A DNA stretch of 64,000 nucleotides, taken from Brachionus manjavacas. Its lineage: Eukaryota > Rotifera > Eurotatoria > Ploima > Brachionidae. The stretch is from the NCBI GenBank assembly GCA_019054805.1, contig JAHQIY010000001.1, positions 9,190,501 to 9,254,500 of the forward strand. Reading direction: 5' to 3'. Position 1 is the first letter of the stretch; the number at the start of each line of letters is the position of its first letter. The position numbers were made by a program, and so were the translations under genes. Under the pieces are notes generated by a model. The model had not been told where the DNA came from, ran no database searches, and saw only the letters and a list, made by a program, of their open reading frames with translations. Below, piece after piece: positions 1 through 64,000 of this stretch.

Positions 1-2
1 AT

Positions 3-608
3 ATAATTGCAGGTCCCGAAAAACAGCAGGTTTATTTTTAAAAAAGAGCTCTAAATTTATTTTGAATAATAAATTAATGGTAAAAAGGGTGCTGTAGTTA
101 CTCGAGATAGAGCTAAAGCTGTTGATGTATGGCTATTGGGTACAAATAATACTTGGTTCATTGCCGAAACCAATTATGATCACTGGAAAAAACCTTTAAT
201 AATTGATGACAGAATTACACCGTGTAATCGATGCATGAATAAACTTGGAAAAGAGGTTTTTTAGCACTTTGAAGTTTGTGGTCGAATTCTGTCGATTATG
301 ACCCTAATTTTAACTAATAATTTATCATTTTAGTTAAAATTTTATCATAAACTTCAATGTCTTGTTTTATTCTTAATTTAAAAAACATCTTTTAAAATTT
401 TTTTTAGAAAATGTCATTTGAGGGCTTATTCAATGTGCTTTCATCCAAACCTGTTCTAAATAAGGTATTTCTTGACAGAAATTGAAAAATATTCTATTAA
501 TCTTTGGATTAATTAAAGCTTACTGTTTATTCAGCTTTGATTGAACCTAAAACTGGAAGATTAGAAACTTATATTCAATATTGTCCAACACCGTGCGATC
601 CGTTCTAA
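3..608 (+). CDS. ASAH1: Acid ceramidase, C-terminal part (gene enters from the left edge)
   Basis: Lysosomal N-terminal-nucleophile amidase that hydrolyses ceramide to sphingosine and fatty acid. Four exons are seen: 3-29, 88-255, 408-464 and 519-608, with GT-AG introns of about 55-150 bases. Joined, they read the family's conserved tail: IIAGPEKQQ, then GAVVTRDRAKAVDVW, the block ETNYDHWKKP followed by IDDRITP, then SFEGLFNVLSSKPVLNK, and LTVYSALIEP up to the TAA at 606-608. The order and spacing match animal acid ceramidase, including the DDR-TP motif and the late Cys pair in the final ten residues. The catalytic Cys and the rest of the protein lie outside the window. The related amidase NAAA shares the fold, but the tail with two Cys resembles ASAH1 more. 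The calls of family and exons are firm; the orthology is good but unproven. Confidence 0.9.
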
Positions 609-1022
609 ATTTTTTAAATCTATAGTCAAATTTAACTATTTAAATATTAACTTTAACAAAGCCTTATTATATTTTTTGTATTTTTTCAATAAATCGAAGG
701 CTTGTACTTTTATTCTTCAAATATTAAAAAATAAAAGAAAAAAAATTTAATCAAAAACTTTTATTTATATTAATTTACTTAAAAAGGGGTGAGAGTAGTT
801 TGAATTATCTTTTCGAAGTTTTAGATGTCCTGGTTAACTTAATAAATATTAATTGTGACATCAAGATTTATTACGATCTTTAGATAAATATTCCATTCTG
901 AAAATATAATATCGTAATAGGAATAGGGTTAAAATTCTGAGCGTCTTTAAAATTTGAAAACATTTTGTAACATTTGGAACATAAAAACCGCACATAACAT
1001 CTATATTTGATATTAATATCAT
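609..1022. other. AT-rich intergenic spacer
   Basis: Holds the 3' flank of the acid ceramidase gene, with an AATAAA-type signal near 690. No coding stretch or RNA gene is seen before the retrotransposon begins. Confidence 0.5.
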
Positions 1023-3228
1023 GAACCAACTAGAGCTGCAAAATGCCTCGACATAATTCTCACCAATGCCCCAGACTGCTACATCTCAGAGACACGTAAC
1101 CCACTCGGTCCACCAACCAGCTCTCCCCAGTATTTCAACTTACCTGACGAGGCTAGTACAAACTCGGAAAACAACGAACTGAGCTGCAGCGATCACCGAA
1201 TCGTCCTGGCCGTTGCCCCAAAACACCTTTATTCGGCAACCAGACCTTCCGAACGAAAAATTTTAGTCCGATCAGGTCAACTTCGCGACGCAGTTGCTGC
1301 AATACGACAGCTTGACACCAATGCCCTTCTCGTTGACATTGAAACAGACCCGCACAGCTCCATCAACCGATTCATGCAAGCCATTCGTAACGCACAAGAC
1401 CTTCACCAGCCATTGCGAATCGTTAAGACTAAGGGTGACCAAGAGTGGATGAATATCGAAATCAAGCAGCTGATCCGCGAACGCCAGCGTCTACACTCTG
1501 CAGGTGAACACAACCTAAGTGATCAACTCGCTCTTCGCATTGTAGGTTTAATCGCCACCCGCAAAGCTACCTTCTACCGCGAGAAGTATACGAGGAGTAA
1601 AGCCGGCATATGGGAACATGCAAACAAGTTGCGCAAGCCACCAACCACTCTCCCACCTGATCCTGATTATGGCGAATGACTAAACGAGCAGTTCTCGGAT
1701 ACTGTTTGGCAAGGAGTGACTCAAGCTAACATATCACGCTTTATTTGTCGCGATGCCTTGCCACCCGTCGTTCCGGTTTTCAACTTTACCAACGTAGGCG
1801 AACAACTTCGCAACGTGAAGTCAACCTCGGCTGGCCCAGATGGCATCTCAGGAAAGCTACTTTACTCAGCAAGACTCGAATTAGTTTCACCTTTAGTTAC
1901 CATCTTTAACCATTGCGTAAACAAAGGTATTGTCATTGACGAATGGTGACTTGGTAACATCACGCCAATCCCGAAAGTGCAGAATACAGCTACACCTAGC
2001 GACATGCGACCAATTGCCATCACTTCGACGCCATGTAAGATCATGGATCGCATTATCACCAAGCAGATACTGCGCCTTGTTCGTGTAAGGCTTCTCACGA
2101 ACAAGCAATTTGGCTTCTTAACTGGTAGAAGCACCACCGATGCATTGATTATGGTATTAGATGAATGGGGAAAAGCTATAAACAGTGGAGACCAGAAGGT
2201 GATAGGAATTTTCTTCAACTTCGCCAAGGCATTCGACTTAGTTGACCATGAGCGACTCATTATCAAGATCGAATCTATGCTTTCTCAATGGCTAATCACT
2301 TGGATTGCAACTTGGGTGTCACATCGTAAGCAACGAGTTGTCTACAGAGGTTAGGCAACAAAATGGCGAGATGTACGTGCTGGTGTTATTCAGGGCAGTG
2401 TCCTTGGACCTATCCTATTCCTCCTCTTCATACTCGACATCAATGAGTACCTGCCCCTTGGATTTGAGTTACTTAAGTACGCCGACGACATCCTAGCTTA
2501 CATTGTAGGAAACACATTTGGCAACATCCCTCAAGAGATAGTTGATGCCGTTCAACGCTGGTGTGTTGATAATAAGATGCGCTTAAACGTGGGCAAGTGC
2601 AAAGTGATCTTCATTAATCCCCCGCGCGTACTCGGCTCAAGAGTCCCTCCTGTTTATTTGCTCGGCCAAATGCTTGAGACAGTCAAGTCCTATAAGTATC
2701 TCGGCTTTGAGCTTTCTGGCTCGCTCGACCTTGATCTCCAATGGAGACGTGTACGCTCAATTGTCAGCCCTGTCGAGTTCTTGCTCAAGCAGCTTAAACT
2801 CAATGGCTGGTCTACGCCGATGCTCATTTGTGTATACCGAGCATATTGTCTAAGCCACTTTACGTACAGCGCCGTAATGCTTACTTCAACCTCTACTGCT
2901 GCTAAGTGTGAGATGAACGCTTTCAACTCCCGTTTTTGGCGAATCATGGGAATTGATGATCAGACTGCAGGCTCTTACAAACTCCTCCCAATCGCCGAGT
3001 TTAGAGACCATGTCTGCGAACAAACACTCAATAGAATTCTGGCTGACCCAAACCATCCCATCACGTCATGTCAACCACGCAACATTCGCTTGAACGCACG
3101 CTTCCCTTTCCAAACAAGAAAAGCAAACAAGGCTGCTTATCACAACAGCTTCTTACAGAAGTTCCTTCGAAAACTTCGCAACGATTCGAACAGCCAAAAT
3201 GCGAGAGCTAGTCTCTATCTTGTTTAAT
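1023..3228 (+). mobile_element. Non-LTR retrotransposon, 5'-truncated, with three in-frame stops
   Basis: A single reading frame runs from about 1023 to the TAA at 3225-3227 and is broken only by TGA (1677), TGA (1947) and TAG (2352); there are no frameshifts. It starts inside the APE-type endonuclease (CLDIILTNAPD, then the C-terminal motif CSDHRIVLA). Next come a linker and a reverse transcriptase with LRNVKSTSAGPDGISG, ITPIPK, RPIAITSTPCKIMDRI, QFGFLTGRSTTDAL, NFAKAFD, VIQGSVLGPILF, KYADDILAY and the thumb motif YKYLGFELS. The layout fits a Jockey/CR1-group element. In the first catalytic motif, usually DF-KAFD, the leading Asp reads Asn. Base composition is visibly richer in G and C than all flanks, which suggests a recent insertion with its own codon use. 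A 3' tail of about 130 bases follows. Confidence 0.9.
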
Positions 3229-3495
3229 CATATAACTAGTTTATAATTTATAATTTATATTTTTGTAGCAATTTACGATATGTCTGACAATTCTTACTTT
3301 ATTATTTAATAACAACAAGGTTTAACCTGTTGCTCCGCTGCCAGAATAATTAAATTAAATGAAAAATAAATTAGTATTGATTATTTAATTGATTGATTTA
3401 TTTTATTTATTATATTGAAAAATTCTTATTAAAAATTGATTTTAAAATTTTTTTTTCTTAAGTGTTGATTAAATGATTTAATGAATATTTCTGTA

Positions 3496-3785
3496 CAGTA
3501 TGTCGCAAAAAGTTAGAGTCAAACTTTTTTTTTAATCTGATTGTTTGTTTGTTCATTATTTCATTAACTCGGCTATTTCTCTTTCAGTCTGATTTATCAA
3601 AAAACGCAATTTGCCATCTCTGTTGATCAGTTATTTTATTTTTACCCTATTTTGTTAGATTTTTTGGTAGACTTACTTTAAAAAAGCTATTATTTGAAAA
3701 AATTAATAGTTAACTATTTTTTTAATTGCAAAAAAACAAAATTTTTATTTTTTTCAACTTGATTCTAACCTTTTGTGGCATACTG
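3496..3785. mobile_element. Mariner-type MITE, 290 bp, flanked by TA
   Basis: Terminal inverted repeats of about 30 bases face each other: the left end begins CAGTATGTCGCAAAAAGTTA and the right end, reversed, begins CAGTATGCCACAAAAGGTTA. Each is flanked outside by TA, the usual Tc1/mariner target duplication. The interior is AT-rich and has no coding capacity. It is a non-autonomous element. Confidence 0.8.
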
Positions 3786-4440
3786 TACAAACAACATTTC
3801 TTGTAAGATAAACTTGAATGAATGAATTTCAATGAATTTGAATGTTTTTTTCTTTTCTTAATTTTTTAATTAAAATCTAATTTTAGATTGAAAAAAATTA
3901 AAATATATTATGTAATCTAAAAAAATGGATTAAGACAATTTTAAAGGCACTATATTCAAATATTAAAAAAAGCTATCGAAAGGATATGCATGAACATTTT
4001 ACTTTTTTCACACATTTGGGTTTTAAATATTTAGATTATGTTAAAGATAATCCAGAATAAGACAATTTTTAAAGCAGCATAAAATTATGTTAAATTAAAT
4101 CTAGAATAAGACAATTTTTAAAGCAGTATATAATTAAATATTAAAGTTAGTTATCGTTAGTATATGTATGAACATTTCACTTTTTTTCAAAGTTAGTTAT
4201 CGAAAGTATATGCATGAAAATTTTACTTTTTTTCACACATTTGGGTTTTAAATATTAAGATTATTGTACAATTAGATTTAATTCTCAAATCAATAAAACG
4301 TTTGAAACTCAAAATTAAAAATTGAATAGGAAAAACTAAAAAATCATATAAATACTAAGCTTTTTAGAATTTAAAAAATTTATTCATAATTATTTAAGAC
4401 AATAGTCAATTTTTTTTTATAAAATAAATTTATTTTCTAT
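3786..4440. repeat. Imperfect tandem repeat in gene-free DNA (about 3930-4265)
   Basis: The phrase 'tatcgaaaggatatgcatga' with a following T-rich tract recurs near 3973, 4150 and 4199 with few changes. The flanking phrases 'gaataagacaatttttaaag' (near 4055 and 4102) and 'cacacatttgggttttaaat' (near 4009 and 4234) are also duplicated. This looks like a locally duplicated unit of roughly 70-110 bases with internal deletions. There is no coding potential. The rest of the interval is plain AT-rich sequence. Confidence 0.6.
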
Positions 4441-4487
4441 CAATCATTTATTTCTTCATCATCTGTAATCCTCTCTGGTTCTTCTGA

Positions 4488-4690
4488 TCATCTTTGCGAT
4501 GCATAATAGCAATAATCAAAAAACAAGTCGCTTTCAGTTCGTTCCAATTCTTTAGGATTGTTTCTGGCATATCCTAGAAACCAAAGAACGCTTGTAATGT
4601 GTGAACATGTCCCTATCACTCTCGCACCATTTTTGCATGTACAGTACCAGCCTTTTATTGGATCATTATCACTCAAATCAAAATGGAAAC
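4488..4690 (-). mobile_element. SWIM zinc-finger transposon fragment, minus arm of an inverted pair
   Basis: The minus strand reads a SWIM motif, C-x-C-x(9)-C-x-H, in the context WYCTCKNGARVIGTCSHITS followed by VLWFLGYARN, then an acidic tail ending in a stop at 4488. SWIM domains of this form are common in MULE-like transposases and in expanded invertebrate families derived from them. Only about 60 residues remain, with no DDE catalytic domain. The copy at 4829-4943 is the inverted partner. Confidence 0.65.
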
Positions 4691-4828
4691 AGTTCTAGGG
4701 GGTCTATATTATATCATATAGGCTTCATGTCAGAACATTCTATAGAGGAGCCTAATTTTATAAGAATAAAGCTTAAATCGAGACATTCAAATAGTAAAGT
4801 TTATAACGTAATTATAAATTACAAATGT

Positions 4829-4943
4829 GATTTGAGTGATAATGATCCAATAAAAGGCTGGTACTCTACATGCAAAAATGGTGCAAGAGTGATAGGGACA
4901 TGTTCACACATTACTAGCGTTCTTTGGTTTCTAGGATTTTTTT
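4829..4943 (+). mobile_element. SWIM zinc-finger fragment, plus arm of an inverted pair
   Basis: About 110 bases nearly identical to the reverse complement of 4581-4690 (three to five differences). The first SWIM Cys codon has become Ser (WYSTCKNG against WYCTCKNG), so this copy could not bind zinc normally. The reading frame is open from 4601 but is joined to unrelated sequence upstream and ends soon after the break in similarity. The two arms could fold into a long hairpin around a spacer of about 140 bases. Confidence 0.65.
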
Positions 4944-5226
4944 TATAAAAGAATTTTTAATAAAATTTATTATTATTTTTTTGAAATTTTTTTTATATAA
5001 AATAAGTTTATGAATTTCATTTTATTTTAAACAAAATTGGAATTAAATTGGAATTAATTGGAACAATATTAGAATTTATAAATTGGAATCTTATAAATCA
5101 AATTATTTTTCATTAGACTTTCTAACTTATTTTCAAGAAAAAATATTTTGACGAAATAAAAAATGTGATAAAAATTTAGAAATTATTTTTAACTTTATTT
5201 AAGAATCACGGGATTTATTAAACAAT

Positions 5227-8200
5227 TTATTTTAATAACTTATTTTCTTGTGAATTGTCAAGCAGAATTTCTTCAGCAAATATTTCAGTTTCATTTATGT
5301 TAGTAATAAAACATGATGTTGGTCCGACATGTTTATCAATAAGAGAAGAAATATTGAAGCCATTCTCATTATCTTCAGTAAATTGCTTAATTAGGCAATC
5401 AACATTTAGAAATTTTTTTATTGTTAATTCGTGAATTTTCAAGTTAAGTTTTCGGGATATCCCCACACAGTTCAGAGTAACCTGTATTTGAATTTTTATC
5501 AATGGGGTTTCACTTACATTTCCGCATACATTACATATCCATGACCTGAAATTGTCTGTAAATAACAATTATTTTTAATTTTAAAAAATCACTTAATGCT
5601 TCGGTCAAAATCCAATTGAGATTGGTGTAAAAATTCCGAATTAATTTGATCATTTTGACAAATTTGACAATAAAAATCAAAACAACAATTTTCTTCACAA
5701 ACACTTATTATATTTCCTTTCACTAAACCTAAATCATGAAATTTTAAGCTAGAATCATTTTCCCACAAAGACACCTTGTTTTCGAATATTGTTTTTGTGA
5801 AATTTATATCTTTATTATGTTTTAATAAAGAATTGAATTGAGAAGGATCAACAGTTTCTATTGAAGAGAAAGAACCAAACAAAACAGAATTTTCTAAATA
5901 AAAGAAAACAAAAATATTTTATTAAGGATTTTGATAATAAGCTTACGGATATTTGAATTATCTAAGCCTACATTTTTCAGACATATTACCGAGCTTTGAC
6001 ACTCAAAATGGCTCTCAAAAAGAATGTAATTTTCTTGTAATTTTGATAAAATGGATTTATCTTTTATATGGAAAGTTGATTGCATTGTGAATTTTTTAAT
6101 TCTAAAATCATTATCAGATAAAAATTCTGATTTTTCAACAAAAAATACTATATATTCATTTTTGACTGCATCTAAATGCATTTTAATTAAAATTATATCA
6201 TAAAGATTGAACCAAGTTGATTCAAAATTTGCTGATTTCAGATCCTTTTAAATTTATTTGGTTATTAAAAAAAAAAGTATTAATTTTCATTTTAAAATTA
6301 CTCTAAGGCTAAAGAACGAATCTGTTTGTAAAAATTCTTTTGAGTTTCCTAGTTCTTTTAAAAAGCTTCGATTTGCACTGATAAATTCGAAGATGTAAAT
6401 AAATTTTTGGATTGATTTCCGACTCTGTTTTGTTTTATTTTCCCATTTTTTATTCATTTTTTTGCATAAGAACGTTATTTGATCATTTAAATCGAAGTTT
6501 TCCCTTAAACAAATAATTCAAATCATTCGTATTATGAAAAATCAATTTCTTTATATAGTTTCCAGTTTTAAAAAAATTTAATAATATCAAATGTTTGTTT
6601 TGAAAAAAAATATGCTTTAATTAATTAAATTAGCACATTGGAATTTTTAATAAAAAGCTGACAGCAAAAATGTATTCTTTCTGTGTACATTCGGACAAAG
6701 ATTTGAATCTTTATATGGACTTATAGATAAATTTTATTTAACTATATATGTAAAAAAATGATTAACTAAAAGTAAATCGTGAATTTCAAAGAGAAAATAA
6801 AACCTTTTTGGCAGCTGAAAAAGTGTCGTTAGATGATGTTCTCTCAGGCTTTGGGATTCTTTGTTAATTTATGAAATACTCAAGTACAATTTCATTAAGC
6901 TTATTTTATTTAAAAAAGTGTTTAATTTAATTTTTTGACTCAAGTTAATTTGAATATTTTTTTTTAAGAAACTAAAAAAAATTTGTATTACAACTTTAAA
7001 AAATTTTATCTTTTTTTGAACAAAACCTTATTTATTTATTTAGTCCCTATTCTATCCTAGTGGATAATGGGGAGGCGCTCATCTCCTTTTACCTTTTTGA
7101 GCAACAGCTCCAGTCTGACACAGAGGTAACTGCGTCGAGTTGATCATCTACATCGCAATTATTAAGATGAAGATTTTTTCACCCTCAGCGGGTTTCGAAC
7201 CCTCGATCCTCTGCTTGACTAACATGCAAACCATTCGGCTATACGGGCTACATATGAATAAACTACTTAGTACTGGTAAAAATTTTAGGGAGAATTGTTT
7301 TTAAAGCATAAGTCAAGTAAATCACTCAATTATTTACTGATTTTTTTAAAAACAATTCTCAATTTTAATTTATTTTTTTTTCGGATAGTTTAAATATTAT
7401 GTCGCCACTACCATGTCCGCTTGGAAACAACAAAATTTCTATTTGCCGTAATCCTCCCATTTGAGAACGGCAAAATAAATTCTGACTTTAAAATTGATTT
7501 TAGTTTTTTAAAAAAATTTGTAAAGACTTTTACCAAAAATTAAATTTGAATCTTAAAGTACAAATTAAAACAATCTAAAAATCTATTATTCTTCTTTCGT
7601 TCCTCTTAATCTTTCTATTTATCTTCTGTTTTTCATTCAATAAATTTTCTTAATTTAATAGATTTTTAGTAGAATAATTAAAATTAATGAAATGTAAAGC
7701 AGTATTTAAAGGCAGAAGCCTTTGCCTGTCTTTTACCAAGATAATATGTTGAGATTTAAAATTATTTTTTTTAAACTGAATGCGGTCTCGTCATTTTTTG
7801 GCACAAAATTAACCAGATTTTTTATAAATTACTTGTTGCTAAAAGTTTGCTTTTCAACAAATTTAATAGAATTAAATTCATATTCATCAGCCTCGTTAAT
7901 AAAACATGAATCAACATTAAGAGGAAAAACAATCAATGCGAACAGACCAACTTTGTCACTTACAATAATTTGCCGTCTATAAATGTAAAATTAAATTAAA
8001 TATTTTGATAAAAATAAAATAACTTGTAATGATTGTCATCATGTTGTGTTTGAGTTCGCTGTGTATGATAAAGCGATATTTTATTATTTTTTACCAAGCC
8101 AATTCTTTGTACCGTTGCCTTGAAGTTAGCAAATCCGTAGTACCCGATATTTTCTAAGGCATCAAGGATCGAATTGGTTCTCAAAAACTGAGTATTATTT

Positions 8201-8975
8201 GTGATATTTTCAGTGAAAAAATCGGATGCCGACTGAGTAAAAAAAATATTTTTTTGACTTTGAACTAAATTTTTAATGTTTGATAATTTTTTTATCAACA
8301 AAATCTGATAATTATTGGAATCAAACAGATTCAATGAACACTCGTTCGAATCTACACAGCTTGGACATTGTAAGGTATTTAAAGTGATACCAACTTGATC
8401 TTCCAGTGACACATTAAACTTTTCATAGTAAAAACTCTGATGATCGACTGGAAATATTTCAATTATATTTGTACTAAAATAAATTAACTTATTCGTGTTT
8501 TTCATCAGGAATTTTCTCCTTTAATTTCATCAAAGTTAAGATTTCAGTATTTAATTTGATCTACTTACCATGGAGGATAAATATTTATCAAATATTTTGA
8601 TTGTATAACATCTGTTTCAAAATATGATGAATAGTCAACTATATCATTTGATAAAAGTATGTAGCAAACATTATCAAGTGAGATATCGAATTCCTTGTTC
8701 TCAAAATTGTTTACACTGAATGCATGAATAAGAGTAAATTTTGTGGTAAGAAAATTTTGTCTAAAAAATGGTATCAATTTTACAACATTTGTCAAATTTT
8801 CGGCTTAAAAAATTAAAAAAAATTTGTTGTAAAAGTAAATAACAAAAATATTTTAAAAATACATTTTTGAGTAAGTCTATCTGCAGCTGGTTTTTTATTT
8901 AGATGATGTTTAATGAAGTTGATGCTTGACTTTTGACGTAAAAGTAATTTTTGTAGTCTATCTGCGTATCCATTC
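5227..8975 (-). CDS. OB-fold protein with zinc ribbon, SHLD2-like (shieldin subunit 2 candidate)
   Basis: Seven minus-strand exons are supported: 8975-8863, 8803-8569, 8518-8024, 7976-7833, 6244-5947, 5893-5593 and 5545-5227, about 630 residues. Most junctions keep phase; the join across the 1.6-kb intron (7833 to 6244) is not resolved and may use an earlier donor or an extra exon. No in-frame ATG is seen in the first exon, so the N terminus lies upstream. Several strand-rich blocks look like successive OB folds (for example RQIIVSDKVGLFALIVFP). Near the C terminus CQIC and CNVCG form a split C-x2-C pair, followed by NLKIHELTIKKFLNVDC and a last strand set. From memory, human SHLD2 has three C-terminal OB folds with a CAKC...CFSC ribbon and a similar follow-on helix. 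SHLD2 acts with 53BP1 to protect broken DNA ends. MEIOB, RADX and RPA1-like proteins are alternatives. Confidence 0.5.
7028..7256 (-). mobile_element. tRNA-derived SINE in an intron of the OB-fold gene
   Basis: On the minus strand the head reads like a tRNA gene: an A-box-like TAGCCGAATGG, then a B-box GGTTCGAAACC about 40 bases later, followed by a body with CTCTGTGTCAGACTGGAGC and GAGATGAGCGCC, and a tail of AAAT repeats. RNA polymerase III SINEs have this layout. A diverged relative is at 9303-9500. Confidence 0.75.
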
Positions 8976-9302
8976 CTAAAAATATATAAATAATTAATTT
9001 TTCAAGATTTTAGGCTATTATTGAAATTTTTGATTATTTTTTATTAAACAAGCTTTTTCAATTTACATTGTACCTATCTATGCTTTATTTAAATGAAAAT
9101 TTTACAATGAGATAACAAAATTCAATTTCCTCATTAAAAATAAAATATTAATAAATTGGCCATTTGATTAAATTTTTGTTTTGAATTTTTTTAAATAAAA
9201 AATTTTTGAAAGAAAATTTTAGTTTTAGGTTATTGAGTAAAAGTATTTTTAAGAAACTACTTTTTTATGAAAATGTTGAAACTATATTCAAAATTTCGTT
9301 GC

Positions 9303-9500
9303 AGTACGGGGCGAATGTTTAAACTTCTGGCATCAAAAAAAACGAGTACTGGTTTCGACTAGGTAATAATAGCAGTTAGATGTTAAACTCAATGCAGAAA
9401 CCTCTGTGTCAGATCGGAGCCGTTGCTAAAAAAGATACCGGAAAAGTAGATGAGCGCACGAGACCAACTCTGATTATGGCTTTCTATCGGGTCCTACAAA
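9303..9500 (+). mobile_element. Second, diverged copy of the tRNA-derived SINE
   Basis: The body CTCTGTGTCAGATCGGAGCC, then GTTGCTAAAAAAGATACC and GTAGATGAGCGCACGAGACC, aligns with the SINE body at 7028-7256. The tRNA-like head is heavily decayed: only GGTTTCGACT remains of the B box. It is older or less conserved than the first copy. Confidence 0.65.
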
Positions 9501-10367
9501 AAACACTGACCACTAATTTTTTTTCAAAGAATAAATAATTTTAAAAGTTGTAATGTATCATTTAGTTTTAAATGTTCTCTTTTTCTATAAAATTAAAATA
9601 TATTTGAGAATATATTAAGGTTCTTCAAATAATTAAGGTCTTTTATTTTTAGCTAAGTATCTCAAATAAATGAGCAAAAACACATTTTTAGGAATCTCAT
9701 TAAATTCTCTTCAAGAAAAATGGGAGTCAGAAAATTCAAAAAAATTGATCACCATTTCTTTCTTAAAAATAAAATTATACTCAATATTTTAAAGCAAAAA
9801 AATTTACATATGAAATAATTTTGTTAAGGTTATACCAGTTATAATAGAATAAAGGGGTGATTTGTCGAATAAATGAAATGATTGGAAAAATATCCAATAA
9901 ATCGATTGACTTCAATAATTTGTATTTTTACTGTAAAATACATATATGTTTATATTTGTGAAAAAAATCAATATTTTAATTTTAAATATCAGCATAAATT
10001 TAAATTTTAAAATTAATTTCTTAAAAAAAAATTTAACTAATATTAGCTGATATCAATTGATATTAGCTTTGGCTATTATTATGTAATCTATTCAAAACCA
10101 AAATGGTTTAAGAAAAAAATCACCTGCAGCCAAAAACTATTTAATCATCATGCCATCAAGACAAATACTCAAAATTTTTTAAAGCCAAGCGTACCAACAT
10201 ATTCCTTAGACAATTTGCAATTTTATTGCCTAATTTCGGCTAAACCCAAAACTTCCGCTTTTTGAGGAGAAAACAAATCAGGACTTGTCTGTGTGATTTG
10301 TTTTCAGTAAATTTTATTAGATCATTCGAGTCACAGACAAGAAAGTTATAAAAAAGCGAGGTAAGCT
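9501..10367. other. AT-rich spacer
   Basis: No supported gene. Minus-strand exons for the missing N terminus of the OB-fold gene could lie here, but none has a convincing frame with splice sites. Confidence 0.4.
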
Positions 10368-11384
10368 TGGCCCTTTGCTTTTTGTTATATATATAAACGA
10401 CCTACCTGACATCATTTCAAAAAAAATAGAAATTTATGCCGATGACTCGAAGATTCTTGGAGTAATTAACAACTTGTGTGATAGGGCAAATATGCAGAAA
10501 GACCTAGATGCTCTATGTGAATGGATTGATGTATGGAGAATAGGCCTCTGTGCTCAAAAATGTAAGATTATGCATTTTGGATGGCTAAATGCTAGATTTT
10601 CGTATGAAACATCGAGAAAAGAGGGGTTGGATAAAAATCAACTGTGTACCACTGAGTGTGAAAAAGATCTAGGCGTTATGGTGTCTTCAGACCTTAAATG
10701 GACATGTCAAGTAAAATACGCGTGCGCGTAAGCAAATAAAGTACTCGGAATTCTTAAAAGAACATTTTTAAGAAGAGAAGAAACTCTTTGGTTGAAGCTT
10801 TATATGTCTTTGGTTAGACCTCACCTCGACTATGCAGTTCAAGTTAGAAATCCGAGCAAAAAAGGTGACGTAAAAGCGTTGGAAAAAGTACAAGAGCGTG
10901 CAACGAAAATTCCTTGGTCACTAAGAGAAATTTCATACAAGGAAAGGCTTGCCAGATTGGGTTTAACAAAACTTAGTGAGAGAAGGGTGAGAGGTGATTT
11001 GATTGAGGTTTTTAAAGTGATTAACGGTCATGAAAAAGTGTCGTTTACCAGAGAACTTCTGGATCCTGTTGGCAGGAATGGACCGATAATGAGGTTAAGA
11101 GGAAACAGCGCAAAAGTTCACAGAGATAGTTTTCCAGCACAAAAAAGAAATGATTTTTCTGCCGCAGTGAGTGCTAGACACGTTCTCGAACAGAGTAGCT
11201 CCGCACTGGAATAGACTTCCTGAGGAGGTGGTTAAAGCTAAGACAGTTAATGGCTTCAAAGAAGCATTAGATAGGTTTAACAGAATTGGCTGTTAAAGCT
11301 TAATACGCCTTTAAGCGGTGATGAGCTTAGATTTCTTACTTGTTAGGATTTCGCAGCAAGAACTACTACTACTACTAAGCATAT
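10368..11384 (+). mobile_element. CR1-like non-LTR retrotransposon, 3' part, with ACT-repeat tail
   Basis: Begins abruptly inside the reverse transcriptase: GPLLFVIYINDLPD, then IYADDSKIL (the catalytic YADD box), KDLGVMVSSDLKW, a stop at 10729, and on to YMSLVRPHLDYAVQV, EKVQERATKIPWSLRE and RRVRGDLIEVFKVINGHE. One stop and a likely frameshift near 11190 disable it. After the coding part comes a short 3' region ending in ACT repeats at about 11366-11380. The same end structure is seen at 57255, and the coding order matches 22199-23500, so three related copies of this group lie in the window. Confidence 0.85.
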
Positions 11385-11554
11385 TACGGTCCGATTACTT
11401 TCGTAGAAGCAGCTTTATTTTAAGCTTCCCGGGATTTTAAAAGAGAAGTTTTTATTAAAATTTTTAAAAACAGGTAACTAACGACATCACAGAGACTTTT
11501 CAAATTTGCTCTAAAAAAACTCGGATAAAATAGAAATAATATAACTTTTAAGGG

Positions 11555-12480
11555 GATCTAGTACTAAATGGAGATGTAATTAAACGAGTATCAAAAATGA
11601 AATACCTAGGTATGATACTAACAGACGATGATAAGAATGCAGCACACATTGACAAATGTAAAAAATCGGCACTTAAAGCGTTTAATAGACTAAAAGACCT
11701 ATCACTTCTCACAAACGAGAGCCATCCGAACATGAAAGGTCACCTATTCAACACATACATTAGACCGGTCTTATTCTACGGACTAGAAAATCTTTCAATA
11801 AACAAATTAGAAAAACTAAAATTAAAAAGAATTAAAGGCAACATTGTTAAAATGATGATAGGCCTTCCTACTAGGTGCCGAACAACAGACCTTTTCCTAG
11901 CCTTGAATATAGAACCAACTTTAAAGCGTATAGATAGAACTAAATGGGACTTTTATCTTCGACTGACTACAAATAGCTACACAAATACAATAACCGAGAC
12001 TAAGACACATGCATCCAAATAAATGCATCCAGTCTGAAATAAATGATATCAAGAACAACTATGGCATAGAAAACGAAGCTGACACGACAAACCTATGCCA
12101 AATAATTAAATATCACATTTAAACTGACATGAAAGCAATGTCATCAAATAATCAAAAAGTTGACGCTATACGCAAAATAATCAACATGCAAAACAAGCAA
12201 GAACTATCAAGAAAACTTTTTGAAATAGTCAGATTCTAGAACTCTTTTTACACGACTACTCATTTGCTTTGCTTTTATTTTTGTAATCTTGTGATCCTTT
12301 ACTAAATTTTTTTATTTTTTTAGGCCATAAACTGATATGTAAATATGAAACAATTTTTATACGGAATTATTAACTTTAATTTTAAATTTGTAAACAAAAT
12401 GCAGTACGCTTTATTTCACAGTGAACTGGAAAGTGGTCGCGCAGCGGCCTTTGCTTTAGGCTTAAAATAAAAATAAAAAA
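11555..12480 (+). mobile_element. Fragment of a second type of non-LTR retrotransposon (reverse transcriptase C-terminus)
   Basis: Reads KMKYLGMILTDDDKNAAHID, later NTYIRPVLFYGLENLSINKL, KLKRIKGNIVKMMIGLPTRC and ALNIEPTLKRI. These are the thumb and C-terminal motifs of a non-LTR reverse transcriptase of a family different from the CR1-like copies. A frame break follows near 12020 and the 3' end is an A-rich (AAATAAAA-type) tail at about 12465-12480. It lies directly behind the CR1-like copy, so insertions are clustered. Confidence 0.75.
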
Positions 12481-12660
12481 ATATAACTTTTAACATAAAA
12501 AAATTTTGACTTTAGATTCCTATTGACATTAAATAATATAACATTAATATGCATATTTGATTTTTGACTGTAGAATCATTTAACAACTAAATTTTTGACA
12601 ATTATTTTTTTTTAAATCAAATTCATTTGACAAAATTTACTGTATACCAATTTATTTTAC

Positions 12661-13761
12661 TTACTTAATAAACTTTATTTTTTTCTTCTTATTTTCTATT
12701 TGGCTTAAGAAACCCGATGCATTAGCCAAAATATTTGATTCATTTCCGCTAATAAATACTGATGATTCATTGAGTTTTAAGTTAATTTCTTGCATCCAAT
12801 TAGCTTTTTTATCAACTTGTTTATTTTGTTGAACTTGAGAATTAAAATTGAGATCATCCTTAATATCGAATTGATGCTGAGAATATTTTTCCTGCGAGCT
12901 TAAATTTGGATCTGTAATCGATGTTTTGTTGCTCAAATGTGCTTCCATTTCTTCCAAGGTTAAATAATTGCTCGCCACAGATAAATAATCAACTTGTTTT
13001 TCATCTTTTATTGGAAGTTGGAATTCTTTGTCATTTTCTAAAATATCATCAATATTAGCTTGTCTTTTATATTTTGCTTTAAATTGTTTTGATTTATATG
13101 AATCTAGAAAATCATCTTGGATCTCATCCACATATTTGCTTGATGTTGTATTTATAATTTTTTTTTTGGTTAGAGGACAAGTATCCCCAATAAGCTCATC
13201 CAAATTTTCAATATTACTATTAAATTTTTTTTTCAGATTTTTATTAAATTCAAAATTTTGCGAAACTTGTTGAATAACATATTCATTTTCATTCAATTTT
13301 TTGCTTGATATTTTCTCACTATTTGGTTTTGCATTTTTCTCGTGTGAATTCTCCTCGGTTAAAATATCATCTATGTCATATTTTGAGTTTTTTTCTTTTA
13401 CGAAGCCTTTTTTAAATATTTCATCACTTTCTTCAATTGTAATGTCATCATCTGAATGCAGCTGAATTTTTTCATTATAAACCGGGACTGCTTCATCAAA
13501 AAGCATATCTATCGAAATTTTACTTCGTTTCGCAATTACCGACTGAGTGTGAATCGTTTTGATCTTATTAAAATAAGTAGGTTCTTCAACAGAATCTGGT
13601 TGACTTTGGCTCTCAAAAATAGACTCAACGGGAGTTTTGACGCGGCTTTTAGGAATTGGAGAAAAATTATCCGTGTCAATATCATCCATTACTTTTAAAT
13701 CATAATTTTCAAAATATTTTAAATTAAATTTAGATTTTTTTTTTGAATAAAATTTTATCAA
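12661..13761 (-). CDS. Unrecognised acidic, disordered protein, single exon, 366 aa
   Basis: Open for 366 codons from an ATG at 13761, ending TAA. An internal ATG at 13689 (MDDIDTDNFSPIPKSR) may be the true start, because what precedes it is Lys/Phe-rich and resembles translated AT-rich DNA. The protein is rich in Asp, Glu, Lys, Asn and Ser, has no membrane segment or known domain that I can see, and carries short repeated phrases (YDIDDILTEEN near residue 128 and ANIDDILENDKEF near 236; also ISIDMLFDEA). The C terminus is strongly basic (ENKKKKIKFIK). The repeated I-D-x-I/L-L-x-[DE] motif could be a peptide that docks to another protein, and the tail could be a nuclear signal; both are inference. 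A length this great without stops in such AT-rich DNA argues for a real gene. Confidence 0.65.
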   Translation of the reverse strand: MIKFYSKKKSKFNLKYFENYDLKVMDDIDTDNFSPIPKSRVKTPVESIFESQSQPDSVEEPTYFNKIKTIHTQSVIAKRSKISIDMLFDEAVPVYNEKIQLHSDDDITIEESDEIFKKGFVKEKNSKYDIDDILTEENSHEKNAKPNSEKISSKKLNENEYVIQQVSQNFEFNKNLKKKFNSNIENLDELIGDTCPLTKKKIINTTSSKYVDEIQDDFLDSYKSKQFKAKYKRQANIDDILENDKEFQLPIKDEKQVDYLSVASNYLTLEEMEAHLSNKTSITDPNLSSQEKYSQHQFDIKDDLNFNSQVQQNKQVDKKANWMQEINLKLNESSVFISGNESNILANASGFLSQIENKKKKIKFIK

Positions 13762-13984
13762 TTAAACTAAAATTTTTAGATCATTTAAAAAATACTTTTT
13801 TTCAGAGAATTTAAACTAAATTCAAAATATTTTTGATATAAAAGTGTCTTTTTTAAACTGAGACAAAAACTAAAGGGGATGTCTAGATTAAAATACTTTT
13901 ATTTTCTACCAACAATGCTCCAAGCTTTATAAACCTCATATTTTTAATCCGTTCAAGAGAATTTAAAATTTGAAACGGAAATTA

Positions 13985-14844
13985 CAGTGGTGATTCGCTA
14001 CATGGATTTACCAAATTTTACGTGAAATTACCTAGAATATTGTAAATATTTGTAATACAAAAAAAGGCCAAAAAATTATAAATAAATGCAATTTTTTCAT
14101 TTTTGCTTTTGAAAAGATTCAAAAATAGGCATTTTTAAATTTCCTTTTTTTCACGTAAATTTACGTAAAAAAAGATATCAATTGTTTATTTTTTTTTTAT
14201 AGTAAAAAAACGAAAATCAAATTCCCGGATAGCAGCAATAGCATCGTCATCATTTGAAATCTCCTTTTTCCAAACAAAATTTTTAAGATCGTTCCAAAAT
14301 ATTTCAATCGGATTCAAGTCTGGCGATTTGGATGGAGATTTAGTTTTAAAATATTATTAGCTAACTCTCTACTTAGAAGCAAAAAAATTAAAAATAAAAT
14401 TTACCCATCTTATATTACTTTTATTTAAAAATTATTTTTCTATATACCAATTTACTTAATCTCTTTTTAGTCAATAATAAGGAGTTCACTAATTACCTAA
14501 GGTCTCAAATTGAGAAACATTTTAAAGACGATCGAGGTGAAACATTAGGTCATTATCAAAAAGCTTACCCTAAAATAATGTTAGAGATAAGTAGAAAAAA
14601 TTGAACAATTAACCAGTTTATTGAAAATTCTTTTTAAAGTAAAATTGGCTGACTTTGTGCCGAAGAATTCTATTTATAAAGAAGCTTGGAACAAAGCACA
14701 AAATTGTCTTAAAATGGAAAAACAAAATTAAACTAAAATAAATTAAAATAAACAAAAATACCAAATAAAAATAAAGCTAAAATATAAAATTATAAAATAA
14801 TTTTACGTAAAATTTGGTAAAATCCATGTAGCGAATCACCATTG
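13985..14844 (-). mobile_element. Tc1/mariner element, decayed, 860 bp
   Basis: Terminal inverted repeats of about 40 bases begin CAGTGGTGATTCGCTACATG (left) and, reversed, CAATGGTGATTCGCTACATG (right), each flanked by TA. On the minus strand around 14345-14210 the transposase C terminus is still readable: SPSKSPDLNPIEIFWNDLKN, the standard P-D-L-N-P-I-E block just before the last catalytic Asp/Glu of Tc1/mariner enzymes. The N-terminal two thirds are gone. The space is filled by AT-rich DNA and an open stretch on the opposite strand (about 14471-14730). Confidence 0.85.
14471..14730 (+). pseudogene. Coding-like stretch on the opposite strand inside the Tc1/mariner element
   Basis: After a good acceptor (CTCTTTTTAG) the plus strand reads NNKEFTNYLRSQIEKHFK, then DDRGETLGHYQKAYPKIML and EISRKN before a stop at about 14602. 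After a frame change it reads VKLADFVPKNSIYKEAWNKA up to a TAA near 14730. The amino-acid pattern looks like real protein rather than translated AT-rich noise, but I do not recognise it. It runs against the transposase direction. It could be a fragment of another transposon or a captured piece of a host gene. Confidence 0.35.
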
Positions 14845-15829
14845 TAACAAGAAACAGAAAAAAAATTAAAATTTAGAAATATTATAGATAGCTGAAATAA
14901 TTTTGTTAAGATGTTTGATTTACTAGATATTTTTTTTAATCACTAAAAATAGATGCTTTATTTTTATTTTTTTAAAAATTAATTTAAATATTAATTTTTA
15001 AGAAAAATTATTTATTATAGTGAATGAAAATGAGAAATTTTTTTAATATTTTAAACTAAGAGAAAATGAGACCATTCGATTTCATGCACATTAATGCATG
15101 AAACTTTGTTACACTTGGAAATTCAGCATTGAATTCCGAATATAAAATTCTTTTTTCTGCTTTTAATTTTGAGACTAGGAAAAAATTTAATAAAAATATC
15201 CATTACTAATTAATTATATAATAATTTCATTTTTTTAATTCAAATTTAATTAAAAATACAAAATAATTTTAATTTTTACTTTTGCATTTAAAAACTCAAT
15301 ATCTATGTTTCCGTTGACTTGGTAAAATCTGAAAAAATGTTCTTCGTAGGAAATTTAAGTACTATGAATAAAATATTTTTTCTAATAAAGACATTCCAAA
15401 GACAGCAAAAAAAGGTAAATTTTGTACTTGACAGAACAATTTAAGCATTTAAACACTAAAACATAGAATTATTAATAAAGATGATGGAAGTATTGACTGT
15501 TAATGGCATAAATTTTAACAAAATTAATAGCATTGGATTCTACCAGTAATTTGAGTATTTTCAATGCAAATAAATCAGGTATTTATTCTCAATTGATTAT
15601 CCAGCAACCAACTTGAAAGCTAGCAAACGTTGGCTCTTTTTGATGGATAACTCTAATAATAGACTCATTCATCCACTTAACTGTTCACTCACTGAAAACT
15701 GGTATAGTAATTTTTAAGAGATTTTGTTTAAATCTGCTACAGCTTTTTCTAATTTTTTTAGTTAATTTATTAGTTTAAAACTAGAAATCTGAAAATCATC
15801 AATTAAAATGTCTATGGAAAAAATTCTTA
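14845..15829. other. Spacer, mostly featureless
   Basis: No complete gene. Around 15598-15715 the plus strand reads an open stretch (SIDYPATNLKASKRWLFLMD and on to a stop) that has a protein-like pattern but no splice sites or family that I can name. Confidence 0.35.
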
Positions 15830-15978
15830 CTCATGTTGGTCAGTTTTCGTTTCGAACCAATCTTTCGTTCACTTGATTTTCTCCAAAGTTCAAAGTATTT
15901 ATTTTGATCCATTTTTTTACGCTCATTTAAAATGTACATAATTTTTCCTCTTTGCTGATCATTTGAACAAAATAACTA
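15830..15978 (-). CDS. Probable exon of an unrecognised gene
   Basis: After an acceptor TTTTTCTAG the minus strand reads LFCSNDQQRGKIMYILNERK and on through KMDQNKYFELWRKSSERKIG to a donor GAGTAAGA, about 48 residues. A following acceptor TTTTCAG would add a short tail and a stop. The Lys/Arg-rich, Trp-containing sequence with good splice signals argues for a real terminal exon pair of a small gene divergent from FIP1L1. Its upstream exon could not be settled (a candidate just before 16060 carries a stop). Confidence 0.3.
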
Positions 15979-16223
15979 GAAAAACAAATTTAAATATTTT
16001 CAAAATTTTTCATCAAATTTAAAAATTCATTTTTAACTTAACTTGAGACAATTAAAGCTCTTTAGTCAATGAAATGATATTTTGAAATTAATTTTTCGGC
16101 TTGTGTATACTCGAATGCTTTAGACGCAAAAAAAACTCAATAGCAAAAATATTTTTTTATTTTATAATTTTTTTTTAAATTCAACTCTCCCGCAATAAAC
16201 TAAATAAAGTAAATTTTTAAGTT

Positions 16224-18344
16224 ATGTCAGTTGAGATATCAAATGAACACGACTTCAATGAAGACGAAGATGAGGCCTGGTTGTACGGCGAAAACAATCA
16301 TAAAATTCAAAAGAAGTGAATTTGAACAAAAAAAATTATTTATTTTATTTTTTTAAATTTTCTTTAAAAAAAATAATTCAAGTGATGAACTGGGCGAAAT
16401 AGCTGAGGAACAGGTGGTAAAAAAAAAATTGCTAGTTTAAACTCGATTACTTTAAATCATTTAAGTCCAATGAAGTAGAAATGACAGCCAAAAATGATGC
16501 CGAAGATGTCCAGCAAGAAGAAGAGCCCAATATTGGTGACCCCGAAGACCAGAATGGTGAAATTTCCAAAATTTCTGACTCTGAAGCCCAGAATGGCGAA
16601 GTCCCTGAAAATGAGATTAAAAATGAAACAAACGAGGACGAAGACGAGGACAAAGACGAGGACGAGGAATCGGATGAAGATGACGATGGCGTAAATATTG
16701 TCATTTCTGATATAAAAAACATAACTACACAAGCCACAACTGGTTTACAAGCCTTAAATCGCACTAAATCAGTCACTGGCTCGGCGACCATAATACCGAC
16801 AACAGGAATGCAAACCACAAAGCCCACAGCTCCTGTTCAAACCAAAGGAGTAGAGCTTGAAGTGCCTGGCCTAATAACTGTTCCGAGTGGAACCGTTTCT
16901 ACTGATGAGTATTTTGATAACATTCAAGGTTTAAATGACGCAGAAAAGCCGTGGCTGCAGCCCGGAGCAGACATTACCGATTATTTTAATTACGGATTCA
17001 CCGAAGAGACTTGGATTGCCTATTGCTTAAAGCAAAAACGTCTCCGAAGCGAAAACAACATCTTAAAAACAAGCATTCCAATGATGCCGAATCAGAGTGG
17101 AGTTATGGGAGGCACAGTAAATGGACCAAATATCAACGGATCGTCCTTAATAGCCATTAACACCCATAATACGATCAACCAGGTAGTCAGTGGTACAGGA
17201 CAGCCTACAGCTAATCAGCCGAATTTCAATCCAAACATGATGCCTCCTCCACAACAAATTAACTTTACAAAGCCACCGCAGTTTCATCCTCGCTTTCCGC
17301 CTCCAGTCGGTCAATCCGGACCCCAGCCATTTCAGCAAAGAATGGGAGATCAATAGTAAGAGTTGGAAGAATTTTTTTAAAAATTTTTCTAATAATTTTT
17401 TCAAAAGCAATATGCCTCCGCCTCACATACCGGACTTTAGTGCGCCTCCTCCAGGCTGGAATCCGACAGGAGGTCCGAGTGGACAGCAAGGAATGATGCC
17501 TAGAATGGCTCAAATGCAGTCACAGCGAATGCCTAACATGTCTATGGGCGGTCAGCAGCAGCCGTTCAATGCACCATTTCAATATGGCCCACAACACTCA
17601 ATGCACGAAAGACCCCCACCGGGCATGCCGCCACACTTTTATCCTCAATTTAATAGAGGTTCAGGACAAATGATGCAACAAGGATCTCAATGGGAAAAAG
17701 GGTAACTTTGACGAAAAAAAAAAAAATTCAACTAGATATTTTTAAGTTCTGAGGGCCAGCACCGTCCATCCAGGAGTCCTACTCCGGGTCGAAAATCCCC
17801 GCTAAAATCGCCAAACCAACAGGTGCAAACTGATCGCTACACCAAGGATACAGAAAAATATAAATCAAGGTAAATTGAGGAAAAATTGAAGTGAATTTAA
17901 AGAAAAAAAAACATTTTTTAGAGACTACCCGAATCGTGATTATGACAAAGAGCACAGAAGATCGCCAAGTCCTTCCCGAAGGCATAGACGCGATCACGAT
18001 CGCAGAGATTACGACCGCAGGGATCGAGATAGAGACCGCGATCGTGATAGAGACAGAGGGAAATCTAAGGAAAAATCCAGAGAGCGATCTAGAGATAGAT
18101 CTCGATCAAGAGACAGAGATGACAAATATAAAAGAAGGTAAATTTATTTATTAATTAAAAATAAGAAAAAATAAATAAAATTTTTTCAAGTCGTCATAGG
18201 TCTGATGATGATGACTATCGTTCGTCTTCGAAATCGCACAAACGCTCAAAAAAGTCGTCTCGGAAAGACCGAGACAGCAATGATCGAGAATCTTCGAATA
18301 ATACTAGTCAAAATCAGGAAAGTTCCGATGTTAAACAAGACTAA
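16224..18344 (+). CDS. FIP1L1: FIP1-like 1, pre-mRNA 3'-end processing factor
   Basis: Subunit of the nuclear cleavage and polyadenylation specificity factor that binds poly(A) polymerase and U-rich RNA. Seven exons: 16224-16315, 16383-16416, 16466-17355, 17408-17701, about 17746-17869, 17922-18137 and 18191-18344, with introns of about 45-70 bases; roughly 600 residues, close to human FIP1L1. The start has the family's acidic N-terminal motif [11 protein letters not shown] long Asp/Glu-rich stretch follows. The diagnostic Fip1 domain reads [19 protein letters not shown] then [16 protein letters not shown] (near residues 190-230). The middle is rich in Pro, Met, Gln and Gly. The last exons encode an Arg/Asp (RD/RS-like) tract as in vertebrate FIP1L1, and a final [19 protein letters not shown] to the stop TAA. 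A polyadenylation-like AATAAA lies about 50 bases downstream. The call is firm; minor exon edges may be off by a base. Confidence 0.95.
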
Positions 18345-18735
18345 CTTTGATGGACCTGGATAATTGTTATTTTTGATTAGCACTAAGAATTAAAATTATA
18401 ATAAATGGTTTCTTTTAAAAGAAAAAATTTTAAATTTTGTTTATTTGTTTATTTTTTTTGCTATGTTTTCGTCAAAAATTGAGTATTAAAATGTACATTT
18501 GAATTTGTATTTAATTTTTCAGACTGTTAGATTTTACAGGCTAAAATAAAATTTGAAATATATAATTCTTTAATTGGTTTTTTTTTGTACAGGTAGTGGT
18601 TTACCTATTGATTAATTATAACTTTTAATATTAATTTTTTTCTCGAATAAATTCGTCAATGCTATGCTTTTTTATTTTTTTTCTAAAATTTAATCAATTT
18701 CGATCAAATCTTCATTATGTAGTATTCATTTAGAA

Positions 18736-21671
18736 ATGCTGGGACCAATTAAGAATTTGCTTGAAAATAAAAGTATCATTTTGGCTAGTGGAAGCGCGCG
18801 ACGTAAGGAAATCTTAGAGAAAAATTTGGTATGAATTTTGATTAGAAATTTTTTGGAATTAAACGATATCCGATTTTTGGCTTTGGTACCTCAGAACTTT
18901 TTGAATAATTTAAATTGTATTTAAAGCTCTTTTTTTGTTTTTTTTTTAAACAGAAATAATTAAAATTAATTTACAAAAAGTTTAAATGAATGTCAAGGAA
19001 ATATTCAAAATGGTATCTTATTTGGCAAAGTGAAAGCTTAGAGCATTTATTGAAAATTAATAATATCGAAAAATAATGGGCTTTGTGAAGTTGATTTCAA
19101 TTCACTCATTTCAATTCATGCAATTTCGGTTTTTTGAAATTCAGTTAAAAAAAACAGAACAAAGTGTAAAAATATTAAAAGATGAGGCGTTTTGACGCAT
19201 AAAAAATTAAACCATCGCAAAATAATAAAAAGTTAAGATTATTTTACTTTTTTTCTTAATCGCATATTTTTTTTAAAGGAAGACCTTTTATCAAAACTTT
19301 TCTATAGGAGCTCAAGTATCTGAAGTGGTTGAACTAAGTAATACTAAAGAAACTCAAGTTGAAAAAAAGAGGTGGTCGACCACCAAAAGCCAAGTCAGCT
19401 TTGAATATTGATTAAGTTATGTTTTTTTGATGCTATAGTTTTTTTTTATAGTTAACTTATTTGATTATATGCGAGACTAATTTTTATATGCTGTAATAAC
19501 TAAATCTTTATACTTTACTTAATTTTTTTGTGTTTATGTGCTAAAATTTTTTTTTTATGCGTCAAATACATTTTTCCAAAATTAAAAAAATTTTTTCCAA
19601 AAAGTTTTAAATTAGTTCTGAGAATGCATCATGGTGCAACATTCAAAGTTGCATCACTTGTACAAGTCTGCTAAAGATGTGCAAAGTCTCTGCAAAATGC
19701 ATTGCACTCGATTATATTGAAATTTAATTTCTGCTTAACTCTACAAATTTAGCAGACCTTGATATTTGACGCAACTTTGAATATTGCACTATGTTGCATT
19801 TGCAGAACTAAGTTTAGCCTTTAAAAAAAATAGTTATTCAATTTTTTTAAATTTTTTTCTGTTCTTTTTATCATTTTGTACTGAATTTCACAAAACCTGC
19901 AAACTATAACAACTTTTAAACGGGAAGTGATAAAATTATTCTGCAAAAGGCTATATATTGTAACAATTTGATTACACCTAAAATAATGGCCCGCAATAAC
20001 TCTGTAACTGTGCAAAATTTGCGCACCACTAAAAAAAGATCCCGATCCACTGTGCATTGTTTTTGCAGATCCGTTTATTTAGGAGTAGCAAAATTGTTAC
20101 AATATGTAACATTTTACAAAATAATTCTATCACTTTCCGTTCAAAAGTTATTATGTTATTATAAAGAATTTGAATCAGTTGAAATGAACTTCGCAAAGCC
20201 AAAATGGTGAATAGAAATAAATCTGATATTTTTTTCTTTTAACACATTTTAATTCTTTAAAGTTTTTCTTTCAAATTCAACAAAAAAATTTAATAAAAAT
20301 TCGTGATAACTTATATTTCGATTTAAATTTTTTTTCTAAGTTTTCACATTGCATTTTTTTGTAACAAAAATGTTAAAAAATTAATATTTTAAAATTTTTT
20401 TCAAAAGATACAGAAATTAAAAAAATTTAGCTCTAAATTTAATTCTCAAATTATTCCCACAGTCTAAATACAACTTTCTAAAAATTAGTGTTGCTTATCG
20501 ATTATTAGATGTCGACTCAAAAGTCAGCAAAAACTAAAATCTACTAAGAAATTTGCCCAATTTAAAAAAAATTGAAGTCTTTTGATTTTTACATCAATTT
20601 AGACGTTCATTTAATCTTTGAAAAACAATTAAAATCTATTTTTATTTTAAGAGCTCTTTAGAAATTTGATCGATATTCAATTTTAATTGTTAATTTTCAA
20701 TTAATATTATTAATTTAGAAAATTATTAACTTAAATTTTCAAATCGATTAAACCACCTATTTCATATCAAACCATTTTAGTCAATCATTTAATCAATTAA
20801 AATCTTAAGTTCGTATTTTTTAAATCACTTCCTTTTGATATCAATTAATTAAAGGGGTTAGGAAAGGAGAATAATTTTTCATTTTAATCAAAGTATTTTA
20901 CAAGTCCCAAATTAAGGTTCACTAAGTCACTTAAAAAAGTTCAAGCCAAATTTGGACTTTTAAACAACTCTGATATTAATTTCGTAAATTTTTTTTGGAA
21001 AATGCATTTTCTAAATTTTATTTTTTTGATTAAGGGCCTGAATATAAAAATAATTCCATCAACATTTCCAGAAAATTTGGATAAAGCTGAATATGATCCA
21101 GTGAGCTATGTTGTAGAAAATTCACGTCTAAAAGCTTTGAATGTTGCAGAGATGCTGAAAGTAGGCTTTTTTGTTCAATTTATAAGTTCATGTTTTTTGT
21201 TTTAAAAGGAAAAAGAATGGTTTTTAATTATTGGTTCTGATACTGTTGTAGAAATGGAAAATAACATATATGAAAAACCTCTAGACAAAGACGATGCATT
21301 TAGAATTTTGAAATCGTAGGGAATTCAAAATTTTATCCAAACAAAGTATTTATTGTCTATCTAGCTTGAGTAATAATACACATAGAGTTTTAACTGGTGT
21401 TACTTTAATCAAAAGAGAATCAAATGAAGCAAACGATCAAAATATTAAGATTCATTCATTTTACGAACAAACTAGTGTGAATTTTGCCTGTCTGGATGAC
21501 AATGTGATAAATTCATACATTGAATCTGGAGATCCATTCGATAAAGCCGGAGGTTATGGAATTCAATCACTGGGAGCCAGTTTAGTCAAATCAATTAATG
21601 GTGATTTTTTTAATGTTCAAGGTTTTCCAGCTCACAAATTTTCAGTAGAACTAAAGAAATTCATTCAATAA
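18736..21671 (+). CDS. Maf-type nucleotide pyrophosphatase (ASMTL N-domain family)
   Basis: House-cleaning enzyme that hydrolyses non-canonical or dTTP/UTP-type nucleoside triphosphates to monophosphates. Four exons: 18736-18828, 21035-21160, 21209-21315 and 21365-21671, all in phase, about 210 residues, the usual size for a stand-alone Maf protein. Family motifs appear in order: ILASGSARRKEIL at residues 18-30 (substrate loop S-x-S-x-R-R), IIPSTFPENLD, the SDTVVE catalytic motif near residue 82, KPLDKDDAFRIL, THRVLTGV, and DPFDKAGGYGIQSLGASLV near residue 170. The first intron is 2.2 kb, about forty times longer than the others, and carries two MITEs. Vertebrate ASMTL joins this domain to a methyltransferase; here the stop follows directly, so the enzyme is the free form. 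Confidence 0.92.
19612..19811. mobile_element. Hairpin MITE, 200 bp, in the Maf intron
   Basis: The two ends form inverted repeats of about 60 bases: TTAGTTCTGAGAATGCATCA at the left and, reversed, TTAGTTCTGCAAATGCAACA at the right, both continuing through a shared ATTCAAAGTTGC block to TCTGCTAA. There is no coding capacity. It is about 80 percent self-complementary over the arms. Confidence 0.75.
19860..20220. mobile_element. Second hairpin MITE in the Maf intron
   Basis: Long inverted arms: the left arm (from about 19891) has AACAACTTTTAAACGGGAAG and TATATTGTAACAATTTG; the right arm, reversed (from about 20158), has AATAACTTTTGAACGGAAAG and CATATTGTAACAATTTTG. The core arms are at least 80 bases each around a centre of about 100 bases. 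The arms probably extend outward with lower similarity, so the outer ends are approximate. It is a different family from the neighbouring 200-bp MITE. Confidence 0.7.
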
Positions 21672-22198
21672 ATTTATATTTAAATTTTTTTGTTCGTCAA
21701 AAACCTTAATGATCATCAATTTAAGTAGAAATAGGAAATTTACGTTTAGAATAGTTTATAAACACAAAATATAGCGAAAAATTGGTCAAAAAAAATTTTA
21801 AACTTTTTTTAATTAAAATGAATTGAGTAATTCACTCTTTTCCTCTCTAAGGAATAATTTTTAAATTTGATTTTTTAAAAAGAATAAAAATAAAAATTAA
21901 TGATTTTTGTAAACAATTTAAAAAAAATAGAAAAATAATTTAGATGATGAAAATGTGGTACCAGAAGCAATTTTAAGGAGGATACATAACATTTTTATCT
22001 CTCCTAATCATCAAACAATAGTTATAGTATAGATCATTTTTTATCATGTTTTAAATAATCATTGAATAAGTTAATAATCATTGAATTATGCACAGGGGAT
22101 TAATTAGTGACGAGGTTTTAGGTTGTCCCAAAATAGCGGAAAGCGGAAATTCCGCTGCGGATTTATAATTCAAAATTATAAATTTATAATTTTATATA
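21672..22198. other. Spacer between the Maf gene and a retrotransposon
   Basis: Gene-free AT-rich DNA. Just before the retrotransposon lies a GC-rich perfect hairpin, AGCGGAAATTCCGCT at 22142-22156, followed by AT palindromes around TATAATTCAAAATTATA. Confidence 0.5.
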
Positions 22199-23500
22199 AT
22201 GAACTATTTACTAGAATACAATTTAATATCTAATAAACAGCACGGGTTTCTTCCTTACAGACCATGTGCAACAAACCTATTAGAGTTCATTAATAAAGCA
22301 ACTTATCAATATGAAAAAGGCAAAAATGTTGACATTGTGTATACTGACTTCTCAAAAGCTTTTGATAAAGTTCCGCATGGAAAATTGATAATAAAACTTG
22401 AATCATATGGTATAAATGGTAAACTTCTAAGCTGGATTGAGTCGTTTTTGATTGGGCGGGTACAAAGAGTTGTCTTAGGTAATGATGTATCAAATTGGGA
22501 GGTAGTTACAAGCGGAGTACCACAAGGATCCGTACTTGGTCCAATCCTATTTATAATTTATATCAATGATCTCCTTGAGAGCTTCAACAGTTTTTGTCTT
22601 GGATATGCTGATGACTTAAAATTAATTGGTTTCTCCGAATTCTCGAACGTAGGATCGTTAGAACTTCAGAAAGACCTCGATCTCCTAATGAAATGGACGG
22701 AAAACTGGTCAAAAAATCTAAATCTGAACAAATGTAAGGCAAATACTTATTTAGGGAAGAGAAAAGAAAAAGCCAAAAACTTATTATCAAATCAAAATAT
22801 ATCTCATTTGATAGAAGAGAAAACAGAAGAAAAGGATTTGGGTGTTTTTATTACAAATGATTTGAAATGGAATAAACAATGTCCTGAAGCAGCTATGAAA
22901 GCTAACCGAATACTGGGTCAAATAAAAAATTCTTTCAAAAACGTTAGCCGAGAATCATTAGGACTTCTCTATACATCACTTGTGAGACCCCATTTGGAGT
23001 ATGTAGTAGGAACATATGGGGTCTCAACCTGGAATCTGTATTTAAAAAAAGACATTATTATTCTTGAAAAAGTGAAAAGAAGAGCTAAAAAACTGATTGA
23101 TTATACCAGAACCAAGTCTTATGAAGACAGATTGAAATACTTAAATCTTATGAAACTTGAAAATCGTCGTTTAAGAGGAGATTTAATTCAAATATACAAA
23201 ATTTTAAAAGGTTTTGAAAAAGTATCGTTAACAATTGGCATCAATATCGCTTGTGTAAAAAGCCTAAGAAGACCACATGACAATAGATTGGTCCGAGAAA
23301 TAAATCGCGGAGGCTCTTTTAGATACAATTTCTTAACAAATCGGTGCGTAAAATTATGGAACAGTTTATCATTGAATGTTGTTAATGCGAAAACAATAAA
23401 AAACTTCAAAGTGGTCATTGACAATGAAGTCTTTGGAATATTGAAAAGCAAAGTCTGCCAAAGCCTTACTAATTTATATTTCAGTAAAATACTAAATTGA
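22199..23500 (+). mobile_element. CR1-like reverse transcriptase, 5'-truncated, frame open for 433 codons
   Basis: Reverse transcriptase of a non-LTR retrotransposon. The motifs run in order without a stop: NKQHGFLPYRPCATNLLEF, YTDFSKAFDKVPH (catalytic Asp kept), [30 protein letters not shown] (YADD box), KDLGVFITNDLKW, YTSLVRPHLEYVVG, KVKRRAKKLI and RRLRGDLIQIYKILKGFEK, then the C-terminal WNSLSLNVVNAKTIKNFK. The endonuclease and the first reverse transcriptase motifs are missing, so the copy cannot move on its own despite the intact frame. It belongs to the same group as the decayed copies at 10368 and 56220 and looks the youngest. Codon use is as AT-rich as the host. Confidence 0.92.
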
Positions 23501-24687
23501 TTTAATAAATATTTAAATCAAAAATTTATTAATTTTATTTAAAAGCTAATTATCCGATCAATTTTGAAATTTAAAAATAAAATTTGAATTTAAATTTTCT
23601 TAGTTAATTAGTTAATATGTCACAATCCGAAAATATAGAATCTGATTTAAAAAAAAAATTGAACAAACTCGAGTTCATTAATCAAATTTTTCGAGGTACT
23701 TGAAGCACAAAAAATGGAAGAAGCATTGGCATTGAAATCTTAAATAATTTTGAAATATAAAATGAAATATTGGTGATTTCGTTATTTTGCCAATTCCAGA
23801 CGTAGATCGTAGTTTAACCGACCCACCAAATTTGGAATGTAGGATCTTTGATATTGACTTGAAAAGCTAAGATTATTAATTTTTTTCGATTGACTCAATT
23901 CAATTCAGGAAAACTGTGCAGGGTAATGAGATTTTAATTTAGAAAAAATTTTACTAAGTAGCATTTTAGCGAGTTGATCATTTTAAAAAGAAATTTAGTA
24001 TTTTTTGAACCGAGTCAATTGAAAAGAACCTTGACAAATGCTAAATGATTTTCTTATCACTTTTGAATTTCAAAATTGGCTTTTGAATTATAAAAATTTT
24101 AAAAAATTTCTCCAAAAATTATTATCACTGATTATTATTTCTTAGATAACTTTTGTGTTTAACCTTGCATCAAAAAACAATAAGTATGAATGGGTTAAGG
24201 TAAAGTATTTATAAATGAAAATGATGTTGATTAAGGAATTGAGATAACTGAAAATTTTGCTTCTTAAAAGCCATGTTGAAGAGGGTGATATATGTTGTCA
24301 GAAGATTCACGTTAAAAAAGATCCGGTAGACCAGCCAAGGTAAGTCGACTTTAAATTTTGACTATTAGTTTTATTTTTTTGAGAGACTAATTTTCGGTTG
24401 GTCTTGTTTGGTTTATTAATTAAAATTCCATACTATACTATACTTTTTTCTATTTCTTTTGATTGAAAAATTTATTTAAAAAACAAAATTTATTCCAAAA
24501 AAAATGTGTTTCTAAACTTTTTTTTTCGTCATTATTCATTTCGAATAAGAACAAACGAGTAAATCACAATAAATATAAACTTTAAGTAAACTTTAAAAAA
24601 AATATTAAACCAATAAATAAATTGTTAAAATCGACAAACAGAATCGAATAAGTATGTACAGCTTAATTAGACACAAAACTTTACAGT
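23501..24687. other. Spacer with possible small exons on the plus strand
   Basis: An ATG at 23617 opens MSQSENIESDLKKKLNKLEF and reaches a donor (CGAG/GTACTT). Possible further exons are near 23802-23839 (DVDRSLTDPPNLE), 24147-24197 (ITFVFNLASKNNKYEWVK, with clean acceptor and donor) and 24272-24343 (HVEEGDICCQKIHVKKD, before AAG/GTAAGT). The phases of these pieces do not join cleanly, so I cannot give a gene model. They may be a small real gene or a decayed one. Confidence 0.3.
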
Positions 24688-27600
24688 TTAATAATTTTTG
24701 GCATTTAAAATCGAATCCGAGGACATGTATTGACTAAGCTGGGGTGGCATCGTTGGAGTCGAGTTTATCAATTCATTTTTGTATATAGATTCAACTGAAT
24801 AGTATGTTTTATGATCATAATTTTTTTTCTCTTGGTCTTCTTCAAAATATTCGTAATAGTTCTCAACATTGTAGAAATCCTTGGATTTTGGCGTTTGCAT
24901 GATTTCAATTTGACGCGATGTGTCTTTAAATTTTATGATTAGAAAAAATAATTCAAAATTAAACAAAATTCGATTAGTCGTTTTGAGAATTTATGTTGAA
25001 ATTATATAAAGAATAGAAACTGTTTCTGTTAGCATTGTTCGAATGTAATCTATTGTAATTTCTAGCCATTTTGGTGCTGTTTTTAGGCTTGTGAATGTGG
25101 TTTTCTATTTAATAAAATTTTGAATTTTATTCGATCAGCAACTTTGCGCCAAAAAGCTCAAGCTATTTGAAGCGACAGATTTATTAAAGCCCTAAATGTC
25201 TAATTATTCCAAAAATTGCTTTAATATTGATTAATTTTTAATATTTAGTGAAGCAATTTAAAATAATAATTAATGCTAAAATTAAATTCAAATAAATTTA
25301 AAATTTTTTTAAAGATTATTTTTATAAAAATTGATAAAATACGACTATTTCGAATTTTCATTAAAATATTGAATGATTATATCAAATCAATTATACTATT
25401 AGTTTTCCCTCAAATTTGCAGTTTGTTTTATTTTACTTAAAGATGAAAATGGTATGTAAAAATTAAACTATCTATTGAAAATTTATTAATTTTTTTAATG
25501 AAAAAATAAAATCATACTCGGCTTATTCTTTTAAACAAAAAATAAAATAAAAAATCAACTATTAATTAATATTAATTAATTGGGCATGCAAATCAAAAAT
25601 TATTATTTTTTTTTCTATTCTTATTTTTAGAAAAGAAAAAGTAGAGAGATAGTATAATTAAATTAAAAATTTTAATAAATAACTGATTCATTTAGAATTT
25701 ATTGTTCTACAATTTTAAAAGAATTTATCTATTTTCTTTTCTATTTACATCAGCATATTGGGGACAATTGAAATAAATAATTTTTTGCTTTCTGAGGAAT
25801 ATTTTTACAAACAAAAGAATGCCTGCATAATCTCTGCATAGTAACAATACATTATTAGAATACTTATGGTGACATGCAAAATTTAACTAATCTTACTCTA
25901 CAATATTTGTATTTGTCTTATCTTTCATTTTGATATTTAAGAAACTTAAAGTAAATTAAAATAAAAAGTTTTTTTATTTTAAAAAAATTATTTAAGTTTT
26001 TTTCATAAAAAACGACCAAAATTAAAATAAATCAGATTTATTCATTTCAGAAATATTCTAATTACGCTCAGTTAAATCGTTGATCAAAAAATTGTGACAA
26101 ATCCAAAGTTTTTTAAAATTCACAAGTCTCAAATCACGACTTTTTTTAATTTTTTTTTAAAAGTCTGTGCACAAGAATTAATCTTGATAAATAATAATTT
26201 TAAAAAAAAATTTTATAAGCCCAATAAAATTTAATTTAATTTTATAAGTTAAATTAAATTTTTATTTAATTTATCTATATTTTTTAAAGAATTCTTGTAT
26301 TCAAAATAGTTCCTTAAATCAATAAATTTAATTACAATGATAAAATAATTTTTTTTTAAAAAGTAATGATTATCATTAATTTGAGAAAACTTTCATAAAT
26401 TGATTTATCTTGACTTAAAAACTCTAATTTTTTTTTAATTATCTTAATTAATAGTCTAAATTATTTTCAAGAGGGAATGTTTAATCGCTAATCTTGACAT
26501 ACTGAAAAATTGAAGAAAAGATCATGCTCAAAAAATATCATTAAAAAAAGGTTTTCAAGGAATCTTTGATTTAAAATTTTTTTGCTGTAGCACATTTTCA
26601 AAGTAAAAATTCAGTGTTAAACAGAATTTTTCATAACTGCAGATCTCTTCAACGATTTATTGCATGCAGAATAATGCATAATACTTGGTTATGGTATAAC
26701 ATGGTATCCTTCACATGAAAATATGTCTATGCATTAATAAATATTTTTTTTAAATTATTTTTGAGCATGATAATTAATCTTTGAACATAAACTTCAATTT
26801 TCCCTGATGGTAGATGAGACAAAAGAATTTTTTAACTCAAAAGTTAACTTAATAAAAAATATGCTCTTTAATAATTGAAAACTTAAAACCACATAATTCT
26901 TTTCTTTATCCATATTCATTCTTAGAAATGTTTTAATTTTATTCTGTCTTGAAATTTTTTTCAATTTATTAACTTGAAAAAGTTACTGCTCGATAAACAA
27001 ATACAAGTTTTTGAAAGTAAATTAACTTTTTAGTTTTATTTTGAAAAAAATGCTCTTTATTAAATTGAAAAGTAAAAAATTATAAAATGATAAATGAAAA
27101 AATATGTGCAATTTGAATCAAATTTCCCTTAATGAAGAACTTTATTTACTAATTGATTTTAAAAATTTATTTAATTATTTGAAAAAGTATATTAAACTAT
27201 TAATAGTTTTGAATAGATGATTTTAATGATCGAAGTTATCTTAAAAATCGTTTTTGTATAAATTCAATATTTATCTTTTTCGTTGCATCAATCTAGTGAT
27301 CGTTAGACGCGATTGTTTCATATTTAGCAATAAGCAAAGGGAAATAAATGCCAAGAGCAATAATTGATCGCCAAAATTTGAAATCATAAAGTCATTAATA
27401 AAACTTGATTAAATTTATTTAACAATTAAAAAATAATAATAAAATAAAATAAATGTTAGTAAAATAAAAATAATAATTTTTTTTTAAATTTACAACCAAA
27501 TTTTAAGTGTTAAAAAAATAAAAGTGTGTTAAATAAACGAAACATTGCTAAAAAGGCACATAAAATTATAAAAAAAATTTTCTAGATTAATTGCATTTAA

Positions 27601-30600
27601 CTAAAGCTTTAAAGTGTTTATAGAAGCTATAGATATATCTTTATATTTACCATTGTCCAGAATGTCTATGGAATTATTAGACAATGATTTAGTGGCTTTT
27701 GACACTGAAGAATTGAGTGCAATCTGACGGCTTTTTTCTTTTATTTGCTCAGCCAGCTCTTGTCGCAATTCGAGCAGCTAAAATTTTTAATAAGATATAT
27801 GTCTAGATCGAATGAAGATTGGTCATAAAACTTTACATGCTCTCTGGCCTTCTTTTCTTTTTCGTAACTAACTTCTATCTCATAATCCCTTGAATCTGAC
27901 GGATTTAAATATACATTTTTCTTGTTTTGTCTCTGATTAGAGTCGTCCAGATTCATTTGCTGAAGTGTTTGCAGAGCTATCATTTTTTTTATTTCCATTA
28001 TTCGCTTTTCTTTGATCAATCTTTCGTCATCGTTCAAATCGATCTCCGGTTCCAAGTCCAAATTTCCCCTTGGTATCGAATAAATATCCGGTTTTTCTAA
28101 CTTTAAAATCATTTTTAATTATTTTCTTTTTAATAAATCAGACTTACATTTTTTACTATTTCTTCTGAATAATCAGCGTCAAAGTACTCCATTTGATTTT
28201 GTTGAGTAAATCTATTTATAAGTTCACTTGAAAATAGAAAAAAAATAATCATTTGAGTAAGTTTAAAGTAAGTATTTATTTACCTGTCACAAGCACCCCT
28301 TAGCTCTGGCTTGACTAGAGCGATCTTGCGGCTAGCCGGTTCAGTGTCAACAATATTTTGCTGAATATTCACGCTAGTATTTCCAAATAGCCTTTCTCTT
28401 GCTGTTACTTGATTGTTTTGAATAGGTTGGAAATAATCTCGAGGCTAAAATTGTAAAAATGTAACAATATTTGAAATATTTAAATTATTAAAATATTTAA
28501 ATTTTAAATGAGAATAAATGATTAAATTATTTTAGACAAGTGTTTTCCTTACGTAATAATTTTGGGGAAATTTTCCGATTGACGAGCGTTTTTTTTCAGA
28601 TATAATTTCGCGTTTTGAATTTTGGCTTTTAGCAGGTAAAAAGGCAGCATTCTGGTTAGGCTGTTGAACATTTATGTGAAGTTGTCTTGGTCTTGAGCTC
28701 GTAAAATTAACAGGCTGGAACGTGTCGGATTTATTGTGTTCATCGCCAGAGTCCTGATGATGAATAGTCAGCTTTTTACCATTGATTGAATTGAACGCGC
28801 TAAAAACATTATTTGAGGATGAGTTTGCTTTATTAGAGCTTTCGGAAGAACTCGCAGGTGAACATACGGAATCGATTGATTTCGACATAATTTTGTTGTC
28901 ATTTATTTTACTGGAATTAAGCAAATATTGATGATGGTGTGCTTGGTATATACTTTTGGAAAAGTTTTGTTTGGAACCAGAATGATTTAATAAATTTTCA
29001 CTCGAGTTAAATTGATTGTTTGAATTATTAAATACTTGTTTGTTAGCAAGACTAGGCGAACCGAACTTCGATTTTGATTCGGAACTGATGGGAATTAAGG
29101 ATGCCCGAAACAAGTTTGGAGTATCCCCTGATGGCTGACTTGACTGGGATTTGTTAAGCGTGTTTTGTACTTGTTGATGATAGACTAGTTCGTGTTTACA
29201 TTTGTCTGTTATCGTGTCATTTAGTAGTTGGTTCACTTTGCTTAGCTGCATTTTAAGTAGGTCCATTTCTTGATTTAATGCATTGAATTGTTGAGTTAGA
29301 GATTTTTCTGATGACAGATTTTGATAGCGTGAAAAGATACTCATCTGGTTATCTATCAATTTCTCAACAATTATCTTATAAAAAAAAATTAATAAAATGC
29401 TAAAAACAATCATTTTTAAATTTTCGTTGTTTTCAAGAAAGTTTTTTTTTTTACTGCAAAAAATTAATAACCAAATAAGGATGGAAATTAAAGAAAAAAT
29501 TAGAATAGCCGGTTAAATATACAGAACGGATTTTGGAAAAAATTGAATATTGAATTTTTTCATTTTTTAAAAGTTGAATTGTTTCACAATTCACAATACC
29601 AAAGTTAACTTTGAATTTTAAACTTGAATATCGTGCTGTTAAATACTTTAAATTAATTTTTTAATTAAAACTTTAATTCTTATTTAAAATTTGAAATTAA
29701 TACTTTTATAGTGAATTTAAATAAATGAAGTAATTAGAATAATTATAAAATTTTATTTTTCAACTTTAGAACTTAAGCTTTTTTTTATTTAAAAATTCAA
29801 AAACAAGCTTTAAAAGAAAAATGTATTTATTTTAAATATTTTTCCACTTATTCATCTTAGCTTTGAATAAACCTTTAAATTTTATCAGCATTTTTTTAAA
29901 AATTTATTTTCAAAATGATATCTATTTCAATAAGAGATACGAAAAAGATAATAAATTTTTTGATCTATTTAAATAAAAAAAAACATTATTTACCTTATCT
30001 TCCAATAAAAGCTCATTTTCGTGCTGCATTTCAACTATTTGGTACTCATACAATCTCAAAATATTGGAAAACTTGTTCAGATTTATTTGATCAAGATTGG
30101 ACATATCCTCGTAAATTTTCTGATAGCCATTTGTGTTCTCAATACTCTGTGCCAATTTTAGATTGTTCTCAATTGAGTCCATCTTGACAAAAAATTTTAA
30201 AAAATTTAAAAAAAATCAAAAAAAAATAAAATTACCTTTGCTTCAATTTTTTTGATTCTATCCTTTATTGTTTGAAAAGAGTCATGCAAACTCAAAGTCA
30301 GATCATTGACATTTACACTTTCGTCTATTTTTGAACTATTTCTTAAATTTAAGAAAATTTAAAAAAGAAATAAAAATTTTTATTAAAAATATTAATTGTT
30401 AAAAAAGCAATCTAATTCCTAGCTCAAAAATGGCAATAAACTTACAATTGATTCTGTCTGTGTTGGAACATTAGCTCGTATGGTTCGTACAATTTTTGTA
30501 ATGTCGAAAATCTCTGCTGTGAATGATTTAACAGCACAAAATTTCGCCTCAATTGTCTTATGATCATTTCGAGCTCATTTTTTTGCAGCAATTCCAATTG

Positions 30601-33600
30601 ATTTTTGCTAATATTGTAAAAATTAGAGATAGATTTTGAATTTGTTTTTGGTGACGAGTGCTCGGAAAATGATTTGAAATTTTTTTCTTTTTCAAGAGCA
30701 GCTGATGCAGCAGCAGCGGCTTGGGCAGCGGCCGCAATTTTTTCCCGGTCAATGTAATCCCCACAGCGTTGATTTGATCCCTTGCCATTGCTATATGTTT
30801 CATTTGAATCAATTTTTTTAGCCGAGTTGTTGACCAAATTTTGGATAGCTTTGTAATTTTTTTCATTTTTAGCCTCGACCATGTCCTGGCCATTGTCATT
30901 ATTTATCATACTCTGGGTCATTCTAGTCATGTCCACAATAGGCTTCTCAAAAGCGTCATAAATAGATTTATAGTCATAAATGTGGTTAGTAGAACTGTAT
31001 TTGTTATTTTTTTTTGATGATGATGATGAATTTACTTGGTTCGGCTTTGCAGACGACTTGGTCAAACTAGAGCTGCGTTTGTGCTTCGATTTTGGATCAT
31101 TGTCGAAGCTTTCGTTCAAATACTTTTGATTATATGAGTTGTTGAGACGCTCATTGATTTCGTTGTCGGTTTCAGCGTCGCTGTTGACCACTTCTTTTTT
31201 TTTATTTTTTTTATTTTTTGACGGTCGGTCATTTAAAATTTCATCGTCACTAAAAGCTAATTTTTTTTTGATATTTTTTCTTTCTGGATTATTTTTGTCC
31301 TCGATTTTGTTTGAAGATAGAGATGAGCGAAGTTTTTTTCCATTGAAAATGTTTCGATGGGTAGCTCCAGGACTGTTAGGTGCCGAGCTCGATTTGGACG
31401 AGCGTTTCGAGCTTGATGTGTCGTGTTTCACTATGAAATAGTTCGAGTTGTTTCCGCGGAGGGAAATGTTCGAACAACTTCGATTAGAGGTTCGCTTCTC
31501 GCTCATTACTCGGCTCTGACTGTTGTTTCTAAAAAATTAAAAGCTTTAATTATTTTTTTAATAATTTATTTTTTTAATTTAAATACTTTAACTGGGATAC
31601 AAAATTAAACTTGTTGATCCATTCATTCATTGATGCGGACGATTCGGCAGCCAAGAACACAAACATATCTGAATTATTTTCTGAATTGGTGTCATTCGAA
31701 TTAACCAGTTCCACCTAAAATTTAATTTGAACTTGGTTTGTTTTTGTGTTTTTATAATGGAAATGACAGGAAGGATTTAGAGACAAATACAAACTACCAG
31801 AGAGAGGAAAACAATCTTTTTTTTAATAAAATTTCTATCAAACTTTTTTTTTTTTCAAGCTTTTGCGAATTCTTTAAAATTTTGATGTGATCTTGGTTTG
31901 ATTCCGAATTTTTTTAATTTAAAAATAATTTCTTAACAAGTGGTTAGCAATTAATTATAAAATTAGTATGGTTAAATAATGAAACCATCAAAGAAACTCA
32001 TTTAAATATTTTTATGGATATTAAAAAAATTAAAAAAAAATTGAAAATTTTTACAAGCTAATTCATTACTTTAATATTGTGTATTGTGCTTTTAATGAAA
32101 GAAGACTACGAAAAAATAGACAAAATTATTCTCTTGATTTTCAATGAAATAAACTTCAACTGTAAAAAATAACTTTGTTAGCAGAGTAAGCTTTGATCCA
32201 TTGTGAGAAGCCTGAGGTTCACTTCGAAATTTTAAAATAAAAAAATCATAAACTTGTTATCGAACTCATTAATCCTTATTTTTAAATTACAAATTAAGTG
32301 TTCTTTGAATACGAATTTTTTACCAAATTATAGCAAGCCTAATAAGTGATTAATTTTTTTTTCTATTACAAGATTTAAAAATTGAACAAAATTTTAAAAA
32401 ATTTTAATTAGAAAAAAAGTCACATTCATATCACTTAGATTTTTAATGTTTACTCTGTTAATTTTCAAAATTTAATTTAATTATTTTAATAAATTTCAAA
32501 TTATTATATTGTAATGTTTTTTGTTCTTTCTATGAGGCTCAAACCAATTTAGTCAAAAAAATAAATAAATTACTTTAAACGAGTGTTTTTTGTTGTGAGC
32601 AGAACTTCCGTCTTTTTTGACTGTGGCTCTTGAGTGTGTGTCATTGAGAAAAATTGTTCCGCAATGTTTGGTCATAGTTGAGTCGGAATAGTAGTCCAAA
32701 ATGTAATCAGTCAATACAAAATAGCGTTTGCGCCACAGTTTTAGTCCATTTTGGCTTAGCTTGTACAACCAGCCGTATTTGCGAAGAGCAGAGTCAATGG
32801 CAGTGTTGACTTGGATCGTGTTTGCTTGAATTATATTTCCGTTCGATTGCTGAGATGAGTTGTTTGACGATGCAGATGATGCCGATGACGAAGATAGAGC
32901 TGACAAGCCAGAGATCATGTTATCGTTTTGCAAGTCGTTTTGGCATGTATCCTCGGCTAGCTGGACACTTTTGCTAGGAGAACTTTTCATTTTAGTGCGC
33001 TCCATATAATTTGATTTTTTTGATTCAAATGAATTGCTCATTGCATTTGATGAGCTGGATTCTGTCGGTGCCAGACTATTCAAATAGCTTGTTGGATAAT
33101 TTCTTTTTGAGTTATGACTTTAAAAAATTAGAATTAGACTTTTAAGACCTAAATATCGGCCAAATAAATGAGAAACGCAAATAAACTCGGAACTTTTTGG
33201 TCTTCTCGACCAAGTCTGAAAATTAAGTTGATTTTTTCTCCTATTACTTAAAGTTTTCTGTGGAACTTAGAATTAAATTGCTTGACTCTGAATGTAAATT
33301 CAGCTTTCTTTTATATGTCAAAACAATTTTTAGCATGTAAAACTAAAGAGAAAAGCGAATAAGAGCATTTGTAAATAGAGGCCCGTGAATACTTCAACAA
33401 CTTGTCCTAAATAAAACTGTGAATTTGTTTTATCTCGGCTTAAGGCATGCATTATTTACTCAAAATGCGGATTTTCGGTGCCAGTAATAGATTCTTGAGA
33501 TCTCACTTATTGAGAAAATTTGTGAAAAAAAAATTGAAAAATTCATCGGCAAGCCAAAAGCAATTCCAAAATTTAAACATCAATTAAGTGTCAGTAATAA

Positions 33601-35259
33601 AATTTAAATTAAAACTTTTGCAATAGTTCAGAGTCGAACTTACCTGATTAGCAGTTCAACTATTTCAAAAATATTTTCACACTGGCTTCGTCAATAATTT
33701 GGTTTTTTTTCATTATTTTTTTTAAGTCGTTTATTCTCAAAATGCCCCAATTATGATGAAACCATTCTTTAGTTATTTATTCAAAAAACAAGCAATTAAA
33801 AAAGATAAAAAAAAATTTAATTTTTGTTTGTATTTTGCTTATTCAAAAAAAAAAAGATAAACTAGGCTAAAAATAAACTGTCGAAAATACCTTCGTATTC
33901 AATAATAAAATTAAATTCCACACTATCTCCGATTAGTTTTTTTACTAATTAAAATAGATCAATGGCACGAGCTTATTTTGTTTGAAACAAAAATTAAATC
34001 TAATCTTTAATAGAGCATAGAATTTTAATATTAAAAATAAAGTGATTTTTTTCCAAGTATAATTGGTGTTTCTGTGCTAAAATTCAATTAATTAAAATCA
34101 ATAGATTAAATTTTTTTTCTTTAAGCCATTTTTTCGATTATTAAAAATTTTCACAAAGATAATTATTAACAATCTTACTTATCAAAATAGCGACTCAAGT
34201 TTTTTGAACACTTAATTACTGGTTTTGTTTTTTATTTTTTATTAAATTGCTAGGAAACAAAAATTATTATTCCTAATAAAAAAATTTAAAAGTGAAGAGA
34301 AAAAATGTCATAGAACACTCGCTCCTATTCGGATAAAGCTTAAATACTTGCCCTAAATTCAAGCTGGTCATTAACCATGCAAAAATATTTGGAGTTTGTT
34401 TCCTTAAAATTCTAGACCAAAAAGTAGTGACCGCTTCTGAAAAAAAAAATTAGCCAAAAACAACTTACTCGATCAAATAGGGTAAGCCAAGAATGTAATC
34501 CTTTTGCCAACCGTTTGGAAGATCTTAAAATTAAATTTAAATTTAAATTTAGCCCACGATTAAGATCTTTTATTTGCACTGGGTAATTTATCTATTTGAA
34601 AAGAATCAAAAATCACGTATTAAAAAATTATCTTCAAACTAATTATCTTCTATTTACTATTCAGTGCAAATATTTGTCATTTTCGAGCTATTTCCTCTGC
34701 AATTTACCTTCGAGTGGGGGTATGATCATTAGCGAGACCGGTTGACCAGTCTTGGGATGTAGCCAGGTAGTTCGCTGTTCGTCTTCGCTTAAATAACAAA
34801 GATTAAGTGGATCGATAGGCAATGATTAATAGATAAAGAGGAAATGAAATCATTAGTCAGCTGACTTTGATCTCGACTACTGGTCGATAAATAGGTTACT
34901 CTTTGACATTTTAATGTAAATAACAAGTTAATGAATATTAATGATAGACTTGAATTTTAGACGTGTCCCAGACGTAGTCGAGAGTCGTTTTAAGGCTATA
35001 TTTAAATTGATTACTTGATGAAAAATACTCGACCGTCCTCGGTTACTGCATAAGTCCAGGGCTCGGGTAAATTGGTAATCTCGATGACCAGATTATTGAT
35101 GTGGTTCTGGATGAAATTGATTTTTTTGTTCAAGTATTCTTCATTATTTGATGTTGGTTGAATGTTGGAAGCCTTGGGTGGCGGCAAAGTGTTCGATGTG
35201 GATCTGATTGATTTTATTGCCGAATTCGGCACTGATGAACTGGTCGGAGTAGCTGACAT
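24688..35259 (-). CDS. WW-PH scaffold protein of the PLEKHA5/6/7 family
   Basis: Fifteen or so minus-strand exons, about 1350 residues. WW1 spans 35259-35015 and 34787-34708 (LPEPWTYAVTEDGRVFFI, NEDEQRTTWLHPKTGQPV). WW2 follows at 34523-34469 and about 34402-34370 and is atypical. The PH domain spans 33117-32574 and 31714-about 31605 (YGWLYKLSQNGLKLWRKRYF ... FVFLAAESSASMNEWI). A Ser-rich linker exon runs about 31530-30447, with coiled-coil segments at 30345-30230, 30182-29993 and about 29372-28554. Further exons lie near 28444-28290, 28228-28150, 28108-27838 and 27780-27651. The last, 24925-24688, ends NAKNY and a stop and follows a 2.7-kb intron. The block GNLDLEPEIDLNDDERL with its following helix matches the RYIDLEPD-x-PL block of vertebrate PLEKHA5/6/7. 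These proteins bind phosphoinositides and link membranes, junctions and microtubules. Which paralogue it matches cannot be decided; one invertebrate gene probably stands for the group. Confidence 0.88.
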
Positions 35260-38200
35260 TTTAGATTAATTTAAGAATCATTTAAAAATTGTCTAATTAT
35301 AGTCTAAAAAAATTCAGGTATTTAATTGCTAACTGAAGGTGCCATTTAAGTCAAAATTAGTTTTCAATAAAATTAAAAAAAGTAACAAGATTTAATTTTT
35401 AAAAATTGGCGAACAAACTCTTGAAATTATCAAAAAATATTTAAAACAAAGAAAATTTTGAATTTTAGTATGTAAACGTTTATTTAATTGTGTTTCTAAA
35501 AAAATTGTTTTTTTTTCTTTAAATTAAATCTTAGTTATTCACAAATCTAACTTTGTTTTTTTTGTCAATTTCTTAGTGCCCAAAACCACTCGTAGCCACA
35601 ATTTTTTACCCAGTCAGACCGGCTCAATTTTAATTGACAAGATCTTGAACAAGTTTTAAATGCTTAGAGAGAAAATAGCAAATTTAGAAGCTTTTGTAAC
35701 TTGTTTTTTTAAGATACACCTCGATAATGAGCCAGTTAATTAACTAAAATTTGTTTAATTTAATTTGAATTTTTGAATTCTTAGCAAAAAATATCTCCTT
35801 TGAGCAAAATATCTAATCTCAAGATTTAGACTTTAATGCTCAACCAATGCTCCGTGTAATCTTTGACCAAATAGCAAGAGCAATTGTATCTATAGGAAAC
35901 GCGTGAGATTTGCCGACCTAAAATAAAAGTCAATTTTATTTGATCCATCGTAAATGCTTATCTCAAATTGTCACTCATAAAAACTTTTCGAAATAATTTA
36001 ATTTAAATGACTTGAATTTTTTTTCTAAAAACTAATTGAAATTAGATGCATAATTTTCTGTCAATTAAATTTTGTGGTCGCTCTAAAAGTTTCTTTTCTG
36101 GGAAACAAAAATTGCGTTCAACCAAAAGACATCCAAATCACATTGTCGCATATTGGCTTAGTTGCTTAAGTGGTTGGTTATGAACTCGAAATTTTGTAAG
36201 AATATCCTTTGGGAAGACTTAAAATTTTGGAATTTTAATAAAAAGAATTATTAAAAATAGAGAAGCTTTAGAGTGTAATTAGTTTAGAAATAAAACAATA
36301 TAAGAATGTCTCACCTTTTTAGAAATAGTAATTTAACTTTTTTATTTTTCATAGTCGAATTTGGATTTTTCTTTCAAAATAGTTGAAAAGTTTTATAACA
36401 AAAATAAATATTCATTATTGAATAGAATTTTATTGTTAAATTTTAAATATTCACCTTCAACACAACCGAAAGAAAAGAATAATTTCATCTAGTTTAACTT
36501 CTGAATACCAAAAATGCGTTTGATTTAATGCGTAAAAAAACTTAAATATTTAAATATTTAAACAATATTTAGTACTATCTTTAAAAAAAAATTTAAATTA
36601 AAATCAGATTTTTCAAAATAACTTTAAATAAAGAATCCGTAGTTAACTTGGCTTTTATTATAAAATCAACATTCTATTCAATTTTTTCTCAATTTACATA
36701 GACCATAGTTTCGTTGCGAGATTCGCTAGCCGCTTAGTTCCTAACTAATGTTGACATTCTATTTTAATTGTAAGGCGTTTTTGCCTTGATCCTTTCAATA
36801 TTGGCTAATGTCTCAAAAAATCAATAGAATCCTTTCTAAATTGACATGGATACATTGGGTGATGTAATCCAAAAGTCAAAGAAAAGGATTTTTTTCAAAT
36901 AAAACTTGATTACCTAACTATCACAATATTTATTTTAGTTTCTTAATATCTCCAGCTAATTTACTTGTTTAAAGCTAAAATTTGATAAATGCTTGAAATT
37001 GAACTTATTCGGTTGCATTAAAAATTTAAGAACTTTTGCCTGGAAATTCTCAAAAATAAATAGCGTTTTTAGTGATTGCTAAAAAAAATTCTTTAGATTT
37101 AATAAAATAAAAAGGTAAATTAAATCTCTTAATCTCTTAAATTTTACAATCTTTCAATTGAACTGTCCAAATTGATAGTGCTTTACAAACAATGGCAAAT
37201 TGATTAAATCGATCAAACCTAAATTTATAAACAAAATTTTATTAATTATTTTAGAGTATAATTTTAGTGTTTATTAAAGGATTATTATAAATGTTTGTCT
37301 CTACAATGAACGATAAACATTGAGTATGTTATGAAAAAAACTAACCAATTTATTGAAAAGAAATTAAGTTTATGAAAAAGGAAAAAAATATTTTTATAGC
37401 CTTAAGCTCTTATTGAGTCAAAAAAAGAAAGTATTTAATAAAATTAACTCAGTATGTTTGATTGTAGTTTTCGGCGTAAATATCATGGATTTTTTGATAA
37501 ACAATTTATTAGCAAGTTCTAGTTGTACACTAAAATAAAAAATTTAATGGTCAATCTTAGTCGAAAAATAAAACGCCAGATTTAATCAAACTCTTTGAAA
37601 TTCTTTTGGGAACTAGTAATTTAGCCAAATAGTCAATTAGAAAAAATTTGTCTACGATAAAATAAATCAAAATGTCTTTGTTGCCCTATACCGGGTTTGA
37701 ACAATTTCCTATCGCTTAAATAAACCAAAACGGAAACTGAAAATAGTTAATAAATAACTATTTGTCCCAACAACCAAAAAACTAATTTTAATCTCTTTTG
37801 AGAGAATATCTTTAATTTTTGATGCTTTTCGAATCACTGGTTCTCTCTTTTCCAAACGATTTGGTATAAATGTCGATTTTTAGGTTTCTTTTCTGAGCAT
37901 TACGCAACCTAACAAAATATTGAAATTATTAATTTTTTTTATTAAAAACCCAAAGTTACTTAATTATGAAATCAAATAAAAGGTAAGTTTTTACTATTGC
38001 GATTTTTTTTATTTAATTGTATACTTAATACAAAGATGACAATCTTAAATTTTAAATTTGTGTAAATTAGATTTAAAAAAATTGTATAAAAATTATGCTG
38101 TGAGTCTATGCACAATAAGTATCCAGAATTAATTAGGCTTAAGGGATCGTTCTTAATTTTCTAACTTTAAAATTTGACGATTAAAATATTTTAACTTTGA

Positions 38201-40429
38201 AAAATTGTTTAGAGATGAAAATAAAAATAAATGTTACTCTTCGTTTTAGTTTTAAATAAGTGAGTGCTTAGAAGAGAGGATTGCTTTTAAATAAGACAAG
38301 TATTGGCACAAAGACATGCTTGTTTGATGGATGGAAAAAGTCCGATTCTCGAGGTAATAGTCTGAGAATTTTTTTCTACGAACGCTAAAAAATTTAAGTC
38401 TCGTTCTAGAAAACAAAACAAATCCATATAAATATTGAATATTTGACCACATTAACTATCAAGTCTATAAACTTTCACAGAATTTGAATGGAATTGTCAA
38501 TTTTGGCAAGCATTAAAATAAAAAAACGAATATTTAGACAACAAAAAAATAGGTTGTTTGCATGATTAATTCTGAGAGAAAAAAAAAACTTTTAAATGAG
38601 AATTTTGATGAATTTCTATTGAGCTAAATCAATTAAAGGCTTGAATTAATGAGTAAATGAATTTTAATGTGGAATAGCGGTAAGCAGTTTATTCCGTCCC
38701 AAACTTTTTGTTTGTTTTAAAATTTTTTACAATGTTAATCTCGAGAAATGGATCAAGTGCGACATGGACGAGAATTCTTGAAATAAAAACAAGATTAATT
38801 ACCTGTTTAAATATTGAAGTTGGCCAAAGGATGCTTTTTTGCGCATAGATGCCTATAAATAAATATTTTTTCTTAAAGAATACAGTTTATTTTAATTTTT
38901 ATTTTTATTGTAATTAATTCTAATTAATAGTGAAATATTCGAGGCAAACTAGGCACAAAAAAATTGCACGAATAAACTAAATCCTATTTACTTAGCGCTA
39001 ATCAAAGCGAAAAGCGTACGATTGACCGCTAGACAATTTGCTTGTTTTTCTTTCTATCGGTCTAATTTGAATAAGATTTGAAATATGATCGATTTGCTCA
39101 AACTTAATAATATTTTGCGAATATTCCAACTTTTATTATGACATTTAAAAAGACAGTCTCAAGCTTCAAGCTCTTCCTCGATGCCTAGAAACAATCTTAA
39201 ACTCAAGTAGAAAAATTTGTTTAGATGAGTTTCATGACAATAAAAAAATTCAAAATAATTTACATCTTGAATTAAATCTATTTTAAAATGAAACTATAAA
39301 AAATTCGAAAAATTAACTTTTTGAATTTTTTTCTAAAAACATCAATTTCTAAAATTTTTTTCAACTTTATCCTAGTCTTATTATTAAAGATAATGATATC
39401 CATTATAAGGCTAATAGTTTTATTTGTTTATTAGTTTTTCTGTTCGAGCATAAGCTCCTTCTGATAAAAAAAAAATCAAAATAAGATAAAATAATTAAAG
39501 CAGTTTTAAATTATTTTGAAATATTTTAAATTTTAAGAAAGTTATTTTTCATCTATTAATGAAAGGATAATAACGAGGACTTTTGTTTAAATACATTTTA
39601 TTAACTGTATTTATTAAGCTGACCTTTTTGATTAGACTAAGAATTAGAAAATATATCATAGGTGAAAATTAAAAGTAATTTTGCTTTATTGGACCTAGAT
39701 TCAATTTTTATTACAAAACTGCTTTGCTAATATTTGGCTAATTAATTTTTATTGATATAAAATTTTAACACTTTTTGATTTAATGCAAATATTATTGAGA
39801 TATGAATAACGTTGGACTTAAATAATTTAATTTCATGAATAAACTTCAAAATTATAATTTAACTCCTTTTTTTAATTGAATTTTTATTTTTGAAAATGAG
39901 TTAATTTAAAATAAAAAAAATAAAATTTAAAGAGTCTTTTTTATTCACAAAAACAAAGTTTTCAACAATCTACTAAAAACAAAATGAGCCTTAGTGTGAA
40001 AATGTAAATGTAGTCAAATTTGACAAACCCGAAATTGTTGAAAAATATTTCAGAATTTAAATTGCTTTTACAGTCTTTAATGAGAGTTAAATTTGTTTTA
40101 CAGTAAGGAAAGCACGTTGACTAGACGTAACAAAATATATTAGTTGTTTTTTCTATAAAAATTTCTTGTTATTTTTGCTAAAACAAAATTAAAAAAAACA
40201 ATATCAGAAATTAATTCTTATTTTTTTCAATAAATTAAAAAAAAAGCCTACAAGTAAATATTTTTTTTTCTCAATCAGAATATTTTCCTAAAAATTGTTC
40301 CACATATAGCCATTTGCTCTGGCAAAAAATTGTGAATTATTATTAAAAAGAAAAAATCGAAATAAATTTTTTATTTTTTTTCAATAAAATTTAAAAAAAA
40401 GTAAGCATTCTTATTTCTAAATAGAATAT
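35260..40429. other. 5-kb gene-poor interval
   Basis: No gene can be supported. Two short minus-strand stretches have good splice edges: 38852-38803 (TATAG/GC ... CAG/GTAATT), which could be a 5' exon of the PLEKHA-type gene, and 35917-35826, an acceptor followed by 30 codons to a stop (ISRVSYRYNCSCYLVKDYTE and on). Everything else is AT-rich, without long frames, RNA genes or clear inverted repeats. It probably includes the upstream regulatory DNA of the PLEKHA-type gene. Confidence 0.4.
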
Positions 40430-40510
40430 TTCAGAAAATATTAATTCCATAGATAACCTTTTGATTTATCACAAATTTGAGCTATCTGCTTCATGATAGA
40501 AACATAATAT
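40430..40510 (-). promoter_or_regulatory. SECIS element in the 3' UTR of selenoprotein L
   Basis: In transcript orientation the ATGA core is at 40494-40491. An eight-pair stem follows: AGATAGCT (40487-40480) with GGTTATCT (40458-40451), two of the pairs being G-U. An unpaired AA/AAA lies at 40478-40476, 12 bases after ATGA. A mini-stem ATTT/AAAT with a five-base loop caps the apex (form 2 SECIS), and the 3' core GGAA is at 40448-40445, giving the tandem G-A pairs. Spacing and layout match animal SECIS elements. It starts about 35 bases after the stop codon, near but allowed. This was read by eye and not folded. Confidence 0.8.
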
Positions 40511-40528
40511 TAAGAAATGAAAAGAATA

Positions 40529-41509
40529 CTAAAATTTGGATTCTAAAAATTTCAATAAAGTTTGAGCTGATGGCCGGTCCGGAGGAGTTTTACTCTTATA
40601 CGAATAAATGAGTCTAAAATTCGAATCGTTTGAATATTGCAAAATAAAATTACCGCCCATTTGGTGCGGATCATCCTCCACATCTTGATAGGAACCTGGC
40701 AAAGTCCCTAACCTAATTAACTGCTCAGCGTAATAAATTAAAGTTTCTGAATTCCAAACTTTTACATATGAATTTGGCAAACCGAAAAGTTTGTACAAAC
40801 GACGATCTTGATCGCTAACCATGTCAAACTGTTGATCCGAGAAACTAGCATGATTTTCCATAAACCATCTGTATGCTCCTTTCGGTTCACCAAAACTTAC
40901 CAAAACAACTTGGCAATTTAACTTCAGAAAATCGGATGCTTTTTTCTGTAATTCTTTAACATGCTCGCGTCAAGGCAATCATGCAAAATGCCGCAGCATA
41001 ACCATCATAATAAAACTTTTATCCGAAACTGAATTCAGCTTTTTTCTAAAATTCAAATGAAGATTGTTAGCACAAGTTTTGTCAAATTGTTCAGGCTTAT
41101 CTTCCATAATCTGTGACAAAAAAAACTCATTTTTAATATTTTCTGGCAGCAAGTCTTCACATTGAAAGCTTTGATCTAAATTAACAGTTTCTTTTGATTC
41201 AATCTCTTTCAAAAAATCATTCCATTCCATCAAAAAAGTCCTCATTTTTTCCGAGTAGCCTTCTTTTTCTTCTAAATTTAACTCAAAATCAACATTATCC
41301 AATTCCTCTACAAAATCTTCGTTTAGCTTGGTATTCATTTGTTTCATTAAGTCTGCGTAGAAACGAATAAACCGGCCCATTTTAAATATCCGTGTTTTGC
41401 AAAATGATTCTACATCTTTGCTCAAGTCTTGCCTTGCTTCGTCCAGTACAGTTTGAAGCTTGGAGAAATTTTCTTCAAGCAATGGTATTTTTAAATCGAC
41501 GCCCGTCAT
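40529..41509 (-). CDS. SELENOL: Selenoprotein L, peroxiredoxin-like, two selenocysteines (UxxU)
   Basis: One frame of 327 codons on the minus strand, ATG at 41509 to TAA at 40529, interrupted only by two TGA codons at 40981-40979 and 40972-40970 (residues 177 and 180). Read as selenocysteine they give RHFAULPUREHVKEL, exactly where AhpC/TSA-like relatives (such as PRXL2C) have their Cys redox motif. Downstream the thioredoxin-fold family motifs continue: VVLVSFGEPKGAYRWFMEN, DQDRRLYKLFGLPNS, KVWNSETLIYYAEQ, DDPHQMGGNFIL and PPDRPSAQTLLKFLE. The first 160 residues are mainly helical. Selenoprotein L is the known UxxU member, able to form a diselenide bond, described from fish and other aquatic organisms. 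Conservation on both sides of the stops in the same frame and the SECIS just downstream rule out a simple pseudogene. The gene is intronless and divergent from NDUFV1. Confidence 0.93.
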
Positions 41510-42026
41510 TTTAGACGCCGAATAACTAAAATTATTTAAATAAAACTTTTTTAAATTTTATATTTATAGAGAAAGAGATAGTCTCATGACTTAGTAAAAT
41601 TTTCATTGAAGATAAAAAAAATTGCTGAGTAATTGTTCGCTTCTAAGTTGCCAAAAATTTAGCAGACTTTTTCAATAAGCCTCACGCCACCAAAATTGGC
41701 TCGATTTGTGAGCATAAACAAACTTTGCATTAAAATATGTACAGAGTTAAATTATAGTTTTGAAAGCATACTAAATGACTAGAATTTTAAAGATTGTATA
41801 ACTTGATAGTTAGGTAAGAGAAATAATGTTCAAATAATCAATTACATAACAAAAATTATTTAATAGAGCTGGTTTTAAACATTTTGGAATTTTTTAGATT
41901 TTCCGAACAAAAAGGATGATTAATAATTCGATCAACAAAATTTTACCATTTGTTAAAAATTCTTCATTAGGTATCTATTTATTAATAAATTGCGAATTAA
42001 ATTTTTTTATAACTTTTTATTTTTAG
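41510..42026. promoter_or_regulatory. Shared interval between the divergent SELENOL and NDUFV1 genes
   Basis: The start of selenoprotein L (minus) and the first certain NDUFV1 exon (plus) are 517 bases apart. The interval must hold both promoters plus the first NDUFV1 exon and its intron. No clear TATA box or other site was recognised. Confidence 0.4.
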
Positions 42027-43689
<1,663 letters not shown>

Positions 43690-44577
43690 CATGTAAAAGT
43701 TAACTTAAAACAATAATTTCAAACATGGATTAATGTAATTTCAAAGCTAAAAGATTCAATTTAATAAAAAAAATTATTTAAAAATTTTGTTTTTTTTTAA
43801 TTCTAATTGATTTGTGTTAAACTAATTTCATAAATAAATTTTCTAAGTTTTATTTCTTTCTTAGCAAATTATTTTTAAACATTGTAATTTTATTTATTAC
43901 TAAAATGGAAAACGTTTCTCTTTAGATTTATTTAGTAGAATTATTTTTCGATTTAAAAATGACTTTAAAACTTTTTTTTTCTTTTTTAGAATGCTCAAAG
44001 ATTTAACTTAATATAGAAAATTTACTTTAAAGCGAATTTTTATAAGAATCATATTTAATTTAGATAATATTTTGATTATTTTATTAAAAAAAAAGTCTTC
44101 CGATTTTGTTTTTCAAATTATTTTGATTCAAAAGAGTAAAAAAAAATTACAGAAAAAATACATTTTAATTTATTCATTCTTTGAAAATTTAATTAATTCT
44201 AATTATTTAAATAAACACTCTAATATTGAACAGTATTTTAATTTTCTAGTTTGTTTAAATTAAAATAAGTGATCTAATTCGTTTTATTTTGTAACAAAAA
44301 AATAAAAATCTTAATTTTTTTAAAAATTTTTTATTGTTCGATTAAAAATTACCATATTTCTAGATGATGATGTTTTATAAACAATACTAAGAATTGACTT
44401 CAAATAAAAGTGAAACATAAATTTTTTTTAACAAAAAGACTATTTAATAAGCTATTAAAGTTTTATATAAATAAGCAGTCAAAAAGTAGAAATGTCATTT
44501 AAAGTGAAACAAGGTTAGAAAAATAAATCAGTCTAGAAAAAATTGGTAAATTTTTAAAATTTTCATCAAATTTTTTT
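43690..44577. other. Spacer between the convergent NDUFV1 and EF1-alpha genes
   Basis: Gene-free AT-rich DNA that holds the two 3' ends; AATAAA-like signals are present on both strands. No RNA gene or repeat is seen. Confidence 0.5.
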
Positions 44578-45972
44578 CTATTTCTTTTTGGTGGCTTTTT
44601 CGGCTTTTTCAGCAGCTTTGGTCTTGGTACCTTGGGTAGTCTTCTTTTCGACCTCCTTGATGACACCGACAGCAACAGTTTGTCTCATATCACGGACAGC
44701 GAAACGACCCAATGGAGCGTATTCAGAGAATTTCTCAACACACATTGGTTTAGTTGGGATCAATTTGATGATGGCGGCCTCTTGTGATTTCAAAGTTTTT
44801 GGATTAAGTTCCAATTGTTTACCAGAACGACGATCGACTTTTTCTAACAATTCGGAAAATTTGCAAGCAATGTGAGCAGTGTGACAATCCAAAACTGGAG
44901 TGTAACCAGCGCTGATCTCACCTGGATGGTTCAATACAATTACTTGAGCAGTGAAATTAGCTGTCTCTAGAGCTGGATCGTTCTTGCTGTCTGAGGCAAC
45001 AAAACCTCTTCTCAAATCTTTGACTGAAACGTTTTTAACGTTGAAACCGACATTGTCACCTGGCACGGCTTCGGTCAAAGCTTCGTGGTGCATTTCCACT
45101 GATTTTACTTCAGTGCTCAAGTTGGCTGGAGCAAAAGTGACAACCATACCTGGCTTGATGACACCAGTTTCGACTCTACCGACTGGCACTGTACCAATAC
45201 CGCCAATCTTGTACACGTCTTGCAATGGCAATCTCAATGGCTTGTCAGTTGGTCTTGATGGTGGAACAATGGCGTCCAAAGCTTCCAACAAGGTCTTGCC
45301 GCTGAAGTTACCCTCTTTCTTTTCCGAAGTCCATCCTTTGTACCATGTCATGTTTGGCGATGCTTCCAAAATGTTGTCACCGTTCCAACCAGAGATTGGT
45401 ACGAATGGAATTTGTACTGGATTCCAACCGATTTTCTTGATGAAAGCGCTCACTTCGGATTTGATTTCCTCGAAACGTTTCTCGCTGTATGGTGGCTCAG
45501 TTGAGTCCATCTTGTTTACGGCCACAATCATTTGCTTGACACCCAAAGTGTAGGCCAACAAAGCGTGTTCTCTTGTTTGACCGTTCTTTGAGATACCGGC
45601 TTCAAATTCACCGACACCAGCAGCTACGATCAATACGGCACAATCGGCTTGTGATGTACCAGTGATCATGTTCTTGATGAAATCTCTGTGACCTGGAGCA
45701 TCAATAATGGTTACATAGAATTTTGATGTTTCAAATTTCCACAATGAAATATCAATGGTAATACCACGTTCTCTCTCGGCTTTAAGTTTGTCCAATACCC
45801 AAGCGTATTTGAATGAGCCTTTGCCCAATTCGGCCGCTTCTTTCTCGAATTTTTCGATGGTTCTCTTGTCAATACCACCGCATTTGTAGATCAAGTGACC
45901 AGTTGATGTTGACTTACCAGAGTCTACGTGACCAATCACGACAATGTTAATATGGGTCTTTTCCTTTGGCAT
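44578..45972 (-). CDS. EEF1A: Translation elongation factor 1-alpha
   Basis: GTPase that brings aminoacyl-tRNA to the ribosome. One uninterrupted exon codes 464 residues, the normal animal length. The GTPase motifs are intact: GHVDSGKS at residues 14-21, switch I region [30 protein letters not shown] near 91, NKMD at 153-156 and SGWNGDN near 194. Domains 2 and 3 follow ([20 protein letters not shown]; the C-terminal [20 protein letters not shown]). The tail is Lys/Ala-rich. G+C and codon use are clearly higher than in neighbouring genes, as expected for a highly expressed gene. Absence of introns in the coding region contrasts with FIP1L1 and NDUFV1 nearby. An acceptor-like TCTTGTCTAG about 40 bases before the ATG suggests an intron in the 5' leader. 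Confidence 0.98.
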
Positions 45973-48555
45973 TTTAAATTCTTTATGTAACTATTTAACA
46001 GAGGGCAAATCTAGACAAGAAATAATTGATTTATTTAAAAAGAATTAAAATTTAATTTTAAAACTGCAAACAGTGCTTTTGGCTGTTCATGCATATTTTT
46101 TGACTTAACAAAGAATCATAAGAGAATAGTAGTAGTTAGCATTGAATTACAATGCTTGAAAAAAATACTTAGTAGACAAATTCAAATGGTAATAAATTGA
46201 AGCGATAAGTATTCAAGTGTATTTGAGCCTATATTTCCTACATGGTTTTTTGGTCAGATAATAGGTGAAGTACACAAAATTCTAAAATGAATTTTTCGAG
46301 AGTTTAAGAAAAAAATGGCTTGCCTAAGCTTCACTTTTCCTCAATTTATATTCAATATATGAAATAACACGAGTATTTCAAAAAGGGTTCGTTTTGTACA
46401 CGGCCGAATTTAGGCTAAACTTAAATTTGATTGGTTATGGGCGCTATCACGCGGTCTATATAAATTTCATAATTCAAATAGGAACATGAACATTTTCAAA
46501 TCAGTTTTGTGGTTTTAGCATTCAGAAACTGATTTTAAAATTCTGCTCACACACATTGCATTTTGTTTTTTTTTTAACTATTTGTTTTGTCTGATTCAAA
46601 CATATATTGATAAACAATTGTGAGGTAAATTCTGAAATACAACTTTCGAAAAATTTCTAATATCAACATATACTAATGTATAATTTATTAATAAAATATT
46701 AGTATTTTAATTTAAAAAGCACGTTTTTCAACTTAAAATTTCTTTGTAATCGAATGCATTGTGAAATTAGTAACCAACGAATGTCATCATTAAATTCAGG
46801 ATTTCACTCAAAAACAACATATTGCAAAACTCTTATTTTCCGAACTAAAATGTAGTTCATCTTGAAAAAGAAAAATTTAATAATAATGCTTATTAATTTT
46901 AAGCGAAATCGAGTGCAACAAATAATTTATTCTGATACTGGGTCTGTCAATTTAAAAAAATTATGATTATAACTAATAAAATAAAGAATAAGCATCATAA
47001 TAAAGCAAATCGGCTTAATCACTAACGGAAATACAAAAATGAATGAAAATCTAATCAAAAAAAATAAATTGTTCATCAGAAGTCTGGCTTTTTTATTTTT
47101 GATCGTAGACAAAAAAACAAAAATCAGTTTATTCTATTTGAAAGTTTAAATTTGTTTTTATCGATACAAGCTAATTTCAAACACTAGAGTTTTGCAATCT
47201 CTCATAATTATCGATTTAGTTAGAATATTTTTTTAAAAAGAAAATTTCTATTCTTTTTCAAAATCTAACTCAGACTTGGATCTTAGACTTAAATAGCCAA
47301 CATCATTCTTCAAATAAATTTTAAAAAGTATTTATTTCAGTATTTATTTTTAAAACGTGAAAATTTAGAGAATTCAATTCAATTAAAACCCCTTGTGTTG
47401 GCAGCTTTACATTTCAGGGATACACAATCAACTGAAATATTGGTTAAGCTTCTTAGAAATTGTTATATCACAATTTGGTAACAAAATTTAAAGGAGTCTA
47501 GTTAAATCACTGCTACGATAGGAATTTGATTTAATGTCAAACGAAGAGATATACCACAAAGCAATAACTCAAAGGATACAAATTACAAAACGCAGAAGAC
47601 GGCATGGCAAGAATCACTTTGAGACGCATTGATTTGAATGAAACCAGCAGTTGAAAGGGAAGAAGCAAAAAGAAATTAAATTTTTATTGAGTCTAGCAGA
47701 AAAAGCTTTGTAAGATAGAAAAGTATGATGAAACACTTTATTCTCAATATGTAGAAAGCCAGAAGAAAGAAAAGATACAAAATTTAAAGTTTTTGAAACA
47801 AGATAAAAGAATACTCAATTAATTATAAAAAACTTAAATCTGAAAAAAGACAATTTTACTTGAAAAATTACCAAGCATTTAAAGAATGAATTTGAATCAC
47901 ATATAATCTTATTGATATCTTCTGAATTTTTTTTTATTCGTGTATCTATAACGAGCTGATTTGAAAAAATATTCAATTTAATATTTAAAAGCAGAAAAAT
48001 TTATTTATTTGCTTTTTGAATTTTAGAATCATTTTTGTGTATTTAGTTATTATGTTTAATTATCGTTAATAAGAAAAGATAGTTATAAATATAAATTCGA
48101 TTAACAACTTTGATTTTTGAAATAAGTGATGTTTGTTTAATCATAATTTTGTTTTAACTAAAAAAAAGCGCAAAATTAAAATGTACTGTAGTTAAAAGAA
48201 AATTAAAAAAACCAAAGATATCATCTACGATACTTAAAACGATTTCAAGATAAACATCTTTCAATTAAATTAAGGTTTAACTTAAATTAATGTTCACAAA
48301 TATTAATATTTTATCATTTCTTTGAAAAGAAAATTAAACAAAATATACTCTATAAATTGTTTTAATTTTAACTTAATTTTTGACTTGTAAAGATTTTGTT
48401 TTAATAAGCTTGAATCTTTTTAAAATGAGCTATTAATAAACTCCTATTAAATTAAGTAAAGACTAAGCTCTAAAATATTATTTTAATTATTTAAAATGTA
48501 CATAAAAAGCCAATTAAAAATTGATAAATTGTAAGAGGTGACATGTGCAAAGTAT
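45973..48555. other. Upstream region of EF1-alpha and gene-poor spacer
   Basis: Around 46455-46465 there is a TATATA box in a locally GC-richer patch (CGCGGTCTATATAAAT) with a CCAAT-like ACCAATC on the minus strand nearby. This could be the EF1-alpha core promoter about 480 bases before the ATG, with a leader intron in between. Around 47560-47800 is a coding-like but stop-ridden stretch (NAEDGMARITLRRIDLNE), probably a decayed transposon. Nothing else is recognised. Confidence 0.35.
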
Positions 48556-48874
48556 TTAAGTATTGAACAGTTCAGGAAAGAAAAAAGAAATAGTAAGATA
48601 GCAATTACACAATGGAGTTGGGTATTCAACATACCTTGATTCAAAACCCGCTTTATATTCATCTACCAGCTTGATAGCCAATGGAACAGAATGACGCAGT
48701 CCTCCCGCTACGTATCTTTCGCTCAATTCAAAAAGTCGATTCGATACAGTTAAGAATTTAAGTTTATTAAAGGCTTCATGATGCAAAATATTTGAAGGAG
48801 AATCATATTTTAATTTAAGTATAAAACGAACTGCTGAGTTTTCTAAGCCTTGAATTTTTTAAATGTTTGTCTCC
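48556..48874 (-). mobile_element. Non-LTR retrotransposon fragment (reverse transcriptase C-terminus)
   Basis: The minus strand reads KIQGLENSAVRFILKLKYDS, then LHHEAFNKLKFLTVSNRLFE and LSERYVAGGLRHSVPLAIKL. This is the region after the reverse transcriptase in Jockey-type elements, where the pattern I-Q-N-x-A-x-R-x-I-L-x-L-x-Y-x-[ST]-P precedes an L-x-E-L-x-x-R-Y helix. Only about 100 residues survive. It could be mistaken for a small gene because it stays open. Confidence 0.7.
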
Positions 48875-49586
48875 GAAATGAATTTAAACACCGATAAGAG
48901 TTATCAATTATAGATCCGATTAAAGATTTATTATGGTTTCCTAGTGTGTAATAATTAACATCCCATTTTTTGTTTGACAATATTTTTATTAAGTTCAACC
49001 GTGAACTTCAATATTCGATGTTTTAATCTGTATAGATTTTGATTACTAACATTCAATTTAAAAAAGTCTTTTTTAATTTTAATTTAAGTTTCAATTTATT
49101 CATATTCGCTTTAATTTATATTCAATTCTAATTTAATTTTTAATTATCACAGAATTAGTGCGTCTAGACCTTGTGAGATGAATAAAATCAGGTTAAAATA
49201 AAACTAAATAAATTTTTTAAAATTAAAGTTTTGAAAATTTTTATTTCATATAAGTTAAACAAAGTAATTTTTTTCATGTTTATCTTGAAGAAAAAATTTT
49301 TTTAAGGTTGAATTTTCAATACTAAATTAAACATTATGATGAAATTATTTATTTTTAATTAAAAAAAATATCACTTTGGAGGTAGAAAAAGACAAATTTC
49401 GCTAGAACTTTTTACAATTTTAAATAGACAATAAATTAAATTTCGGAATTTTGAATATTCTTAACAAAAAAATCTATTAACAAAATTAAAAAAAAAAAAG
49501 AAAACTCTAAGTAAAATCCCGAAATTCAAAAAAAAAAAACAAAATAAACGCTTTATTAATAAAATATCTAATACTTAAGCGCGTTT
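48875..49586. other. Spacer downstream of the syndecan gene
   Basis: AT-rich, no coding stretch or RNA gene seen; it contains the 3' end of the syndecan transcript. Confidence 0.5.
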
Positions 49587-51260
49587 CTATGCGTAAAATT
49601 CTTTTGTCGGAGCTTTAATGTAAGCGTAATTGAACGAACCGTCATGATTAGGTGATGATGTAGATGAATCACTGCTCAAAATACTACAGCTCTTTTTCAA
49701 GCTTGTCGTATGGTTGGCGTATTTCAGCAATCTACTGTTGTTCAAAGCATTGCCATTCAAAAGTCCTGTTGTGGCTGAACTCGTCGAACCAGTGCTCAGG
49801 TTGGTATTTGGAGACACCGAAGACGAGGACATGAGTGTTACATTTTGGCCTTTAGTCTTAAAATTTCCATATATTGGCGAATTTTTTGAACTAACAACAT
49901 AAGGCGAATCATCTAGTTTGTTGCGCCTCATTCTGTAGATAATAAAAAAAAGGAGGACAAGGGCGGTGATAACACCAACCAGAAGCCCTCCGCATATCCC
50001 GGCTATCAGAGCCGGACTCTTAAGCAATTCTTTAATGGTAAGACCTATCAATGTGGTATTAAGTGGGGTTTTTATCTCTGGATGTTTGCTATCACTTATT
50101 TGAATGTCTTCTTTTTCATCTAAGAGCTCATCTGAATTCTCAAAATAATTTTCGTAATAATCGTACTCTTGGTTGTTAAACAAATCTCCTCTGTTGATGC
50201 CAAAGTTGTCATACAAGCTTGGCGTAGAAAAGGCTGCGGTGTGAGTTGAAATTGTAGATTGGGTTGTAGTAACATTTTTGGATGAAGTTGGGATAGTTTC
50301 TGTAGCCAATGGTGCCAAATTGGTTGTGTTGTAAGACACTGTAGCTATCACATTGATGATATTCAAATTGGGCATTCGATTGGTGCTGGTTGAAGTTGTC
50401 CTAACTTCAGTCACGTGACCCATAGAGTCGTCATTGTAGCTAAAGAAGTCGTCGTCGTAATAGTCTTCCAAATCGTAAAAATCATCATAGTAGTACATGT
50501 CAGTATAGTTGCCGTATTCTTCTTCTGAAAATAAATTAGTTGTTTGTACTGTGGTCGCAATAGCGGGCACTGTTGTACTAAGCCTATCGATTAAAAAATT
50601 TTCTTTGGCCTTAAATTCTTTTTCAACATTGACATCATTATTTGTGAATAGATCACGACTTTCTGAGAACAAAGTCTTCAGAATTAAATTGTCTGATATA
50701 TTTGACATTTGTGGAATTTCTGGAATATTAATTATTTGAGGAAAAGATGGCTTATTTTCGACTGGCTTAGAAGTTGAATTGACGAACAAAAAGCTTAAGA
50801 TTGAGATCGATGATTTAGTGGATGCTGTGGCCGGCGTAGACAAAGCAGTGGTAGAAACTGGTTTAGAATTGGACAATTGATAATAGTCCTCTTCTCCATT
50901 GCCTTCATAGTAGTCGTAGTCTATGCCTTTGACGCTGGTGGATGATTTATTCCGGGGTTGTATAGAATTGGCGATGGGTATGTTTGTGTCAATTTTAGGC
51001 TTTATTTTAAGCAAGTCCTGATCCTCTTCGTAGTATTCGTAGTTTTCCGGGTAGTAGTCGGTAAACTTGGTTGGGTCATAGTCTTCGTAGTATTGGTCAT
51101 AGTCATAGTAGTCGTCGAATTCATTGATCTTGGTGGAGTTGCTGTTTTTGGGCATGAATTCTGGATGCAGCAGTGATCGATCGACTTGTTTTATTTGGGA
51201 TATCGAAGCAGCGCTGATCAATTGAATCAGGCAAAATAAAAATACATTTTTTATTGTCAT
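49587..51260 (-). CDS. SDC: Syndecan-like single-pass membrane protein, 557 aa
   Basis: Cell-surface protein recognised by its transmembrane and cytoplasmic ends. The N terminus is a signal peptide (MTIKNVFLFCLIQLISA). The ectodomain (to about residue 416) is rich in Thr, Ser and Asn-x-Ser/Thr sites and has blocks of Tyr with Asp/Glu (around residues 48-78, 117-128, 255-285, 365-375). An RGD lies near residue 357. The transmembrane helix is about 417-441 with an AGICGGLLVG start, like the GxxxG of syndecans. The cytoplasmic part opens YRMRRNKLDDSPY, matching the C1 region (RMKKKDEGSY type), and ends PTKEFYA, the C2 PDZ ligand EFYA. The variable region between them is about 90 residues, much longer than usual. 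No Ser-Gly pair is found in the ectodomain, although syndecans normally carry heparan sulphate on such sites. Neurexin-type proteins share parts of the tail but not EFYA with C1. Confidence 0.85.
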   Translation of the reverse strand: MTIKNVFLFCLIQLISAASISQIKQVDRSLLHPEFMPKNSNSTKINEFDDYYDYDQYYEDYDPTKFTDYYPENYEYYEEDQDLLKIKPKIDTNIPIANSIQPRNKSSTSVKGIDYDYYEGNGEEDYYQLSNSKPVSTTALSTPATASTKSSISILSFLFVNSTSKPVENKPSFPQIINIPEIPQMSNISDNLILKTLFSESRDLFTNNDVNVEKEFKAKENFLIDRLSTTVPAIATTVQTTNLFSEEEYGNYTDMYYYDDFYDLEDYYDDDFFSYNDDSMGHVTEVRTTSTSTNRMPNLNIINVIATVSYNTTNLAPLATETIPTSSKNVTTTQSTISTHTAAFSTPSLYDNFGINRGDLFNNQEYDYYENYFENSDELLDEKEDIQISDSKHPEIKTPLNTTLIGLTIKELLKSPALIAGICGGLLVGVITALVLLFFIIYRMRRNKLDDSPYVVSSKNSPIYGNFKTKGQNVTLMSSSSVSPNTNLSTGSTSSATTGLLNGNALNNSRLLKYANHTTSLKKSCSILSSDSSTSSPNHDGSFNYAYIKAPTKEFYA

Positions 51261-54200
51261 TTTTGGTTGTTGCTGTCGAGTTCAATTTTGAATGTTTCTT
51301 ACAAATCCATCGCACAAAACACAAAAAATGTTTATGTTTATTAATTTTGTCGATATTTAATGAGGTATATCTAAAATTTTATTCTAGAAAAAAAAAATTT
51401 AGTTACAAGTGCGAATGTATGAATTGACTTATCGGAGCTCTCATACAAGGCACTATACAAAATATGCAAAATGTAAAAAGAAATTCTTAGACAGTTAATT
51501 TATGCAGTTTAGCGTTGGAATTAATTTTTTTTAACTAAAGATAAAATCTCGGACAATTAGAAAATTTGTAAAAAAATTATAAAAATAAATTATTTTGCGT
51601 CTAGCTTAAATACAATCGTATCTGTTATTGAAACGACACAATTACTTAAATTATCTAAAATTAGAAAAATAAGCTTTTTAAATTTTGGCGACCAGATAAT
51701 GTCGGTGTAGAAAATTAGCTTGGGCCTTTGAGCAATATTGACTTTTAAATTTAAATCTCGAAGAGCTCAAACAACAAAAAAATATCAATTTTAATTTCTC
51801 AAAGATTTACAATAGTCAAATCAATTGAGAACGCCCGTCTGACAATTGTTGCTTTTTAAATACTTACTTAGCCAAGCATGTAAAAACATTTGCTATAGTA
51901 AAAAAAATTAATTTAAGTAATCGATGTGATATAATACAAAAAATAAATAAATACAAAGTGTCTAGTTGAATGGTGTCAACGAGGGAATAGTAATTAAGTC
52001 TTGATTTAACAAATTTGTTAGTCTGTAGAAATCAAAAAACAATATGCTCAATTTATAGCGCTTATTCTGCTCTTGATACAATGCTCATTGTTTGTAAACA
52101 ATAAATCTTTCATTCTCATGCCTATCTCTTTGATCGTTTGTATAAATAAATGTTAAATAGTGACCGTTAGGTTCATATGATCTTGAATATATTTGAGTTC
52201 GGAAATTGTTATGCAAAAGGTGGGCTAGAATACAGAACAAAATAGAAATCGGAGTACTATTCAAATGATAAAAGATTGCGACAGAATATTAAAGACCAGA
52301 AAGGTTAGAAATTAATCAAGATGCACCGCGCGAGGCTTGAACATCGCTCAATCCACTCACAATCAATTATTTTTTATTTATAACTAAAAAACTTGTTTTT
52401 TTATCAAAATAAAAAATATTAAAATTTAATTATTTTAAATGTTTTCATTAAATAAGAGACTTTTAAAAAAAAAAAGTATTTAAAATACAATTAACAGAGT
52501 AATAATTTAATTAGTAAAAAAGGCTCATGTAAATTGATATTTCTGATACTTGAAATTTTATTTTAAAATATATCTTGGCAAAAAATTAAAAATAACGACA
52601 CCAAAAATTCATTAATGTCATTTTAATTCTAACAATATGGTAACCCTTTTACCCCACCAAGTAAGAAGAATCATTCGAATATTTCACTTTTTTTAATCGA
52701 AAACATAAGTGTTTTAGGTTAAATTTTAGAGCAATGATGTGAAGTATTGTAGAAATTCTATAAAAAACTGCCGTAAGAGTTCACCTTATTTTTGTATATT
52801 AGTAACATCCTTTCTTCTATTAACTTGGTTCGAGATAGCTAACATAATTAAAAATAAATAAAAAAGAAATATTCGAATATTTTTTGAAAACAATAAGACT
52901 AAATGGCAATTAATGATTAAATTTAATTTAATAAAGGATAAAAGATTTAAATTTGAACAATTGATATTTTTAATTTAATAAAATCTCTTCTTAAAAATAT
53001 CTTATGAGAGGAGTTAAGAAAATTTATGAAATTGTATTTGTCACAACAAAATTTGAGGTATTTTTTATTTATCTTTACATCATTTGCGGTAAAATTAATT
53101 TTTAAGCAACCTTCATATGTTAACATTAATATATTCTTGTAAATTAATATAAACAAATGAAGGCAAATCGTTTTAAGTCTTTTCTAATTGAGCCTAAAAA
53201 AATTAAATTTTTATTTAAATAAAATACAATCTAGAATTATTTTCTTTAATTAATTCGTCGTTTTTAAGATTGAATTTAAAAAAATACAAATATTTGAATC
53301 TAGATACTACCAAGAAAAATCCACTCATAAAAAGTAAAAATAAATTCAATATTTTAATTAATCATTTATTTTAAAGCTAAACTATTCCTTGTTTTAACTT
53401 GTTGGTGCTAGTGTGGTTAATCGTCGCACAAAAACGCTCGGTTGAATTAAAATTTTTAATTCATTTTTATAATTTCAAAACTAGAATTCTAAATTTTAAA
53501 TATTTTCTTAATTTTATCACAAGATTTTAGTATTTTTAGCGGGCTTTATATAAAAGCCTTATGATTCTTTTTAAAAAAAAAAGAGGACAGCGGGCTTTAG
53601 CAATTGTTTTATGCTAAATTAGCTTGTTAACAATTTAATTTAAAATTTAGCTTCAAACCATAAAATTATGCAGTTGTTTTGATTTAAGTGATATAATCTA
53701 TTAAGCGATTTGCATTTAATAATTGTCCAAGCATGTATAACAATCGGTTTTATATATCCCGCGGATTTAGACAAATTTAACACCATTGCTCTCAAATAAC
53801 TAAATCCAACCACTCGAAAAAAAAAATTATAGCGATACATCTACAGAATTCTTATTAGATTTCTCAAACAACAACAAAAATCTATTTTTAAAAATAACAT
53901 CTCTTATTTATTTGAAAATTATTAACCTATTTTTAATAAATTTTTCCCTTTCTCAACTCAAATTCACACGGATTATAATTTTTTTTAATTAGAACTCTTT
54001 ATTCAAACATTTGATATTTAATTTTTAAATTAAAAACAAATAAATTATTTAGCTAATTTATTTAAACAGTTATTTAAATTTTAGGCGAAAATTAAAGAAA
54101 TGTTGAAAAATGTTTCTTATGGATTATTTTTGAACCCTCAATATTCGATTAAAACAAAAATAGTCTATTACTTGAAAAATTATCTAAGTAAAATTATGTT

Positions 54201-56219
54201 CATTTATGTAGAATTAATTCAAACTGATTTATCGTATTTGGGATTTTTTTTTTCTCTTTTTGTTTTTAGGTTCAAAATTTAATCATGAAAAAAATGAAAG
54301 GAAGAAAAAAATAATTTAAATTATATAGAACACAAAAATTAACCGAAAAAAACATTGTTTTCAAATCTAACTTGGAATTAATTAAATAAAATATCGATTA
54401 ATAATTTGATTTTAACTTGAGCCATGAAAAGATAAAAGATTGTCGTGAAATATACAAAAAAGGATTAATTTAATATTTGATGAATAATTTTTATCGGCCA
54501 CTAAAAGAAAACAAATGAATAATTTTAGAAATCGATTTATTTCATAAGCAATCATTTTGTTTGATTATTTTATTCTTTTGATTAATATTTGTTGACTCGA
54601 TCTTTCTAATATTTTTCATGACAAATATACCTTCTGAGGACATATTACTTTTTATTTAAAAAAGAAAAAAGAAGCCATTAATACGACACCTTGGAAAAAA
54701 ACTAATTTACATAAAATTGAAAATGATTTATTTGGTAATTATTTCTATATCTAAATAGCTCGTTTTGCCTTGGATTCTGTAACTAAGCTAAAAAGAAGTT
54801 ACTTGATTAATTAACCTTAAGCTTTTAACTCCAAGCAATAATCAATATACAAAAAATTATTTTGTATTTTTTTTTAAATATAAAAAATGAGCCCCTAAAT
54901 CTTTAGAAAAAAAATGATATTATGCAAAATATTGAGAAAAATAATGTGAAATAAATTTTGGCAAAGGCGATGATTCAACAGATATTTTCGATAGTAAAAA
55001 AATTGGATTAGAATGGAATCATAAGCTGAGATAACAAGTCGAACGCATATGGTATACTTCTAACTGTCAGTTTATTTATTCGCAGTGCCATTTAATTTGT
55101 CTTAATTCGCAAATTCCACCTAGTAGCTCATTCGCATTGTGTTTTTAGCATGATTGATCAAATAAAATTTAGACACTATTATCAAAAGCATGGTATGCAA
55201 AATTAGCTAAATCAGTGTATCTAATTTAATTAAATTTTTGCTGGCCTAATTTAGAATGAAAAACTAACTTGGAATCAAGACGCCTGATATGTGCATCTGA
55301 AAAATCTAATTCGATTAGATTTGAACGCAAAGACGTAATTCAAAACATAAGAGCTGGACTGAAGCGGTCTGATAAGATATACAATGCGTACCAAATTAGT
55401 TTATTGATTCATCAAGTAGAAATTTGGCATGAATTTGTAATTAGTTTCACGATGCATCGAGCCAAATTTATGTTTGATATTAAAACGGTATTAAACTTAA
55501 TTATATTGGTTTTTCTATTTAGAATCATGCATCGGGGGCCTCGGCGATCAATATCAAACCAGACAGACATTAGCCAAAAAATCAATTGTTTTAAATATAA
55601 AACATAAAACTAAGGCAAAAAGAGCGACTCGGAGAGAAAGAATAAATGAATAAAAATGTCAATCGATTCAAATAAATACAAACAAAATTCGATTCAATTC
55701 AATTCATTTTGTAGCCCCGGAACGACCCACTCACATACAAAAAATTAATTAATATCTCAGCTTTATTTTTGTATGCGACTTTCGAATGACTCGAAACGAG
55801 TTTGTTCTCGATTCGAAGCCATCAAATTATTTCTCGCTAACCCTTATGAAAGAAGAAATCTCAGAACTGAACAATTGAGTCTTAATTACTCTTTAACATT
55901 AAATCTATTAAACATTGATTGACACCACTGCCATTCACCCAAAAGACTTTTTGTTTTGTTTTTCATTTATTCTAATTCTAATTTAAATCTAAAAAAAAAA
56001 TTAAAAAATTACAAACCTTGGACAATTTGATCAAAACTAGAAAATAAAGTATTCAAATAAATGTTGAGTCTAGCTCTGTTCAAACGGGAATTGTAAATGG
56101 AAAATTTTGTTGTTTACTGTTTATTTCAACACTCAGCAAAATTGAGAACATTTCAACAAATTTAAATTTTGTCTATTAAATTTTTTCGGTCTATTAATTC
56201 AAATTAATCAAGTAATATG
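51261..56219. other. 5-kb gene-poor interval upstream of the syndecan gene
   Basis: No gene is supported. Open frames of 60-110 codons (for example 55269-55607) have amino-acid content like translated AT-rich DNA and no splice context. No tRNA gene, inverted repeat or retrotransposon motif was recognised. Confidence 0.4.
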
Positions 56220-57255
56220 GTTTTACTGGTATGATCTCCTCGAGAGGAAACAAAGAGTTAGTTTGGGTTCATCCAAGTCTAAATGGTTGGATGTAAGCAT
56301 CTGAGAACCTCAAGGTTCAGTATTGGGACCTCTTTTTTTTTCAATATTTATAAATGATCTCTCGACTCGCTTAGCTAATAAATGTGAGAAATATGCCGAT
56401 GATACTAAACTTTTGCCTGTAATTAAGAGTTCACAAGAGAATCTTGTACTTCAAAAAGATATGGATTTTATTTCTGGCTGGTCACTTACTTGTCTTAGGA
56501 TTTAAATATCGAAAAATGCGATGTAATGCATGCTGGCTCAAAAAATCCTTTGTTTAATTATACAATTTTTAGGAAATACAAATTGTTATCGATTACTTTA
56601 TTATTTTAAAATAATCAATAATAATTTGTCTATGCCGGGTTGTCCGAACTGAAGCATAAAATATTGCACCAGTCGTTGAAATCGTACTTTGGGTATGAAT
56701 GCTAAAAGTTTCAGGAATCTAAACATTGATACATTGAAAACGCTTTACTCATCACTGGTTTGACCTCATCTAGACTTTGCCATAAGTTCATGGTGTCCAT
56801 TTCTTGTAAAAGACATTTCTGCAATCGAGAAGGTCCAAAGAAGAGCGACAAGAATAATCCCTTCACTTCGAAAATATGACTACTCAAAAAGACTGAAATT
56901 TTTAATTTAACTAATCTCAAAATAAGTTGGATGAGACGGGGCTTAATCCAACTTTTTTTTTTTTTTTTAATATTTTGAAAATGCTTTAAATTTTTCTCCA
57001 AATCAGCCTTACAACTTAAAAAGTCACATCAAATGTGCTGTTAAAGAAGACGTGAAAAGCTAAATGCAACGATATCATTTCTTAATAAATCGAGTAGTTT
57101 ATATTTGGAATAGTCTACCTCAGTATATCGTCAATTAACAACTTCAAAATTAACCTGGACAAATGGCTAAAGAAACAGTCTAATTTACTGCCATAGCTTC
57201 GAAGAAGCTTAACCCGAAAGGGTCGCAGTATTTTACTACTACTACTACTACTAAG
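56220..57255 (+). mobile_element. CR1-like retrotransposon 3' part, decayed, with ACT-repeat tail
   Basis: Several frames together read the same order as 22199-23500: [46 protein letters not shown] (YADD box), [27 protein letters not shown], then a rearranged stretch, LYSSLV and PHLDFAISSW around a stop, EKVQRRATRIIPSLRKYDY and finally WNSLPQYIV. It has many stops and shifts, and an inserted AT-rich segment at 56570-56690. The 3' end GGGTCGCAGTATTTT followed by about seven ACT units closes at 57255, the same kind of end as the copy at 11384. Confidence 0.8.
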
Positions 57256-60200
57256 GTTTAAAATTTAATTCTCCTAATTTAATAAACTTTTGCCTAATCT
57301 AAATATTTACTCTGAAATTTAAATTAATAAACTATCGACTCTATTTAAAATAAACTCTCTATCAAATCTGAAGCAAATCACTGAAAGACTTGAAAAAAAT
57401 TAACTGAACCAAATTAGCCAAGTACATAATAATGGCGTTTTTTTCCTATGAGTTTAGAATAATCATTTTTTACACACTATTTTGTTTTTATTAAAATAAA
57501 CGAAAAAAGGTCAACAACAAATTTTTTTTTTGAATAGTTTTTTTTCTATATAATTTTGAAATTTATCAAATTACTTGTAATTGTGGACGCTTTTAAAGAA
57601 TATTTTATGAATTAAAAAAAAACTTAATTTTTAAGTATTTGGAACAAGAATACTACAAAAAAAGAAAATATAACTAAAAAGTATGAAGATTTCTTGTATA
57701 ATTTTAGTATCACATCGAAACTTCCGAAATAGAAAAAATTGAAAATTACTTTATTCATAATTGCTCTCCTAAAATAAACAAGAAAAATTAAATTAAATTG
57801 TATATTAGATCCTAGTAATTAATGTTTAAATTAAATATAGTAATTTAATCGAGACATTGATATTAATGTTTAATTTCATGAAAAAGATAGAATGATAATT
57901 AAATTTTGACAGTCTGGACCGGGTTGTCTGAAATGAGCTGAAGTATCATATTATGTGTCATATGAGCAAAAAAAACTGCACTAAGAATGATTAACTATTT
58001 TATTTATCTACAAGTAGTCTGGTCACAAAAATATTTTTTAAAAATTAAAATTTAGATTCTAAATGCACATGATTAAAAAAAATAGGAGACTTTTATTATT
58101 GACAAAGAGTGCGTATGTGCTATTTTGGAGGCTTAAAAAAATTTTCGTTTCGAGTTTTAGTGTTAAATCCTTTAAATTTTGATATAACAAAAATTACAAA
58201 AATCATAAATACTCAGTTTTTTATTTAAAAAAAGATTAACGCACTATTTTGTTTTGATCATTTAACATTTTAGATGAACTTTTATCTTAAGTGTTTGTAA
58301 ACAATACAAAATTGATGCTCGATTGAGTGCAAGTTTTGGCTCGTTGGCTTCTATCAGAAATTTGACCAATCTGTAAAAAAATTTTGTATATTATTCTATT
58401 CAGCTTGAACAGCCCTAATGAGAAAATAATGATTTTTAATTTAATTTAATCTTCAACAGAATTATTTTTCAAATGACTTCAAAGTGTTTCTGAACTTGAG
58501 CACTTAAAGCAGCCTTGTAATCTGACCGCCTTAACTGCTTTTTAATTTAAGATAATTGTCTGGCCAAGTCAAGCTTTAATAACTGAATCCATAATCTAAT
58601 AACCCAAATCTTTTGAGAAACTTGAGCACTACACCAAGCTTATCGATTAAAATTCTAATCTTAAATGATGGAAATCTGAGTCAAACCATCAAAAATCATA
58701 ATTTGTTCTTTGAACTCTTTTTTTCAAGTCGTTCAAATAATTAAATCATTAAAAATACTTAAACTAGAACTTTGAAATAAAATGATTTTATTTAGCTAGC
58801 AATTAGTAGATATATCAAAAAAAATAAAAAATTTATCTTATTGTTGGTCAATAAAAGATTATTTTTGATATCTCGCCTAAAAAACATTGGGTGTTTAAAC
58901 CACTATTAACAAAACACAGATTGTTGTTTGATTATGTCTTAATATTTAAATATAATATTTAAAAAAGTATCTTGTTTAAATGCTTTTGAATGATTTTATT
59001 TTCCAGAATTCATAATACTCTTGTAAATACAGCATGAATCATAAATGAGACTCGATTTGTTTTTCATTCTTCCTTTTTGACTAAATCGATTTGCTGAAAT
59101 AACTAAAATCCTTGAAGAAAAAAAATTTATTACAAAATATTATGCAACAAAAAAATTACGTCAGCAAAAAAAAAATTTAGTTAAAAATTATTTTTTTTAG
59201 GCTTAAAATTTTGTGTTTAACTATTACCGTATTGGCACCAATATCTTTCGAAAATTTTGCCTAATTAAAAGTGACTGACTCGTGGTCATCCACCGGTCAG
59301 CGAAAAATTAAAAAATAAATAAACTAAAGAATATTTATTTTAGATTTTAAGACTTGGACAAGTTAGTATGATAAATTGGTACCTTATTATTTGTGCCATA
59401 ACTTCGAAAATTGTTTCCCCTATGATTAACTAAAACATAAATCAATTTTCTTTATAAATAGAGCAAAATAATTGGCAAAATATAATTAAAACGTAGTGAA
59501 GCTGAGAAAATTTCTACTATGAATATAAAAAAAGTATTTTCCTACATGCAGCTATGATTATATTTTAGGAATTATTAGGCTTAAATGATTTACTTACCAA
59601 CTGAAGATCTCCACCACTTTTGCGATGCGTTCAGTTAATTAAATTGTAATCCAAAACTTAATCAAAATTTGTTAGAATTAAAACTAGAGATTATCCTGGC
59701 TAGGATCAATAGTTTTACGCAATTCTTCAAATATTTCAGCCAAGAAAAACATGTGGTTTTAAAAGTGTTGCGCATGAACTAAATGTAATTGTTGAAAGAT
59801 ACTTAAATGACCCGAGGGAAGCTCTTATCATCAGATATCAAGATAAAATCTATTCCTGATTCTCGGAATTCAACGCTTAAAGGAATTTATCTTATTATTA
59901 ATAGCATTCTCCATTAAGACCATATCTCTCGGGAAAGAAAATAAATACATTTAAAAAATGTTTATAAACACAAGCGTGCTTGGTATTTCTTTTGTGGTCA
60001 TTAAAAACCTGTTCTACTTTTCACTATTTTTATCATTAAATAAACAATTTATTTTTATAAGTTAAAATCTTTGGTCATGTTTACATTAACACCAAGCTTA
60101 TTAATTACACACACACACTCAGTTGGCCTACTATTGAAAATTTTGTTTGCCAAAAAAGTTTGTTTTTAGCCAACCTTGATAAGTTTATTAATATTTTTTG

Positions 60201-63200
60201 GCAAACTTGGACAATAAAAATTTTACGCTGTCTTCTGAATAATTTTAGTAAAAAAATATAAACTAGCTTTTGATCTAGACACTAAGATGCCTTAGATGTT
60301 TATGGTTTGTTTTAAAATCTAGCTTATCATTCATTAGTGAACAAACAAAACCCCGAGATATACTTCGTACTAAATTTTAAACAAATTTAGGGCTTTGTTA
60401 GATAAATGAGAGAGTAAAACCTATTGATTGATTATTGGTGAAAGGGCTCGCTATGCTCCAGGCGAGCTTATCTCAAGTGCTCAATTAGTCTTATTCCTGT
60501 TGGTCGTCTAGGTATTAATTACAAAATCAAATGTTGAAATATTTGATTTATTATTTAAATTTAGCTTTTGTCTAATAATAAACTGGTCGCTTGATTTTGA
60601 TTTTTTATAACAGCAGCAATTCAACACCCGTAGATCTTGATGGAATTTATGATACAAAAATATTTAGATTTGCATCAGTTTTATCGATTTAAATGAAATT
60701 TGTTAGCAAAAATTGATGGACGTATCCTGATTTTTTTGTAAAAATAAACAATAAATATGATAAATAAGAATTTTATGAACACAAATGTGCGAACAACTGG
60801 GAATAATTTTATTTTAAGAATTGCTAAAAAAAATCGTATTAATCAATTTTAAATTTTAATGACGAGAATTTCTCAACTAGTACCATGATAATTTTCCCAG
60901 ACCTTTTCTAATCCCTTAGCACAAATAATCAGTTTCTAATCAATAAAATTTGAATGATAGCTTTATCAGCTTGATATTCGAAAATTTAGCCTCCTTAAAA
61001 TTTCTAGCCCCGAAGATAAATGAAGATTTTGAATAAAAGAATAATTTTTTCTTGCATGTCTTTTAAAAGCTTTGTCAATTGAAGCCAATTGATACGAATT
61101 GTTTTTACCTCTCGCCAAAAACAATTTGTTCTTGACAAAACTTAATATATATATAACAGAAAAACTCGCTGGATTATGGAATAATTTATCAATTTAGCTT
61201 TTTATATGCTACAAGCCAAGTGTAAATAAAGTGTTCAAAAAATATGGGACAATTTCCGTATTTTTAGAAAATCGAAATAAATTTTTCAATCTTTTTAATC
61301 TCTCTCTAGATTCTTTTTGATTTTTTTGTTTAATAAAACAAAAAAAAAATTATAGAAAAGGACAATCTTCAAAAAATATTTGCTCAATTTTGAATGCTCC
61401 CAAATTCACTGCTACAAAAATTTGAAATTTAAATTTTACTAGTAGTTAAAATGCAATTAACACTTTATTTTATGACAATTGCTTTTGAAACTTTTTAATA
61501 AACCTTGGAATAATAGATACCAAAAAGAGGATAGTGCTAAATATCCAATTTTATTTTATTCACAAACGTTTTACTGAATAAATTATAAATCTTAATAAAA
61601 TATTTATTTTGGTTTAATTAGCTTCGAATTTGAAAATATTGGACTGCAAAAAATTTAATCGCTTTAAAATAAAAGTTGAAAAAAAAAGTTTATCAATGTC
61701 AGTACAATTTCATATTAAGTCACCAAATTAAAAAAAAATAATTAAAGAGCCAGATAATTATGTTATATTTAAATTAGAGTTTTTGAAACAGTTTTATCAC
61801 GTTCCTTCACTTAATCTAAAAATATGCTAGAATTTCTTTTATAAGTTTTGATCCACATAGATAGCATATTTATTTTTTATAAATTATTAATGAATATGCA
61901 TTAATTTAAAATTAAGTAATTTTTGTTATCTAAATAAAAATAAAATATCTTTGTACAATGAACTTTATAAATGATTTTAAAAAGCCAAAAAAATGCCTAA
62001 GCGGCAATATCATTTCTGCCACTGCAAATCTTTACAACTAAAAATTATAAAAGAACAAAAAGGCCAAAAAATTAAAATATCTTCTGTTATATAATGAATC
62101 TTTATAAATATTTAAATTAATTACCAAAATCACTAAAATCAGCATTAGAAATCAGGTTAGGATGAGCCTTATTTCCAATAAACTTGAGATTTTTTTGACA
62201 ACTACATTAAAATTTTTAAATTTTTATGAAGGTATTTCGACGATTTTTAACTCTTTTGAATAGATGAACTAAATTTCTTATGACTTCTAATGCTCAAGTG
62301 CTCCAAATTAGGCTTCATAAGACTTGCCGAAGTCTTAGGGAAAACGAGAGCAATTTTTTCTACCTCGCCGTCAATACAAAAATTAGACCAACATTAAAAT
62401 TTAACACCAGAAATAATTAAAACATTTGAAACATAAATACTTTAAGAAAGTTCAAGTGTTCAATGCATATCAATCAAAATAGCTTGGTTTTATGATTAAC
62501 TTTATTGACCATGAGACAAGCATAATGAAATTTTTAAGCTTTGAATTTCAAAGGAATTTTTAAAAAAATTAAAAAAACATTCTTTATTGTCGATTAAGAC
62601 CAATTATCTTAGATCGAAATATTTGATTACATTTTTTTGACAAATTTCCGATATCTTATTTTAAAAAAATCTCACGTTCCATTTTTAATGATTACTTAAT
62701 TTTAACTGTATCTTATGAAATCGATTTTTATCTATTTCATGCTGTTTTTTCATAATTTATAAAAATACCTTTGTTTATCTAAACTAAAATATTCATTTCA
62801 TAATTTAAAAAAATTCTGAGAAATTTTAAACCTGATTTTTAAAAAAATATAACTTTTTAGTTCATTTTAAGTATCAAATTTTTGGCTAGAACTCAAAATT
62901 TATAAAAACTAATTAAAATATATTCTAATGAAGCCGTTAAAATTTAAATTTCTAAAATTTTGATCTAGAACATTAATTCAGTCTTGTCTATATGCCCAAT
63001 ACTTTGAGTTTAGTGAGCAGTAAATAATTTTTAATTTTTACCAGTAGACTAAATTAAGACCTAAAAAATTCTAAAAAAAATTGTAATAATGTTCTCAACT
63101 ACCTGAAGCGGCTGACTTTATTATTTTAAAATAAATAAATATTTTAATCTAATTTCTTGATTTTAAGAAATTGTATGAATCGTTAGAAAGAAATGAAAAA

Positions 63201-64000
63201 AATTTAAATAAAAGATAAATATTTAAGAAAATTTCACGTTTTTGACTCAGATAATTTAGAAAAAAAATTCAATTATTTGATGCCACTTTATTGGAGATTT
63301 ATTTTGACATTTGACAGCAAAATTGTATGACAAATAAGTCTGGTAAGCGCATGAACGAGTAAAAAAAATTCAGACAGGATATAAAGTTTCTAATTTCATA
63401 TTTTAATATCCCAGTCTAACTCCTAATTGATCTTTTGTTTCCTAGAAAATAGTTTACTCGATAAATAAAAGAATTTTTTTTTAATTTTGAAGCTCAAAAT
63501 GAGACCATTTTTAATAAATTTCAGAGCGAAAAAAATTGTAATCAAATTCTCTCGTTCTTATTGTTTCAGCTGTCTAGTTTGTTGTTTGGTTCAATAATGT
63601 CCAATACATGATATATTAATACTAGAAAATCCACTTAGTTTTACTAAAGTTTGATAAGGCCGAGTTTAAATGAGAAATTAACAGCCTGGAGCCACTTTTG
63701 TCATGAATAGAACAGTCAAATTTTGATAATATACCAGCGCTTATGTTTTATTCTGATCATTCTAATCTTAAAATGATATTTAGAATTTCAAGAGTATGAT
63801 AAAAAATTATAATCATTTAATTCTAAAAATCAAATGACCTTTTTGTTGAAATTTATAAAAATTCTGTTCTGATTGAATTTTTACAGTTTAAAGTGTTGAT
63901 TTTTCACTTTTAATTTACGACCAGATAAAGTATTTCATTACGAATAACAAAAAAAAATTTGTGGATTGAAAAAGATCGGATATTTTGCTAAAGCATTAAA
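57256..64000. other. 6.7-kb stretch without recognised genes
   Basis: Read on both strands without finding a coding exon, RNA gene or clear transposon. A phrase near 57915 (ACCGGGTTGTCTGAAATGAG) resembles one at 56634 (GCCGGGTTGTCCGAACTGAA), probably a small dispersed repeat. A short AC dinucleotide run lies at 60110. Otherwise it is uniform AT-rich DNA. Confidence 0.4.

What the first reader, a model, noticed from the sequence alone, without database searches (positions are those of the whole stretch)
40430..41509. Selenoprotein L with two in-frame UGA codons (UxxU) and a SECIS hairpin
The minus-strand frame continues through two TGA codons at residues 177 and 180 into 147 more residues of the same peroxiredoxin-like fold. 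Both TGAs fall exactly at the CxxC redox positions. A form-2 SECIS candidate (ATGA, 12 bases, AA, capped mini-stem, GGAA) lies just after the TAA. Conventional gene calling would split this into two hypothetical proteins. If the host is a rotifer or similar small invertebrate, it extends the known range of this rare diselenide protein.
Basis: partly seen in the sequence, partly recalled or inferred. Interest (0 to 1): 0.9.

Follow-up and report, generated by a model that had tools for sequence, protein, structure and literature searches.

The report
Rotifer selenoprotein L with two selenocysteines
A rotifer genome carries what is very probably a working gene for selenoprotein L, an animal redox protein with two selenium-containing amino acids at its active site that public annotations of related rotifers cut out; the family is known, this is one more animal group.

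Summary
Window 41509-40529 (minus) is one coding frame: ATG, in-frame TGA at codons 177 and 180 (RHFA-U-LP-U-REH), stop TAG (not TAA). The read-through product matches NCBIfam "SelL-related redox protein" across both TGAs (128.3 bits, cut-off 120); no second place in the genome exceeds 33 bits. Annotated Brachionus plicatilis and B. calyciflorus homologs lack the TGA segment. Of 110 related proteins retrieved, 49 reach the motif: 40 show W at both places (TGA read as Trp, inferred), 4 at the one intact place, 5 end at the first; none shows Cys. The genome has tRNA-Sec(UCA), eEFSec, SepSecS, SPS2 with TGA, two SBP2-like genes, a weak PSTK candidate, and eight SelW-like copies with TGA. A form-2 SECIS candidate starts 34 bases after the stop, but alone is only suggestive (P 0.01-0.03; 14 other window sites score higher). 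SelL is already reported in sponge, placozoan, cnidarian, annelid, amphioxus, tunicate and fish. So: new member of a known family, in a phylum for which my searches of an open-licence library listed no report.

The parts
40529..41509 (-). Selenoprotein L coding sequence, open without an intron in this genome, 326 codons plus TAG
   Evidence: same first and last residues as B. plicatilis P0001
40979..40981 (-). first in-frame TGA, Sec177 (first U of UxxU)
   Evidence: five relatives end exactly before this place
40970..40972 (-). second in-frame TGA, Sec180 (second U of UxxU)
   Evidence: W at this place in 40 relatives and in P0016
40547..41047 (-). thioredoxin/peroxiredoxin-like SelL domain (about residues 155-321)
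   Evidence: NF040769; Pfam AhpC-TSA and AhpC-TSA_2; genome hit with 2 TGA
41048..41509 (-). N-terminal region of about 154 residues without a Pfam match; aligned N-terminal regions exist in P0001, P0002, P0005, P0006 and P0035
40420..40511 (-). SECIS candidate, form 2: helix I, ATGA 40494-40491, helix II, AA 40478-40477, mini-stem, GGAA 40448-40445
   Evidence: not found by Rfam, which also finds none of four control flanks

Best explanation
The locus is the selenoprotein L gene of a Brachionus-type rotifer. Ribosomes decode both UGA codons as selenocysteine, using tRNA-Sec, eEFSec and an SBP2-like protein bound to one SECIS element in the 3' UTR, giving a thioredoxin-fold, peroxiredoxin-like protein whose UxxU takes the place of CxxC and can form a diselenide. 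Shown here: a conserved frame across the TGAs, family identity, conservation of both places at the protein level, presence of most of the machinery. Inferred: actual Sec insertion, SECIS function, diselenide formation (recalled for the family from Shchedrina et al. 2007, whose title I saw only in reference lists), and a thiol-oxidoreductase or antioxidant role.
For: The read-through product matches NF040769 SelL-related redox protein at 128.3 bits over cut-off 120; the genome's best place for that model contains 2 TGA, the next reaches 33 bits. Against P0001 of B. plicatilis 148 of 166 residues (1-166) and 115 of 121 residues (206-326) are identical, so the part after the TGAs is kept. Of 110 retrieved relatives 49 reach the motif: 40 W/W, 3 W at the first place followed by other sequence, 1 beginning at the second W, 5 ending exactly before the first place, 0 Cys (these are not 49 independent genes). 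P0041 ends at RHFA while P0003, identical over 62 of 63 residues, reads on RHFAWLPWRDH: the best reading is one gene translated with TGA as stop and as W. Machinery: tRNA-Sec 77 bits with TCA anticodon, SepSecS, SPS2 with its own TGA, two SBP2-like genes, eEFSec GTPase part E 8.4e-86 to 5izk, TGA in 8 of 8 SelW-like copies on C6. A SECIS candidate lies in the right place.
Against: The SECIS candidate is weak alone: P 0.01-0.03, 14 of 33 other listed window sites score higher, and unconstrained folding does not prefer it (z -1.0, -0.7, -0.1). In the six-frame genome search the same locus scores 114.6 bits, under the SelL cut-off. Of nine proteins scanned with that model only the window product and P0044 pass the cut-off; P0003, P0006, P0035, P0047, P0052, P0073 and P0074 score 78 to 119. 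The PSTK candidate is far below its cut-off (60.5 against 382). No DNA of another rotifer could be read, so codons in relatives and SECIS covariation are untested. No fish SelL was retrieved. No expression data.
Confidence: 0.95

Rival explanations
1. The TGA segment lies in an intron, and the true product is the annotated form without UxxU (as in the B. plicatilis and B. calyciflorus entries).
For: Both annotated Brachionus proteins lack the segment.
Against: The two entries skip different pieces, and B. calyciflorus keeps part of what B. plicatilis drops; the skipped residues are conserved as protein in relatives. Pipelines that forbid in-frame stops are expected to produce such gaps (established knowledge).
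Confidence: 0.03
2. A recently broken gene (pseudogene) or a sequencing error.
For: Two stop codons in the frame.
Against: Both stops are TGA, three codons apart at the redox places, with matching signs at the same places in the 49 relatives that reach the motif; no frameshift; 115 of 121 residues identical to B. plicatilis after them.
Confidence: 0.01
3. TGA is read as tryptophan through a code change in the host nucleus.
For: 40 public relatives show W at both places.
Against: The genome has tRNA-Sec and eEFSec; TGA stands at known Sec places of SPS2 and SelW; the matched parts of eEFSec and SBP2 hold no stop; P0041 stops where P0003 shows W; W at both redox places would be senseless.
Confidence: 0.01

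Closest known systems
Selenoprotein L (SelL/SELENOL) of fish, tunicates and other animals
   Same: UxxU with two Sec codons in a peroxiredoxin-like protein, with a SECIS candidate after the stop; homologs from Branchiostoma and Trichoplax sp. H2 were retrieved, genera for which PMC3473315 lists SelL
   Different: Host is a rotifer; no fish SelL sequence was retrieved, so identity to fish is not measured
NCBIfam NF040769 SelL-related redox protein
   Same: Over the curated cut-off, 128.3 bits against 120
   Different: Model made for prokaryote annotation; the match was made with U passed as C; the six-frame genome score is 114.6
SelU / PRXL2 proteins (Pfam AhpC-TSA_2)
   Same: Same Pfam family
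   Different: Two Sec instead of one or none; the genome has separate AhpC-TSA_2 places on C26 and C19, of which C26 reaches 33 bits on the SelL model and C19 is not listed. That these two are PRXL2-like is my recall of motifs

Membership tests
Selenoprotein L | two in-frame UGA codons three apart (UxxU) | tested here: met
Selenoprotein L | UxxU inside a thioredoxin/peroxiredoxin-like domain of the SelL subfamily | tested here: met
   NF040769 residues 155-321, 128.3 bits over cut-off 120; Pfam AhpC-TSA residues 157-258; but 114.6 bits, under cut-off, in the six-frame search
Selenoprotein L | SECIS element in the 3' UTR | tested here: inconclusive
   candidate in place and similar to the SPS2 one, P 0.01-0.03; Rfam finds neither it nor four control flanks
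Selenoprotein L | host has Sec decoding machinery | tested here: met
   PSTK only weak
Selenoprotein L | both Sec places conserved in orthologs | tested here: met
   49 of 49 relatives that reach the motif are consistent and none has Cys; 61 of 110 do not reach it. Protein-level evidence; codons of relatives not read
Selenoprotein L | close similarity to fish SelL | not tested
   no fish SelL among the hits
Selenoprotein L | Se incorporation and diselenide bond | not testable with these tools
   needs 75Se labelling or mass spectrometry
SelU / PRXL2 | a single Sec or a CxxC at the active site (recalled) | tested here: not met
   two TGA, UxxU
SelU / PRXL2 | closer to SelU/PRXL2 than to SelL in a tree | not tested
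   no tree was built; only the SelL model was compared

The most novel reading that the evidence does not exclude
SelL may be under near-absolute demand for two selenocysteines: among the animal-like relatives retrieved here no Cys form was seen at either place (0 of 49 that reach the motif). If that holds in a full survey, the diselenide itself, not merely a faster thiol, is what the protein needs, and a small culturable rotifer becomes a model for testing it.
Probability: 0.3. Interest if true: 0.5.

Novelty: new member of a known kind. Interest (0 to 1): 0.35.

Why it matters
It indicates that rotifers keep the two-selenocysteine protein SelL, which PMC3828610 (passage) reports as lost in flatworms, and that public Brachionus entries lack its active site, one of them being named prostamide prostaglandin F synthase. 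Brachionus is a culturable model (general knowledge), so the poorly understood function of SelL could be studied in it.

Tried and rejected
Rfam gave no SECIS at the locus, but also none at four other selenoprotein 3' flanks (three SelW, one SPS2), so this was not counted against the SECIS. Folding without constraints does not single out the SECIS. The first eEFSec candidate (L017) proved to be mitochondrial EF-Tu; L037 replaced it. A MAFFT alignment of five SECIS candidates was poor, so no covariance model was built. Of six SelW flanks scored, three gave 24.4-26.7 and three gave 19.2, 10.3 and none; two further near-duplicate copies were not scored there. The scanner's pattern is recalled knowledge, written after reading the finding. 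My notebook says about 45 window sites of score 20 or more; the output lists 34. PDB sequence search gave only marginal matches, best E 0.13. No fish SelL came from three homolog searches. GPx gave four matches in two places, none with a stop inside the matched part; not pursued. Translating L001, L002 and L043 on the wrong strand or frame gave nonsense at first, mended.

Full report
What is there. On the minus strand an ATG at 41509 opens a frame of 326 codons ending at TAG (40531-40529), interrupted only by TGA at codons 177 and 180. The two TGAs sit in RHFA-U-LP-U-REH.

What it is. The read-through product matches Pfam AhpC-TSA (1.2e-9, residues 157-258, spanning both TGAs) and AhpC-TSA_2 (6.3e-8, residues 187-294), and NCBIfam NF040769 SelL-related redox protein with 128.3 bits against a cut-off of 120 over residues 155-321. 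In the genome (G000, 114 Mb in 61 contigs; the window is C1:9190501-9254500) this is the best place for that model, 114.6 bits, with 2 TGA counted inside. That six-frame score is under the cut-off; that the stops cost it score is my inference. The only other place listed, on C26, reaches 33 bits. The search is exon by exon and scores only best candidates. Of nine proteins scanned with the model, the window product and P0044 pass the cut-off, and P0003, P0006, P0035, P0047, P0052, P0073 and P0074 score between 78 and 119; for those eight relatives it is the only family listed at E 0.001 or better, P0003 being listed at E up to 1. AhpC-TSA_2 itself has three places in the genome: this one, C26 and C19; the other two look PRXL2-like by recalled motifs.

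Host. G000 is unnamed. The nearest named protein is P0001 of Brachionus plicatilis: 81% identity in the search, 91% in the aligned columns. Next is P0002 of B. calyciflorus. A Brachionus-type rotifer is therefore the inferred host. Some contigs of the assembly looked bacterial to me (C43 and C21); I did not test the origin of contigs systematically. The genes cited below lie on other contigs: C6, C9, C11, C4 and C20, each over 1.2 Mb, C7, and C48 of 159 kb, on which SepSecS is split into three pieces as if by introns.

Conservation of the TGAs. P0001 lacks the stretch around residues 168-205 and P0002 a smaller, different piece. Identity to P0001 is 148 of 166 before and 115 of 121 after the skipped part. 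Three homolog searches listed 5, 42 and 94 proteins, 110 distinct. Of these 110, 61 do not contain the motif region. Of the 49 that do, 40 show W at both places, 3 show W at the first and then other sequence (P0004, P0005, P0042; an intron there is my inference), 1 (P0016) begins just before the second W, 5 end exactly at RHFA, and none has Cys. They are not independent: P0041 and P0003, for instance, appear to be one gene. W is what TGA becomes in a pipeline that uses a TGA=Trp code; this is inferred, as the DNA was not read. The support is the pair P0041, which ends at RHFA, and P0003, which reads on as W; they are identical over 62 of 63 residues before that point, the exception being P0003's start residue. 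The second search profile held W in two of its five rows and the third in six of twelve rows, so W forms were easier to find; the first search used Cys at both places and listed no Cys form either.

Machinery in the same genome. tRNA-Sec on C6, 77 bits over its gathering score of 47, the only one of 38 matches over it, with TCA anticodon by ARAGORN. SepSecS on C48. SPS2 on C9 with a TGA in KG-U-GC. eEFSec on C11: its GTPase part has E 8.4e-86 to human eEFSec 5izk. A PSTK candidate on C7, 60.5 bits, far under its cut-off of 382. The SelW-type family Rdx has ten matches; the eight on C6:3152857-3169168 all have TGA before the GY or SF place; those on C43 and C17 were not examined for this.

SECIS. 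Thirty-four bases after the TAG comes ATGA (40494), then 12 bases, AA, a mini-stem, and GGAA (40448-40445), with helix I pairing outside. With the apical AA held open the core folds into an 8-bp helix II and a 4-bp mini-stem at -7.2 kcal/mol; the SPS2 candidate of the same genome, which also begins ATGAAGC, gives -9.4. Scanner scores: SelL 21.6; SPS2 23.8; SelW 24.4, 25.9, 26.7, 19.2, 10.3 and none. Chance: 1% of 500 shuffles of 200 nt, 3% of 400 shuffles of 300 nt and 1.7% of 1500 random window pieces. In the whole window 34 sites score 20 or more and 14 of them score above the SelL candidate. It is plausible and rightly placed (about 485 bases after the first TGA) but not proven. Rfam finds neither it nor the four control flanks.

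Relation to what is known. PMC3473315 (passages; section 5) lists one SelL each in Amphimedon, Trichoplax, Nematostella, Capitella and Branchiostoma floridae, and none in Lottia. PMC2874816 (passages) reports it in Ciona from EST data. PMC3316567 (passages) says that among vertebrates it is found only in fishes and that one SECIS serves both Sec. PMC3828610 (passage) says flatworms lost it. PMC2398784 (passages) calls SelL a Prx-like protein present in prokaryotes and eukaryotes. PMC13188914 (passages) lists UxxU forms of other prokaryotic proteins. My third search also returned Branchiostoma and Trichoplax sp. H2 proteins that lack the UxxU part (P0052, P0059, P0073, P0074) and two barnacle fragments (P0063, P0069), which fits those reports. 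The defining paper (Shchedrina et al. 2007) is not held and is known to me from reference lists and recall.

Is it in print? Searches for rotifer, Brachionus or Adineta with selenoprotein, selenocysteine, SECIS or selenoprotein L, and broader ones, showed no title or abstract start reporting SelL in a rotifer. Lists were cut at 20. One search found one paper with both 'selenoprotein l' and 'rotifer' (PMC2874811, on diplomonads), which I did not open. Passages in three rotifer-related papers hold nothing on it. The library holds open-licence papers only, so this is no proof of novelty.

Verdict. A conserved selenoprotein L gene in a rotifer, with relatives mis-annotated: a new member of a known family.

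Noticed in passing
G000 C6:3152857-3169168 (L033-L034): Cluster of eight SelW-like places on both strands, each with a TGA before the GY/SF place; two pairs give the same or nearly the same sequence, as if a block was duplicated.
   Followed up: partly
window 41509-42688: SelL lies head to head with an NDUFV1-like gene (Complex1_51K domain in ORF 41990-42688 +), about 480 bases from the SelL ATG: possible shared promoter with a mitochondrial complex I subunit.
   Followed up: no
window 44578-45972 (-): Intact eEF1A-like gene; frames of the same length (470 codons) with the same kind of match recur at C1:9449063, 9459485 and 9477019, suggesting several eEF1A copies on this contig.
   Followed up: no
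window 22199-23500 (+): Reverse transcriptase domain (RVT_1), probably part of a retroelement.
   Followed up: no
public records behind P0001, P0002, P0052, P0073: Annotated proteins of B. plicatilis, B. calyciflorus, Branchiostoma belcheri and Trichoplax sp. H2 lack the UxxU stretch; P0001 is named prostamide prostaglandin F synthase.
   Followed up: partly
G000 C4:7293079 and C20:850912: Two SBP2-like places very similar to each other in and after the L7Ae domain, perhaps a duplication.
   Followed up: no
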